The position numbers and the translations under genes are program-made. Source: a virus. Taken from it: a DNA stretch of 38,713 nt. Where the stretch lies: the IMG/VR virus record IMGVR_UViG_3300042301_000778, positions 1 through 38,713 of that record; one strand, written 5' to 3'. The notes under the pieces were generated by a model. It was not told the origin of the DNA. It worked only from the letters and a program-made list of their open reading frames with translations, and searched no databases. Below are positions 1-38,713 of this stretch, piece by piece (within the stretch, counting starts at the first letter, position 1; every line of letters begins with the position of its first letter).

Positions 1-2
1 AA

Positions 3-188
3 TTATACACAATAGACAAAACACCAAGTACAGATTTGGAAAAGTTTCAATATTTAAGAATTGAAGCGTTAGAAAATAGAGTTAAATATTTAGAATCTGA
101 AATAGACAAAGCTAAAGAAATTTTAACCAGCATTTTAGATGACGCATCAGAAATAGAAGTAAACGATTATAAAGATTTTTCAGCATAA
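3..188 (+). CDS. 5'-truncated gene end, coiled-coil-like hypothetical protein
   Basis: An open frame enters from the left edge and ends at TAA 186-188, giving 61 visible residues. It is charged and helical with a heptad-like stretch (LRIEALENRVKYLESEIDKA) typical of a short coiled coil. No start codon lies inside the window. I do not recognise the family. It is read in the same direction as the following small genes, 19 bases ahead of the next start. Confidence 0.55.
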   Translation, partial: LYTIDKTPSTDLEKFQYLRIEALENRVKYLESEIDKAKEILTSILDDASEIEVNDYKDFSA

Positions 189-207
189 ATAATAACTTAA
201 AAATAAA

Positions 208-459
208 ATGGAATTAAATTTATCAAACATTCAAATTGATTGCAATCAATTAACAACAGAGGAATTTCAAGAAATTAGAAAAGGAATGAGCAATTGGAAT
301 CACAATGCAGCAATGCAAATAACACCTTCAGAAAATTTTTATACTAAATTCAAAAGCGATGATCAATTTTATGTGCGTTGTTTTGACGAATCGAAAACAG
401 TTGTAACTTATGACGAATTTTTAAAAATTAAGAAATTATGCAAGAAGTCGATAAAATAA
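208..459 (+). CDS. hypothetical small phage protein (83 aa)
   Basis: The ATG follows an A-rich leader (aaaaataaa), the usual initiation context in this window. The product is soluble, mixed in charge, and ends in a lysine/cysteine-rich tail (KKLCKKSIK). It overlaps the next gene by 22 bases, so the two are probably translated together. No family is recognised and no catalytic motif is visible. Confidence 0.6.
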   Translation: MELNLSNIQIDCNQLTTEEFQEIRKGMSNWNHNAAMQITPSENFYTKFKSDDQFYVRCFDESKTVVTYDEFLKIKKLCKKSIK

Positions 460-788
460 CTACAAGTGTAATGAGTACTCAAATAGCCTTGAATCAACTC
501 GAGGCTATTAAACACACCGGATATTATAACAAAGAATTAAAGCAAAAGTTAAATTTAGTATTACCTTTGTTAATTAAAGCTGAAGAAAAGCACTATGACA
601 AGTTTTTTGAAAGTTTAAGTGATAGCACAGACCAAGTTTATAAAGTGTTTGAAAACTTTATAAAGCGAATTTCACAAATACCGATATATGATATGGAAAA
701 TATATGTTATATGATTGACGCTTACGATAAGGACCAAAAAAGTATGAATGGAATAACTAATAAAATCCTAAAAAATGCTAAAGACTAA
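438..788 (+). CDS. hypothetical helical protein (116 aa)
   Basis: This gene starts inside the previous one and ends inside the next. The sequence looks all-helical, with leucine and lysine spaced as in amphipathic helices (ALNQLEAIKH, LNLVLPLLIKAEEK) and no membrane span. I do not recognise it. Tight overlaps on both sides indicate one early operon. Confidence 0.65.
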   Translation: MQEVDKITTSVMSTQIALNQLEAIKHTGYYNKELKQKLNLVLPLLIKAEEKHYDKFFESLSDSTDQVYKVFENFIKRISQIPIYDMENICYMIDAYDKDQKSMNGITNKILKNAKD

Positions 789-939
789 AATTATTTATTA
801 TTGGCAAAAGAATCCAGATGCAAAATATAGCGAAATAGCCGATTATTTTAACACTAAAATTGACTTTGTTATAGATACGATTGAAGAGTACAAAAAAGAG
901 CCTTATATCATTAGAGAAAGCATTATGAATTATGAGTAA
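775..939 (+). CDS. small helix-turn-helix-like protein (54 aa)
   Basis: A short frame overlaps its neighbours on both sides: its ATG lies inside the 438-788 gene and its end reads ATGAGTAA, overlapping the next start at 932. The segment DAKYSEIADYFNTKIDFVIDTIEEY has the pattern of a helix-turn-helix. Its place directly before the phosphoesterase suggests a small DNA-binding partner or regulator, which is inference. Confidence 0.6.
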   Translation: MLKTKIIYYWQKNPDAKYSEIADYFNTKIDFVIDTIEEYKKEPYIIRESIMNYE

Positions 940-2140
940 ACAAAGAATCAGATTAAAACCACACGAAGCGATAGCTTTGGGTTTTGAATTAAGAAAAGAC
1001 TATAAAAGCGAAGGTAATGCTAAATTTTATTTATCAGAAAGTCAGATAGATGAACTAAAGAAAATCAGAGGTTTTCACGAAAATAAATTTACCGAAGTCA
1101 AAAGAACTCTTAATAAAGATGGTGAAGTAATATCAAAGATTGAAAAACTCAATCAAAAGGAGTTAATCGATATTCCAACAAATCACGAAATTATAAGAGT
1201 ATCAACAAACGTTTCAAGCGGTCAGCAATGGATAATTACAAAGCCGATTAGTGAAGTTGATGTTGAGAATGAAATTGACTTCTTAAATATCTTTAAAGAC
1301 GTTATTAAACCGATTGAAGTAAAAGCTAAAAAGGTAAAAAGTAAGGCGTTATTTGACAGAGCGGTTTTGACTGATGTTCATATAGGTATGAAAGTAACAG
1401 ATGGATATTCTTTGTATGATGGTTTATGGAATGAAATCGAACTATTTAAAAGACTTGATATTTTTGTAAATGAAATAGTAAACAACCAAAAATCAAATGT
1501 TTTATTACTTCACGAATTGGGAGATTTTATGGATGGATATAATGCAATGACTACAAGAGGCGGTCACGAATTACCACAAAATATGGATAATCAAAAAGCA
1601 TTTGATATTGGTTTGCAGTTTAAAATATCATTAATAGATGCTTTAGTTCAATACTACGATAAAATACATATTGTAAACATTTGTAATGACAATCACGCTG
1701 GTAGTTTTGGCTATATTGTTAATTCTGCTTTTAAGACTTACATCGAGTTGAAATATCCTGATAATGTAGTAGTAGTTAATCAACGTAAATTTATTGACCA
1801 TTACTTCTTTAAAAACAGATGCTTTATTTTAACTCACGGAAAAGACGACAAAAGTTTAAAATTTGGATTTAAACCAAAACTTGATCCGGTACAAATTGAA
1901 AAAATAAAAAACTACATTGATGAATATAAATTGCACAATTACGAAATAGAATTTGGCAAAGGTGATAGTCATCAGTTGCTTTTTGATTACACAAGTTCAA
2001 CCGCATTTGAATATCAAAATTTTGGTGCATTTAGTCCACCGAGTGATTGGGTAAAAACCAACTTCAAAAACACCAAAAGCAGTTTTACAACAATGAACTA
2101 CTACGAAAATCAAAAAACTATTAACCATTATATTTTTTAA
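932..2140 (+). CDS. calcineurin-like metallophosphoesterase
   Basis: This 402-residue protein carries the metal-binding motifs of the metallophosphoesterase fold in order: DVH near residue 148 (DxH), GDFMDG near 197 (GDxxD), CNDNHAG near 250 (a GNHD variant) and THGK near 300 (a GHxH variant). The first ~120 residues precede the catalytic domain and include SESQIDELKKIRG, which may be a helix-turn-helix. Such phage enzymes are usually annotated as nucleases or phosphodiesterases of the Mre11/SbcD-like class; the substrate cannot be read from sequence. The start overlaps the small HTH gene, suggesting coupled translation. The enzyme fold is quite secure, the biological role is not. Confidence 0.8.
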   Translation: MSKQRIRLKPHEAIALGFELRKDYKSEGNAKFYLSESQIDELKKIRGFHENKFTEVKRTLNKDGEVISKIEKLNQKELIDIPTNHEIIRVSTNVSSGQQWIITKPISEVDVENEIDFLNIFKDVIKPIEVKAKKVKSKALFDRAVLTDVHIGMKVTDGYSLYDGLWNEIELFKRLDIFVNEIVNNQKSNVLLLHELGDFMDGYNAMTTRGGHELPQNMDNQKAFDIGLQFKISLIDALVQYYDKIHIVNICNDNHAGSFGYIVNSAFKTYIELKYPDNVVVVNQRKFIDHYFFKNRCFILTHGKDDKSLKFGFKPKLDPVQIEKIKNYIDEYKLHNYEIEFGKGDSHQLLFDYTSSTAFEYQNFGAFSPPSDWVKTNFKNTKSSFTTMNYYENQKTINHYIF

Positions 2141-2142
2141 CT

Positions 2143-2307
2143 ATGAAAATAACAATAACATCACACGGACAAACACATACAACAGAAGTTGAGCACGACA
2201 ATTTAACAACAGAAGAAATTGCTGAAATAATTACAAATTTACTAACCTGTGCTGGTTATGGTAGAAATAACATAATTGATACATTTAAAGAAATAGAATA
2301 TATATGA
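2143..2307 (+). CDS. small hypothetical protein (54 aa), relative of the gene at 9930
   Basis: This frame begins two bases after the phosphoesterase stop and ends in an ATGA overlap with the next gene. The product (MKITITSHGQTHTTEVEHDN...) resembles the 56-residue product at 9930-10100 (MEIKYTSYGKTSTIETFDD...) in length and layout: an N-terminal beta hairpin, then a helix starting at a DN/D-L-x motif. Function unknown. Confidence 0.6.
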   Translation: MKITITSHGQTHTTEVEHDNLTTEEIAEIITNLLTCAGYGRNNIIDTFKEIEYI

Positions 2308-2519
2308 TACCATTACACTATTCAAACGAAAACAATTACGATGTTATAGATTTCGTAAAAGACAATAACCTTAATTTTAACGAAGGAAACGTAGTCAAAT
2401 ATGTTACACGTTGCAGAAAGAAAGGAACGCATTTAAAAGACCTTGAAAAAGCGTTAGATTATATTCAAAGAGAAATTGATTATGTTAGAAAACAAGAACT
2501 TAAACAAATTGAAAGATGA
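2304..2519 (+). CDS. DUF3310 family protein
   Basis: This 71-residue protein matches the DUF3310 pattern I know from phages: P-LHY near the start, N-VVKYV-R--KKG in the middle, and DLEKALDYIQREI at the end. These small helical proteins are sometimes labelled nucleotide kinase-like, but activity is unproven. The start is an ATGA overlap with the upstream gene. A second family member lies at 10917-11144, so the window holds two diverged copies. Confidence 0.8.
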   Translation: MIPLHYSNENNYDVIDFVKDNNLNFNEGNVVKYVTRCRKKGTHLKDLEKALDYIQREIDYVRKQELKQIER

Positions 2520-2626
2520 CAAATCTACAACGAATAAAACGAATACTTCAATTCAATTATAAGCGTGGCGTAAACAAAGAATCTGTCAACGAGGTTTATC
2601 GTAAAATATTAAAATCTAAAAAATAA
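2516..2626 (+). CDS. tiny basic hypothetical protein (36 aa)
   Basis: A short frame starts in an ATGA overlap with the DUF3310 gene and stops four bases before the next ATG. The product is strongly basic (MTNLQRIKRILQFNYKRGV...), consistent with nucleic-acid binding. The other DUF3310 gene is also followed by a small overlapping gene at 11123, although the two products are not clearly alike. Confidence 0.5.
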   Translation: MTNLQRIKRILQFNYKRGVNKESVNEVYRKILKSKK

Positions 2627-2630
2627 CATT

Positions 2631-2858
2631 ATGCCTGATATATCATTATGTAAAAACGAACAATGTCCTTCAAAAGAATTATGTTTTAGGTTTACGTCAA
2701 AGCCGAGTGAGTTTAGACAATCTTATACAGGATTTACAATTGAAAGTGACGAAACGAGTTGCAGTTATTTTATGCCGAATGGGAAGTGTAAACATTGCAA
2801 AAAAACTAATTGCCATAAAATGAGTTGTCCAACACAAAAAATACAAATAAATTTGTAG
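2631..2858 (+). CDS. small cysteine-rich, probably zinc-binding protein
   Basis: The product is 75 residues with nine cysteines: CKNEQCPSKELC near the N-terminus and CKHCKKTNCHKMSC near the C-terminus, the pattern of a double zinc knuckle. A clear paralogue lies at 13974-14204 with the same frame of motifs (CPSKE-C-RFT, PNGKC--C, HKMSC, KIQ-NL). The role is unknown. The stop at 2858 is followed by a promoter and the first structured leader RNA. Confidence 0.75.
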   Translation: MPDISLCKNEQCPSKELCFRFTSKPSEFRQSYTGFTIESDETSCSYFMPNGKCKHCKKTNCHKMSCPTQKIQINL

Positions 2859-2884
2859 ATATTAAAAAAATAATTTTATATTTG
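2852..2884 (+). promoter_or_regulatory. Bacteroidota-type promoter (TTTG-N21-TATATTTG)
   Basis: TTTG at 2852-2855 and TATATTTG at 2877-2884 match the -33 and TAnnTTTG -7 elements of the Bacteroidota housekeeping sigma factor, with 21 bases between. Transcription would start around 2889-2892, just before the first hairpin of the leader RNA. Confidence 0.7.
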
Positions 2885-2893
2885 CATAAATAA

Positions 2894-2985
2894 AAAGTTC
2901 GGTCAGGAACTTTAACGAAATTAATAACGCCTCTTTTAATGCTTAATTCTGACCGATTAAGTTTTTTAAAAGAGGTTTATTTTTT
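2894..2985 (+). ncRNA. structured leader / small RNA with complementary loops, element 1
   Basis: Hairpin 1 pairs AAAGTTC (2894-2900) with GAACTTT (2907-2913) around the loop GGTCAG. Hairpin 2 pairs CTTAAT (2942-2947) with ATTAAG (2956-2961) around TCTGACCG, which contains CTGACC, the exact complement of loop 1. Hairpin 2 sits inside a 10-bp stem, CCTCTTTTAA (2930-2939) with TTAAAAGAGG (2966-2975), followed by a T-rich run, so the 3' part looks like an intrinsic terminator. The loops can form a kissing contact that interleaves with the terminator stem. The gene start at 2992 comes right after. Elements at 3988 and 5654 repeat the design with different stem sequences. Confidence 0.65.
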
Positions 2986-2991
2986 AAAATT

Positions 2992-3429
2992 ATGAGTAAA
3001 GATTTATTTCAATTAATGCGTCAACAGGAAATAGAAACGCAAAATTTCTTACCTAACAAAAAAGAAATTCAATTTAGTAGTAAAAAATTCATTACTGATT
3101 TATTAGAAGCTGGAGAAGTTAATAAATACGAATTATTAGCACAAGCCAAAAGAATGGTTGAAGCTTTAGATGTTATTAATTCAGAATTAATGAAAGTAAT
3201 ACCACAAGAAAACTTTGAAGAGTTTGGATTGAAAGGAACATTTAGAAGCGGAGGCGATACAATAAACTATTCAGATGATGCGATTTACACGCAATTAAAA
3301 GCTGACTTAGATGCAAGGGCGGAATTATTAAAACTTGCTCTTAAACAAGACGTAATTGATGCTTATGGTAACGATGTGCCTAAAGTTTCAACAACACCGA
3401 GAAAGTCGAGTTTGGCTATATCGTTTTAA
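2992..3429 (+). CDS. hypothetical protein upstream of the ERF annealing protein (145 aa)
   Basis: This helical, charged protein begins MSKDLFQLMRQQEIE and has a glycine-rich turn (GTFRSGGDTINYSD) before a C-terminal helix and a polar tail ending LAISF. No membrane span is visible. It is the first gene after the structured leader RNA and lies directly upstream of ERF, so a recombination-associated role is possible by context only. I do not recognise the family with confidence. Confidence 0.7.
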   Translation: MSKDLFQLMRQQEIETQNFLPNKKEIQFSSKKFITDLLEAGEVNKYELLAQAKRMVEALDVINSELMKVIPQENFEEFGLKGTFRSGGDTINYSDDAIYTQLKADLDARAELLKLALKQDVIDAYGNDVPKVSTTPRKSSLAISF

Positions 3430-3472
3430 TTTATTATATTTACAAATCTTAAACAATTAAATATCTTATCTT

Positions 3473-3970
3473 ATGAAACAAATTGCAACCGCTTTATTAA
3501 AAGCACAAACAGAAATGAGCAATCCAAAAAAAGGCTCAACAAATCCATTCTTTAAGTCAAAATATGCTGATTTAAACTCAATTCGAGAAGCAGTTATTCC
3601 AATTCTTAACGCCAACGGAATAAGCGTATTACAACCAATAGTTCACGTAGATAATAAAAACTTTGTTAAAACTATTTTACTTCACGAATCAGGCGAGTTA
3701 ATGGAATCATTAACAGAAATTATCTACAACAAAGTAAATGATGCACAAGCTCAAGGAAGCGGAATAAGTTATGCACGTAGATATTCTTTACAATCATTTG
3801 TTTGCGTTGGAGCAGATGATGACGATGGACAAAAAGCAGTGCAACCAAAACCAAATGCAACTACTGAAATTTTAATTAAAGCAAAACAAGGTGGCTTTAC
3901 ATTGGATCAAATTAAAACTAAATACACAACTACAAAAGAAATGGAAGATTATTTTAATAATTTAAAATAA
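3473..3970 (+). CDS. erf: ERF-family single-strand annealing protein (copy 1)
   Basis: ERF proteins bind single-stranded DNA and anneal complementary strands in phage recombination. The 165 residues show the family pattern: AQTEMSNPKKGSTNPFFKSKYADLN near the start, a central beta section (GISVLQP), and the signature GSGISYARRYSLQSFVCVGADDDDGQ around residues 97-122. It ends in a short helical tail. TATATTTA-like promoter sequence lies in the 43-base gap before it. An SSB-like gene and a ninB gene follow, forming a recombination cassette. A second ERF gene (36558-37133) lies at the other end of the window; having two is unusual. Confidence 0.85.
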   Translation: MKQIATALLKAQTEMSNPKKGSTNPFFKSKYADLNSIREAVIPILNANGISVLQPIVHVDNKNFVKTILLHESGELMESLTEIIYNKVNDAQAQGSGISYARRYSLQSFVCVGADDDDGQKAVQPKPNATTEILIKAKQGGFTLDQIKTKYTTTKEMEDYFNNLK

Positions 3971-3987
3971 TTTTGTATATTTACAAT

Positions 3988-4049
3988 TCGCTACAATAAA
4001 GTTTAATTTAAAACCCTCTTTTGTTTGTAGCGAGCATTAGAGGGTTTTT
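3988..4049 (+). ncRNA. structured leader RNA, interleaved pairing, element 2
   Basis: Segment A TCGCTACAA (3988-3996) pairs with TTGTAGCGA (4025-4033). Segment B AAAACCCTCT (4010-4019) pairs with AGAGGGTTTT (4039-4048). The order A-B-A'-B' defines an H-type pseudoknot, and B' ends in a T-run. TATATTTA at 3976-3983 could be its promoter. The ATG of the HNH gene is seven bases after the element. Unlike elements 1 and 3, no convincing hairpin encloses segment A, only a weak TTTA/TAAA. Confidence 0.6.
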
Positions 4050-4055
4050 AGTATT

Positions 4056-4544
4056 ATGGAAGTTTGGAAAACAATACCTAATTATCAAGATTATGAAGTT
4101 AGTAATTTTGGAAATGTAAAAAGTAAAAAATTTAACAAAGAAAAGATTTTAAAACCACAAATTAACAATGCTGGTTATTATAATGTTATTTTATCAAAAG
4201 AAAAAAAGATAAAAAACATTGCAATACATCAACTTGTTGCTATGTCTTTTTTAAATCATTTACCAAATGGTAAAAAAATAATTGTGGATCATATAGATAA
4301 TAACAAGTTAAATAATAATTTATATAATCTACAATTAGTATCATTTAGATATAATATATCAAAATCAAAATCAGGAACTTCAAAATATACCGGAGTTAGT
4401 TGGAATAAGAAAAATAAAAAATGGATGGCGCAAATTCAGTTTAACTCTATTAATAAAAATTTAGGTTATTTTGAAAATGAATATGATGCTTATTTAGTTT
4501 ATGAAAAAGAATTACAAAAAACAGCGGAGCCGAAAACTGAATAG
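4056..4544 (+). CDS. HNH homing endonuclease with NUMOD4 and AP2-like domains
   Basis: This 162-residue protein has three modules: NUMOD4 at residues 1-30 (EVWKTIPNYQDYEVSNFGNVKS), an HNH nuclease core around 65-100 (HQLVAMSFLNH, VDHIDNNKLNNN, NLQLVS), and an AP2-type DNA-binding domain around 107-152 (SKYTGVSWNKKNKKW, LGYFENEYDAY). It is a free-standing homing endonuclease that would cut a related genome to spread itself. It sits between ERF and the SSB-like gene. The second module at 36.5-37.5 kb lacks it. Its last codons run through a sequence that is intergenic in that second module, so the gene appears inserted there. Confidence 0.85.
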   Translation: MEVWKTIPNYQDYEVSNFGNVKSKKFNKEKILKPQINNAGYYNVILSKEKKIKNIAIHQLVAMSFLNHLPNGKKIIVDHIDNNKLNNNLYNLQLVSFRYNISKSKSGTSKYTGVSWNKKNKKWMAQIQFNSINKNLGYFENEYDAYLVYEKELQKTAEPKTE

Positions 4545-4554
4545 AGTAGGCAAA
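4526..4554 (+). repeat. conserved ERF-SSB junction element, copy 1
   Basis: The block GGAGCCGAAAACT-GA-ATAGAGTAGGCAAA matches 37134-37163 (GGAAGCTGAAAACT-AT-ATAGAGTAAGCAAA) with only a few changes and one gap. In copy 2 it lies between the ERF stop and the SSB start. Here it overlaps the 3' end of the HNH gene. Conservation without coding suggests a regulatory or recombination site; the function is unknown. Confidence 0.6.
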
Positions 4555-4576
4555 ATTATATAAATATCTTAAAATT

Positions 4577-4870
4577 ATGGGAGTTAAAACTTCATTTTAC
4601 GGAAGCATTGATTTTAGCAAATTGTTAGAACAAGCGAAAACAGGTAATAAAGCATTTACCAAAAATGAGAATGGAAAAATTTATTTAAACGTTAGAGTTT
4701 GGGTAAATGATGAATTGGATAAATACGGAAACGTAGCATCGTTTCAATCTAATTTCAAAGGCGCACAAAAAGAGGATAAATTCTATTTTGGTAATCTAAA
4801 AGAAAGTGAGCAAATTGTTGAAGAAGTAACTGCTCAAGATATACCAGATACAGATTCGCTACCTTTCTAA
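4577..4870 (+). CDS. SSB-like single-stranded DNA-binding protein (copy 1)
   Basis: The 97-residue product has a short beta-rich body (KIYLNVRVWVNDELDKYGNVASFQSNF) and an acidic C-terminal tip ending DIPDTDSLPF, the hallmark of SSB proteins, which use a D-x-L/I-P-F tail to recruit partners. Placement after ERF and before NinB supports a role in recombination and replication. It is shorter than bacterial SSB. The product at 37181-37477 shares the layout and an ESDLPF tail. Confidence 0.65.
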   Translation: MGVKTSFYGSIDFSKLLEQAKTGNKAFTKNENGKIYLNVRVWVNDELDKYGNVASFQSNFKGAQKEDKFYFGNLKESEQIVEEVTAQDIPDTDSLPF

Positions 4871-4873
4871 ATT

Positions 4874-5314
4874 ATGAAAATTGAAATTACAACGTCAATC
4901 GTTAACGGAATATTTAAACGAAACAGAAACCTTGTTTTAAACGCCATAAAATCGTTTAATGATAAAGACGTTGTAATTACTTTTTCAAAGCCTAAAAAGA
5001 ATCGTTCTAACAATCAAAACCGATATTATTGGGGATTGGTTTTACCTTTGATTCAAAATGGTTTATTAGATGCAACAGGAGAGTTAAGAAGTTATGATAA
5101 CATTCATTATAAAATACTTTTACCTTTATTTGCACCAACTAATGAAATAGTAAATAAAGAAACAGGAGAATGTATAGTTGAGCGTTTAACAAGTTCAGAT
5201 TTAACAACAACACAATTTTGCGAATATATTTTAGAAATACAAAAATGGGCAGCAGAATTTTTAGGAATAGATATTCCATCACCTAATGAAGAAAATTTAA
5301 TAAATTTTGATTAA
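4874..5314 (+). CDS. ninB: NinB-family recombination protein
   Basis: The 146-residue product carries the NinB (lambda Orf-like) core: an N-terminal strand-helix unit, the signature KKNRSNNQNRYYWGLVLP at about residues 40-57, and a C-terminal LTSSDLTTTQFCEYILEIQKWAAEFLGIDIPSP segment. Lambda Orf mediates loading of recombinases on SSB-coated DNA. It follows the SSB-like gene by three bases, so the pair is probably co-translated. Confidence 0.85.
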   Translation: MKIEITTSIVNGIFKRNRNLVLNAIKSFNDKDVVITFSKPKKNRSNNQNRYYWGLVLPLIQNGLLDATGELRSYDNIHYKILLPLFAPTNEIVNKETGECIVERLTSSDLTTTQFCEYILEIQKWAAEFLGIDIPSPNEENLINFD

Positions 5315-5602
5315 ATGAAAAATCACAAATTAGCAATAGAACTTATTGCAACAGATATTTTAAACCAAAATTCAGAAGCTGTTGGTAATGAAAATAAACC
5401 GAATTATAGTAATAGAGATTTTATGAATTGTGTTATTATATTTCAAAATGCTTTAATGGATAAAATGTATGATAATCAAGATTATGATAAAATGAGTTTA
5501 GAAGATAGAATGAATATGACTATTAAGTGTGGAGAGGATTTACGAAAACTAATTTTCACTTATACAAATTTAGATACTCATAAAGTAGAAGAATTTTTAT
5601 AA
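5315..5602 (+). CDS. hypothetical protein (95 aa) after NinB
   Basis: The ATG follows immediately on the ninB stop, with no gap. The product is helical and acidic, with a motif rich in asparagine and methionine (NYSNRDFMNCVIIFQNALMDKMYDNQDYDKMS) and no membrane segment. Not recognised. It is the last gene of the ERF cassette before a 186-base gap that holds a promoter and element 3. Confidence 0.65.
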   Translation: MKNHKLAIELIATDILNQNSEAVGNENKPNYSNRDFMNCVIIFQNALMDKMYDNQDYDKMSLEDRMNMTIKCGEDLRKLIFTYTNLDTHKVEEFL

Positions 5603-5641
5603 AAATTTTGATTAAAATGTTTTTTATATTGAAATAATTAT

Positions 5642-5649
5642 TATATTTG
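5642..5649 (+). promoter_or_regulatory. TAnnTTTG promoter element (TATATTTG)
   Basis: TATATTTG lies just ahead of hairpin 1 of element 3, the same arrangement as at 2877. No well-placed TTTG -33 element is visible, so the match rests on the -7 element only. Confidence 0.5.
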
Positions 5650-5653
5650 CAAA

Positions 5654-5754
5654 TGTAATTTAGTGAGATTTATTACAGACATAAAGAAATTATAAAAATC
5701 CTATTAGGAAAGCGAAATCTCACAATACGCTGACTTAATAGGATTTTCACTTTT
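5654..5754 (+). ncRNA. structured leader / small RNA with complementary loops, element 3
   Basis: Hairpin 1 pairs TGTAAT (5654-5659) with ATTACA (5672-5677); its loop holds GTGAGATTT. Hairpin 2 pairs AGCG (5711-5714) with CGCT (5728-5731); its loop holds AAATCTCAC, the exact 9-base complement. A 12-bp outer stem, AAAATCCTATTA (5695-5706) with TAATAGGATTTT (5736-5747), encloses hairpin 2 and is followed by T-rich sequence. The topology is that of element 1, while every stem differs in sequence. The next ATG is at 5789, after a small hairpin-prone AGGT/ACCT spacer. Confidence 0.65.
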
Positions 5755-5788
5755 AATAGTTTATAGGTATCTTAAAACCTTTATTATT

Positions 5789-6010
5789 ATGGCAAAATTT
5801 GAATTAAGATTTATTGATTGTTTTAACGAAACTGATTTTATTAAAACAGAAGCACAAGAATTACATAGTAAAGATATTATTGAAATTTATGGTAAATGTG
5901 GTTATGATATTTTTAGTGTTTATTTAGACAAATCAACTGCAATTAAATTCGCTAAAACACTTCGTACTGAAATTAACAAAATAACAGAAAGCGAGGTTAA
6001 CAATGGCTAA
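5789..6010 (+). CDS. hypothetical protein (73 aa) behind element 3
   Basis: This small alpha/beta protein begins MAKFELRFIDCFNETDF and ends in a helix (AIKFAKTLRTEINKITESE). It overlaps the replisome-organizer gene by eight bases, so it is probably translated with it. No family recognised. Confidence 0.65.
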   Translation: MAKFELRFIDCFNETDFIKTEAQELHSKDIIEIYGKCGYDIFSVYLDKSTAIKFAKTLRTEINKITESEVNNG

Positions 6011-6680
6011 ACTTGGTTATACTTGGTATCCTAAAGATTGGGGTAATTCTGAAAGTGTATTTGAATTAAATTTATCGGAACGTGGTTTATATCGTGAGTT
6101 AATAGATTTAGCTATGTTAAACGACAATAAAACCGAAATTAAACTTGATGTGTGGAGTAGAAAATTTGCTATTGATATTGATAGTTTAAATTTAATTTTA
6201 GGTAAACTTTCAATACTTAATTTAATAGAAGTTAATGAAGAAAATTTATTTATTCCAAGTTGTGAAAGTCGTTTAAAATTAGTACGTGGAGGTCGTAATG
6301 GTGGTAAAATCAGTAAGCCTACTACTAAGCCTATAGTAAAGCCTTTTGAAAGCCTTAAACAAAAAAATGAAAAGCCTATAGCGAACCAAATAGAAATAGA
6401 AACTAAAAGTAAAACAACAATAGTTGATGTTGGAGTTATAGATTTTAATGATGCTATTAATATTTGTTTATTTGATGATAATTGGAAGTTAGATATTGAA
6501 AGAGTTTACAAAGTAGATAAAGACAAAGTGAAATTTGCTTTAACAGAGTTTAAAAACCATTGCGGAACAATTGGAGAAAACAAACCTAAAACATTAAAGC
6601 AATTTAAAAAGCACTTTACGAATTGGGTTAGGGTTAAAAAGCAATATCAAGTAAAAACCGAAAATAAAGACAGATTATGA
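6003..6680 (+). CDS. replisome-organizer / DnaD-like replication protein
   Basis: The 225-residue product opens with YTWYPKDWGNSESVFELNLSERGLYRELIDLAML, the winged-helix start found in phage replication initiators of the DUF1376/Lin1244 type (residues 5-95). A lysine-rich linker with repeated KPI/KPF motifs follows. The C-terminal domain (DAINICLFDDNWKLDIERVYK...LKQFKKHFTNWVRVKKQY) resembles the DUF7833-type domain paired with it in Bacteroidota. Such proteins bind an origin and help load the replicative helicase. The next gene overlaps by four bases and may be the loader. Confidence 0.65.
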   Translation: MAKLGYTWYPKDWGNSESVFELNLSERGLYRELIDLAMLNDNKTEIKLDVWSRKFAIDIDSLNLILGKLSILNLIEVNEENLFIPSCESRLKLVRGGRNGGKISKPTTKPIVKPFESLKQKNEKPIANQIEIETKSKTTIVDVGVIDFNDAINICLFDDNWKLDIERVYKVDKDKVKFALTEFKNHCGTIGENKPKTLKQFKKHFTNWVRVKKQYQVKTENKDRL

Positions 6681-7123
6681 AAATCAAAGAGGCAATTAAT
6701 AGACTTGGTTACACAATAAGCAAACAGAATAAACCAAACATAACTGATGCCGATGCTTTAAATTCAATTATAGAATTTGTAAATTTGTCTAATAAGCAAG
6801 TTATAAAAGATAATGAATTATTAGCTAAAATGTACTGCTTTGTGTTAAAAGATTTTTTATTCTATTATAAAAATGTAAACTTTGCATCAAAACAAATAAA
6901 CAAAGATATACTTTCAAAGCCTTTGCAATATCATTTAGAGTGCCTAAAGATTAATTTAGAAACTAACGAAAGAACAAATTTCTTTGAACAAAACACAAAC
7001 TTAAAAGAAATAAATATCGATGCTTTTAATGAATCTTTTGAAACTTGGGAAATGGATAACGTAATAGCAAACTTTGAATTTAATTTTAACTTGGCTTTAA
7101 ATACTTATAAAAATGGAAAATAA
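6677..7123 (+). CDS. hypothetical protein (148 aa), possible replication partner
   Basis: The ATGA overlap with the replisome-organizer gene suggests they act together. The product is helical, has no Walker motif and no membrane span, and includes ADALNSIIEFVNLSNKQ and a cluster of phenylalanines (CFVLKDFLFYYKNVNF). A non-ATPase helicase loader is possible by position only. It overlaps the methyltransferase start by 11 bases. Confidence 0.6.
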   Translation: MKIKEAINRLGYTISKQNKPNITDADALNSIIEFVNLSNKQVIKDNELLAKMYCFVLKDFLFYYKNVNFASKQINKDILSKPLQYHLECLKINLETNERTNFFEQNTNLKEINIDAFNESFETWEMDNVIANFEFNFNLALNTYKNGK

Positions 7124-7757
7124 AAAATACAAAGTTTTAAATTTATACGCTTGTTTAGGTGGTAATAGATACAAATGGAATGATTGTGAAGTTACAGCAG
7201 TTGAACTTGACACTGAAGCTGCAAGATTATATAAAGAAAGATTTCCTAATGATATTGTTATAGTTGCTGATGCACACCAATATTTATTAGACAATTACAA
7301 AGAATTTGATTTTATTTGGAGTTCACCGCCTTGCCCAAGCCATTCGAGAGCAAGATTTGCAAGAAAAAGTACAACAAGTGCAATTTATCCAGATTTAAAA
7401 TTATATGAAGAAATATTATTTTTAGAAAATTGGTATGAAGGAAAATATTGTGTTGAAAATGTAATACCTTACTATGAACCATTAATACCAGCTCAAAAAA
7501 GGGGAAGGCATTTATATTGGACTAATTTTAATTTGCCTAATGATTTAAATGAAAGAAAAGCAAGTATAATGGAAAGTAAAGATGAAGTTTCACAATGGTG
7601 TAAATTTCACGATTATGATTTTAGAAAATATAAAGGAAAACAATCAGTTCAAAAAATGGCAAGGAATTTAGTAGACTATGAAGCTGGATTAACTATATTT
7701 AATGTAGCAAGAGGAATATATGAAAAACCAAAAACAAATCAATTAGAATTATTATGA
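7113..7757 (+). CDS. C5-cytosine DNA methyltransferase (complete copy)
   Basis: The 214-residue protein carries short forms of the C5-methyltransferase motifs: LNLYACLGGN at residues 8-17 (motif I, SAM binding), SSPPCPSHSRAR around 70-81 (motif IV; the catalytic cysteine is in PPC, with P where Q is usual), VENV around 113-116 (motif VI) and QKRGRHLYW (motif VIII). It is small for the family, so the target-recognition region must be minimal. No restriction enzyme is adjacent, fitting a solitary phage methylase that shields DNA from host restriction. A second copy, cut by the right edge, begins at 38377; 127 bases are identical. Confidence 0.8.
   Translation: MENKKYKVLNLYACLGGNRYKWNDCEVTAVELDTEAARLYKERFPNDIVIVADAHQYLLDNYKEFDFIWSSPPCPSHSRARFARKSTTSAIYPDLKLYEEILFLENWYEGKYCVENVIPYYEPLIPAQKRGRHLYWTNFNLPNDLNERKASIMESKDEVSQWCKFHDYDFRKYKGKQSVQKMARNLVDYEAGLTIFNVARGIYEKPKTNQLELL
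7329..7455 (+). repeat. 127-bp exact repeat, copy 1 (inside methyltransferase gene)
   Basis: Bases 7329-7455 are identical to the last 127 bases of the window (38587-38713). Immediately upstream the two copies diverge: about 14 differences over the preceding ~200 bases. The match runs exactly to the window end, as expected of a contig that stops in a repeat. Confidence 0.9.
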
Positions 7758-8047
7758 AAGACACAATGAAATACCACATAGAACAATTACAAACTTCTGC
7801 AACTAGAATGCTTGTGTTAAATTCAGATAATAGTATGTTAATAAGTTATTTTAAAGACTTGCAAGAAAAGTTACAATATTTGTATATCTTAAACGAAATG
7901 GAAAACGAAGCTAATTGGACTGAAATACAAAATGCTTTTAATTCAATATTAAAAATAGATACAGAATTAACTGAAGTGGATTTGAAGATTAAAATAAAAG
8001 AAGCATCAGAAGTTAAAACTGGTAAAATAACGATTAAAATGTATTAA
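7754..8047 (+). CDS. hypothetical helical protein (97 aa)
   Basis: It starts in an ATGA overlap with the methyltransferase. The sequence is predicted helical with leucine spacing like a coiled coil (YFKDLQEKLQYLYILNEMENEANW) and a basic beta-like tail. Not recognised. It precedes the sigma-like gene by one base. Confidence 0.65.
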   Translation: MKDTMKYHIEQLQTSATRMLVLNSDNSMLISYFKDLQEKLQYLYILNEMENEANWTEIQNAFNSILKIDTELTEVDLKIKIKEASEVKTGKITIKMY

Positions 8048-8048
8048 T

Positions 8049-8597
8049 ATGGAAGTGTCTACAAACTATTGGTTAGAACAAGTTGCTCAACATCACAAAG
8101 AATGGGTTAAAATTGCTAACCTTTATAAGGTAGATGACTACGCTGAAGATATTATACAAGAAGTTTACATTGCTTTATGGAAATATGCTGATGCTGATAA
8201 AATTATTGATGCTAAAGGTAAGGTTCGTAAAGGATATGTATTTTTTACAATTAAAAGTTTATGTTTTCAGTATTTAAACAAACGTAATAAAGTTGAAAAA
8301 ATAGGAATAGACACTTTATTTAATTTAAGTAGTTCAGATAATATTGATGAACATAAAGCATATAATGATATTTGCTTAATGATTGATGATGAAATTGAAA
8401 ACTGGCATTGGTATGATAAAAAGCTTTTTAAATTGTATCGTGATACAGATATGAGTATGCGTGATATTGCAAAAGAAACTAATATTAGTTTAATATCAAT
8501 ATTTCACTCAATTAAAAACTATAAAGAAGTATTAAATAATAAGTTTATGAATGATTACCAAGATTATATTAATAATGACTATAACAACATATACTAA
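8049..8597 (+). CDS. RNA polymerase sigma-70-like factor (ECF-type)
   Basis: The 182-residue product has the two-domain layout of small sigma factors. Region 2-like sequence lies at residues 10-80 (VDDYAEDIIQEVYIALWKYAD, then KGYVFFTIKSLCFQYLNKRNK), and a region 4-like helix-turn-helix at about 136-163 (DTDMSMRDIAKETNISLISIFHSIKNYK). ECF factors direct polymerase to non-housekeeping promoters. A motif distinct from the host TAnnTTTG type precedes five structural operon heads here, making this protein a natural candidate for the late switch; that link is inference. It could instead regulate as a DNA-binding protein only. Confidence 0.7.
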   Translation: MEVSTNYWLEQVAQHHKEWVKIANLYKVDDYAEDIIQEVYIALWKYADADKIIDAKGKVRKGYVFFTIKSLCFQYLNKRNKVEKIGIDTLFNLSSSDNIDEHKAYNDICLMIDDEIENWHWYDKKLFKLYRDTDMSMRDIAKETNISLISIFHSIKNYKEVLNNKFMNDYQDYINNDYNNIY

Positions 8598-8977
8598 TGG
8601 GAAGAAAAAAGAAAGTAACAGGATTAGGTGATACTATTGAACAAATCACAGAAGCAACTGGCATTAAAACAGCAGTTGAATTATTTAGCAAAGTAACAGG
8701 AATAGATTGTGGATGTGATGAACGTAAAGCAAAACTAAACAATTTGATTTCATATCGTAGAAACGTTAATTGCTTAAAAGAAGATGAATATTTGTTTTTA
8801 AAAGTATTATACGACAATAGAACAAATCAATTAACACCAAAACAGCAATACACAATTAAAGATATTTACTTAAATGTATTTAATGAAAAGTTAGAAAGTT
8901 CAAATTGTTCAAGTTGTTGGAGAACTATTTTATCTGATTTAAGAAAAGTTTATGATACTTATGAAATAAATGAATAA
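8597..8977 (+). CDS. conserved hypothetical phage protein with CGCDERK motif (126 aa)
   Basis: The TAATG overlap ties it to the sigma-like gene. The sequence GDTIEQITEATGIKTAVELFSKVTGIDCGCDERKAKLN followed by a second cysteine pair (NCSSCW) recalls a small family I associate with flavobacterial phages (recall only). The four cysteines could bind a metal. Function unknown. Confidence 0.65.
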   Translation: MGRKKKVTGLGDTIEQITEATGIKTAVELFSKVTGIDCGCDERKAKLNNLISYRRNVNCLKEDEYLFLKVLYDNRTNQLTPKQQYTIKDIYLNVFNEKLESSNCSSCWRTILSDLRKVYDTYEINE

Positions 8978-9362
8978 CTGGAAAGAAATTGATTTATTTA
9001 ACTATTTAGTGGAAAATATATATCCTGATTTAGTTAAAGCAAAAAATCAAATGAGTAGATGGGATTGTTACAGTCCATTAACTTCACATAGGATTGAGTT
9101 AAAATGTAGGCAAGTGCATTATAAAACTTTGTTATTAGAAAAAGTTAAATATGATGCTATGATAAAAGAATGTGAAAAGCATTTAGATACACCAATATAT
9201 ATTAATTCAACACCAAAAGGAATTTATAGTTTTAATTTACATTTGATTGAACCTATTTGGGAAATAAACAATAAAAATCCAGCAACAACATATTTTGTCA
9301 ATAGAGAAAAAATAGATAAAGAAGTAACATATTTAGAAATAACAAAAGCAAAACAATTATGA
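8970..9362 (+). CDS. predicted PD-(D/E)XK-type nuclease (130 aa)
   Basis: The segment SRWDCYSPLTSHRIELKCRQVHYKTLLLEKVKYDAMI (about residues 28-64) has the D...E-x-K layout of a PD-(D/E)XK core: WD, then IELKCR, then a helix with KYD. Small phage members act as resolvases or repair endonucleases. The remaining C-terminal part is beta-rich. The assignment is by motif only, and it overlaps the preceding gene by eight bases. Confidence 0.5.
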   Translation: MNNWKEIDLFNYLVENIYPDLVKAKNQMSRWDCYSPLTSHRIELKCRQVHYKTLLLEKVKYDAMIKECEKHLDTPIYINSTPKGIYSFNLHLIEPIWEINNKNPATTYFVNREKIDKEVTYLEITKAKQL

Positions 9363-9568
9363 AACAAACAGCAGTAGAATGGTTAATAGAACGATTTGAA
9401 ACTTATTTTGAAAAGAAAGTGTATATTGAAAAACCTGATTTAATTAAAATGCTTGAACAAGCAAAAGAAATGGAAAAACAACAAATGAGAAGTGCAAGTT
9501 GTTCTTATATTGGTGGTTGGGAAGATGAAGAATTTGAATATTGGTATAATGAAACATTTAAAAAATAA
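9359..9568 (+). CDS. small hypothetical phage protein (69 aa)
   Basis: It opens MKQTAVEWLIERFETYF and has a middle EQAKEMEKQQM helix and an acidic C-terminus (GGWEDEEFEYWYNETF). I recall this pattern from many Bacteroidota phage genomes, always without assigned function. It overlaps the upstream gene by four bases. Confidence 0.65.
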   Translation: MKQTAVEWLIERFETYFEKKVYIEKPDLIKMLEQAKEMEKQQMRSASCSYIGGWEDEEFEYWYNETFKK

Positions 9569-9573
9569 ATATT

Positions 9574-9930
9574 ATGAAAGACAATCCAATACAATTAGAG
9601 TATTTAAAATCAGTATTATTAGCACAATTATTACTTGAAGCAAATGAAAGTTTAATCTTTACAACACAATATAGACAAACTATTAAGAATTTAATTAATA
9701 GACTTAATAAAGAACTTGAACAAGTAGTGTTTGAAGAATATACAAAAGTCTATAAAACAGACCCAGAAATGACCACGAATATATTAAGGTCAATAGAAAA
9801 TATAGTTAGCAAATTGCAAACATCAACAATAGATGAATTAGTTATGATTGATGCAGTAGTTGATAAGTACAAAGAAAATAAAGAATGGTTTATGGAAAAT
9901 GGTAATGCTGAATTTTTAAGAATAGACTAA
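9574..9930 (+). CDS. hypothetical helical protein (118 aa)
   Basis: All-helical, charged product with repeated leucines (EYLKSVLLAQLLLEANESLIF) and no membrane span long enough to count. Not recognised. Its stop overlaps the next start in TAATG. Confidence 0.65.
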   Translation: MKDNPIQLEYLKSVLLAQLLLEANESLIFTTQYRQTIKNLINRLNKELEQVVFEEYTKVYKTDPEMTTNILRSIENIVSKLQTSTIDELVMIDAVVDKYKENKEWFMENGNAEFLRID

Positions 9931-10100
9931 TGGAAATAAAATATACATCTTATGGTAAAACATCAACAATAGAAACTTTTGATGATATTAATATTGATGA
10001 TTTAGGTAAAATACTTTATGATATTTGTTTATCACAAGGTTGGCATCCAGCATTATTAAAATCAATATTTAAAAAGAATGTAACTAATGGCGAAAGTTAA
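9930..10100 (+). CDS. small hypothetical protein (56 aa), relative of the gene at 2143
   Basis: TAATG coupling with the upstream gene fixes the start. The product (MEIKYTSYGKTSTIETFDD...) shares its opening beta-strand layout and length with the 54-residue product at 2143-2307. It overlaps the next gene by 14 bases. Function unknown. Confidence 0.6.
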   Translation: MEIKYTSYGKTSTIETFDDINIDDLGKILYDICLSQGWHPALLKSIFKKNVTNGES

Positions 10101-10350
10101 AGAAATTAAATTTTCACCAACTGAAGAAGATATAAAAGCAATGGCAATATGTTGGAAAAATGATTTAGCTTATGTTATTAAACCAGCAAAAACTGCAAAC
10201 AGATATAATATTATAAAATATCAAATCAGTAACTACAATGAAGTATTTTATTATAAAGAAAACAATGTAAATGCAGAATTTACAGAATATGAAGGATTAA
10301 AAAAAACAATGGAATTATATAATTTTCACTCAAAAAGATTTACAAAATAA
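10087..10350 (+). CDS. hypothetical protein (87 aa)
   Basis: Basic alpha/beta product with motif KFSPTEEDIKAMAICWKNDLAYVIKPAKTANRYNIIKYQ. No family recognised. The stop is followed by a 67-base gap carrying a TATATTTG promoter, so this is the end of a transcription block. Confidence 0.6.
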   Translation: MAKVKEIKFSPTEEDIKAMAICWKNDLAYVIKPAKTANRYNIIKYQISNYNEVFYYKENNVNAEFTEYEGLKKTMELYNFHSKRFTK

Positions 10351-10384
10351 ATATCATTTAAGGTAATATGTAAAATATATTGAT

Positions 10385-10392
10385 TATATTTG
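10385..10392 (+). promoter_or_regulatory. TAnnTTTG promoter element (TATATTTG) before NUMOD3 endonuclease
   Basis: TATATTTG lies 26 bases before the ATG at 10418. No TTTG -33 box stands out. It gives the endonuclease gene its own promoter, common for free-standing homing genes. Confidence 0.5.
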
Positions 10393-10417
10393 TAATTATT
10401 AATTTAAATATAAAAAT

Positions 10418-10924
10418 ATGATAAAACACGGATTATCTAAACACCCACTTTACAAGACTTGGAACAATGTAACTCAAAGAGTTAAATCAAATAAATTTTA
10501 TGTTCACGTTAATATATGTGAAGAATGGTTAACTTTTATTAATTTTTATAATTGGAGTATTCAAAATGGATGGCAAAAAAATTTAACCATAGATAGGATT
10601 GAAAGTAAAGGAAATTACGAACCTAATAATTGTAGATGGGTTACTATGGAAGTTCAATCAAGAAATACAAAAAGAAATAAATATTATGAATATAATAATG
10701 AAACATTAGTAATTCAAGATATATGCGAAAAATATAATATAAACAGAAATACTTTTAATAAAAGATTTAGACTTGGTTGGAGTATTGAAAAAATTATTGA
10801 AACACCAGTTTTAGACTTAAGAGAAATAAGGTTAGGTAAAAAATTAAGTAACGAAACAAAATTAAAAATTAAAGAAGCATTAAAAGGAAATAATAATAGA
10901 ATTAAAAATAAAAAATATGAGTAA
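10418..10924 (+). CDS. homing-endonuclease-like protein with NUMOD3-like tail
   Basis: The 168-residue protein starts HGLSKHPLYKTWNNVTQRVKS and has NICEEWLTFINFYNW and TIDRIESKGNYEPNNCRWVTMEVQSRNTKRN (around residues 55-90), a pattern common in phage HNH-associated proteins (D-R-I, N-C-R-W, N-T). A helix-turn-helix-like segment follows (IQDICEKYNINRNTFNKRFRLGWS). It ends with a NUMOD3-like DNA-binding motif (LSNETKLKIKEALKGNNN). It probably is a mobile endonuclease or a decayed relative. It overlaps the DUF3310 gene by eight bases. Confidence 0.6.
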   Translation: MIKHGLSKHPLYKTWNNVTQRVKSNKFYVHVNICEEWLTFINFYNWSIQNGWQKNLTIDRIESKGNYEPNNCRWVTMEVQSRNTKRNKYYEYNNETLVIQDICEKYNINRNTFNKRFRLGWSIEKIIETPVLDLREIRLGKKLSNETKLKIKEALKGNNNRIKNKKYE

Positions 10925-11144
10925 TACACCACTACACTATAATTCTAAAAAAGAATATGATTTAATAAATGTTGCATTAGATTATAATTTAAATTTTTTC
11001 AGGTTTAATGTATTAAAATATATTTGTAGAGCTGGAAAAAAAGATGATGAAATAAAAGACTTGGAAAAAGCAATAGATTATTTAGAAAGAGAATTACAAT
11101 ATTTAAGAAAAGAACAAGAAGAATGGATAGAGAAACAAAAATAG
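10917..11144 (+). CDS. DUF3310 family protein (second copy)
   Basis: The 75-residue product shows the DUF3310 pattern: PLHYNSKKEYDLI, NFFRFNVLKYICRAGKK and DLEKAIDYLERELQYL. It is clearly related to 2304-2519, though diverged. It overlaps the homing endonuclease-like gene upstream and a small gene downstream. Confidence 0.8.
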   Translation: MSNTPLHYNSKKEYDLINVALDYNLNFFRFNVLKYICRAGKKDDEIKDLEKAIDYLERELQYLRKEQEEWIEKQK

Positions 11145-11290
11145 AATTTGAAACTTTACAATTAGAATTTATATTAACAAATCTATTAAAGAAAAGGGAA
11201 GCACTTTATTTAAAAGGTTTAAATGATGAAAAGATAAACGATAAGATAAGAGCAATACAACACAAATTGCGATTTGCAAATCAGGGATAG
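11123..11290 (+). CDS. small helical hypothetical protein (55 aa)
   Basis: The frame starts within the end of the DUF3310 gene and stops inside the 5' arm of an intrinsic terminator. The product is charged and helical (FETLQLEFILTNLLKKREALYLKGLNDEKINDKI), resembling the small DUF-type helical proteins of phage early regions. Not recognised. Confidence 0.55.
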   Translation: MDRETKIEFETLQLEFILTNLLKKREALYLKGLNDEKINDKIRAIQHKLRFANQG

Positions 11291-11311
11291 TTTAATAGCT
11301 ATCCTTTTTTT
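11285..11311 (+). terminator. intrinsic terminator
   Basis: GGATAG (11285-11290) pairs with CTATCC (11299-11304) across an eight-base loop and is followed by seven Ts. It closes the block that began at the 10385 promoter; the stem includes the stop codon of the upstream gene. Confidence 0.85.
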
Positions 11312-11360
11312 ATTTTAAAACTTTAACATTTCATTAACACTTTTATATTAATAACTTGTT

Positions 11361-11368
11361 TATATTTG
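11361..11368 (+). promoter_or_regulatory. TAnnTTTG promoter element (TATATTTG)
   Basis: TATATTTG lies between the terminator at 11285 and the ATG at 11401, giving the following genes a fresh start. The 33-base leader is A-rich. No clear -33 TTTG is seen. Confidence 0.6.
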
Positions 11369-11400
11369 CTAAACAATTAACAATTTAAAAAACAAACATT

Positions 11401-11490
11401 ATGAAAACATTATTTAAAGAATTTGCATTAGCATTATTATTATGGGTTGTATTTTTCACTGGTTCATTAATCCTTTTAAACGTAATTTAA
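11401..11490 (+). CDS. 29-residue single-span membrane peptide
   Basis: The frame MKTLFKEFALALLLWVVFFTGSLILLNVI is nearly all one hydrophobic helix with a basic N-terminus, so it should sit in the inner membrane with its N-terminus inside. It has its own promoter and A-rich leader, and the next gene starts one base after its stop codon. Its role is unknown; a small holin-like or host-takeover peptide is conceivable. Confidence 0.6.
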   Translation: MKTLFKEFALALLLWVVFFTGSLILLNVI

Positions 11491-11491
11491 G

Positions 11492-11695
11492 ATGAAAATA
11501 GAAATTATTAGAAAATTAGATATGCTTTTAGATTTACAAAATGAAGGCAATACATATCAAATAGCTTTGATTAATTCAATTAAGCAAGATTTGATTAACG
11601 AATGGAATGCATCTGATGATTATGCACAACAAATTAGGGAAGTTTTAGATATGGATAACACTTATGATTTATTAAACAACATTAAAATAAGATAA
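11492..11695 (+). CDS. hypothetical small protein (67 aa)
   Basis: Acidic helical product (MKIEIIRKLDMLLDLQNEGNTYQIALINSIKQDL...). It lies one base after the membrane peptide and one base before the RecE-like gene, in a compact operon. Not recognised. Confidence 0.6.
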   Translation: MKIEIIRKLDMLLDLQNEGNTYQIALINSIKQDLINEWNASDDYAQQIREVLDMDNTYDLLNNIKIR

Positions 11696-11696
11696 T

Positions 11697-12461
11697 ATGA
11701 TAACAACATTTGACAACAAACAATGGGATAAACAAGAACTATTAGACAATATGTATGATGATAGTTTCTATTATGGATATTTAGGTAAAAATGCATTAAG
11801 TAGTTCTTCAGCAAAGATGCTTATTAGTTCACCTAAAACATATAAATATGTTACACAATATGGTTCTGATGAAAGCCAAGCATTAAGGGATGGTAAACTA
11901 TTCCACACAATGATATTAGAACCACATAAATTAAATGATTTAGTAATTGTAGATGTTGCAACTAAAGCAGGAAAAGAATATAAACTTGCAAAAGAACAAG
12001 GTTTAGAAGTTTACACAAGAAAAGAATACAACGATGCTGAAAGATTAACTGATGCTTTATTAAAGAACAATGAAGTAATGAGTTTAATGAGTAAATCACA
12101 AACAGAAATTCCAGCTATTGAAATGATTGATGGAATACCATTTAGAGCAAAAGCAGATATCTTAAAGCCAAATATGATTATAGATTTAAAAACAACAACA
12201 GGTGTTAAAGACTTTAGATATAGTGCTGATAAATATAGCTACGATTTACAAGCATATTTATATAAAAAGATGTTTTGTGTTGATGACTTTCTTTTTGTTG
12301 CAATAGACAAAGGAAGTTTAGATATAGCAATATTTGAATGTAGTGATGAATTTTACGCTAAAGGTGAAGCAAAGTTAGAACAAGCAATATCTAACTATAA
12401 ATACTTTTTTGGTAAAGAAGATATGGATTTAAACCAATATGTATTAAGAGGTGTATTATGA
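11697..12461 (+). CDS. RecE-like PD-(D/E)XK exonuclease
   Basis: The 254-residue product matches the C-terminal nuclease of exonuclease VIII (DUF3799/PDDEXK type): GYLGKNALSSSSAKMLISSP near the start, DGKLFHTMILEP around residues 65-77 (conserved H), RAKADIL near 150 (catalytic D), DLKTT near 163 (D-x-K) and YDLQAYLYKKMF near 184 (conserved Q/Y). RecE-type enzymes resect 5' strands so an annealing protein can act. The partner here would be an ERF protein, although none is adjacent. It ends in an ATGA overlap with the adenine methyltransferase. Confidence 0.85.
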   Translation: MITTFDNKQWDKQELLDNMYDDSFYYGYLGKNALSSSSAKMLISSPKTYKYVTQYGSDESQALRDGKLFHTMILEPHKLNDLVIVDVATKAGKEYKLAKEQGLEVYTRKEYNDAERLTDALLKNNEVMSLMSKSQTEIPAIEMIDGIPFRAKADILKPNMIIDLKTTTGVKDFRYSADKYSYDLQAYLYKKMFCVDDFLFVAIDKGSLDIAIFECSDEFYAKGEAKLEQAISNYKYFFGKEDMDLNQYVLRGVL

Positions 12462-13120
12462 AAGTAACAGATAAGATAACAATAACAAACGAGGACAATA
12501 TGTTATTGATGGCACGTTATCCTGATAAGTATTTTGATTTAGCTATTGTAGACCCGCCTTATGGTATTGATATTGCAAAATGGGACACAAAAAGCCATAT
12601 ACCAAATGAATTATATTTTAATGAATTATTTAGAGTTTCAAAAGAACAGTTGATTTTTGGTGCTAATTATTTTAATTTGCCACACACACAAGGTTGGATT
12701 TGTTGGAACAAAACTTTTTCGGAAGCAGTTAGAGGCAAGTCAATTTCTCAAAGTAAAATTAAAAAAGAAAATATATCTGAATTCGAGTTAATTTGGACTT
12801 CATTTTTAAAAAAATCTAATTTTATAAGGTTTACTAATTTAGGAAATTTACAAGGCTTTAATGATAATTTAAAAGTAGATTACGAAAAGCCTAAAAAAAT
12901 ACATATTACTGAAAAGCCAATTGACTTATATAAGTTTATTTTAGATAAATACGCAAAAGAAAATGATAAAATACTTGACACACATCTTGGTAGTGGTTCA
13001 ATAGCAATAGCTTGTCACGACTACGGATTTGAATTAACAGCTTGCGAATTAGATAAAGAGTATTACGATAAAGCAATTCAAAGAATAAAAAACCACGTAG
13101 CACAACAAAAGCTATTCTAA
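12458..13120 (+). CDS. adenine-specific (N6) / N4 DNA methyltransferase, beta class
   Basis: The 220-residue protein has the catalytic DPPYGID at residues 32-38 and the SAM-binding DTHLGSGSIAIAC near residue 173, in the order DPPY then FxGxG-like, which defines the beta class. HITEKPIDLYKFILDKYAKENDKILD is typical of this group. With the C5 enzyme at 7113 the phage could modify two base types. No cognate nuclease is nearby, so it looks solitary and protective. Target sequence not predictable. Confidence 0.85.
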   Translation: MKVTDKITITNEDNMLLMARYPDKYFDLAIVDPPYGIDIAKWDTKSHIPNELYFNELFRVSKEQLIFGANYFNLPHTQGWICWNKTFSEAVRGKSISQSKIKKENISEFELIWTSFLKKSNFIRFTNLGNLQGFNDNLKVDYEKPKKIHITEKPIDLYKFILDKYAKENDKILDTHLGSGSIAIACHDYGFELTACELDKEYYDKAIQRIKNHVAQQKLF

Positions 13121-13347
13121 TGAATGATAAAGCAACAGAACATTATAATATTACCTTATATGAAATAGAGCAAGGAATGACTATTGAACAAATAAGATTT
13201 ATATTAAAAGAGTATGAAGCAGCAGAACTATACGAAGAATGTCAGGGAATACATTTAGCATTAGAAATAGTATTATTTAATATACTAACAGAATTAATAA
13301 AACAAAGTAAAAAACAAAAAATAAAAATTAGATGGAAACGCAAATAA
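13120..13347 (+). CDS. hypothetical protein (75 aa)
   Basis: TAATG coupling with the methyltransferase sets the start. The product is acidic and helical up to a strongly basic tail (KQSKKQKIKIRWKRK). Not recognised. It overlaps the DnaA-like gene by 16 bases. Confidence 0.55.
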   Translation: MNDKATEHYNITLYEIEQGMTIEQIRFILKEYEAAELYEECQGIHLALEIVLFNILTELIKQSKKQKIKIRWKRK

Positions 13348-13865
13348 CATTACAATTAAAAAAAGCAATACAAGAAATAACAGGTGTAGATATAAATGAA
13401 GTAACACGTAAAAGAGAAACAATAGAAGCACGTGCAATCTATTATAAAGTATTAAAACAAATAGATAAAAAGAAGTCATTAAAAGCTATTGGTGCATCAG
13501 TAGGAAAAGACCACGCAACAGTATTACATTCATTGAAGAATTATGATATGTTTGAGCAGTTTAATCCAACACTAAAACTATTTAGAAAACAAATAATGCA
13601 AAGATTAAATTATGCAACACCAGATATATTAGATATGACTAAAGATGAATTAATACAAAGTCTACAAATAGATGTAATGAAACTAAATGACGAAATAGCA
13701 AACTTGCAAGAAACAATTACTAACTTACAAAAACCAAGAAACAATTACAACATAGTAAACAACATACAACAATTACTAATAGAAACAGAAGGTACTGAAC
13801 AATGGCAAATAATTGTAGAAAGATTACAAGCATTATATAAAATGAATAGAAACATTAAACTTTAA
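13332..13865 (+). CDS. DnaA domain IV-like DNA-binding protein
   Basis: Residues 5-90 match the DnaA C-terminal DNA-binding domain: ITGVDINEVTRKRETIEARAIYYKVLKQIDKKKSLKAIGASVGKDHATVLHSLKNY. In DnaA the signature is GR-RDHTTV, and here it reads GKDHATVLHS near residue 58. The AAA+ domain of DnaA is absent, so it cannot act as a full initiator. The second half is a coiled coil (LNDEIANLQETITNLQ) that could dimerise it. It may bind DnaA boxes to recruit or block host DnaA; this is inference. Confidence 0.75.
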   Translation: METQITLQLKKAIQEITGVDINEVTRKRETIEARAIYYKVLKQIDKKKSLKAIGASVGKDHATVLHSLKNYDMFEQFNPTLKLFRKQIMQRLNYATPDILDMTKDELIQSLQIDVMKLNDEIANLQETITNLQKPRNNYNIVNNIQQLLIETEGTEQWQIIVERLQALYKMNRNIKL

Positions 13866-13869
13866 TAAG

Positions 13870-13986
13870 ATGAGAATAGAAACAAACTACACCGACAGAT
13901 TTAGTTTAGGAATTGTAATTGGTAAAAATGAAATATCAATAGCATTAGTATTAATAATAATAGATATAAAGTTATGGCAGATATAG
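13870..13986 (+). CDS. 38-residue hydrophobic peptide
   Basis: A short frame with a hydrophobic C-terminal half (ISIALVLIIIDIKLWQI) that could span the membrane. Its end overlaps the Cys-rich gene start by 13 bases. Weak support beyond spacing and composition. Confidence 0.4.
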   Translation: MRIETNYTDRFSLGIVIGKNEISIALVLIIIDIKLWQI

Positions 13987-14204
13987 CAAAATGTAATGAT
14001 AGTTTATGCCCATCAAAAGAATACTGTTACAGGTTTACAGCACCAGCATCAAAAGTATGGCAATCATATGGAATGTTTAATAGAGAAGGTGATGCAGATA
14101 ATTGTGATATGTTTTATCCTAATGGCAAATGTAGATATTGTGATTTAGAAAATGATAATCATAAAATGAGTTGTGCAATAATGAAAATACAAGTGAACTT
14201 ATGA
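13974..14204 (+). CDS. small cysteine-rich zinc-binding-like protein (second copy)
   Basis: The 76-residue product repeats the motifs of 2631-2858: CPSKEYCYRFTA, PNGKCRYC, NHKMSC and KIQVNL. Seven cysteines remain; CKHCKKTNC of copy 1 has become CRYCDLENDN. The role is unknown. An ATGA overlap couples it to the next gene. Confidence 0.7.
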   Translation: MADIAKCNDSLCPSKEYCYRFTAPASKVWQSYGMFNREGDADNCDMFYPNGKCRYCDLENDNHKMSCAIMKIQVNL

Positions 14205-14419
14205 CACCACAAGAAAAAGCAGATGAATTGTACAGTAAGTATGATGATTTATTAAACAAAGATTTTGGCAATCCTATTGTATTTGATAATCAATTAAAAC
14301 AATGTGCATTGATAGCAATAAATGAATTAATAGAAATTGCTTGTGATTATAGTGACTATGATGAAACAGTAACAAAAGCATATTGGGAAAAAGTAAAAAT
14401 AGAAATAGAAAACTTATGA
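14201..14419 (+). CDS. hypothetical small phage protein (72 aa), MTPQEKADEL type
   Basis: I place the start at the ATGA overlap (14201) rather than an in-frame ATG 30 bases upstream, because MTPQEKADELYSKY is a common opening for a family of small helical phage proteins. It contains KQCALIAINELIEIACDYSDYDETV. It ends in another ATGA overlap. Function unknown. Confidence 0.65.
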   Translation: MTPQEKADELYSKYDDLLNKDFGNPIVFDNQLKQCALIAINELIEIACDYSDYDETVTKAYWEKVKIEIENL

Positions 14420-14559
14420 CACCAGAACAAAGAGCATACATACTATATAATAAATACACAAAAGCATATAATAGATTTGTAGTAAGTGGATATATTAAAC
14501 AAGGTAGAACTGATTGGAAAGAAATAGCTATTGAATTAGGTAAGTTGTATAAACAATAA
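14416..14559 (+). CDS. small hypothetical protein (47 aa)
   Basis: Begins MTPEQRAYILYNKYTKAYNRFV, an opening like that of its upstream neighbour, suggesting a short duplicated or related unit. Basic and helical. Coupled by ATGA. Confidence 0.55.
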   Translation: MTPEQRAYILYNKYTKAYNRFVVSGYIKQGRTDWKEIAIELGKLYKQ

Positions 14560-14563
14560 TATT

Positions 14564-14716
14564 ATGAAAAAATATAAAGTTATAAAATTAATGACTTTAG
14601 CATTTGAAGCTGGATTTAAACAAGCAGCAGTTGTTGAAGCTGGATTAGAAAATAAAGAAACAGATATACTTGTAAATTGGATTTATACTAAACACGTTAA
14701 TGAAAACAATAAATAA
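14564..14716 (+). CDS. small helix-turn-helix-like protein (50 aa)
   Basis: The product MKKYKVIKLMTLAFEAGFKQAAVVEAGLENKETDILVNWIYTKH... has two short helices joined by a turn. It is the last gene before the first late-type promoter motif, whose upstream half lies inside its 3' end. Not recognised. Confidence 0.5.
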   Translation: MKKYKVIKLMTLAFEAGFKQAAVVEAGLENKETDILVNWIYTKHVNENNK

Positions 14717-14733
14717 AAACTATTATTTTTAAA
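14706..14733 (+). promoter_or_regulatory. candidate late promoter 1 (ACAA-N16-TTTTTAAA)
   Basis: ACAA at 14706-14709 and TTTTTAAA at 14726-14733, 20 bases apart start to start, before the small terminase gene at 14756. The same pair with 19-20-base spacing recurs at 16883, 24543, 25377 and 28008. Confidence 0.5.
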
Positions 14734-14755
14734 TTAATAATAAATTTATTTAATT

Positions 14756-15013
14756 ATGGAAGATAAAAGAAAATTTAATGGTGGGCATACAACTGCTGGT
14801 CGTAAACCAAAAGCAGAAGAAGTAGCATTGATTGAGAAACTTACACCATTAGAACCTTTAGCATTTGCAGCATTAGAAAAAGGATTAGCAAATGGTGATT
14901 TTAAATTCACACAATTATTTTATAATTACTATGCTGGTAAACCAAGAGAAACAAAAGATATAACTTTAACAAATGAACAACCTGTCTTTAATATTGATTT
15001 AGATGAAGTTTAA
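14756..15013 (+). CDS. terminase small subunit-like DNA-binding protein
   Basis: The 85-residue product contains GHTTAGRKPKAEEVALIEKLTPLEPLAFAALEKGL, a compact helical DNA-binding start seen in small terminases, and ends with an acidic tail. Its position 11 bases before terL is decisive. It would recognise the packaging site and present DNA to TerL. It is shorter than most TerS proteins, so the identification rests mainly on context. Confidence 0.65.
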   Translation: MEDKRKFNGGHTTAGRKPKAEEVALIEKLTPLEPLAFAALEKGLANGDFKFTQLFYNYYAGKPRETKDITLTNEQPVFNIDLDEV

Positions 15014-15024
15014 AGCATTATCTT

Positions 15025-16191
15025 ATGGAGTTTATATTAACTACTGCAATTAGAAAGTTATTGCGTTTAAAGAAGCGTATTAAAGTTATTAGAGGTGGAA
15101 CATCAGCTGGTAAAACATTTGGTATTCTACCTTTACTAATTGATAAAGCAATTAAAGAACCAAATTTAGAAATAAGTGTAGTATCTGAAAGCATACCACA
15201 TTTGCGTAGAGGTGCATTAAAAGACTTCTTAAAGATTATAATGGCATTAGGTAGATATAATGATGCACAGTTTAATAAGTCTACTTTAAAATATACATTT
15301 GCAAACGGAAGTTATATTGAATTTTTTAGTGTAGACCAACCAGATAAATTAAGAGGTGCAAGAAGAAACATTTTATATGTAAACGAGTGCAACAATATAG
15401 ATTTTGAAAGTTACTATCAATTAGCAATTAGAACATCTGGTGATATATGGTTAGATTATAATCCTACTTCAGCATTTTGGGTTGATAAAGAAATACTAAC
15501 GCAAAACGATACTGATTTTATTACATTGACTTATTTAGACAATGAAGCATTATCAGAAACAATAGTAAATGAAATAGAAGCAGCTAAAGTAAAAGCATTA
15601 ACATCTACATATTGGGCAAACTGGTGGCAAGTTTATGGATTAGGTCAAACAGGAAGTTTAGAAGGTGTATGTATTCCAGATTGGCAAGAAATAGATTTAC
15701 CAACTGATGCAAGAATATTATGTTACGGAATGGATTTTGGATATTCAAATGACCCAACATCATTAGTAACTATGTATAAATACAATGATGCATATATATT
15801 TGATGAAGTAATTTATAAAAAGGGTTTATTAAATAGTGAAATATCTAATTTGTTAAAAGCAAATAATGTAAACGAAATTGTTTACGCTGATAGTGCTGAG
15901 CCAAAATCAATAGCTGAATTAAATAGTTATGGACACAATGTATTACCAGTTACAAAAGGAAAAGATAGTATCTTATTTGGTCTTAATTTAATTAATCAAA
16001 ACAAAGTTTATGTTACATCAAGAAGCAAGAACTTAATAAATGAATTACGTAATTACATTTGGCAAACTGATAAAACAGGAATTAAAATGAATAGACCAAT
16101 AGATGCATATAATCACGCAATAGATGCTATGCGATATGCTATGACAAGTCAATTAGAAAATCCACACAAAGGTAATTACTTTATATACTAA
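15025..16191 (+). CDS. terL: terminase large subunit (packaging ATPase/nuclease)
   Basis: The 388-residue protein has Walker A GGTSAGKT at residues 24-31, Walker B ILYVNECNN near 115, and the RNase H-like nuclease acidic residues in YGMDFGYSNDPTSLV (near 235), YADSAEPKSI (near 290) and HAIDAMRYAM (near 370). This is a PBSX/Terminase_3-like packaging motor that pumps and cuts DNA at the portal. Length is slightly short but all motifs are present. TAATG overlap leads into the next small gene. Confidence 0.95.
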   Translation: MEFILTTAIRKLLRLKKRIKVIRGGTSAGKTFGILPLLIDKAIKEPNLEISVVSESIPHLRRGALKDFLKIIMALGRYNDAQFNKSTLKYTFANGSYIEFFSVDQPDKLRGARRNILYVNECNNIDFESYYQLAIRTSGDIWLDYNPTSAFWVDKEILTQNDTDFITLTYLDNEALSETIVNEIEAAKVKALTSTYWANWWQVYGLGQTGSLEGVCIPDWQEIDLPTDARILCYGMDFGYSNDPTSLVTMYKYNDAYIFDEVIYKKGLLNSEISNLLKANNVNEIVYADSAEPKSIAELNSYGHNVLPVTKGKDSILFGLNLINQNKVYVTSRSKNLINELRNYIWQTDKTGIKMNRPIDAYNHAIDAMRYAMTSQLENPHKGNYFIY

Positions 16192-16337
16192 TGACTTACG
16201 GACAAATAATAGCAGCTATTCAATGTTATATACATCATATGACTAATAAAGAAGTTCAAATTAACTTACCAAGAAACGTAGGTGAAATAAAAAAGATGAA
16301 ACAAATGTATAGTGTAGCAGCACAATATTTAGACTAA
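16191..16337 (+). CDS. small hypothetical protein (48 aa)
   Basis: Starts within the terL stop (TAATG) and ends in the same type of overlap with the next gene. Product MTYGQIIAAIQCYIHHMTNKEVQINLPRN...; not recognised. Translational coupling on both sides supports it. Confidence 0.6.
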   Translation: MTYGQIIAAIQCYIHHMTNKEVQINLPRNVGEIKKMKQMYSVAAQYLD

Positions 16338-16567
16338 TGAAAGAAGAAGAAGATGATTTGATTTTTGAAAATATGGAGTTTGAACAATGTGATACAAGAT
16401 ATGAAATTATATCTATGTGCAATCAAGCATTAAGTTCAGTTGAAGGATTTGATACAGGAATGATAAGTAAAGAAGATGCATTTAAGATTAAAGAAATAAG
16501 AAGAAAGTCTTTAGCTTTAATTGATTTGCATATTGGAATGATATATGATGAAAACTTTGAAACGTAA
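16337..16567 (+). CDS. hypothetical acidic protein (76 aa)
   Basis: Strongly acidic start (MKEEEDDLIFENMEFEQCD) then helices (ISMCNQALSSVEGFDTGMISKEDAFKIKEIRRKSLALIDLHIG). Possibly a packaging accessory by position; not recognised. Its stop lies inside a perfect 16-base palindrome. Confidence 0.6.
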   Translation: MKEEEDDLIFENMEFEQCDTRYEIISMCNQALSSVEGFDTGMISKEDAFKIKEIRRKSLALIDLHIGMIYDENFET

Positions 16568-16579
16568 CTTATAAGTTAC
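16564..16579. other. perfect 16-base palindrome over a stop codon
   Basis: GTAACTTATAAGTTAC is fully self-complementary. It can form a 6-bp hairpin with a TATA loop in RNA but lacks a T-run, so it is more likely a protein site or weak terminator. Confidence 0.4.
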
Positions 16580-16625
16580 TATGTTAAAGAAATGTTAAAA
16601 TGTATTTTATTTAAAACAAAATAAT

Positions 16626-16633
16626 TATATTTG
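16626..16633 (+). promoter_or_regulatory. TAnnTTTG promoter element (TATATTTG)
   Basis: TATATTTG lies 17 bases before the ATG at 16651, giving a short leader. The transcript would stop at the terminator at 16846, making a one-gene unit. Confidence 0.6.
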
Positions 16634-16650
16634 TATCAAATAACAAACAA

Positions 16651-16821
16651 ATGAAAACATATATGACAAAGTATAGAATAACTTATTGGACACAACGTAA
16701 TGATGAAAGCACAGATATAGAAATAGAAGTCTATGCTTATAATGAAATAGATGCTATGAAGAAATTTTATGATATGAATTTAGTTTATAGAAAAATAGAA
16801 AGTGTAGAAGAATTGGTTTAA
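16651..16821 (+). CDS. monocistronic small hypothetical protein (56 aa)
   Basis: The product MKTYMTKYRITYWTQRNDESTDIEIEVYAYNEIDAMKKFYDMN... looks like a small beta-beta-alpha fold. It stands alone between a host-type promoter and a strong terminator, inside the late region, so it may be expressed on a different schedule from its neighbours. Not recognised. Confidence 0.65.
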   Translation: MKTYMTKYRITYWTQRNDESTDIEIEVYAYNEIDAMKKFYDMNLVYRKIESVEELV

Positions 16822-16845
16822 ATTTTGGTTAATAATGGTTGAATT

Positions 16846-16875
16846 AAGACTTACAGAAATGTAGGTCTTTTTTTT
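16846..16875 (+). terminator. intrinsic terminator with GAAA tetraloop
   Basis: AAGACTTACA (16846-16855) pairs with TGTAGGTCTT (16860-16869), including one G-U pair, around a stable GAAA loop and runs into eight Ts. It separates the small early-type unit from the tail operon. Confidence 0.9.
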
Positions 16876-16882
16876 GTTTAAT

Positions 16883-16910
16883 ACAATTTGCACTTTATTT
16901 TATTTTTAAA
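16883..16910 (+). promoter_or_regulatory. candidate late promoter 2 (ACAA-N16-TTTTTAAA)
   Basis: ACAATTT at 16883 and TTTTTAAATAAAAA at 16903, directly after a terminator and 9 bases before the tail-chaperone ATG. It closely matches the site at 28008 in both halves (ACAATTT ... TTTTATTTTTAAATAAAAA). Confidence 0.6.
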
Positions 16911-16919
16911 TAAAAAACA

Positions 16920-17597
16920 ATGAAGTTACAGATTACAATACCAACAAGTTTATCAGAAATAACATTAGAGCAGTATCAAAAGTTTTTATCTATTGCAAAA
17001 GATAATCCTGATGGTGAGTTTCTTCAACATAAAATGGTAGAAATATTTTGTGGTATAGATTTAAAGAATGCTGCTAAAATAAGTTTCAAAGATGTTAATG
17101 AAATAACAAGCAACCTATCAAATCTATTCAATCAAAAATATGATTTGAAAAGAACATTTAAATTAGGCAATACAGAGTTTGGTTTTATAACTAACCTTGA
17201 TGAAATTACATTAGGTGAATATACTGATTTAGATAAATACATTAGTGATTGGGATAAGATGCATAATGCAATGGCAGTATTATACAGACCAATAACAAAG
17301 AAGCTAAAAGATAAATATCAAATAGAAGAATACAACGGAAGTTATACATATTGTGATGCTATGAAATATATGCCACTTGATGTTGCATTAGGTGCTGTGG
17401 TTTTTTTTTACACTTTAGGCAACGAATTACTGAAGTCTACGATACACTATTTGGAGAACAACAAGGAGTTTCAGAGTATAGTAAACAATCACAATTTGGA
17501 AGTAAATGGGGTTGGTATTCATCATTCTATGCTATTGCTCAGGGAGACGTTAGAAGATTTGAAGATATTTCCAGACTTAAACTTTCAGTTGCATTAA
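16920..17597 (+). CDS. tail assembly chaperone, 0-frame product (gpG-like)
   Basis: The 225-residue 0-frame product starts MKLQITIPTSLSEITLEQYQKFLSI and has a globular body up to GAVVFFYTLGNELL. Its place before the tape measure and its T9 run at 17401-17409 (heptamer T-TTT-TTT in frame) fit the gpG/gpGT system of long-tailed phages, where a fraction of ribosomes slip -1 to make a longer form. The region after the run is open in both frames and looks protein-like in both. In this reading the 225-residue form is the common product. The family assignment rests on this architecture plus recall. Confidence 0.75.
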   Translation: MKLQITIPTSLSEITLEQYQKFLSIAKDNPDGEFLQHKMVEIFCGIDLKNAAKISFKDVNEITSNLSNLFNQKYDLKRTFKLGNTEFGFITNLDEITLGEYTDLDKYISDWDKMHNAMAVLYRPITKKLKDKYQIEEYNGSYTYCDAMKYMPLDVALGAVVFFYTLGNELLKSTIHYLENNKEFQSIVNNHNLEVNGVGIHHSMLLLRETLEDLKIFPDLNFQLH

Positions 17598-17659
17598 CAT
17601 TTTTAACATTTGAAAAAGAAAAGAACGAAATAGAAACTGAATTAATAAGAAGTAAATAA
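17408..17659 (+). CDS. -1 frameshift extension of the tail chaperone (gpT-like part)
   Basis: In the -1 frame the T9 run opens into 83 codons ending at TAA 17657-17659. The peptide (ITEVYDTLFGEQQG..., then GSKWGWYSSFYAIAQGDVRRF, then LSVALTFLTFEKEKNEIE) is a convincing folded domain. There is no start codon of its own, so it should be made as a 246-residue fusion with the first 163 residues of the 0-frame product. The stop overlaps the next gene in TAATG, removing an otherwise odd 62-base gap. A miscounted T-run would give the same sequence as a single gene. Confidence 0.75.
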   Translation, partial: LHFRQRITEVYDTLFGEQQGVSEYSKQSQFGSKWGWYSSFYAIAQGDVRRFEDISRLKLSVALTFLTFEKEKNEIETELIRSK

Positions 17660-18126
17660 TGAAAGGATTTTACCAAATAACAACAGCAATAAAAGACCAA
17701 CTATATAAAGATATATTTGTTAATACAGTTTCATCTGGTGATATATTTGAAATTGATTTAAACAAACAAACTATATTCCCTTTATCGCATATTATAGTAA
17801 ACAATGCTACATACAATGGCAACACTTGGTTGTTTAATATATCAGTTCTATGTATGGATGTTGTTGACTTTAGTAAGACTGAACAAACAGACCAATTTTT
17901 AACAAATGATAATGAACAAGATGTACTGCATACACAACTAATGGTTATTAATAGATTGTTAGAAGTATTACGTAGAGGAAGTTTATTTGATGATTTATAT
18001 CAGTTACAAGGCACACCTAATTGTGAGCCATTTGTAGATAGATTTGAAAATAAAATAGCTGGTTGGACAGTTACATTTGATGTTATGGTTGCTAATGAAA
18101 TGACAAGTTGCGAAGATGAATGCTAA
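17659..18126 (+). CDS. tail completion / terminator-like protein
   Basis: The 155-residue product has an N-terminal helix, then QTIFPLSHIIVNNATYNGNTWLFNISVLCMDVVD, EQDVLHTQLMVINRLLEVLRRG and GTPNCEPFVDRFENKIAGWTVTFDVMV. This layout recalls the conserved tail-completion proteins of Bacteroidota siphophages; I am fairly but not fully sure. It is coupled to the frameshifted chaperone and to the next tail gene. Confidence 0.6.
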   Translation: MKGFYQITTAIKDQLYKDIFVNTVSSGDIFEIDLNKQTIFPLSHIIVNNATYNGNTWLFNISVLCMDVVDFSKTEQTDQFLTNDNEQDVLHTQLMVINRLLEVLRRGSLFDDLYQLQGTPNCEPFVDRFENKIAGWTVTFDVMVANEMTSCEDEC

Positions 18127-18676
18127 TAATTTAACATCTACTAAAGAAGTTTTAGAAGCATATAAAAAATATGTTATTCAACAAGCCAGAAGTAATTTAT
18201 CTAAAGGGAATAAGAACGTTTCTAAACAACTTTATAATAATATTAAAGGTGAAATACTATTTGAAAAAGATTATTTCTTATTAGGGTTTAGTATGCCTGA
18301 TTATGGCTTTTATCAAGATGAAGGTGTTAAAGGTGCAGACCCATCACAGGTATCACCTAACGCAAAGATAAAAGGGCAACAAGCACCAAATAGTAGATTT
18401 AAATTTAAAAGAAGAATACCATCAGCACCATTTGAACAATGGGCAAAGTTTAGAAACATAAGATTACGTGATGCAAAAGGTAAATTTGTAAAAGGCAATT
18501 ATAAATCAATAGGTTATATTATAGCAAAAAATGTATGGGCAAGGGGAATTAAACCTTCTTTATTTTTTACAAAACCATTTGAAGATGGATATAAGAAATA
18601 CATAGATACAGATTTAATAAAAGCATTTGGAGACGATATAGAAACATTAATAGATTACACAATAACAAATAAATAA
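18116..18676 (+). CDS. head-tail joining / minor tail protein (HK97 gp10-like layout)
   Basis: The 186-residue basic product contains DYGFYQDEGVKG and, near the end, AKNVWARGIKPSLFFTKPFEDGYKKY, motifs I associate with phage neck or tail-joining proteins that pack against the tail tube. It overlaps the tail-completion gene by 11 bases. Specific role uncertain. Confidence 0.55.
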   Translation: MNANNLTSTKEVLEAYKKYVIQQARSNLSKGNKNVSKQLYNNIKGEILFEKDYFLLGFSMPDYGFYQDEGVKGADPSQVSPNAKIKGQQAPNSRFKFKRRIPSAPFEQWAKFRNIRLRDAKGKFVKGNYKSIGYIIAKNVWARGIKPSLFFTKPFEDGYKKYIDTDLIKAFGDDIETLIDYTITNK

Positions 18677-18677
18677 A

Positions 18678-19739
18678 ATGAATGTAATATTAGCAAGAAG
18701 TCCTTATCAAGTTATAATTGACCAAGATAGTCAAATAAGAACAAAGGTTGAATTAAGACTTTGGAATAAGGGAGGTACAAGACCTACAAATCCAACTTAC
18801 ATAATGAGTGAGGGAATTGCATCAGTAACTCAAATAGAAACTAATTACAATATATCACCATTTATTCTAGAATATATAGATAAGTTTAAATTGAAATATA
18901 CGTCAAGTACAATAATTCAAGCCGATAATAAGGAATGGTGCATAGGAGAATATAAAACTTATTATGAAACAAATGAAACTGAATTTACTTTGTTAGATAC
19001 AGTATCTTTTTGTGCGGTAAATGGCTATTCAACAGTAGAACAAGGAATGAATTTTGTAGCTGCAAATAGAGAATATTTATTATTAGCAAACCAATTAATA
19101 AAAGTATATTGGGGTACTGCTATACCTTATTATAATTTTATATGTAAAGACACATCAGACCAATATAATGCTATATGGACAGATAAAAATGAAGCTGTTT
19201 TAAAAGATGAAATGTTTTATTCTGGAGTTGATGATTTTTTTAATTATGCAATTCCTTTAATATATAAAGAAAGTGTAAGGGTTGAAATATATAGTGAAAA
19301 ATACGGAAAAATTTATAAAATAGAAACTGAAGAAATATGTGAGCCAAAATATCCTATTCAAATTATGTGGTTCGTAAATAAGCTAGGAGGTTGGAATCAA
19401 TTTCCATTTTTTAAAGCAAGTTACAATTCTATTGATGTAAAAAATAGTGATTATGCTTTAATGCAAAAAGAAGTTGATTATGATTATCGTAGAGGACAGA
19501 CAAAGCCATTTAATATAAACGGAAACCAAAGTATTAAAGTCAATACAGGGTGGGTAACAGAGGACTATTATGAATTGATTGAGCAAATGATGTTAAGTGA
19601 CACTATATTATTAAACCCTGGAACACCTGTTACAATTAAGACTACGAGTATGCAAAAGAAAACATCTCTTAATGATAAAACTATTAACTATACTTTGGAG
19701 TTTGAATTTGCAAATAAACTAATTAATAATATCATATAA
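18678..19739 (+). CDS. tail tip / distal tail structural protein (353 aa)
   Basis: Beta-rich protein opening MNVILARSPYQVIIDQDSQIRTKVELRLWNKG, with GWNQFPFFKASYNS and a C-terminal beta section ending LEFEFANKLINNII. It resembles the fibronectin-like or distal-tail proteins that precede the long baseplate protein in flavobacterial siphophages. The function is inferred from position. Its stop overlaps the next ATG. Confidence 0.6.
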   Translation: MNVILARSPYQVIIDQDSQIRTKVELRLWNKGGTRPTNPTYIMSEGIASVTQIETNYNISPFILEYIDKFKLKYTSSTIIQADNKEWCIGEYKTYYETNETEFTLLDTVSFCAVNGYSTVEQGMNFVAANREYLLLANQLIKVYWGTAIPYYNFICKDTSDQYNAIWTDKNEAVLKDEMFYSGVDDFFNYAIPLIYKESVRVEIYSEKYGKIYKIETEEICEPKYPIQIMWFVNKLGGWNQFPFFKASYNSIDVKNSDYALMQKEVDYDYRRGQTKPFNINGNQSIKVNTGWVTEDYYELIEQMMLSDTILLNPGTPVTIKTTSMQKKTSLNDKTINYTLEFEFANKLINNII

Positions 19740-22345
19740 TGAAATTAAGTACAGAAGTTTATATAAAGAAAAATACTTTAGTTGTTAGTGGGCAATTTAC
19801 TGCTGGTAATTCATCGCCTTTTTTAGGTGTTTCAGTTGACTTGACAATGACCACAAATCAATATGTGGGATTTTATATTAAGATTACTTCTGGAGATAGT
19901 GCGGGATTAATTAGTTGGATAACTGGAAATGATGCAAGTAAAATTGATTTAGAAACTGGAATACCAGTAGCTAATGGTGACGATTTTGAAATATATAGAA
20001 GTGAATATCAAAGACTAGATTTATTCAAAGACGAAAAAATTAGCATCACTTCCCAAATTGGGAACGCAAATGATATAGGAAAATTATATACAGATTACAC
20101 GCAGTCTTTTACTATTCCAGCATCAAAGAATAACAATCAAATATTATCACATTGGTACGAAAGCAGTATTGATAATGGATTTGACCATAGAATGAGATAC
20201 GATGCTTTTATTGAGGTTAATACACACAGATTCAAAGACGGAACTATTCAATTAGAAAAAGCGGATAAAAAAGACGGGTTTATTGAAAGTTATACAGTTA
20301 CGTTTTATGGTAACTTGGTTCAGTTAAAAGACATTATCAAAGATGATAAGTTACAAAGTTTAGATTTTACAAGTTTTAACCATACATATAGCAGCACAGA
20401 GGTAAGGAATAGGATAACTGGTTTTTTTAATGTTAGATATCCATTAATAGGTAACGCAAATAAATATAGTTATCAAGATGGAAGTCCAACAGATATAACT
20501 ACAGTAGGAGGGGCAATAAAATGGAATGAGTTATTTCCAGCAATAACAGTACAAAATATATTTGCAAGAATAGAAGCAAAATATGGAGTTAATTTTAATG
20601 GAAGTTTTTTTAATTTAAAACAATGGACTGAATTATATTTATATTTAAAGCCAAGTTTAGCTATGAATTTTATATCAGAGCCACAAACTTTAAATTTTAC
20701 ATCTATTACAACTAGTTCACCATATACTTCAACGTTTCCAGAATTTAATTTAACAACAGACACTTTAACAACAAATTGGAACTGGGGTAGTGCAAGTGGT
20801 AATAGTCAAAGATTTTATGTAGATATTGTTATAACTCCAGATACTGGTTTTACTACTATTCCTTACGTTTTATATACTTATAAAAATGGTGTTTTACTTT
20901 CAACTATTACAAAAACTGGAGTTCAAGATATACAAGTTGATATAGTAAGAAGAAGAGATGACGCAACTGCAAATCATAGATATACTTTTAAATTATCATC
21001 GACTTCTCCATTAACTTATAGAGCGTCATTATTGTATCATAGACAATATTATGATTATAGTGGTTTTGGGCAATTTGTAAGTTTTTATTCAAGAGTAATA
21101 ACAAATTCAATTAATAATATAACTTCTATAATAAATATAGGTAATTATATGCCAGATATGAAAATTATAGATTTTATAACTGGTATAATAAAAGCGTTTA
21201 ATTTAATGATTATTCCAAGACAGAATAATACTTATGAATTTTTACCGCTTGAAATGTATTATAATGCTGGTAAGATATTAGATATTACAGAGTATACGTA
21301 TGAAGACGAAATGAGCATAAATAAGCCAAAGTTATTCAAGAGTATTAACTTTACTTATGAAGAGAGTAAAAACATCTTAAATGAAGCGTATAAAGGTTTA
21401 TACCAACAAAACTATGGTGACTTAATTTATAATTCAGAAAGGATTACAGAAAATTCAACTTATGATATTAAGTTACCTTTTGAGAATGTTTTATTTGAAG
21501 TTCCAAAACAAGGAAAATTATTTCAGACTGCAACTTTAATAGATAAGGATTTAAAACCATACATTCCAAAACCTATGCTTATTTATAAAAACCAAAGAGT
21601 AAGCGATTTAACTGGAACAGACCAAATTTATGTTACAAATACAACTGGCGCAGCAACACAAATAAATGATTATCATCGCTTTTCAAATGAATATGATAAT
21701 ATGCCAACAGATGTTACACATTCTCAATTAATGACTATGAATTTTGGTAATGAACAATCAAGTTGGTTAAACCAATTAGCACCACAAGGATTGTATTTTA
21801 GACACTATAAAAACTTTATAGATAATCTTTATAACATAAAAACAAGATTAGTAAAAGCAAAAGCATTATTGCCACCAAGTTTATTAGGAAGTAGTGTAAC
21901 AAATGGTGCTGGAATACCTTTAGGAATTGCATTAAATGATAGATTAGTAATAAGAAATAAAAGATATATTATAAATTCTTTTACTACTGATTTAACAACT
22001 GGTGAAACTGATTTAGAACTATTAACAGATTATAGAGGTGTTGATGCAGCAAGTACTGTAGGTTATAGATTTGCAAGTATGGATATAATTCAAACAGACA
22101 AAGAAGAATTAACATTTGATTTAGAAATATACTTAAATGATTATGATAGTTTTAATGTAAAAACTTCGACTGGATATTTGATTTATAGTGACCCAAGTAA
22201 TAATATAAGTGATATAACATTAACAGTTACAGTTCCAGAAAACACAACTGGTTTAGACAGAACTGAATTAATAACAATACAATATAAAATAGGTGGTTCA
22301 ACAGCAAAACTTGAAAACATAATTGTAACACAAACTGGAATATGA
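19739..22345 (+). CDS. large tail tip / baseplate protein (868 aa)
   Basis: The long, beta-rich protein has an N-terminal section of about 90 residues (FTAGNSSPFLGVSVDLTM...), then DLFKDEKISITSQIGN and YTDYTQSFTIPASKNNNQILSHWYESSIDNGFDHRMRYDAFIEVN, the pattern of baseplate hub proteins in Bacteroidota phages. The middle carries repetitive Ser/Thr-rich beta strands; the C-terminus has a small Ig-like section (LTVTVPENTTGLDRTELITIQYKIGG). It probably contacts the host surface or carries the fibres. Confidence 0.7.
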   Translation: MKLSTEVYIKKNTLVVSGQFTAGNSSPFLGVSVDLTMTTNQYVGFYIKITSGDSAGLISWITGNDASKIDLETGIPVANGDDFEIYRSEYQRLDLFKDEKISITSQIGNANDIGKLYTDYTQSFTIPASKNNNQILSHWYESSIDNGFDHRMRYDAFIEVNTHRFKDGTIQLEKADKKDGFIESYTVTFYGNLVQLKDIIKDDKLQSLDFTSFNHTYSSTEVRNRITGFFNVRYPLIGNANKYSYQDGSPTDITTVGGAIKWNELFPAITVQNIFARIEAKYGVNFNGSFFNLKQWTELYLYLKPSLAMNFISEPQTLNFTSITTSSPYTSTFPEFNLTTDTLTTNWNWGSASGNSQRFYVDIVITPDTGFTTIPYVLYTYKNGVLLSTITKTGVQDIQVDIVRRRDDATANHRYTFKLSSTSPLTYRASLLYHRQYYDYSGFGQFVSFYSRVITNSINNITSIINIGNYMPDMKIIDFITGIIKAFNLMIIPRQNNTYEFLPLEMYYNAGKILDITEYTYEDEMSINKPKLFKSINFTYEESKNILNEAYKGLYQQNYGDLIYNSERITENSTYDIKLPFENVLFEVPKQGKLFQTATLIDKDLKPYIPKPMLIYKNQRVSDLTGTDQIYVTNTTGAATQINDYHRFSNEYDNMPTDVTHSQLMTMNFGNEQSSWLNQLAPQGLYFRHYKNFIDNLYNIKTRLVKAKALLPPSLLGSSVTNGAGIPLGIALNDRLVIRNKRYIINSFTTDLTTGETDLELLTDYRGVDAASTVGYRFASMDIIQTDKEELTFDLEIYLNDYDSFNVKTSTGYLIYSDPSNNISDITLTVTVPENTTGLDRTELITIQYKIGGSTAKLENIIVTQTGI

Positions 22346-22491
22346 TAAAGTTAATATTAGAAATGCTACAATTAGATGAGCATTACGGGCAATCTGAAAC
22401 AATAGAAACAGCTAAAGGTAAATATGAATTACCAACAACTTGGTCAAGAACATTTAAACAAATAAAAAGAGAATGGAAAACAAAGAAATAA
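22342..22491 (+). CDS. small hypothetical protein (49 aa) before the tape measure
   Basis: ATGA overlap with the baseplate gene and a 19-base overlap with the tape-measure gene bracket this frame. The product is helical with a basic C-terminus (YELPTTWSRTFKQIKREWKTKK). Possibly a tape-measure partner; not recognised. Confidence 0.55.
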   Translation: MIKLILEMLQLDEHYGQSETIETAKGKYELPTTWSRTFKQIKREWKTKK

Positions 22492-24485
22492 ATTTAAAGA
22501 TAAATAGTAACATTGAAGATGTAACTAAAGAAATTAAATCTTTAAATAAAAATTTAGATACTACAACTGATGAAGTAAAAAAAGTTGGTAAAAGCACAAA
22601 TGAAGTTGAGAAAAGCACAAAGACTTTAGCTGATGGTTTTAAGGGTGTAGGTTTAGCAATTAAAGCTATGGGTATTGGTCTTGTGATTAGTGCTATGGGT
22701 ACTTTAAAAGAAGTATTTATGAGCAATCAAAAGGTTGCTGATGCAGTTGCTACTGGTTTTGGAACTGTTGTAAATGTATTTACTAAAGTTGTTGATGTAG
22801 TTGTTTCAGTTGTTGAAAAGGTAAATAAATCGAGTGATGGATTTAAAGGGTTATCAGCAGTTGTTTCTGGATTAATTACACTATCATTAACACCATTAAA
22901 ATTAAGTTTCTATGCAATATCTTTAGCTATTGATGAAGCAAAACTTGCTTGGGAAGAAAGTTTCTTTGGTGATGGTGACACTAAAAAAATAAAAGAATTA
23001 AATCAAAGAATTGCTGGAACAAAAGATAATATTATTGAGGTTGGTAAAAATGCAGTAGAAGCTGGTAAGAAAGTTGCAACTAATATTGGAACAGCTATTG
23101 GTGAAGTAGGTAAAGTAGTTGAAGGAACTATTGATGGTGTTTCTAAAATATCTGTTTCTGCTGCTTATGAACAAGCAAAAGCAAATACACAATTACAAAA
23201 TAACGCAAAATTAGCAGAAGCAAATCAAGCAAGGTTAGTAGAACAATATGATAGACAAGCAGAAAAATTAAGACAGATTAGAGATGAAGAAAGGAATAGT
23301 GTTGATGATAGAATAAAAGCTAATAATGATTTAAAAAATGTTTTAAACAATCAAGAAAAAGCTATGCTTGGTGCTGCTGATGCTCAAATAGCTGCTGCAA
23401 ATGCTACGTTACAACAAAACAAAAGTATAGAAAATCAAGTTGCTTTAACAAATGCTTTAGCAAATAGGGAAGGTGTTTTAGCACAAATTGAGGGTTTAAG
23501 GTCAGAACAAAAAGCAAATGATTTAGCACTTAATAAAGAACTATTAGATTTAACAAAAAGCAAAAATGAAGCTGAAACACAATTAGCAATAGACCAAAAA
23601 CAATTTGATGCTGAAAGATTAAAAGATGAAGAAAAAGTTTTATTAGCTAAAAAATCTGCTTTAGAATTTGCAAAAACACAAGAATTAGAAAGATTACAAA
23701 ATGTAATTAAAACAACTAAAGAAGGTACACAAGCAAGAATAGATGCTGAAAATGAATATGCATCTAAAAAACAAGAAATAGAAAATCAAATTACAACTAC
23801 ACAAGATGAAATTGATACATATAGGTTTAATAAAAAATTAGAAAAAGAACAATTAATTATTGAAAATGATGCTTTAGCTTTTGAAGCAAAATTAGAAGCA
23901 TTAACAGAACAAGAAAGATTAATTACTGAAGCTACTAATATATCAGAAGAAGAACGTACAAAATTATTAAAAGAAAATGCTGATGCAAGAACAGAAATAG
24001 CAAAAGCAGAAGCAGAAGCAAAATTAAAATTATTAGATGTAGTTTCAGCTGGTTTATCTTTAGCTTCAAATGAATTAGGTGAAAGTACTAATGCTGGTAA
24101 GATAGCTGCTGTTGCTGCTGCATCCATATCTACATATACTGCTATTGCTGGACAATTAGCTGCTTTTTCTAAAGTTCCAGTTCCTGGTTATGCTGTTGCT
24201 CAAGCAATCTTAACAGGTGCAACTGGATTATTACAAGTTAAAAAAATATTAGCAGTTAAAACACCTAAAGGTGGTGGTGGTGGTTCTGCTCCAAGTTTAG
24301 GTGGTGCTGGTGGTGGTGGTGGTGCTCCACAATTTAATGTAGTTGGTCAAGGTGGTGCAAATCAAATAGCAGAAAGTATGGCTAATAGAGATAGTCAACC
24401 AATAAAAGCATTTGTTGTTGGTTCGGATGTAACTACACAACAAGGTTTAAATAGAGGCATAGTACAAAATGCTACTTTAGGATAA
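22473..24485 (+). CDS. tape measure protein
   Basis: The 670-residue protein has the tape-measure profile: an N-terminal coiled coil, a hydrophobic stretch near residues 55-100 (GVGLAIKAMGIGLVISAMG, then VVNVFTKVVDVVVSVVEKV), a long alanine/glutamate/lysine coiled coil (about 235-520), a second hydrophobic segment near 545-590, and a Gly-rich C-terminal tail (GGGGGSAPSLGGAGGGGG). It sets tail length and is ejected on infection. At roughly 0.15 nm per residue the tail would be near 100 nm. Confidence 0.85.
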   Translation: MENKEINLKINSNIEDVTKEIKSLNKNLDTTTDEVKKVGKSTNEVEKSTKTLADGFKGVGLAIKAMGIGLVISAMGTLKEVFMSNQKVADAVATGFGTVVNVFTKVVDVVVSVVEKVNKSSDGFKGLSAVVSGLITLSLTPLKLSFYAISLAIDEAKLAWEESFFGDGDTKKIKELNQRIAGTKDNIIEVGKNAVEAGKKVATNIGTAIGEVGKVVEGTIDGVSKISVSAAYEQAKANTQLQNNAKLAEANQARLVEQYDRQAEKLRQIRDEERNSVDDRIKANNDLKNVLNNQEKAMLGAADAQIAAANATLQQNKSIENQVALTNALANREGVLAQIEGLRSEQKANDLALNKELLDLTKSKNEAETQLAIDQKQFDAERLKDEEKVLLAKKSALEFAKTQELERLQNVIKTTKEGTQARIDAENEYASKKQEIENQITTTQDEIDTYRFNKKLEKEQLIIENDALAFEAKLEALTEQERLITEATNISEEERTKLLKENADARTEIAKAEAEAKLKLLDVVSAGLSLASNELGESTNAGKIAAVAAASISTYTAIAGQLAAFSKVPVPGYAVAQAILTGATGLLQVKKILAVKTPKGGGGGSAPSLGGAGGGGGAPQFNVVGQGGANQIAESMANRDSQPIKAFVVGSDVTTQQGLNRGIVQNATLG

Positions 24486-24489
24486 TGTT

Positions 24490-24545
24490 AGTTAAAAGTA
24501 TCATTAACTATGTTTTTTTGACTTAATGATACTTATTTAAAACAA
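24490..24545 (+). ncRNA. competing-hairpin element after the tape measure (element 4)
   Basis: Two folds exclude each other. TAGTTAA (24490-24496) can pair with TTAACTA (24505-24511), placing AAGTATCA in a loop whose complement TGATACTT lies at 24528-24535. Alternatively AAGTATCATTAA (24497-24508) pairs perfectly with TTAATGATACTT (24524-24535) in a 12-bp hairpin. No pure T-run follows, so termination would be weak. It overlaps the start of late promoter 3. Confidence 0.5.
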
Positions 24546-24570
24546 AATATAAATAATTTAATTTTTAAAA
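24543..24570 (+). promoter_or_regulatory. candidate late promoter 3 (ACAA-N16-TTTTTAAA)
   Basis: ACAA at 24543-24546 and TTTTTAAA at 24563-24570, 20 bases apart, nine bases before the protease ATG. It follows the paired element at 24490. Confidence 0.5.
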
Positions 24571-24579
24571 AAAAGAATA

Positions 24580-25167
24580 ATGAAAAAGTTAGAAACTATT
24601 TATTTAGATATAGACGAAGAAAATATCCAAGATGGGATTGATGCAATTAGTTTAGTTAAATTTCCAGCCATTGAAGAAAATTGGGTTGCATTAAATGAAC
24701 ACAAAGTAGAATTAAAAACTATTGATGAAGATAAAAGAATAGTAATTGGTTTAGCTTTAATACCAGAAAAAGATATTTACAGAAGAAATGGTGATTATGA
24801 ATATAACATTCGTTTCTCAAAAGATACAGTAAGAAAAGCATCAGAACTTTATTTAAAGAAACTTAAAATACATAATTCAACATTAGAACACGAAAAGAAA
24901 ACAGAAGGTGTTTACACAATAGAAAGTTGGATAGTTGAAGATGTTAAAAAAGACAAGTCAGCTATTTACAATTTAAATGCTGTTGAAGGTGCTTGGGTTG
25001 TAGTTCAAAGAATAGATAATGATGAAGTATGGAATGATGTTAAAGAAGGTAAATATCAAGGATATAGCATAGAAGGATATTTCAGCGAAAAAGCAGAATT
25101 AAATTTACAAGAAAGTAAAGATTTAGAATTGATTGAAAAAATAAAACAAATATTAATTAATGTTTAA
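24580..25167 (+). CDS. XkdF-like prohead protease
   Basis: The 195-residue product matches the XkdF-type protease found in PBSX-like head modules: EENIQDGIDAISLVKFPAIEENWVAL, then VIGLALIPEKDIYR, HEKKTEGVYTIESWIVEDVKKDKS and GAWVVVQRIDNDEVWNDVKEGKYQGYSIEGYFSE. It would cleave scaffold and capsid precursors in the prohead. It heads the head operon behind late promoter 3. The catalytic residues cannot be fixed by eye. Confidence 0.75.
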   Translation: MKKLETIYLDIDEENIQDGIDAISLVKFPAIEENWVALNEHKVELKTIDEDKRIVIGLALIPEKDIYRRNGDYEYNIRFSKDTVRKASELYLKKLKIHNSTLEHEKKTEGVYTIESWIVEDVKKDKSAIYNLNAVEGAWVVVQRIDNDEVWNDVKEGKYQGYSIEGYFSEKAELNLQESKDLELIEKIKQILINV

Positions 25168-25177
25168 CATATTTAAA

Positions 25178-25366
25178 ATGGGAAAAAACAAGTACACAAG
25201 TCCAAAGGACGCTAAAAGAGGTTGTTTATGTGATGATAGCACATATTCATCAGAATGTTGCAAAGGTGAATTAATCAATCAAGGTATTGGTTCAACAGTT
25301 GCACAAGGTACATCATCAGTAACACAAGTTGATGGAGTTAGAACAATGGTTAGAACAAATGGCTAA
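25178..25366 (+). CDS. small cysteine-containing structural-region protein (62 aa)
   Basis: I start at the ATG 25178, behind an A-rich leader, giving MGKNKYTSPKDAKRGCLCDD; an in-frame ATG at 25160 adds six residues. The sequence KRGCLCDDSTYSSECCKGELINQGIGS recalls a small conserved head-region protein of flavobacterial phages (recall). Four cysteines may bind metal. Function unknown. Confidence 0.6.
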   Translation: MGKNKYTSPKDAKRGCLCDDSTYSSECCKGELINQGIGSTVAQGTSSVTQVDGVRTMVRTNG

Positions 25367-25376
25367 CCAATTTATA

Positions 25377-25403
25377 ACAAATATAAATTAATTAATTTTT
25401 AAA
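25377..25403 (+). promoter_or_regulatory. candidate late promoter 4 (ACAA-N15-TTTTTAAA)
   Basis: ACAA at 25377-25380 and TTTTTAAATAAAAA from 25396, 19 bases apart, in the 48-base gap before the gene at 25415. The downstream half is identical to that of promoters 2 and 5. Confidence 0.5.
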
Positions 25404-25414
25404 TAAAAAAATAG

Positions 25415-25804
25415 ATGACACCAGAAGTAACAAAGATTGGTAACAAGTTATTTGACAAAGTAGAATTAGAAAGTCAAAAAGTAGAATTAGGAATTGTTGA
25501 TGATGCAAAAAAAGGAATTGATATGGTTTTAAAAGCATATAATAATTCCATATGGAATTCATTAGAAAAATTACCAAATATGGTAGCTGAAATTGTATCA
25601 AATGCATCTGATGTATTAAAAGAAGCTGGAAAAGGTCAAGCTATGGCAATAGAAAATGCAAGAAAAGCATCAGTAATGGCAAAAGAATTAGGAGTTCCAA
25701 CCCCACCTGAAATAGATGCTATTTTTAAAAATAATGATTATGATGATTTAGTAAATGCATTTTCAGATGGAGTAAATAAAATAATAAGTAACGCAAAAAA
25801 ATAA
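25415..25804 (+). CDS. hypothetical helical head-module protein (129 aa)
   Basis: Helical, alanine/lysine-rich product with no membrane span, opening MTPEVTKIGNKLFDKVELESQKVELG and containing KEAGKGQAMAIENARKASVMAKELGVPTPPEIDAIF. It lies between protease and scaffold-like genes, so a head-assembly role is likely. Family not recognised. Confidence 0.65.
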   Translation: MTPEVTKIGNKLFDKVELESQKVELGIVDDAKKGIDMVLKAYNNSIWNSLEKLPNMVAEIVSNASDVLKEAGKGQAMAIENARKASVMAKELGVPTPPEIDAIFKNNDYDDLVNAFSDGVNKIISNAKK

Positions 25805-25806
25805 AT

Positions 25807-26358
25807 ATGAACGTAGTAAATCAAATCAAAGAACTTTTGGGTATGGAAGTTAAACTTGCTCAAATGAAACTAATGGATGGTGTTACTGTTATTGAAGCAG
25901 AAACATTTGAACCAGAAATGGCAATCTTTATTGTTAATGAAGAAGAAAGAGTACCAATGCCAGTTGGTGAGTATATGTTAGAAGATGGTAACGTATTAAA
26001 AGTAGAAGTAGAAGGTGTTATTGCATCTATTGAAATGCCAAAAGAAGAAGAAGCACCAGTAGTTGAAGTAGAAGTAGAAACTACTAAAAAAGAAGAAGAA
26101 ATGAATGCTGATGTAGCTACACCTAAAAGAGTAGTTGAAAGTGTAACTAAAGAAATGTTTTTTTCTGAAATTGAAAAATTAAGAGCAGAAATTGCTGAAT
26201 TGAAAAGTGTAAAAACAGAAACAGTTGAATTGTCAAATGATAACATTGAAGTTTTATCACACAATCCAGAAGCTACTAATGAAGTTAAAATGAATTTATA
26301 TTCTAAAAAAAGACAAGCTACAACATTAGATGTAGTATTGAGTAAATTAAACAAATAA
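25807..26358 (+). CDS. scaffolding-like capsid assembly protein
   Basis: The 183-residue product has an N-terminal domain (VVNQIKELLGMEVKLAQMKLMDGVTVIEAETFEPEMAIFIV...), an acidic linker rich in E/V (EEEAPVVEVEVETTKKEEEM) and a C-terminal coiled coil (MFFSEIEKLRAEIAELKSV) plus a conserved tail, just upstream of the major capsid gene. This is the usual scaffold position and layout. It should be lost or cleaved on maturation. Confidence 0.7.
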   Translation: MNVVNQIKELLGMEVKLAQMKLMDGVTVIEAETFEPEMAIFIVNEEERVPMPVGEYMLEDGNVLKVEVEGVIASIEMPKEEEAPVVEVEVETTKKEEEMNADVATPKRVVESVTKEMFFSEIEKLRAEIAELKSVKTETVELSNDNIEVLSHNPEATNEVKMNLYSKKRQATTLDVVLSKLNK

Positions 26359-26381
26359 TAAAAATAAAAATTAAATAAAAA

Positions 26382-27344
26382 ATGGCTACAACAACAAGTA
26401 TTACAACAACCTATGCGGGAAGTTTTGCAGGTAAATATATTTCTGCAGCACTTCTTTCTGCTTCAACTATCGAAAATGGTGGCATTGAAGTAAAACCTAA
26501 TATTACTTACAAAGAAGTAATCAAAAAAGTAAGTACAGATGCTATCGTAAAAGATGCAACTTGTGATTTTGATGCAACTTCTACTTTAACTTTAACAGAA
26601 AAAATCTTACAACCCGAAGAATTTCAGGTAAATTTGAGCTTGTGCAAGAAAGATTTTCGCAGTGATTGGGAAAGCATTCAAATGGGGTACTCGGCATTTA
26701 CGTCACTTCCCCCAAGTTTTGCAGATTTCTTATTAGCACACGTTGCTGCTAAAGTTGCTGAAAAAACAGAAAAAAACATTTGGGCAGGTGTTACTGCTAA
26801 TGCTGGAGAATTTAACGGATTTACAAGATTGCTTACTTTAGATGCTAGTTTACCAACTGCTCAAGAAATTGCTGCTGATGGAACTAAAATTACTGCTGCT
26901 TCAACAGTTATCGGTGAACTTGGTAAAATAGTTGATGCTATTCCAGCTGCATTATACGGAAAAGAAGATTTATACTTATACGTTTCTCAAGCAACAGCGA
27001 GAGCATACGTAAGAGCTTTAGGCGGTTATGGTGCTTCTGGTTTAGGTGCTAATGGTACTAACACAATGGGAACACAATGGTGGAATAATGGTTCACTTTC
27101 TTTTGATGGAATTCCAATATTTGTTGCACAAGGATTAGCACCAACAGTTGCTATTGCTGCTCAAAAATCTAACTTATTTTTTGGTACTGGTTTATTAGCA
27201 GACAACCAAGAAGTAAAAGTTATTGATATGGCTGATATTGATGGTTCACAAAACGTTAGAGTTGTGATGAGATTTACTGCTGGTGTACAATACGGAATAG
27301 TTGAAGATATTACAACTTACGGTATTACTAACGCTGCTAACTAA
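26382..27344 (+). CDS. major capsid protein
   Basis: The 320-residue protein opens MATTTSITTTYAGSFAGKYISAALLSASTIENGGI and includes KEVIKKVSTDAIVKDATCDFD, LSLCKKDFRSDWES and the C-terminal RVVMRFTAGVQYGIVEDITTYG, a pattern I know from HK97-fold capsid proteins of flavobacterial phages. It follows protease and scaffold, and a strong terminator follows it. It uses more C-ending and non-AT codons than neighbours, as expected for a highly expressed gene. Confidence 0.85.
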   Translation: MATTTSITTTYAGSFAGKYISAALLSASTIENGGIEVKPNITYKEVIKKVSTDAIVKDATCDFDATSTLTLTEKILQPEEFQVNLSLCKKDFRSDWESIQMGYSAFTSLPPSFADFLLAHVAAKVAEKTEKNIWAGVTANAGEFNGFTRLLTLDASLPTAQEIAADGTKITAASTVIGELGKIVDAIPAALYGKEDLYLYVSQATARAYVRALGGYGASGLGANGTNTMGTQWWNNGSLSFDGIPIFVAQGLAPTVAIAAQKSNLFFGTGLLADNQEVKVIDMADIDGSQNVRVVMRFTAGVQYGIVEDITTYGITNAAN

Positions 27345-27368
27345 TAATTAATTATTAATCAAATTAAG

Positions 27369-27397
27369 GGTGGTGCAATAAACACCACCTTTTTTTT
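27369..27397 (+). terminator. strong intrinsic terminator after the capsid gene
   Basis: GGTGGTG (27369-27375) pairs with CACCACC (27383-27389) across caataaa and runs into eight Ts. It is the most GC-rich stem in the window. Confidence 0.95.
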
Positions 27398-27417
27398 AAC
27401 TTTAAATATATAAAAAT

Positions 27418-27948
27418 ATGGCTTGTGATATTAGTTTAGGTAGATTAGAACCTTGCAAAGATAGCAATGGTGGATTAAAAGCAGTTTACTTTGTAAATTG
27501 GGGTGAAGTAACAGGTTTTACTTATGGTACAGGTGACCAAACAGATGCTGTTGATGAAATAACTGGAACTCCAGATGCTTACAGATATGAGTTAAAAGGT
27601 AATTCATCTTTTACACAAACAATTACATCTTCTAGAGAAAATGGAACTACATTCTTTCAACAAGAATTGGCATTGACTTTGAAAAAATTATCAATAACAG
27701 ACAACAAACAAATTAAGCTTTTGTCTTATGGTAGACCACAAGTAATTGTTGAAGATAACAATGGTAATTTCTTTTATTGTGGATTAGAACACGGAATGGA
27801 TGTAACAGGTGGAACTATTGTTTCTGGAGCTGCGATGGGAGATTTGAGTGGTTACACTTTGACACTTACAGGAATGGAACCAGTTCCAGCAAACTTCTTG
27901 TTAAATGATTTGTCAACTACTGGATTTAATGTAATTATTACAGATTAA
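27418..27948 (+). CDS. major tail tube protein
   Basis: The 176-residue beta-rich protein contains LGRLEPCKDSNGGLKAVYFVNWGEVTGFTYG, YELKGNSSFTQTITSSRENGTTFFQQELALTLKKLS and GDLSGYTLTLTGMEPVPANF, characteristic of tail tube proteins in this phage group. No promoter motif is evident before it, but a terminator follows 25 bases after its stop. It forms the tail shaft around the tape measure. Confidence 0.75.
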   Translation: MACDISLGRLEPCKDSNGGLKAVYFVNWGEVTGFTYGTGDQTDAVDEITGTPDAYRYELKGNSSFTQTITSSRENGTTFFQQELALTLKKLSITDNKQIKLLSYGRPQVIVEDNNGNFFYCGLEHGMDVTGGTIVSGAAMGDLSGYTLTLTGMEPVPANFLLNDLSTTGFNVIITD

Positions 27949-27972
27949 TAATTGTTTTTTTGTTTTTTAATT

Positions 27973-27999
27973 AAGGGATGCTTTAAGTGTCCCTTTTTT
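27973..27999 (+). terminator. intrinsic terminator after the tail tube gene
   Basis: AAGGGATGC (27973-27981) pairs with GTGTCCCTT (27987-27995), using two G-U pairs, around TTTAA and is followed by a run of six Ts. Candidate late promoter 5 begins just after. Confidence 0.85.
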
Positions 28000-28007
28000 A
28001 TTTTAAA

Positions 28008-28035
28008 ACAATTTCAATATACTTTTATTTTTAAA
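28008..28035 (+). promoter_or_regulatory. candidate late promoter 5 (ACAA-N16-TTTTTAAA)
   Basis: ACAATTT at 28008 and TTTTATTTTTAAATAAAAA from 28023, the closest match to site 2. It lies between a terminator and the start of the portal operon at 28046. Confidence 0.6.
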
Positions 28036-28045
28036 TAAAAAGATA

Positions 28046-28375
28046 ATGATAATTTTAAAAGAGCAAGTAGAAGAACAATCTTTGAAATTCATTCCAAGAA
28101 CTTATAGTGCTACATCAATAGTTTTAGTAAATGAAATGACAAATGAAAGTACTACTATAACATCTGATTTTTATATAGATGGTTATTATCTATACACAAC
28201 AGCTACATTTGATTTAAAAGAAGGTAATTTTTATACGTTATCTATTCTTAATAATACTGATGTAGTTTATAAAGATAAAATATTTTGCACAAATCAAGTT
28301 ATTGCTAATTTTTCAATTAACGATGGTCAATATGTAGCAAATCAAACAACTAATGATTATATAGTTTATGAGTAA
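28046..28375 (+). CDS. hypothetical beta-rich virion-region protein (109 aa)
   Basis: Beta-rich product (SLKFIPRTYSATSIVLVNEMTNESTTITSDFYIDGYYLYTTATFDLKEGNFYTL), consistent with a small tail or head decoration domain. It overlaps the portal gene by eight bases. Family not named with confidence. Confidence 0.6.
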   Translation: MIILKEQVEEQSLKFIPRTYSATSIVLVNEMTNESTTITSDFYIDGYYLYTTATFDLKEGNFYTLSILNNTDVVYKDKIFCTNQVIANFSINDGQYVANQTTNDYIVYE

Positions 28376-30170
28376 TTCAAATATTTCTATTGTAAATTTA
28401 AGTGCTTATACATCACCTAAAATACAAGAAAATAAAAAGCAAGGTTATATAGAATATGGTGATGATAATAATTACTTTCAGTTTTTAATTGATAGGTTCT
28501 TATATTCAACTACAAATGGTGCTATTATTACAGGTATATCTAATATGATATATGGTAAAGGTTTAGATGCTTTAGATGCATCAAGAAAGCCAAATGAATA
28601 TGCACAAATGAAAACTTTATTTAAACCAGATATGTTGCGTAAAGTATGTTTAGAACGCAAACTAATGGGTATGGCTTCTATGCAAATAGTAAAGCAAAAG
28701 AATAAAGTAGTTAAAGTTGAGCATTTTCCTATTCATACATTACGGGCAGAAAAATGTAATGATAAAGGACAAATAGAAGCATACTTTTATTGTGCAGATT
28801 GGAGTAAAGTAAAACCTTCTGAAGTATTAAAAAGAATACCAGCATTTGGTTTTGGTAATGGTAATGAAATAGAAATAATGGTTATTAAACCTTATTTACC
28901 AACATTCCACTATTATACACCAGTTGATTATAATGGTGCTTTAGATTACGCTATGCTTGAAGAAGAAATATCTGTTTATCAAATAAACGATGTAAAAAAT
29001 GGCTTCAGTGGAACTAAAGTTATCAATTTTAACAATGGTATTCCAACTGAAGAAATGCGTGACCAAATTAAAGCTGATGTTAAAAACAAACTAACTGGTT
29101 CACGAGGTGATAAGGTAATTGTAGCTTTTAATGCAAACGCTGAAAGTAAAACAACAGTTGAAGATATACCATTAACAGATGCACCAGCACACTATGAATA
29201 TTTAAGTAATGAATGCTTTAATAAGTTAATAGTAGGACATAGAGTTACTTCACCTATGTTATTAGGAATTAGAAATGGTGATGGTGGTTTAGGTAACAAT
29301 GCTGATGAAATAAAGACTGCTACGCTATTATTTGATAATATAGTTATTAAACCATACCAATACGAAATTATTGAAGCATTAAACGAAATATTGTTCTATA
29401 ATGATATTAGTTTAAAATTATACTTTAAAACTATTCAACCATTAGAATTTACTGAATTAGACAATGCACAAACAGATGAACAAGTAAAAGAAGAAACTGG
29501 TTTAAGTTCACACACTTGTTTGAGTTCTGATATTGCTGATGCTTTAATTGCTAAAGGTGAAATTATGGGTAATGAATGGACTTTAGTTGATGAAGTAGAA
29601 GTTGATTATGAAAAAGAAGATGAATATGATGCTGAAATTAATTTCATAAACGAAAATAATAAAAAAAGCAAAAGTACATTATCTAAAATATGGCAATTTG
29701 TTTCAACAGGAATAGCAAGACCAAACGCTAAAAGTCCTGAACAAGATGAAACTATTGATGGTGTGCAATTCATAACAAGATATGTTTATAGTGGTAATGC
29801 TACTGGACAACGTGAATTTTGCAATAAAATGATTAATGCTGATAAGGTATATAGAAAAGAAGATATTATTGCAATGGAAAGTCAAGCAGTAAATGCTGGT
29901 TTTGGAAAAAATGGTGCTGATAATTATTCTATTTGGTTGTACAAAGGTGGTCCAAGATGTGAACACAAATGGTTACGTAGAACTTATGCAAATTTTGAAG
30001 GTGTTAAAATAGACCCTACAAATCCAAATGCAAAAAATATTAGTTCTGCAACTGCTGAAAAGTATGGTTATAGAATTAGAAATGAAAAAGAAGTTGCTAT
30101 GAAACCAGCAGATATGCCAACAAAAGGTTTTACACAAGAGTATTGGGATAAAATGGGATTTACAAATTAA
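28368..30170 (+). CDS. portal protein with an extra C-terminal domain
   Basis: The N-terminal ~390 residues look like a portal: GDDNNYFQFLIDRFLYSTTNGAIITGISNMIYGKGLD at 26-62, then KVCLERKLMGMASMQIV, and SPMLLGIRNGDGGLGNNADEIKTATLLFDNIVIKPYQ around 303-339. Portals form the DNA entry ring at one capsid vertex. After about residue 445 comes a separate region with REFCNKMI, AVNAGFGKNGADNYSIWLYKGGPRCEHKWLRRTY, rich in Cys/His/Trp, then WDKMGF. I recall this region as a domain in Bacteroidota phage structural proteins; its role is unknown. It lies after the capsid gene, an unusual order. Confidence 0.8.
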   Translation: MSNSNISIVNLSAYTSPKIQENKKQGYIEYGDDNNYFQFLIDRFLYSTTNGAIITGISNMIYGKGLDALDASRKPNEYAQMKTLFKPDMLRKVCLERKLMGMASMQIVKQKNKVVKVEHFPIHTLRAEKCNDKGQIEAYFYCADWSKVKPSEVLKRIPAFGFGNGNEIEIMVIKPYLPTFHYYTPVDYNGALDYAMLEEEISVYQINDVKNGFSGTKVINFNNGIPTEEMRDQIKADVKNKLTGSRGDKVIVAFNANAESKTTVEDIPLTDAPAHYEYLSNECFNKLIVGHRVTSPMLLGIRNGDGGLGNNADEIKTATLLFDNIVIKPYQYEIIEALNEILFYNDISLKLYFKTIQPLEFTELDNAQTDEQVKEETGLSSHTCLSSDIADALIAKGEIMGNEWTLVDEVEVDYEKEDEYDAEINFINENNKKSKSTLSKIWQFVSTGIARPNAKSPEQDETIDGVQFITRYVYSGNATGQREFCNKMINADKVYRKEDIIAMESQAVNAGFGKNGADNYSIWLYKGGPRCEHKWLRRTYANFEGVKIDPTNPNAKNISSATAEKYGYRIRNEKEVAMKPADMPTKGFTQEYWDKMGFTN

Positions 30171-30173
30171 GAT

Positions 30174-30674
30174 ATGGCACAAGCATTATTTGTTACGAGA
30201 GATGATATTGTTAGATTTACAGCATTAAATGGAAATATTGATGTAGATAAATTTGTTCAATATGTTAAAATAGCACAAGATACACATATACAAACATATT
30301 TAGGGACACAATTATTTAATAGACTAAATGATGATATTGTAAATGATGACTTAATAGAACCATATACAACGCTTTTAAGCAAGTATATTAAGCCAATGGT
30401 AATACACTGGTCAATGGTTGAAGCTTTGCCGTTTTTAGCCATTACAATCGCTGGAAAAGGCATCTACAAACATACATCAGAAAACGCTACAAATGTAGAA
30501 AAGAATGAAATTGATTTCTTGGTAGAAAAAGCAAGGGATATTGCACAACATTACACAAATAGGTTTATAGATTTTATGTGTTTTAATCAAGCAGATTTTC
30601 CTGAATACAATGCTAATTCAAATGGTGATATGTATCCAGATAGAGATGCTTATTTTACTGGATGGGTACTATGA
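30174..30674 (+). CDS. head-tail adaptor (gp6-like) protein
   Basis: The 166-residue helical protein (FVTRDDIVRFTALNGNIDVDKFVQYVKIAQDTHIQTYLGTQLFNRL, then KYIKPMVIHWSMVEALPFL) is an adaptor type I recall as DUF6712/gp6-like, which bridges portal and tail. Three bases separate it from the portal gene. Confidence 0.7.
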   Translation: MAQALFVTRDDIVRFTALNGNIDVDKFVQYVKIAQDTHIQTYLGTQLFNRLNDDIVNDDLIEPYTTLLSKYIKPMVIHWSMVEALPFLAITIAGKGIYKHTSENATNVEKNEIDFLVEKARDIAQHYTNRFIDFMCFNQADFPEYNANSNGDMYPDRDAYFTGWVL

Positions 30675-30778
30675 TAAATAAGTATAAACCAAAACAAGCT
30701 AACATTAAGAAGTTAGAAATATTTTTAAAAAAAATAGAAAACAAAACTAAAGATGGGATTAAATTTTCAAAGCATTAA
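30671..30778 (+). CDS. tiny basic protein (35 aa)
   Basis: ATGA overlap with the adaptor gene and a 26-base overlap with the next gene bracket this frame. The product is very basic (MINKYKPKQANIKKLEIFLKKIENKTK...). Its 3' half overlaps a late-promoter-like motif, so coding status is uncertain. Confidence 0.45.
   Translation: MINKYKPKQANIKKLEIFLKKIENKTKDGIKFSKH
30702..30729 (+). promoter_or_regulatory. weaker late-promoter-like site (ACAT-N16-TTTTTAAA)
   Basis: ACAT at 30702 and TTTTTAAA at 30722-30729 keep the 20-base spacing with one change in the upstream box, 23 bases before the fibre-operon start at 30753. It lies inside a small frame, so it is less certain than the five others. Confidence 0.3.
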
Positions 30779-31088
30779 AGGAGACACATTTGAACAAGTA
30801 ACTTTTGAGTTACTATTAAACGATGAACCATATAGTTTAGAAGATGCTATTATTAGAATGCAGTTGCGAAAAGAATATGGTGGTATTCCAGCTTTATCTT
30901 TAACTTCAGTAGCAAATGCTGGTTTAACAATAACTAATGCAGCAAATGGTTTATTTAAGATAAATGAACAAATAATTAATATTTGTGCTTTTAATTACAT
31001 ATACGATATAGAAATTGAGTTTGGTGATGGTAGTATTAAGACTTATGTAAGTGGTAATTTCTTGATTAAATCTGATGTAACAAGATAA
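30753..31088 (+). CDS. BppU-like baseplate upper domain protein
   Basis: The 111-residue product (GLNFQSIKGDTFEQVTFELLLNDEPYSLEDAIIRMQLRKEYGG..., then YIYDIEIEFGDGSIKTYVSGNFLIKSDVTR) fits the BppU_N fold: K-GD-F at the start and Y-YDIE-...-G---I-SDVTR at the end. BppU domains anchor receptor-binding proteins to the baseplate, which suits its position before two fibre genes. Confidence 0.7.
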   Translation: MGLNFQSIKGDTFEQVTFELLLNDEPYSLEDAIIRMQLRKEYGGIPALSLTSVANAGLTITNAANGLFKINEQIINICAFNYIYDIEIEFGDGSIKTYVSGNFLIKSDVTR

Positions 31089-31090
31089 CT

Positions 31091-32698
31091 ATGTGTGAAG
31101 AAATTAACATAAATGTAAATGAAACTAATGAAAATATTAATATTATTTCAACTGAAATAGTTGAAGTTATTGATATTAATGTTGGTGAAACTATTGAAGA
31201 AGTTACTTTAAATATTACTGAAGAAGTAATACAAGTAAATATTAATAAAGTAACTGGTGGTGGAGGTGAACAAACATTAGCAGAAACTTTAGTATTAGGA
31301 AATAATACAGGTGGTACTGATATTTTATTAAACAATGATGATGCTATTCTTTTAGAAAATAATTCTTCAATTAGAAAAGGAAGTTATGACTTTGGTCAAG
31401 GTGGTGGTGTTTCTCGTATATGTGGTGTAGATTATGAGGATATGTGGCAAGGTGGAATTAGACACGTATTTGACAACAATGGGTTTATAAGAAATTCAAC
31501 TAATGGTTTTAATGCAGTTCCTAACTTTTCTTTTGATGCAAGTTTACGTTTTAAAGTTGGTTCATTTTGGACTTTAGATGATGGAACAACTTACATTTGT
31601 ACTGATGCAACTGTTGGAGCTGCTGTTTGGGAACTTTACAATGTAATACCTACTAATACAAGTGATTTAACTAATGATGGTGAAGATGGTGTTAATCCTT
31701 TTATTACTGCTGCTGATATACCATCGGCTGTTACTTCAGTAGGTTTAACTATGCCTTCAGCATTTAGTGTTACAAACAGTCCTATAACTTCAAGTGGTGA
31801 TATAGCTGTAACAGGTGCTGGTTTAGTTTCACAATATGTTAGAGGTGATGGTACTTTGGCTAATTTTCCAAATTCAACTGGTGGTGGTTCATCAGTTAAT
31901 TATTATCTTAATGGTTCAGTTTCACAAGGTACATTTGGTGGAACTACTTATTATGAAATGAGTAAAACACCAATACTTGGTGCTGGTACTAATTTTACAA
32001 GAACAAATGGACAAGGTAATGGATATATAGCATCTTTTATAACTGATGCAGGTGACCCTTCATTTTTAAATATCCCTGGTGGTAATTGGAATTTAGAATT
32101 TTATTTTCAATCAAGTTCAACAGGTGGAAGTCCACAATTTTATGCAGAACTTTACAAAGTTAGTGCTACTGATGTATTTACACTTGTTGCAAGTGGTTCA
32201 GCAAATCCTGAAAGTATTACAAATGGTACAAGTGTTGACCAATACTACACTTCAATCCCTGTTCCACAAACTTCATTACTTATTACTGATAGGTTAGCAA
32301 TTCGTATTTATGTAATTACAAGTGGTAAAACTATAACATTACATACAGAAAATGGAAACCTTTGTGAAGTACTTACAACATTTACAACAGGATTAACTGC
32401 TTTAAATGGATTAACGCAACAAGTACAATATTTTGACGTTGGAACGGGAGCTGCAAATTTAAACATAGTATCAAGTGGTGATACGCATACATTTAATCTA
32501 TTATCAAATATTAGAAGAAATGCAAATAATTCTACAAATAATAATATAAATTATTGTGGATATGCTGTAACAGGTTCATCAGAATCATCAGCAGTATGGA
32601 CTATAACAAGATTAACGATAGCTGCAAGTGGTTCAATCACAGTAGCAACTGCTACAAACGTAGCTTGGACAGATAGAGAAACAACAATATATACATAA
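31091..32698 (+). CDS. tail fibre / receptor-binding protein 1 (535 aa)
   Basis: A short charged N-terminus rich in ININV/EV motifs leads to GGGGEQTLAETLVLGNNTGGTDI, a repeat-linker found at the base of tail fibres. A beta-rich middle (FSFDASLRFKVGSFWTLDDGTTYICTDATVGAAVW; DIPSAVTSVGLTMPSAFSVTNSPITSSGDIAVTGAGLVSQYVRGDGTLANF) and a Gly/Ser/Thr-rich C-terminal head domain follow. It is expected to bind host surface sugars or proteins. Confidence 0.7.
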   Translation: MCEEININVNETNENINIISTEIVEVIDINVGETIEEVTLNITEEVIQVNINKVTGGGGEQTLAETLVLGNNTGGTDILLNNDDAILLENNSSIRKGSYDFGQGGGVSRICGVDYEDMWQGGIRHVFDNNGFIRNSTNGFNAVPNFSFDASLRFKVGSFWTLDDGTTYICTDATVGAAVWELYNVIPTNTSDLTNDGEDGVNPFITAADIPSAVTSVGLTMPSAFSVTNSPITSSGDIAVTGAGLVSQYVRGDGTLANFPNSTGGGSSVNYYLNGSVSQGTFGGTTYYEMSKTPILGAGTNFTRTNGQGNGYIASFITDAGDPSFLNIPGGNWNLEFYFQSSSTGGSPQFYAELYKVSATDVFTLVASGSANPESITNGTSVDQYYTSIPVPQTSLLITDRLAIRIYVITSGKTITLHTENGNLCEVLTTFTTGLTALNGLTQQVQYFDVGTGAANLNIVSSGDTHTFNLLSNIRRNANNSTNNNINYCGYAVTGSSESSAVWTITRLTIAASGSITVATATNVAWTDRETTIYT

Positions 32699-32703
32699 AA
32701 ATT

Positions 32704-32994
32704 ATGCCAATTACAAGTACAAATCCAATAGAAGTAGATGGAATAGAATATCCATATTTTTTAGTAAATTTAGCAATATCACCATTAGTTAAACCAACTG
32801 ATATAGGTGCAAGTGTTGCTATGCGTTTAACACCTTATAGAGTTTTAGAAGATGGAAGTTCAGTAAGTTTGCCAGAAAATTCTATTCCTATAACATATAT
32901 GGATGTTTTTGATAGTGGTGATACAGATGCTATAAATGCAGCAGCTACAATTATGGGTGCTTTGCAAACATTTATTAATGATAAAAATCTTTAA
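32704..32994 (+). CDS. small tail-fibre-associated protein (96 aa)
   Basis: Compact beta-rich product (NPIEVDGIEYPYFLVNLAISPLVKPTDIGASVAMRLTPYRVLEDG...) with a C-terminal helix (AINAAATIMGALQTFINDKNL). It lies between two fibre genes and may be a fibre chaperone or small structural protein. Not firmly recognised. Confidence 0.6.
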   Translation: MPITSTNPIEVDGIEYPYFLVNLAISPLVKPTDIGASVAMRLTPYRVLEDGSSVSLPENSIPITYMDVFDSGDTDAINAAATIMGALQTFINDKNL

Positions 32995-32996
32995 TT

Positions 32997-34262
32997 ATGG
33001 CTTTAAGATATGCAGTAGCAAATGGTAATTGGAGCAATACTGCTACTTGGGATGGTGGTACATTACCAACAGCAGCAGATGATGTATTTTCAAATAACTT
33101 TACTGTAACTATTGATGGAACATTTACAGTTTTGTCAATTAGAAATACATTAAATGCAGCATTACCTACTATTTTAGCGGGTGGTCAATTTAGATTTGCT
33201 AATGGTGGTAATTTAACTTGTACTGCTGCTCAAGCTATTTATGCAGGTTCTACCACATCTGTATTAGAAATGACTTTAGCAAGTCCTAATACTGCAATAT
33301 TTAATGGTTCTGTTTTAACACTTACAAATACAAACAACTATAATGCTATAAAATTATCAGGTACAGGAACATTAACTTGTACAGGAAATTATACAGTAGA
33401 TAATGGTTCAGCTACAAAACAAATTATATATGTTACATCAACAGGAACTTTAAATGTAATTGGTAATTTATCAAGTACTATTTCAAGTGCAGCAGGTGCT
33501 GCTAATACTTTAAGAATAGATGCAAATGCCACTGTAAATGTAACAGGAGATATTACAGCAAGTTCAGGTGTAATTAACGCAGGTGGTTCAGCTACCGTAA
33601 TTTGTAATTCAAATTCAACTTTAAATGTTACAGGAAATATTACAGGTGGAGCTACTTTAGGAATATATACAATAGGTTCTACTGTTAATATAATAGGTAG
33701 TATAACAGGAGGTACTTCAGTTTCGGGGTTATTAAATAATACAGGTGCTGCTACTATATCATTAACAGGAGTTGCTACTTCAAGTGCAACGCAACCTGCA
33801 ATAAATGTTTCTATTGCTTATACCACAGCTGCTGCATCTGGAACACTTGTAAAGATTAGTGGTAATCCTGTAAATGCAAATGGTTTAATGGCTATTATAG
33901 CACCAAGAATTACAATAGATACTGCTACATCAAGTTGGTTATTTCAAATCTCAACAGGTGGTAATAGAACATTATATGCAGCAGGTGTAGCTTTAGGTAA
34001 TCCTGCAACAAGCAATGTAAGATTTGGAACTACTTATGGTGCATCAGGTGAACTTACAGGAACTTTAAGAGTACCAACTGCTTCAAATGTTTTGAGTGGT
34101 GTTTTAACTGATAATACTACTGGAACATTATTAATGACACCAGCAGACTTTTGGAACTATTTAATTTCAAGTGGATTTACTGCTAATAGTATTGGTGATA
34201 GATTACAAAATGCTTCAACAGTAGCAACAACAGGTGGACAAATAGCAAGTTATAATATATAA
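32997..34262 (+). CDS. tail fibre / adhesin-like beta-helix protein (421 aa)
   Basis: It opens ALRYAVANGNWSNTATWDGGTLPTAADDVFSNNFTVTIDGTFTVLSIRN, a sugar-binding-like start common in Bacteroidota adhesins and phage fibres. It then runs as short Ser/Thr/Asn/Gly repeats with recurring TLNVTGNITG and VNVTGDITAS units (about residues 145-250), the profile of a right-handed beta helix. The C-terminus (GDRLQNASTVATTGGQIASYNI) resembles a fibre tip. Probably a receptor-binding fibre. Confidence 0.7.
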   Translation: MALRYAVANGNWSNTATWDGGTLPTAADDVFSNNFTVTIDGTFTVLSIRNTLNAALPTILAGGQFRFANGGNLTCTAAQAIYAGSTTSVLEMTLASPNTAIFNGSVLTLTNTNNYNAIKLSGTGTLTCTGNYTVDNGSATKQIIYVTSTGTLNVIGNLSSTISSAAGAANTLRIDANATVNVTGDITASSGVINAGGSATVICNSNSTLNVTGNITGGATLGIYTIGSTVNIIGSITGGTSVSGLLNNTGAATISLTGVATSSATQPAINVSIAYTTAAASGTLVKISGNPVNANGLMAIIAPRITIDTATSSWLFQISTGGNRTLYAAGVALGNPATSNVRFGTTYGASGELTGTLRVPTASNVLSGVLTDNTTGTLLMTPADFWNYLISSGFTANSIGDRLQNASTVATTGGQIASYNI

Positions 34263-34272
34263 TTAAAAACAA

Positions 34273-34686
34273 ATGATTTGGTTATTAGAAAATTGGGCTT
34301 TAATAGTTAGTACAATATCAATTCCAATAGCTTGGATATTTGGTGGTAAACAAGCAAAAAAAATAGAATTAAAAAATAGCAATGGTGACTTTTTAACAAA
34401 GGTTCAAAATATCTATGATGCTTTAGTTGAAGATTTAAAAAGTGATAGGGATGAATTAAGAGCTTGTAATGTTGAACAAAGCAAAGATATTTCAGATTTA
34501 AGAAATGATGTTAGAAGTTTACAAAAGCAATTTAATGATTTATATTTAGCATACGCAAAAGAAGTAGAAGCAAGTAAATATTGGAAAGATAAGTTTGATG
34601 ATTTAGAAGGCAAATATTTGCAATTAGAAAAAGACCACGAAGCATTAAAAAAGCAATTTGAAATATATAAAAAAAGTAACAAATGA
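34273..34686 (+). CDS. membrane-anchored coiled-coil protein of the lysis cassette
   Basis: Residues 1-24 (MIWLLENWALIVSTISIPIAWIFGG) form one membrane span, and the rest is a charged coiled coil (SKDISDLRNDVRSLQKQFNDLYLAYAKEVEASKYWKDKFDDLEGKYLQLEKDHEALKKQ). This topology fits a holin-related or inner-membrane lysis accessory protein. Its stop overlaps the endolysin start (ATGA), so the two are coupled. Which lysis role it plays is open. Confidence 0.6.
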   Translation: MIWLLENWALIVSTISIPIAWIFGGKQAKKIELKNSNGDFLTKVQNIYDALVEDLKSDRDELRACNVEQSKDISDLRNDVRSLQKQFNDLYLAYAKEVEASKYWKDKFDDLEGKYLQLEKDHEALKKQFEIYKKSNK

Positions 34687-35129
34687 TTTTAGATAATAAA
34701 GGATATCTTTTTATAACTAAACACGAAGGATTGAGTTTAAAACCATATTTATGCCCAGCTAAAATACCAACTATTGGTTATGGAAATACATATTATTTAG
34801 ATGGTAAAAGAGTAACTTTATTAGATAAAGAAATTACTAAACAACAAGCATTTGAAATGTTTAAAGAAATAGCTAATAGATTTGGTAAAAGAGTAGATGA
34901 ATTAGTTACATCAAATATAAATCAAAATCAATTTAATGCTTTAGTTTCATTTGCTTACAATGTTGGAACTGGTAATTTTTCTTCATCTACTTTATTAAAA
35001 AAAGTAAATAAAAATCCAAATGATTTAACACTAAAAGCAGAATTTTTAAGATGGAATAAAGCTGGTGGAAAAGTTATTAATGGTTTAACAAATAGAAGAA
35101 ATGAAGAAGCTGATTTATATTTTAGTTAG
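34683..35129 (+). CDS. endolysin, GH24 lysozyme
   Basis: The 148-residue protein shows the T4-lysozyme family core: KHEG with the catalytic Glu at residue 15, then PAKIPTIGYGNT at 26-36 with the conserved threonine, and NQNQFNALVSFAYNVGTGNFSSSTLLKKVN near 80-109. It lacks a signal peptide, so it depends on a holin. It cleaves the murein glycan strand. The next gene starts within its last 29 bases. Confidence 0.9.
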   Translation: MILDNKGYLFITKHEGLSLKPYLCPAKIPTIGYGNTYYLDGKRVTLLDKEITKQQAFEMFKEIANRFGKRVDELVTSNINQNQFNALVSFAYNVGTGNFSSSTLLKKVNKNPNDLTLKAEFLRWNKAGGKVINGLTNRRNEEADLYFS

Positions 35130-35595
35130 TATTATATTTTTATCTTGTGGTTCAAGAAAAGTTAATAAAACAACAATAGAAGAAAAAAAAGATAGTGTTT
35201 CAGTTGTTGATGTAAAAACAGAAATAAAAACAAATGAAAATACTGAAATAAATAACAATTCTAAAATAGATAAAACAGAAGATGAATTTATAATTGAACC
35301 AATAGACAACACAAAAGAAATAGTTGTAAATGGTAAAACTTATAAAAACGTTAAAATAAGACACAAAAAAACAAAAGACAATAGTTTACATATAAATCAA
35401 AAGAAAGTGTCTAAAAACGCTTTAAAACAACAAATAAAGCATAGTAAGCAAGTTGTTTCTACTTCAAAAGTATTAAAAGAAAAGAAAATAGAAAAAAAAG
35501 AAAGTTTAGTTATATATTTTTATTTATTTATATTATTAATTTTATTATATTTGATTTATAGATATAGATTTAATATTTTAAAATTATTTATTTAA
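35101..35595 (+). CDS. single-gene spanin (u-spanin-like lipoprotein)
   Basis: The N-terminus MKKLIYILVSIIFLSCGS is a lipoprotein signal with the lipobox cysteine at residue 16. The middle is long, charged and partly coiled, and the C-terminus (SLVIYFYLFILLILLYLIYRYR, about 134-155) is a strong membrane helix. A lipid anchor in the outer membrane plus an inner-membrane anchor in one chain is the u-spanin design of phage T1. It would fuse or disrupt the outer membrane after murein is cut. Start placement is fixed by the signal peptide and overlaps the endolysin. Confidence 0.8.
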   Translation: MKKLIYILVSIIFLSCGSRKVNKTTIEEKKDSVSVVDVKTEIKTNENTEINNNSKIDKTEDEFIIEPIDNTKEIVVNGKTYKNVKIRHKKTKDNSLHINQKKVSKNALKQQIKHSKQVVSTSKVLKEKKIEKKESLVIYFYLFILLILLYLIYRYRFNILKLFI

Positions 35596-35839
35596 TATAT
35601 TATATATTTATTATTATATTTATTAATATATATATTATATTATCTTTGAATTAAATAAATTAATATATATTAAATTATAATTATCTTGAATTAAATAAGT
35701 TATTTATATTATATATATATATTATTAAGAAATTAAAAATAAATAAAATAAACGTTTTTAAAACACTATTTTTAGTCAAGTTATATAAGTATACTTAAAA
35801 TCAATTATCTTTGTTTAAATCATATTTAAAATACGTTAT
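35596..35839 (+). promoter_or_regulatory. very AT-rich 244-base gap with repeated TTATCTTTG boxes
   Basis: No gene is visible. The sequence is almost only A and T up to about 35750. TTATCTTTGAATTAAATAA at 35640-35658 recurs at 35681-35698 with one T missing, and TTATCTTTG appears again at 35805-35813, 27 bases before ninG. These match the TAnnTTTG promoter box, so two or three promoters may be stacked here. An origin is also possible. Confidence 0.5.
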
Positions 35840-36238
35840 ATGGCTAAAGTAGCAAAGAAACCTTTAAGGAAAAATTTAATAAAAGAATTAGATACTGTTT
35901 TTAGTCAGTATATACGTTTAAGATATGCAAAGAATGAAATAGCTGAATGTGTAACTTGTGGTAAAAAAGACCATTGGAAGAAGTTACAAAACGGGCATTT
36001 TATGAGTAGAGCAAATTACTCAACAAGATGGGATGAAGATAACTGCCAAGTACAATGTATGGGTTGCAATGTTTTTAAAAGTGGTGAACAATATAAATAT
36101 AGTTTATATCTTGGTAATAAGTTAGCAGAAGAACTTTATTTAAAATCAAAACAAATAGTTAAATTTGCTGATGTAGAATTAATTGATATGATTGATTACT
36201 ATAAACAACAGGTAAATATCTTGCATAAATTTACATAA
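35840..36238 (+). CDS. ninG: NinG/Rap-family recombination endonuclease
   Basis: The 132-residue protein has the NinG features: CVTCGKKDHWKKLQNGHFMSRANYSTRWDEDNCQVQCMGCNVFKSG, with two CxxC pairs, an H-F-M-S-R motif and conserved N residues, forming a zinc-binding HNH-like centre. Lambda NinG (Rap) cuts branched recombination intermediates. It complements the ERF annealing protein downstream. A strong terminator follows. Confidence 0.85.
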   Translation: MAKVAKKPLRKNLIKELDTVFSQYIRLRYAKNEIAECVTCGKKDHWKKLQNGHFMSRANYSTRWDEDNCQVQCMGCNVFKSGEQYKYSLYLGNKLAEELYLKSKQIVKFADVELIDMIDYYKQQVNILHKFT

Positions 36239-36263
36239 TGTTTTTTAAATTGTTTTTGTCAAG

Positions 36264-36294
36264 AAGGAGTGGTTTTATAGCCACTCTTTTTTTT
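36264..36294 (+). terminator. intrinsic terminator after ninG
   Basis: GAGTGG (36267-36272) pairs with CCACTC (36281-36286), extendable outward with G-U and A-T pairs, and runs into eight Ts. It isolates ninG from the ERF operon. Confidence 0.9.
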
Positions 36295-36345
36295 GTCTAA
36301 AAGTTAAATAAATGTTAAAGTTTATTTTTGTATTAATTTAATAGT

Positions 36346-36353
36346 TAGATTTG
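36346..36353 (+). promoter_or_regulatory. TAnnTTTG promoter element (TAGATTTG)
   Basis: TAGATTTG at 36346-36353 lies 25 bases before the ATG at 36379, with TTTTTG about 15 bases upstream as a possible -33 box (spacing short). It would drive the second ERF cassette. Confidence 0.6.
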
Positions 36354-36378
36354 TACCATAATTAAAAAACAAATAACA

Positions 36379-36558
36379 ATGAAAGATTTATTAGACTACA
36401 ACAGATTTAGAATTGAAACAATGCAAAGTAAGATTTGCGAATTAGAAAGTTTATTAAGTACATTAGAAACTTATTGCTTTGAATTAGCAGATGATGATTG
36501 CCCAAAAGAGTACAAAACAATTATTAAAAAAGAATTATACAATTTAAAAACTAAATAA
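36379..36558 (+). CDS. small helical hypothetical protein (59 aa)
   Basis: First gene of the second ERF operon. The product (MKDLLDYNRFRIETMQSKICELESLLSTLETYCFELADDDCPKEYKTIIKKE...) is a short helical hairpin. It is coupled to the ERF gene by TAATG. Not recognised. Confidence 0.6.
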   Translation: MKDLLDYNRFRIETMQSKICELESLLSTLETYCFELADDDCPKEYKTIIKKELYNLKTK

Positions 36559-37133
36559 TGAAAGACTTAAACTTAAATCAAAAACTATCTTTAATTCAAA
36601 AAGAATTTAAAGCAAACAAATCAAAATTTAATAGTTTTGGTAAATACAATTTTAGAAGTGCTGAAGATATATTAGAAGCATTAAAACCATTTAATGAAAA
36701 GTATCAAGTATCATTTGTAATTACTGAAAGAATGATTAGAATGCAAGACCAAAACATTATACCAATGATGCAATCAACTGCAACTATTTATGATAACAAT
36801 GGTGTAAATGAAATATCAGCAACAGCTATTGTAGGTGTAGATTTAAATCAGAAAGGAATGCAAGTTCCACAACAATTTGGTTCTGCTTCTTCTTATGCTA
36901 AAAAATACGCTTTAGGTAACTTACTTTTAATTGATGATACACAAGATGCTGATGCAACTAATAAACACGACAAAGAAGTAAAAGTAGAAGATGATTTAAA
37001 ATGGTTAAATAAAAACACATTAGAATTTAATAAAGCTATTGAATATTTAAAAAATGGTGGTAATATTGCAACTATTGAAAATAAATATAAATTAGCAAAA
37101 GCAGTTAAAGACGAATTATTAAAAGTAAAATAG
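36558..37133 (+). CDS. erf: ERF-family single-strand annealing protein (copy 2)
   Basis: The 191-residue protein has the ERF core: LSLIQKEFKANKSKFNSFGKYNFRSAEDILEALKPF at the start, then FVITERM, TATIYDNNGV and GSASSYAKKYALGNLLLIDDTQDADATN around 108-135. It is longer than copy 1 by a charged C-terminal tail and only distantly similar, so it is not a recent duplicate. It would anneal single strands in recombination and end joining during replication. Confidence 0.85.
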   Translation: MKDLNLNQKLSLIQKEFKANKSKFNSFGKYNFRSAEDILEALKPFNEKYQVSFVITERMIRMQDQNIIPMMQSTATIYDNNGVNEISATAIVGVDLNQKGMQVPQQFGSASSYAKKYALGNLLLIDDTQDADATNKHDKEVKVEDDLKWLNKNTLEFNKAIEYLKNGGNIATIENKYKLAKAVKDELLKVK

Positions 37134-37163
37134 GGAAGCTGAAAACTATATAGAGTAAGCAAA
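37134..37163 (+). repeat. conserved ERF-SSB junction element, copy 2
   Basis: This 30-base block between the ERF stop and the SSB-like start matches 4526-4554 nearly base for base, although the flanking genes have diverged far more. It may be a shared regulatory or recombination site. Confidence 0.6.
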
Positions 37164-37180
37164 TTTTAAATATAAAAAAT

Positions 37181-37477
37181 ATGAGTGCAATTATTAATGT
37201 AAGTATGAGAGTTGATGCTTTACCAAAAGAAAAGTTTATTTCAGGTAAAGATGGTAAAGTTTATTATAACTTCACAGTTTCAGTAAATGATGAACCAAAT
37301 CAATTTGGTCAAAACGTTTCTTTAACTGATAGTCAAACACAAGAAGAACGTGAAGCAAAAAAACCTAAAGTATATTTAGGAAATGGTAATGTTGTCTGGA
37401 CTAATGGTGAAATTAAAACAGCACCTAAAAAAGACAAAGCAACTGCTGCTGAAGTAGAAAGTGATTTACCATTTTAA
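37181..37477 (+). CDS. SSB-like single-stranded DNA-binding protein (copy 2)
   Basis: The 98-residue product has a beta-rich body (IINVSMRVDALPKEKFISGKDGKVYYNFTVSVNDEPNQFGQNVSLTDS) and ends in the acidic tip EVESDLPF. Length, layout and tail match copy 1 at 4577. It follows ERF directly, as in module 1. Confidence 0.65.
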   Translation: MSAIINVSMRVDALPKEKFISGKDGKVYYNFTVSVNDEPNQFGQNVSLTDSQTQEEREAKKPKVYLGNGNVVWTNGEIKTAPKKDKATAAEVESDLPF

Positions 37478-37485
37478 ATTTAATT

Positions 37486-37512
37486 GGGTAGTGTAAAAGC
37501 TACCCTTTTTTT
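37486..37512 (+). terminator. intrinsic terminator after the SSB-like gene
   Basis: GGGTAG (37486-37491) pairs with CTACCC (37500-37505) around TGTAAAAG and is followed by seven Ts. The ATG of the ATPase gene is 10 bases later, so the ATPase depends on read-through or its own promoter. Confidence 0.9.
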
Positions 37513-37522
37513 AACAAAAACA

Positions 37523-38377
37523 ATGACAAAAGAACAAAAACAAGAAAAACGATTAATGATGGAATTTATAGTTGATGAAGCTATTTTAAATCCATTAGAA
37601 AAAATAGAACATCCTAAACCAGCAATATCATTTGGTGTTAAAAGTTATGAAAGTAAAGATGGTGAAATTATATTTCCTGTACCTATTGGAACTTATGGTA
37701 ACTTTAGTTTTGTACAAGCACCACCTAAAAGTAAGAAAACATTTTTTGTATCATTATTATCAGCTATTTATTTAGCAGAAGATTTGCCACAATTTTGTGG
37801 TGATTTAAAAGCAAATAGAAATGATAAACATTTAATACATTTTGATACTGAACAAGGTAATTTTCACGCTCAAATGGTATTTAAAAGACCATTAGAAATG
37901 GCTGGATTAAAAAACATAGATAAATATCATACATTAGCATTAAGACAATATAGCTTTAGTGATAGAATAGATATAATTGAACATTACTTATATGATAGAT
38001 TAGATGGTAAAAATATTGGTTTAGTAATTATTGATGGTGTTGCTGATTTATGTAGTGATGTAAACAATATTGAAGAAAGTAATAATGTAGTTCAAAAGCT
38101 AATGAAATGGACAAAAGAATTAGATTGCCATATTGTAACAGTTATACATTCAAATTTTGGAACTGATAAACCAACTGGTCATTTAGGTTCATTCTTGGAA
38201 AAGAAAACAGAAACACAAATTAGTTTAGAATTAAATACAGTTAATAAAGGATTAGTAAAAGTAAGTTGTAAACGTTCAAGAAATGCACCATTTGAAGATT
38301 TTAACTTTAAAGTAAATAATTTTGGATTGCCACAAGTAGAAGGTGCGTTTTTTGACCCATTAAAAGATATATTCTAA
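37523..38377 (+). CDS. RecA-fold AAA ATPase (DnaB/RepA-like)
   Basis: I start at ATG 37523, behind an A-rich leader and after the terminator; a TTG at 37484 in frame would put the terminator inside the gene. The 284 residues carry a Walker A variant APPKSKKTFF near 66-75 (PPKSKKT rather than GxxxxGKT) and Walker B LVIIDGVADL near 167. KWTKELDCHIVTVIHSNFG and KTETQISLELN follow the RecA/RepA-like fold. Such proteins act as helicase-like motors or loaders in phage replication. It overlaps the methyltransferase start in TAATG. Confidence 0.75.
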   Translation: MTKEQKQEKRLMMEFIVDEAILNPLEKIEHPKPAISFGVKSYESKDGEIIFPVPIGTYGNFSFVQAPPKSKKTFFVSLLSAIYLAEDLPQFCGDLKANRNDKHLIHFDTEQGNFHAQMVFKRPLEMAGLKNIDKYHTLALRQYSFSDRIDIIEHYLYDRLDGKNIGLVIIDGVADLCSDVNNIEESNNVVQKLMKWTKELDCHIVTVIHSNFGTDKPTGHLGSFLEKKTETQISLELNTVNKGLVKVSCKRSRNAPFEDFNFKVNNFGLPQVEGAFFDPLKDIF

Positions 38378-38713
38378 TGAAAAAATATAAAGTATTAAAT
38401 CTATATGCTTGTTTAGGTGGTAATAGATACAAATGGACTGATTGTGAAGTTACAGCAGTTGAACTTGACCCTGAAGCTGCAAGATTGTATAAAGAAAGAT
38501 TTCCAAATGATATTATTATAGTTGCCGATGCACACCAATATTTATTAGACCATTACAAAGAGTTTGATTTTATTTGGAGTTCGCCACCTTGCCCAAGCCA
38601 TTCGAGAGCAAGATTTGCAAGAAAAAGTACAACAAGTGCAATTTATCCAGATTTAAAATTATATGAAGAAATATTATTTTTAGAAAATTGGTATGAAGGA
38701 AAATATTGTGTTG
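38377..38713 (+). CDS. C5-cytosine DNA methyltransferase, 5' part (second copy, cut by window end)
   Basis: The first 112 codons repeat the gene at 7113: MKKYKVLNLYACLGGNRYKW, then SSPPCPSHSRARFARKSTTSA. It carries motif I and motif IV with the catalytic cysteine; the rest lies outside the window. Over the first ~200 bases it differs from copy 1 at about 14 positions, then is identical for the last 127 bases. Upstream neighbours differ (ATPase here, helical hypothetical gene at 6677). Confidence 0.85.
   Translation, partial: MKKYKVLNLYACLGGNRYKWTDCEVTAVELDPEAARLYKERFPNDIIIVADAHQYLLDHYKEFDFIWSSPPCPSHSRARFARKSTTSAIYPDLKLYEEILFLENWYEGKYCV
38587..38713 (+). repeat. 127-bp exact repeat, copy 2 (to window end)
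   Basis: Identical to 7329-7455 up to the last base of the window, with a mismatch at the base just before (38586, a versus g at 7328). An exact match of this length ending at the sequence edge resembles the k-mer overlap of a de Bruijn graph contig. Confidence 0.9.

Follow-up and report, generated by a model that had tools for sequence, protein, structure and literature searches.

The three leader elements of the window, by which we mean the whole 38,713-nucleotide stretch of viral DNA analysed, are genuine and belong to a widespread and apparently undescribed family of phage leader RNAs in which, judging from the compared sequences, a kissing pairing is kept while almost every base has been changed. 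The general anatomy begins with a 5′-terminal hairpin (P1), placed at the predicted +1 or close to it. Its loop, A, has bases complementary to those of the apical loop (A′) of a second hairpin, and a linker of about 16 nt separates P1 from the second hairpin. The latter is terminator-like, being composed of P2, a small internal loop and P3, and is followed by a U-tract. The first-pass annotation had described each element as two inverted pairs in interleaved order, and exactly this was found in all three. The description was however incomplete, since B forms only the base of a longer hairpin (P2, internal loop and P3) with A′ in its loop, and the topology is for this reason a loop-loop kiss: the unit is two hairpins with kissing loops, the second with terminator features. 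The features of the three leaders and their genes are listed below with the type of evidence in brackets.

2877..2884, + strand: −7 promoter box of element 1, TATATTTG, predicted +1 at about 2889 (sequence; PMC9723704)
2894..2913, + strand: P1 hairpin of element 1, AAAGTTC/GAACTTT, loop A being GGTCAG at 2901-2906 (pairing; covariation)
2929..2976, + strand: terminator-like P2 stem of element 1 (2929-2939/2966-2976), P3 (2942-2947/2956-2961) and A′, CTGACC (2949-2954) (pairing, covariation, fold score)
2977..2985, + strand: U-tract of element 1, TTATTTTTT, ahead of the start codon at 2992 (sequence)
2992..3429, + strand: gene after element 1, 145 aa, without a match in PHROG or Pfam (homologues compared)
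3968..3975, + strand: most likely −7 box of element 2, TAATTTTG, predicted +1 at 3980 (sequence; PMC9723704)
3980..4000, + strand: weak P1 of element 2, TTTA/TAAA, with A, TCGCTACAA (3988-3996), within the loop (sequence, pairing)
4010..4048, + strand: P2 stem of element 2 (4010-4019/4039-4048), A′ TTGTAGCGA (4025-4033), then a T-run to 4049 (pairing, fold score)
4056..4544, + strand: NUMOD4-HNH homing endonuclease gene, after element 2 (domain match)
5642..5649, + strand: −7 box of element 3, TATATTTG, predicted +1 at 5654 (sequence; PMC9723704)
5654..5677, + strand: P1 hairpin of element 3, TGTAAT/ATTACA, from the predicted +1, loop A being GTGAGATTT at 5663-5671 (pairing; covariation)
5678..5694, + strand: A-rich linker of element 3 with the subclass motif AAATTATA, consensus AAARAYATTATA (sequence comparison)
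5695..5747, + strand: P2 of element 3 (5695-5708/5734-5747), AA/GA internal loop, P3 (5711-5714/5728-5731) and A′ AAATCTCAC (5715-5723) (pairing)
5744..5755, + strand: interrupted U-tract of element 3, TTTTCACTTTTA, the first four bases paired in P2 (sequence)
5789..6010, + strand: gene after element 3, 73 aa, PHROG 33177, unknown function (PHROG match)

Pair A is 8 bp in element 1 (TCGGTCAG/CTGACCGA) and not 6-7 bp as first reported, but the other reported lengths were correct: 9 bp for pair A in elements 2 and 3, and 10, 10 and 12 bp for pair B in elements 1, 2 and 3, the last reaching 14 bp with one G-U. Elements 1 and 3 have a strong P1 stem enclosing A, whereas that of element 2 has only four A-U pairs (3980-3983/3997-4000). 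Interleaved pairs occurred in none of 2000 dinucleotide shuffles in each of the three leaders, and the fold z-scores, pseudoknot excluded, were −5.2, −4.9 and −4.5 for elements 1, 2 and 3. When the whole window was scanned, only the three leaders scored above 45 with promoter and terminator features, in line with the earlier observation that none lies in the 7.4-38.7 kb part. A TATATTT(G/A) box had been noted before all three; this holds for TATATTTG in elements 1 and 3, whereas in element 2 TAATTTTG (3968-3975) is a better candidate for the −7 box than TATATTTA, and sets +1 at 3980, where P1 begins. P1 also starts at the predicted +1 in element 3, and at about +6 in element 1.

Further members proved to be numerous in related phages: about 200 similar elements were detected, some in contigs of related phages and others in cultured Flavobacterium, Cellulophaga and Polaribacter phages. 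Among the latter are mumin6-1 and hemulen6-1, phages of Flavobacterium sp. LMO6/LMO9, with copies at about 5854-5929 and 6889-6986 in one sequence (L002) and at about 13739 and 14773 in another (L085). The natural covariation proposed from the three leaders, pairing kept with bases changed, was borne out by compensatory changes in the alignments made for two classes, those of element 3 and of element 1. In the class of element 3 (n = 30) the kissing helix was 99.2% paired, and both sides had changed in six of the eight pairs; the whole structure scored better than all 500 shuffles and collapsed when slid. For the class of element 1 the kissing helix was 100% paired, with compensatory changes in two of six pairs. 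Matches at a score of at least 56 numbered 70 in the forward direction, 6 in reverse and 1 in shuffled sequence. The window is AT-rich and contains AT-only inverted repeats, as would suit chance pairing in AT-rich intergenic DNA, but the shuffles of each leader, the few reverse and shuffled matches and the compensatory changes refute this explanation, the probability of which is negligible.

As many as 83 distinct A loops were found among 100 non-redundant elements. In the internal loop an AGTA strand faces GAA (loop E) in 15/15 cases, in either orientation, and many others have tandem GA, so far as sequence can tell making the internal loop an interchangeable 3D module. These natural swaps of loop E and tandem-GA modules, and likewise of the kissing codes, provide extensive data on RNA 3D parts that can replace one another. 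An RNA with nearly free bases escapes sequence-based family searches, and the leader family is visible only via its pairing topology. At gathering score Rfam 15 gave no match in the window and DUF805b only, outside the elements, in 12 related loci; up to E = 1 over positions 2850-5800 it gave only a sub-threshold DUF805b match at 4521-4552. No report of such RNAs in flavobacterial phages was found in the literature within reach of the search, bioRxiv and most subscription papers lying outside it. The family seems to be common among phages that infect Flavobacterium and related bacteria, hosts with poorly known phage gene regulation. Among host chromosomes, covariance model R1 matched in 0/395 genomes of the phylum of L090's genome, with a strict first filter and no positive control genome, which makes this a weak negative.

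Promoter box, leader position and T-richness after P2 were not selected for in the structural search. TAnnTTTG (or TATATTTA) was located just upstream of 52 of the 61 top structural matches, compared with 7 of 75 low scorers and 2 of 37 reverse-strand matches, and P1 starts showed a peak 4 nt past the box, that is at +1. TTG was present 21-22 nt upstream of the box in 31/100. In F. psychrophilum TAnnTTTG is positioned at −12 to −5 (PMC9723704), and with the TSS spacing of that study a promoter of the Bacteroidota sigma-A type, P1 beginning at about +1, is predicted for the family. A terminator score calibrated on E. coli was passed by only 23% of the hairpins, and termination may for this reason be weak, conditional or absent. 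This low proportion, and a P1 that mostly begins close to or at +1 and leaves few 5′ bases unpaired, are also what could be expected if the U-tract was no working terminator and the knotted 5′ end either blocked 5′-end-dependent decay or modified the elongating polymerase like HK022 put. Neither action requires a U-tract, however, and the U-tract is a particular feature of the P2 end, with 5.3 T in 8 positions against a background of 2.7-2.8, which makes this explanation distinctly unlikely.

A same-strand ORF was found no more than 200 nt downstream of 194/197 elements, and the distance to the start codon was at most 60 nt in 91 and at most 20 nt in 47 of 97. The same kind of leader precedes 69 of 78 homologues of the PHROG 33177 gene (5789..6010), the protein of which was absent (0/395) from same-phylum genomes, again the phylum of L090's genome and with no positive control genome. 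At the 2992 gene the leader is present in 14 of 31 homologues and some others have a plain promoter, showing gain and loss at one gene. Element 2 and the NUMOD4-HNH gene (4056..4544) constitute one insert missing from relatives, the HNH insert thus carrying its own leader copy. Other downstream families, as read from their sequences, were replication-like, ERF, HNH, GIY-YIG, helicase-like and unknown. The proposal of a new class of phage RNA is partly upheld: this is a real class of structured RNA, tied to promoters and gene starts and with no Rfam match. It had been labelled "regulatory or decoy"; a regulatory role is well supported, though not proved, as judged by position, while nothing was found for a decoy.

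The leader could instead encode a stable trans-acting phage small RNA directed at host RNA, protein or polymerase, with low read-through expressing the gene. Pairing of the 5′ end at +1 and a 3′ hairpin with a U-tail are typical of stable small RNAs, and in Bacteroides sRNAs with a TSS and a terminator are common (PMC7366714). Yet the diverse A loops offer no exposed conserved seed, the kiss uses up the loop bases, and an independent sRNA needs no same-strand gene closely behind nearly every copy, and we regard this possibility as rather unlikely.

The preferred reading, to which we assign a probability of roughly 55%, is that the elements form a family of phage leader RNAs acting in cis, with the kiss as the control joint of a terminator or initiation block. 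The leader would attenuate transcription of replication, recombination and homing-endonuclease genes, and probably initiation as well. P1 would fold while RNA polymerase leaves the promoter, the emerging A′ would be captured by the P1 loop, and the second hairpin would close when the polymerase gets to the U-tract. Part of transcription would stop there, leaving a knotted RNA, about 75-100 nt long, whose two ends both lie within helices, and the remaining transcripts would read through into the gene. P2, which in about half of the cases lies no more than 20 nt from the start codon, would in addition impede the loading of ribosomes. The kiss would set the firmness of the closure of terminator or initiation block, and therefore an opener or competitor of the kiss could alter the expression of replication, recombination and endonuclease genes. 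It is a defined and easily mutated target, to be broken and restored, for learning how replication genes are controlled in these phages.

No alternative pairing sequestering a P2 strand, as in a classical antiterminator, was identified by inspection. A taut-linker strain model, in which the kiss opposes closure of P2, was rejected as linker and rod length were uncorrelated (Spearman −0.17, p 0.30). Autoregulation by a private code was also considered, the terminated leader accumulating and pairing in trans with nascent copies via A/A′, to sense dosage in the way of plasmid antisense RNAs. Copies of one leader have complementary loops by construction, and none of the 74 element pairs from the same locus had an A 5-mer in common, where 6.1 such pairs would be expected from the whole set of elements. 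When labels were permuted within gene class, however, only 1.0 was expected and the deficit vanished; the global signal that kissing codes in one genome are selected to be orthogonal is thus not seen within gene class, and such autoregulation is very improbable. To the cis-acting reading we add, tentatively and with less confidence than in the reading itself, that the leaders may be a new kind of viral RNA switch: a 5′-terminal hairpin kissing an intrinsic-terminator loop, recognised by shape alone (free bases, internal loops swapping loop E and tandem GA), and serving as a portable read-through control of early genes in flavobacterial phages, moved by homing endonuclease inserts.

Transcription attenuators and terminator-controlled 5′ leaders share with the phage leaders the order promoter, structured leader, U-tailed hairpin and gene. 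They differ in that the phage leaders are without identified leader peptide, ligand pocket or antiterminator pairing, and in that control would be exerted through a loop-loop kiss in which the terminator-like hairpin itself takes part. HK022 put RNA is a short two-hairpin phage RNA that opens early transcripts and acts in cis in antitermination without a terminator U-tract. The phage leaders are likewise short two-hairpin RNAs at the transcript start, but have a U-tract, pairing between the two hairpin loops and unconserved sequence. ToxI-like type III toxin-antitoxin RNAs have the order promoter, pseudoknotted RNA, terminator and gene, as do the phage leaders with their terminator-like hairpin; such a system was rejected, each leader having one unrepeated unit, the downstream genes of the window no toxin match and the other downstream families not being such toxins. 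In purine kissing-loop riboswitches and the plasmid RNAI/RNAII regulators two hairpin loops have complementary bases. The phage leaders differ from these in having no conserved ligand core and in kissing in cis, between a 5′ hairpin and a terminator-like hairpin; a riboswitch was rejected on this missing core, given the diversity of A loops, and on downstream genes of differing function. Flavo-1 RNA (RF01705) and DUF805b RNA (RF02914) are likewise structured RNAs of Bacteroidota, and neither model matches the elements. DUF805b RNA adjoins some of the leader copies.

The window, an IMG/VR virus record, is related to Flavobacterium phages, and the interleaved pairs that the first-pass annotation had described in three leaders, each ahead of a gene, proved exact at all three sites.

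2894-2985: element 1, ahead of the gene starting at 2992
3988-4049: element 2, ahead of the HNH gene
5654-5754: element 3, ahead of the gene starting at 5789

Two interleaved stems of at least 8 bp with the same minimum strength arose in 0 of 2000 dinucleotide shuffles of each leader, and the predicted folds, pseudoknot left out, lie 4.5-5.2 sd below shuffles. A scan of the remaining window sequence gave no further element, as had been noted, while related phages supplied about 200 relatives. The three leaders and these relatives share one order of parts, namely a -7 box (TAnnTTTG), P1, linker, P2, a small internal loop, P3, the P2 return strand, a U-tract and the start codon, and in the A-B-A'-B' arrangement the 5' hairpin thus kisses a terminator-like hairpin at its apical loop.

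Parts of the leader
P1, first hairpin: 4-10 bp, loop carrying A
Linker: A-rich, median 16 nt, with a recurring AAARAYATTA-like motif
P2, lower stem of the second hairpin: mostly 7-17 bp
P3, tip of the second hairpin: about 3-7 bp, A' in the loop; missing in 12 of 100 elements

A measures 6-10 nt and has 83 distinct sequences among 100 non-redundant elements. Two leaders of one phage contig (L024, at 7305 and 8309) have A loops mutually complementary over six bases (GCGTCTCAC, GTGAGATTT), so cross-kissing would be possible there.

Scanning 856 kb for P1, A-A' and P2 only gave 70 forward-strand matches at a score of at least 56; the reverse strand yielded 6 and shuffled sequence 1. The -7 box, which was no scan criterion, is present in 52 of 61 unique top matches with P1 starting 2-12 nt past it, compared with 7/75 low-scoring and 2/37 reverse matches, and the T count in the 8 nt past P2, likewise no criterion, was 5.3 against 2.7-2.8. 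Only this comparison of 61 top matches is unselected for box and T-run, since both were required for inclusion among the 100 non-redundant elements, in which P1 most commonly starts 4 nt past the box; with the box at -12 to -5, its mapped place in F. psychrophilum (PMC9723704), this would be +1. A TTG lies 21-22 nt 5' of the box in 31 of these 100, roughly the position expected from the -33 element reported in Bacteroides (PMC7366714).

Upstream of element-3 gene homologues a detectable element was found at 69 of 78 loci, and several of the other 9 resemble one by eye. Thirty sequences of one subtype, aligned by sequence, have 95.6% standard pairs versus 37-41% with partners slid, and their kissing helix has 99.2% paired cells with both-side changes in 6 of 8 pairs. 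For the element-1 class (17 sequences) the values were 90.7% overall and 100% in the kissing helix, 2 of 6 pairs being compensatory. Both sets bear out the natural covariation proposed earlier. The percentages paired are inflated because the sequences were partly gathered by a structure finder, a bias limited by the syntenic occupancy of 69/78. A covariance model of the element-3 class built without the pseudoknot recovered the Polaribacter phage P12002S copy, absent from its alignment (34.8 bits, E 0.0013); other subtypes were weakly recovered at descriptor-found sites (E 0.04-0.4) amid similar-scoring background.

The P2/P3 junction consists of interchangeable modules. AGTA forms the 5' strand 11 times and the 3' strand 4 times, and GAA faces it in 15/15 cases (3.5 expected with shuffled partners), which is the loop E (bulged-G) consensus in either orientation, and 30 more internal loops are of tandem GA types. 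Because the modules replace each other, selection may act on a stiff coaxial shape.

The leader occurs in Flavobacterium phages 11b and hemulen6-1, Cellulophaga phage phi10:1, Polaribacter phage P12002S, mumin6-1 and morran9-1, and also in contigs that a DNA pattern picked out with no gene as anchor. None was found in crAss001 (first 50 kb) or B40-8, nor in 395 host genomes from the phylum of the L090 contig's genome, a weak test with a strict first filter and no positive-control genome. The genes that follow, named from their sequences except for the window's own, encode a 73-aa unknown, replication-like proteins, the 2992 family, NUMOD4-HNH and GIY-YIG endonucleases, helicase-like proteins, ERF and others. 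On the tests applied the leaders are neither a riboswitch, as they lack a conserved core and precede these unrelated genes, nor a type III toxin-antitoxin RNA. Among 2992 gene homologues 14 of 31 have the leader; for others another gene lies a short way upstream, or the promoter is a plain one, so the leader would be a dispensable regulatory part.

We regard the existence of a class of kissing-loop leader RNAs as virtually certain. No Rfam family matches the elements and the open literature searched nowhere describes them. They form a real class of phage RNA that seems undescribed; the regulatory role first suggested is plausible, the decoy role unsupported. Pairing, its conservation, the site near promoter and gene start and the U-tract are observed. 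In the mechanism we favour, cis-acting attenuation, transcription would partly terminate at the U-tract while the remainder reads through to the gene. Ribosome loading might be blocked as well where P2 ends at most 20 nt from the start codon (47/97); the leader would thus resemble an attenuator in its working. We place this mechanism at about 0.55, because only 23% of the hairpins pass a terminator score made for and calibrated on E. coli, a result that fits a conditional terminator or a non-terminator 5' structure alike.

In four relatives (L004, L005, L008, L011) the homologue of the 4577 gene directly follows ERF, and window 3971-4576, comprising element 2, the NUMOD4-HNH gene and a DUF805b-like stretch, is missing; the window has element 2 and the HNH gene between the two. 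The leader therefore probably arrived with the endonuclease insert. The ERF C-terminus also differs between the window and these relatives. DUF805b RNA (RF02914) lies directly 3' of a kissing-loop leader in L024 (7402-7434) and L032 (4962-4994), with another site at L001 5798-5832, and a sub-threshold copy (window 4521-4552, + strand, 23.6 bits) overlaps the HNH gene end just 5' of the 4577 gene. A second short hairpin (window 5756-5788) stands between U-tract and start codon and likewise 5' of most 5789 gene homologues, including leaderless ones (L175, L191, L193); its stem varies (GGTATCTTAAAACC, CCGTAGCTTAAAACGG, CAGTTTAGTAAAACTG) within a fairly constant frame (AGTTTA before, TTATTATTATGGC after). 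Window 35546-35730, between two genes, is a long run of A and T only, rich in overlapping inverted repeats, and possibly an origin or a low-complexity spacer.
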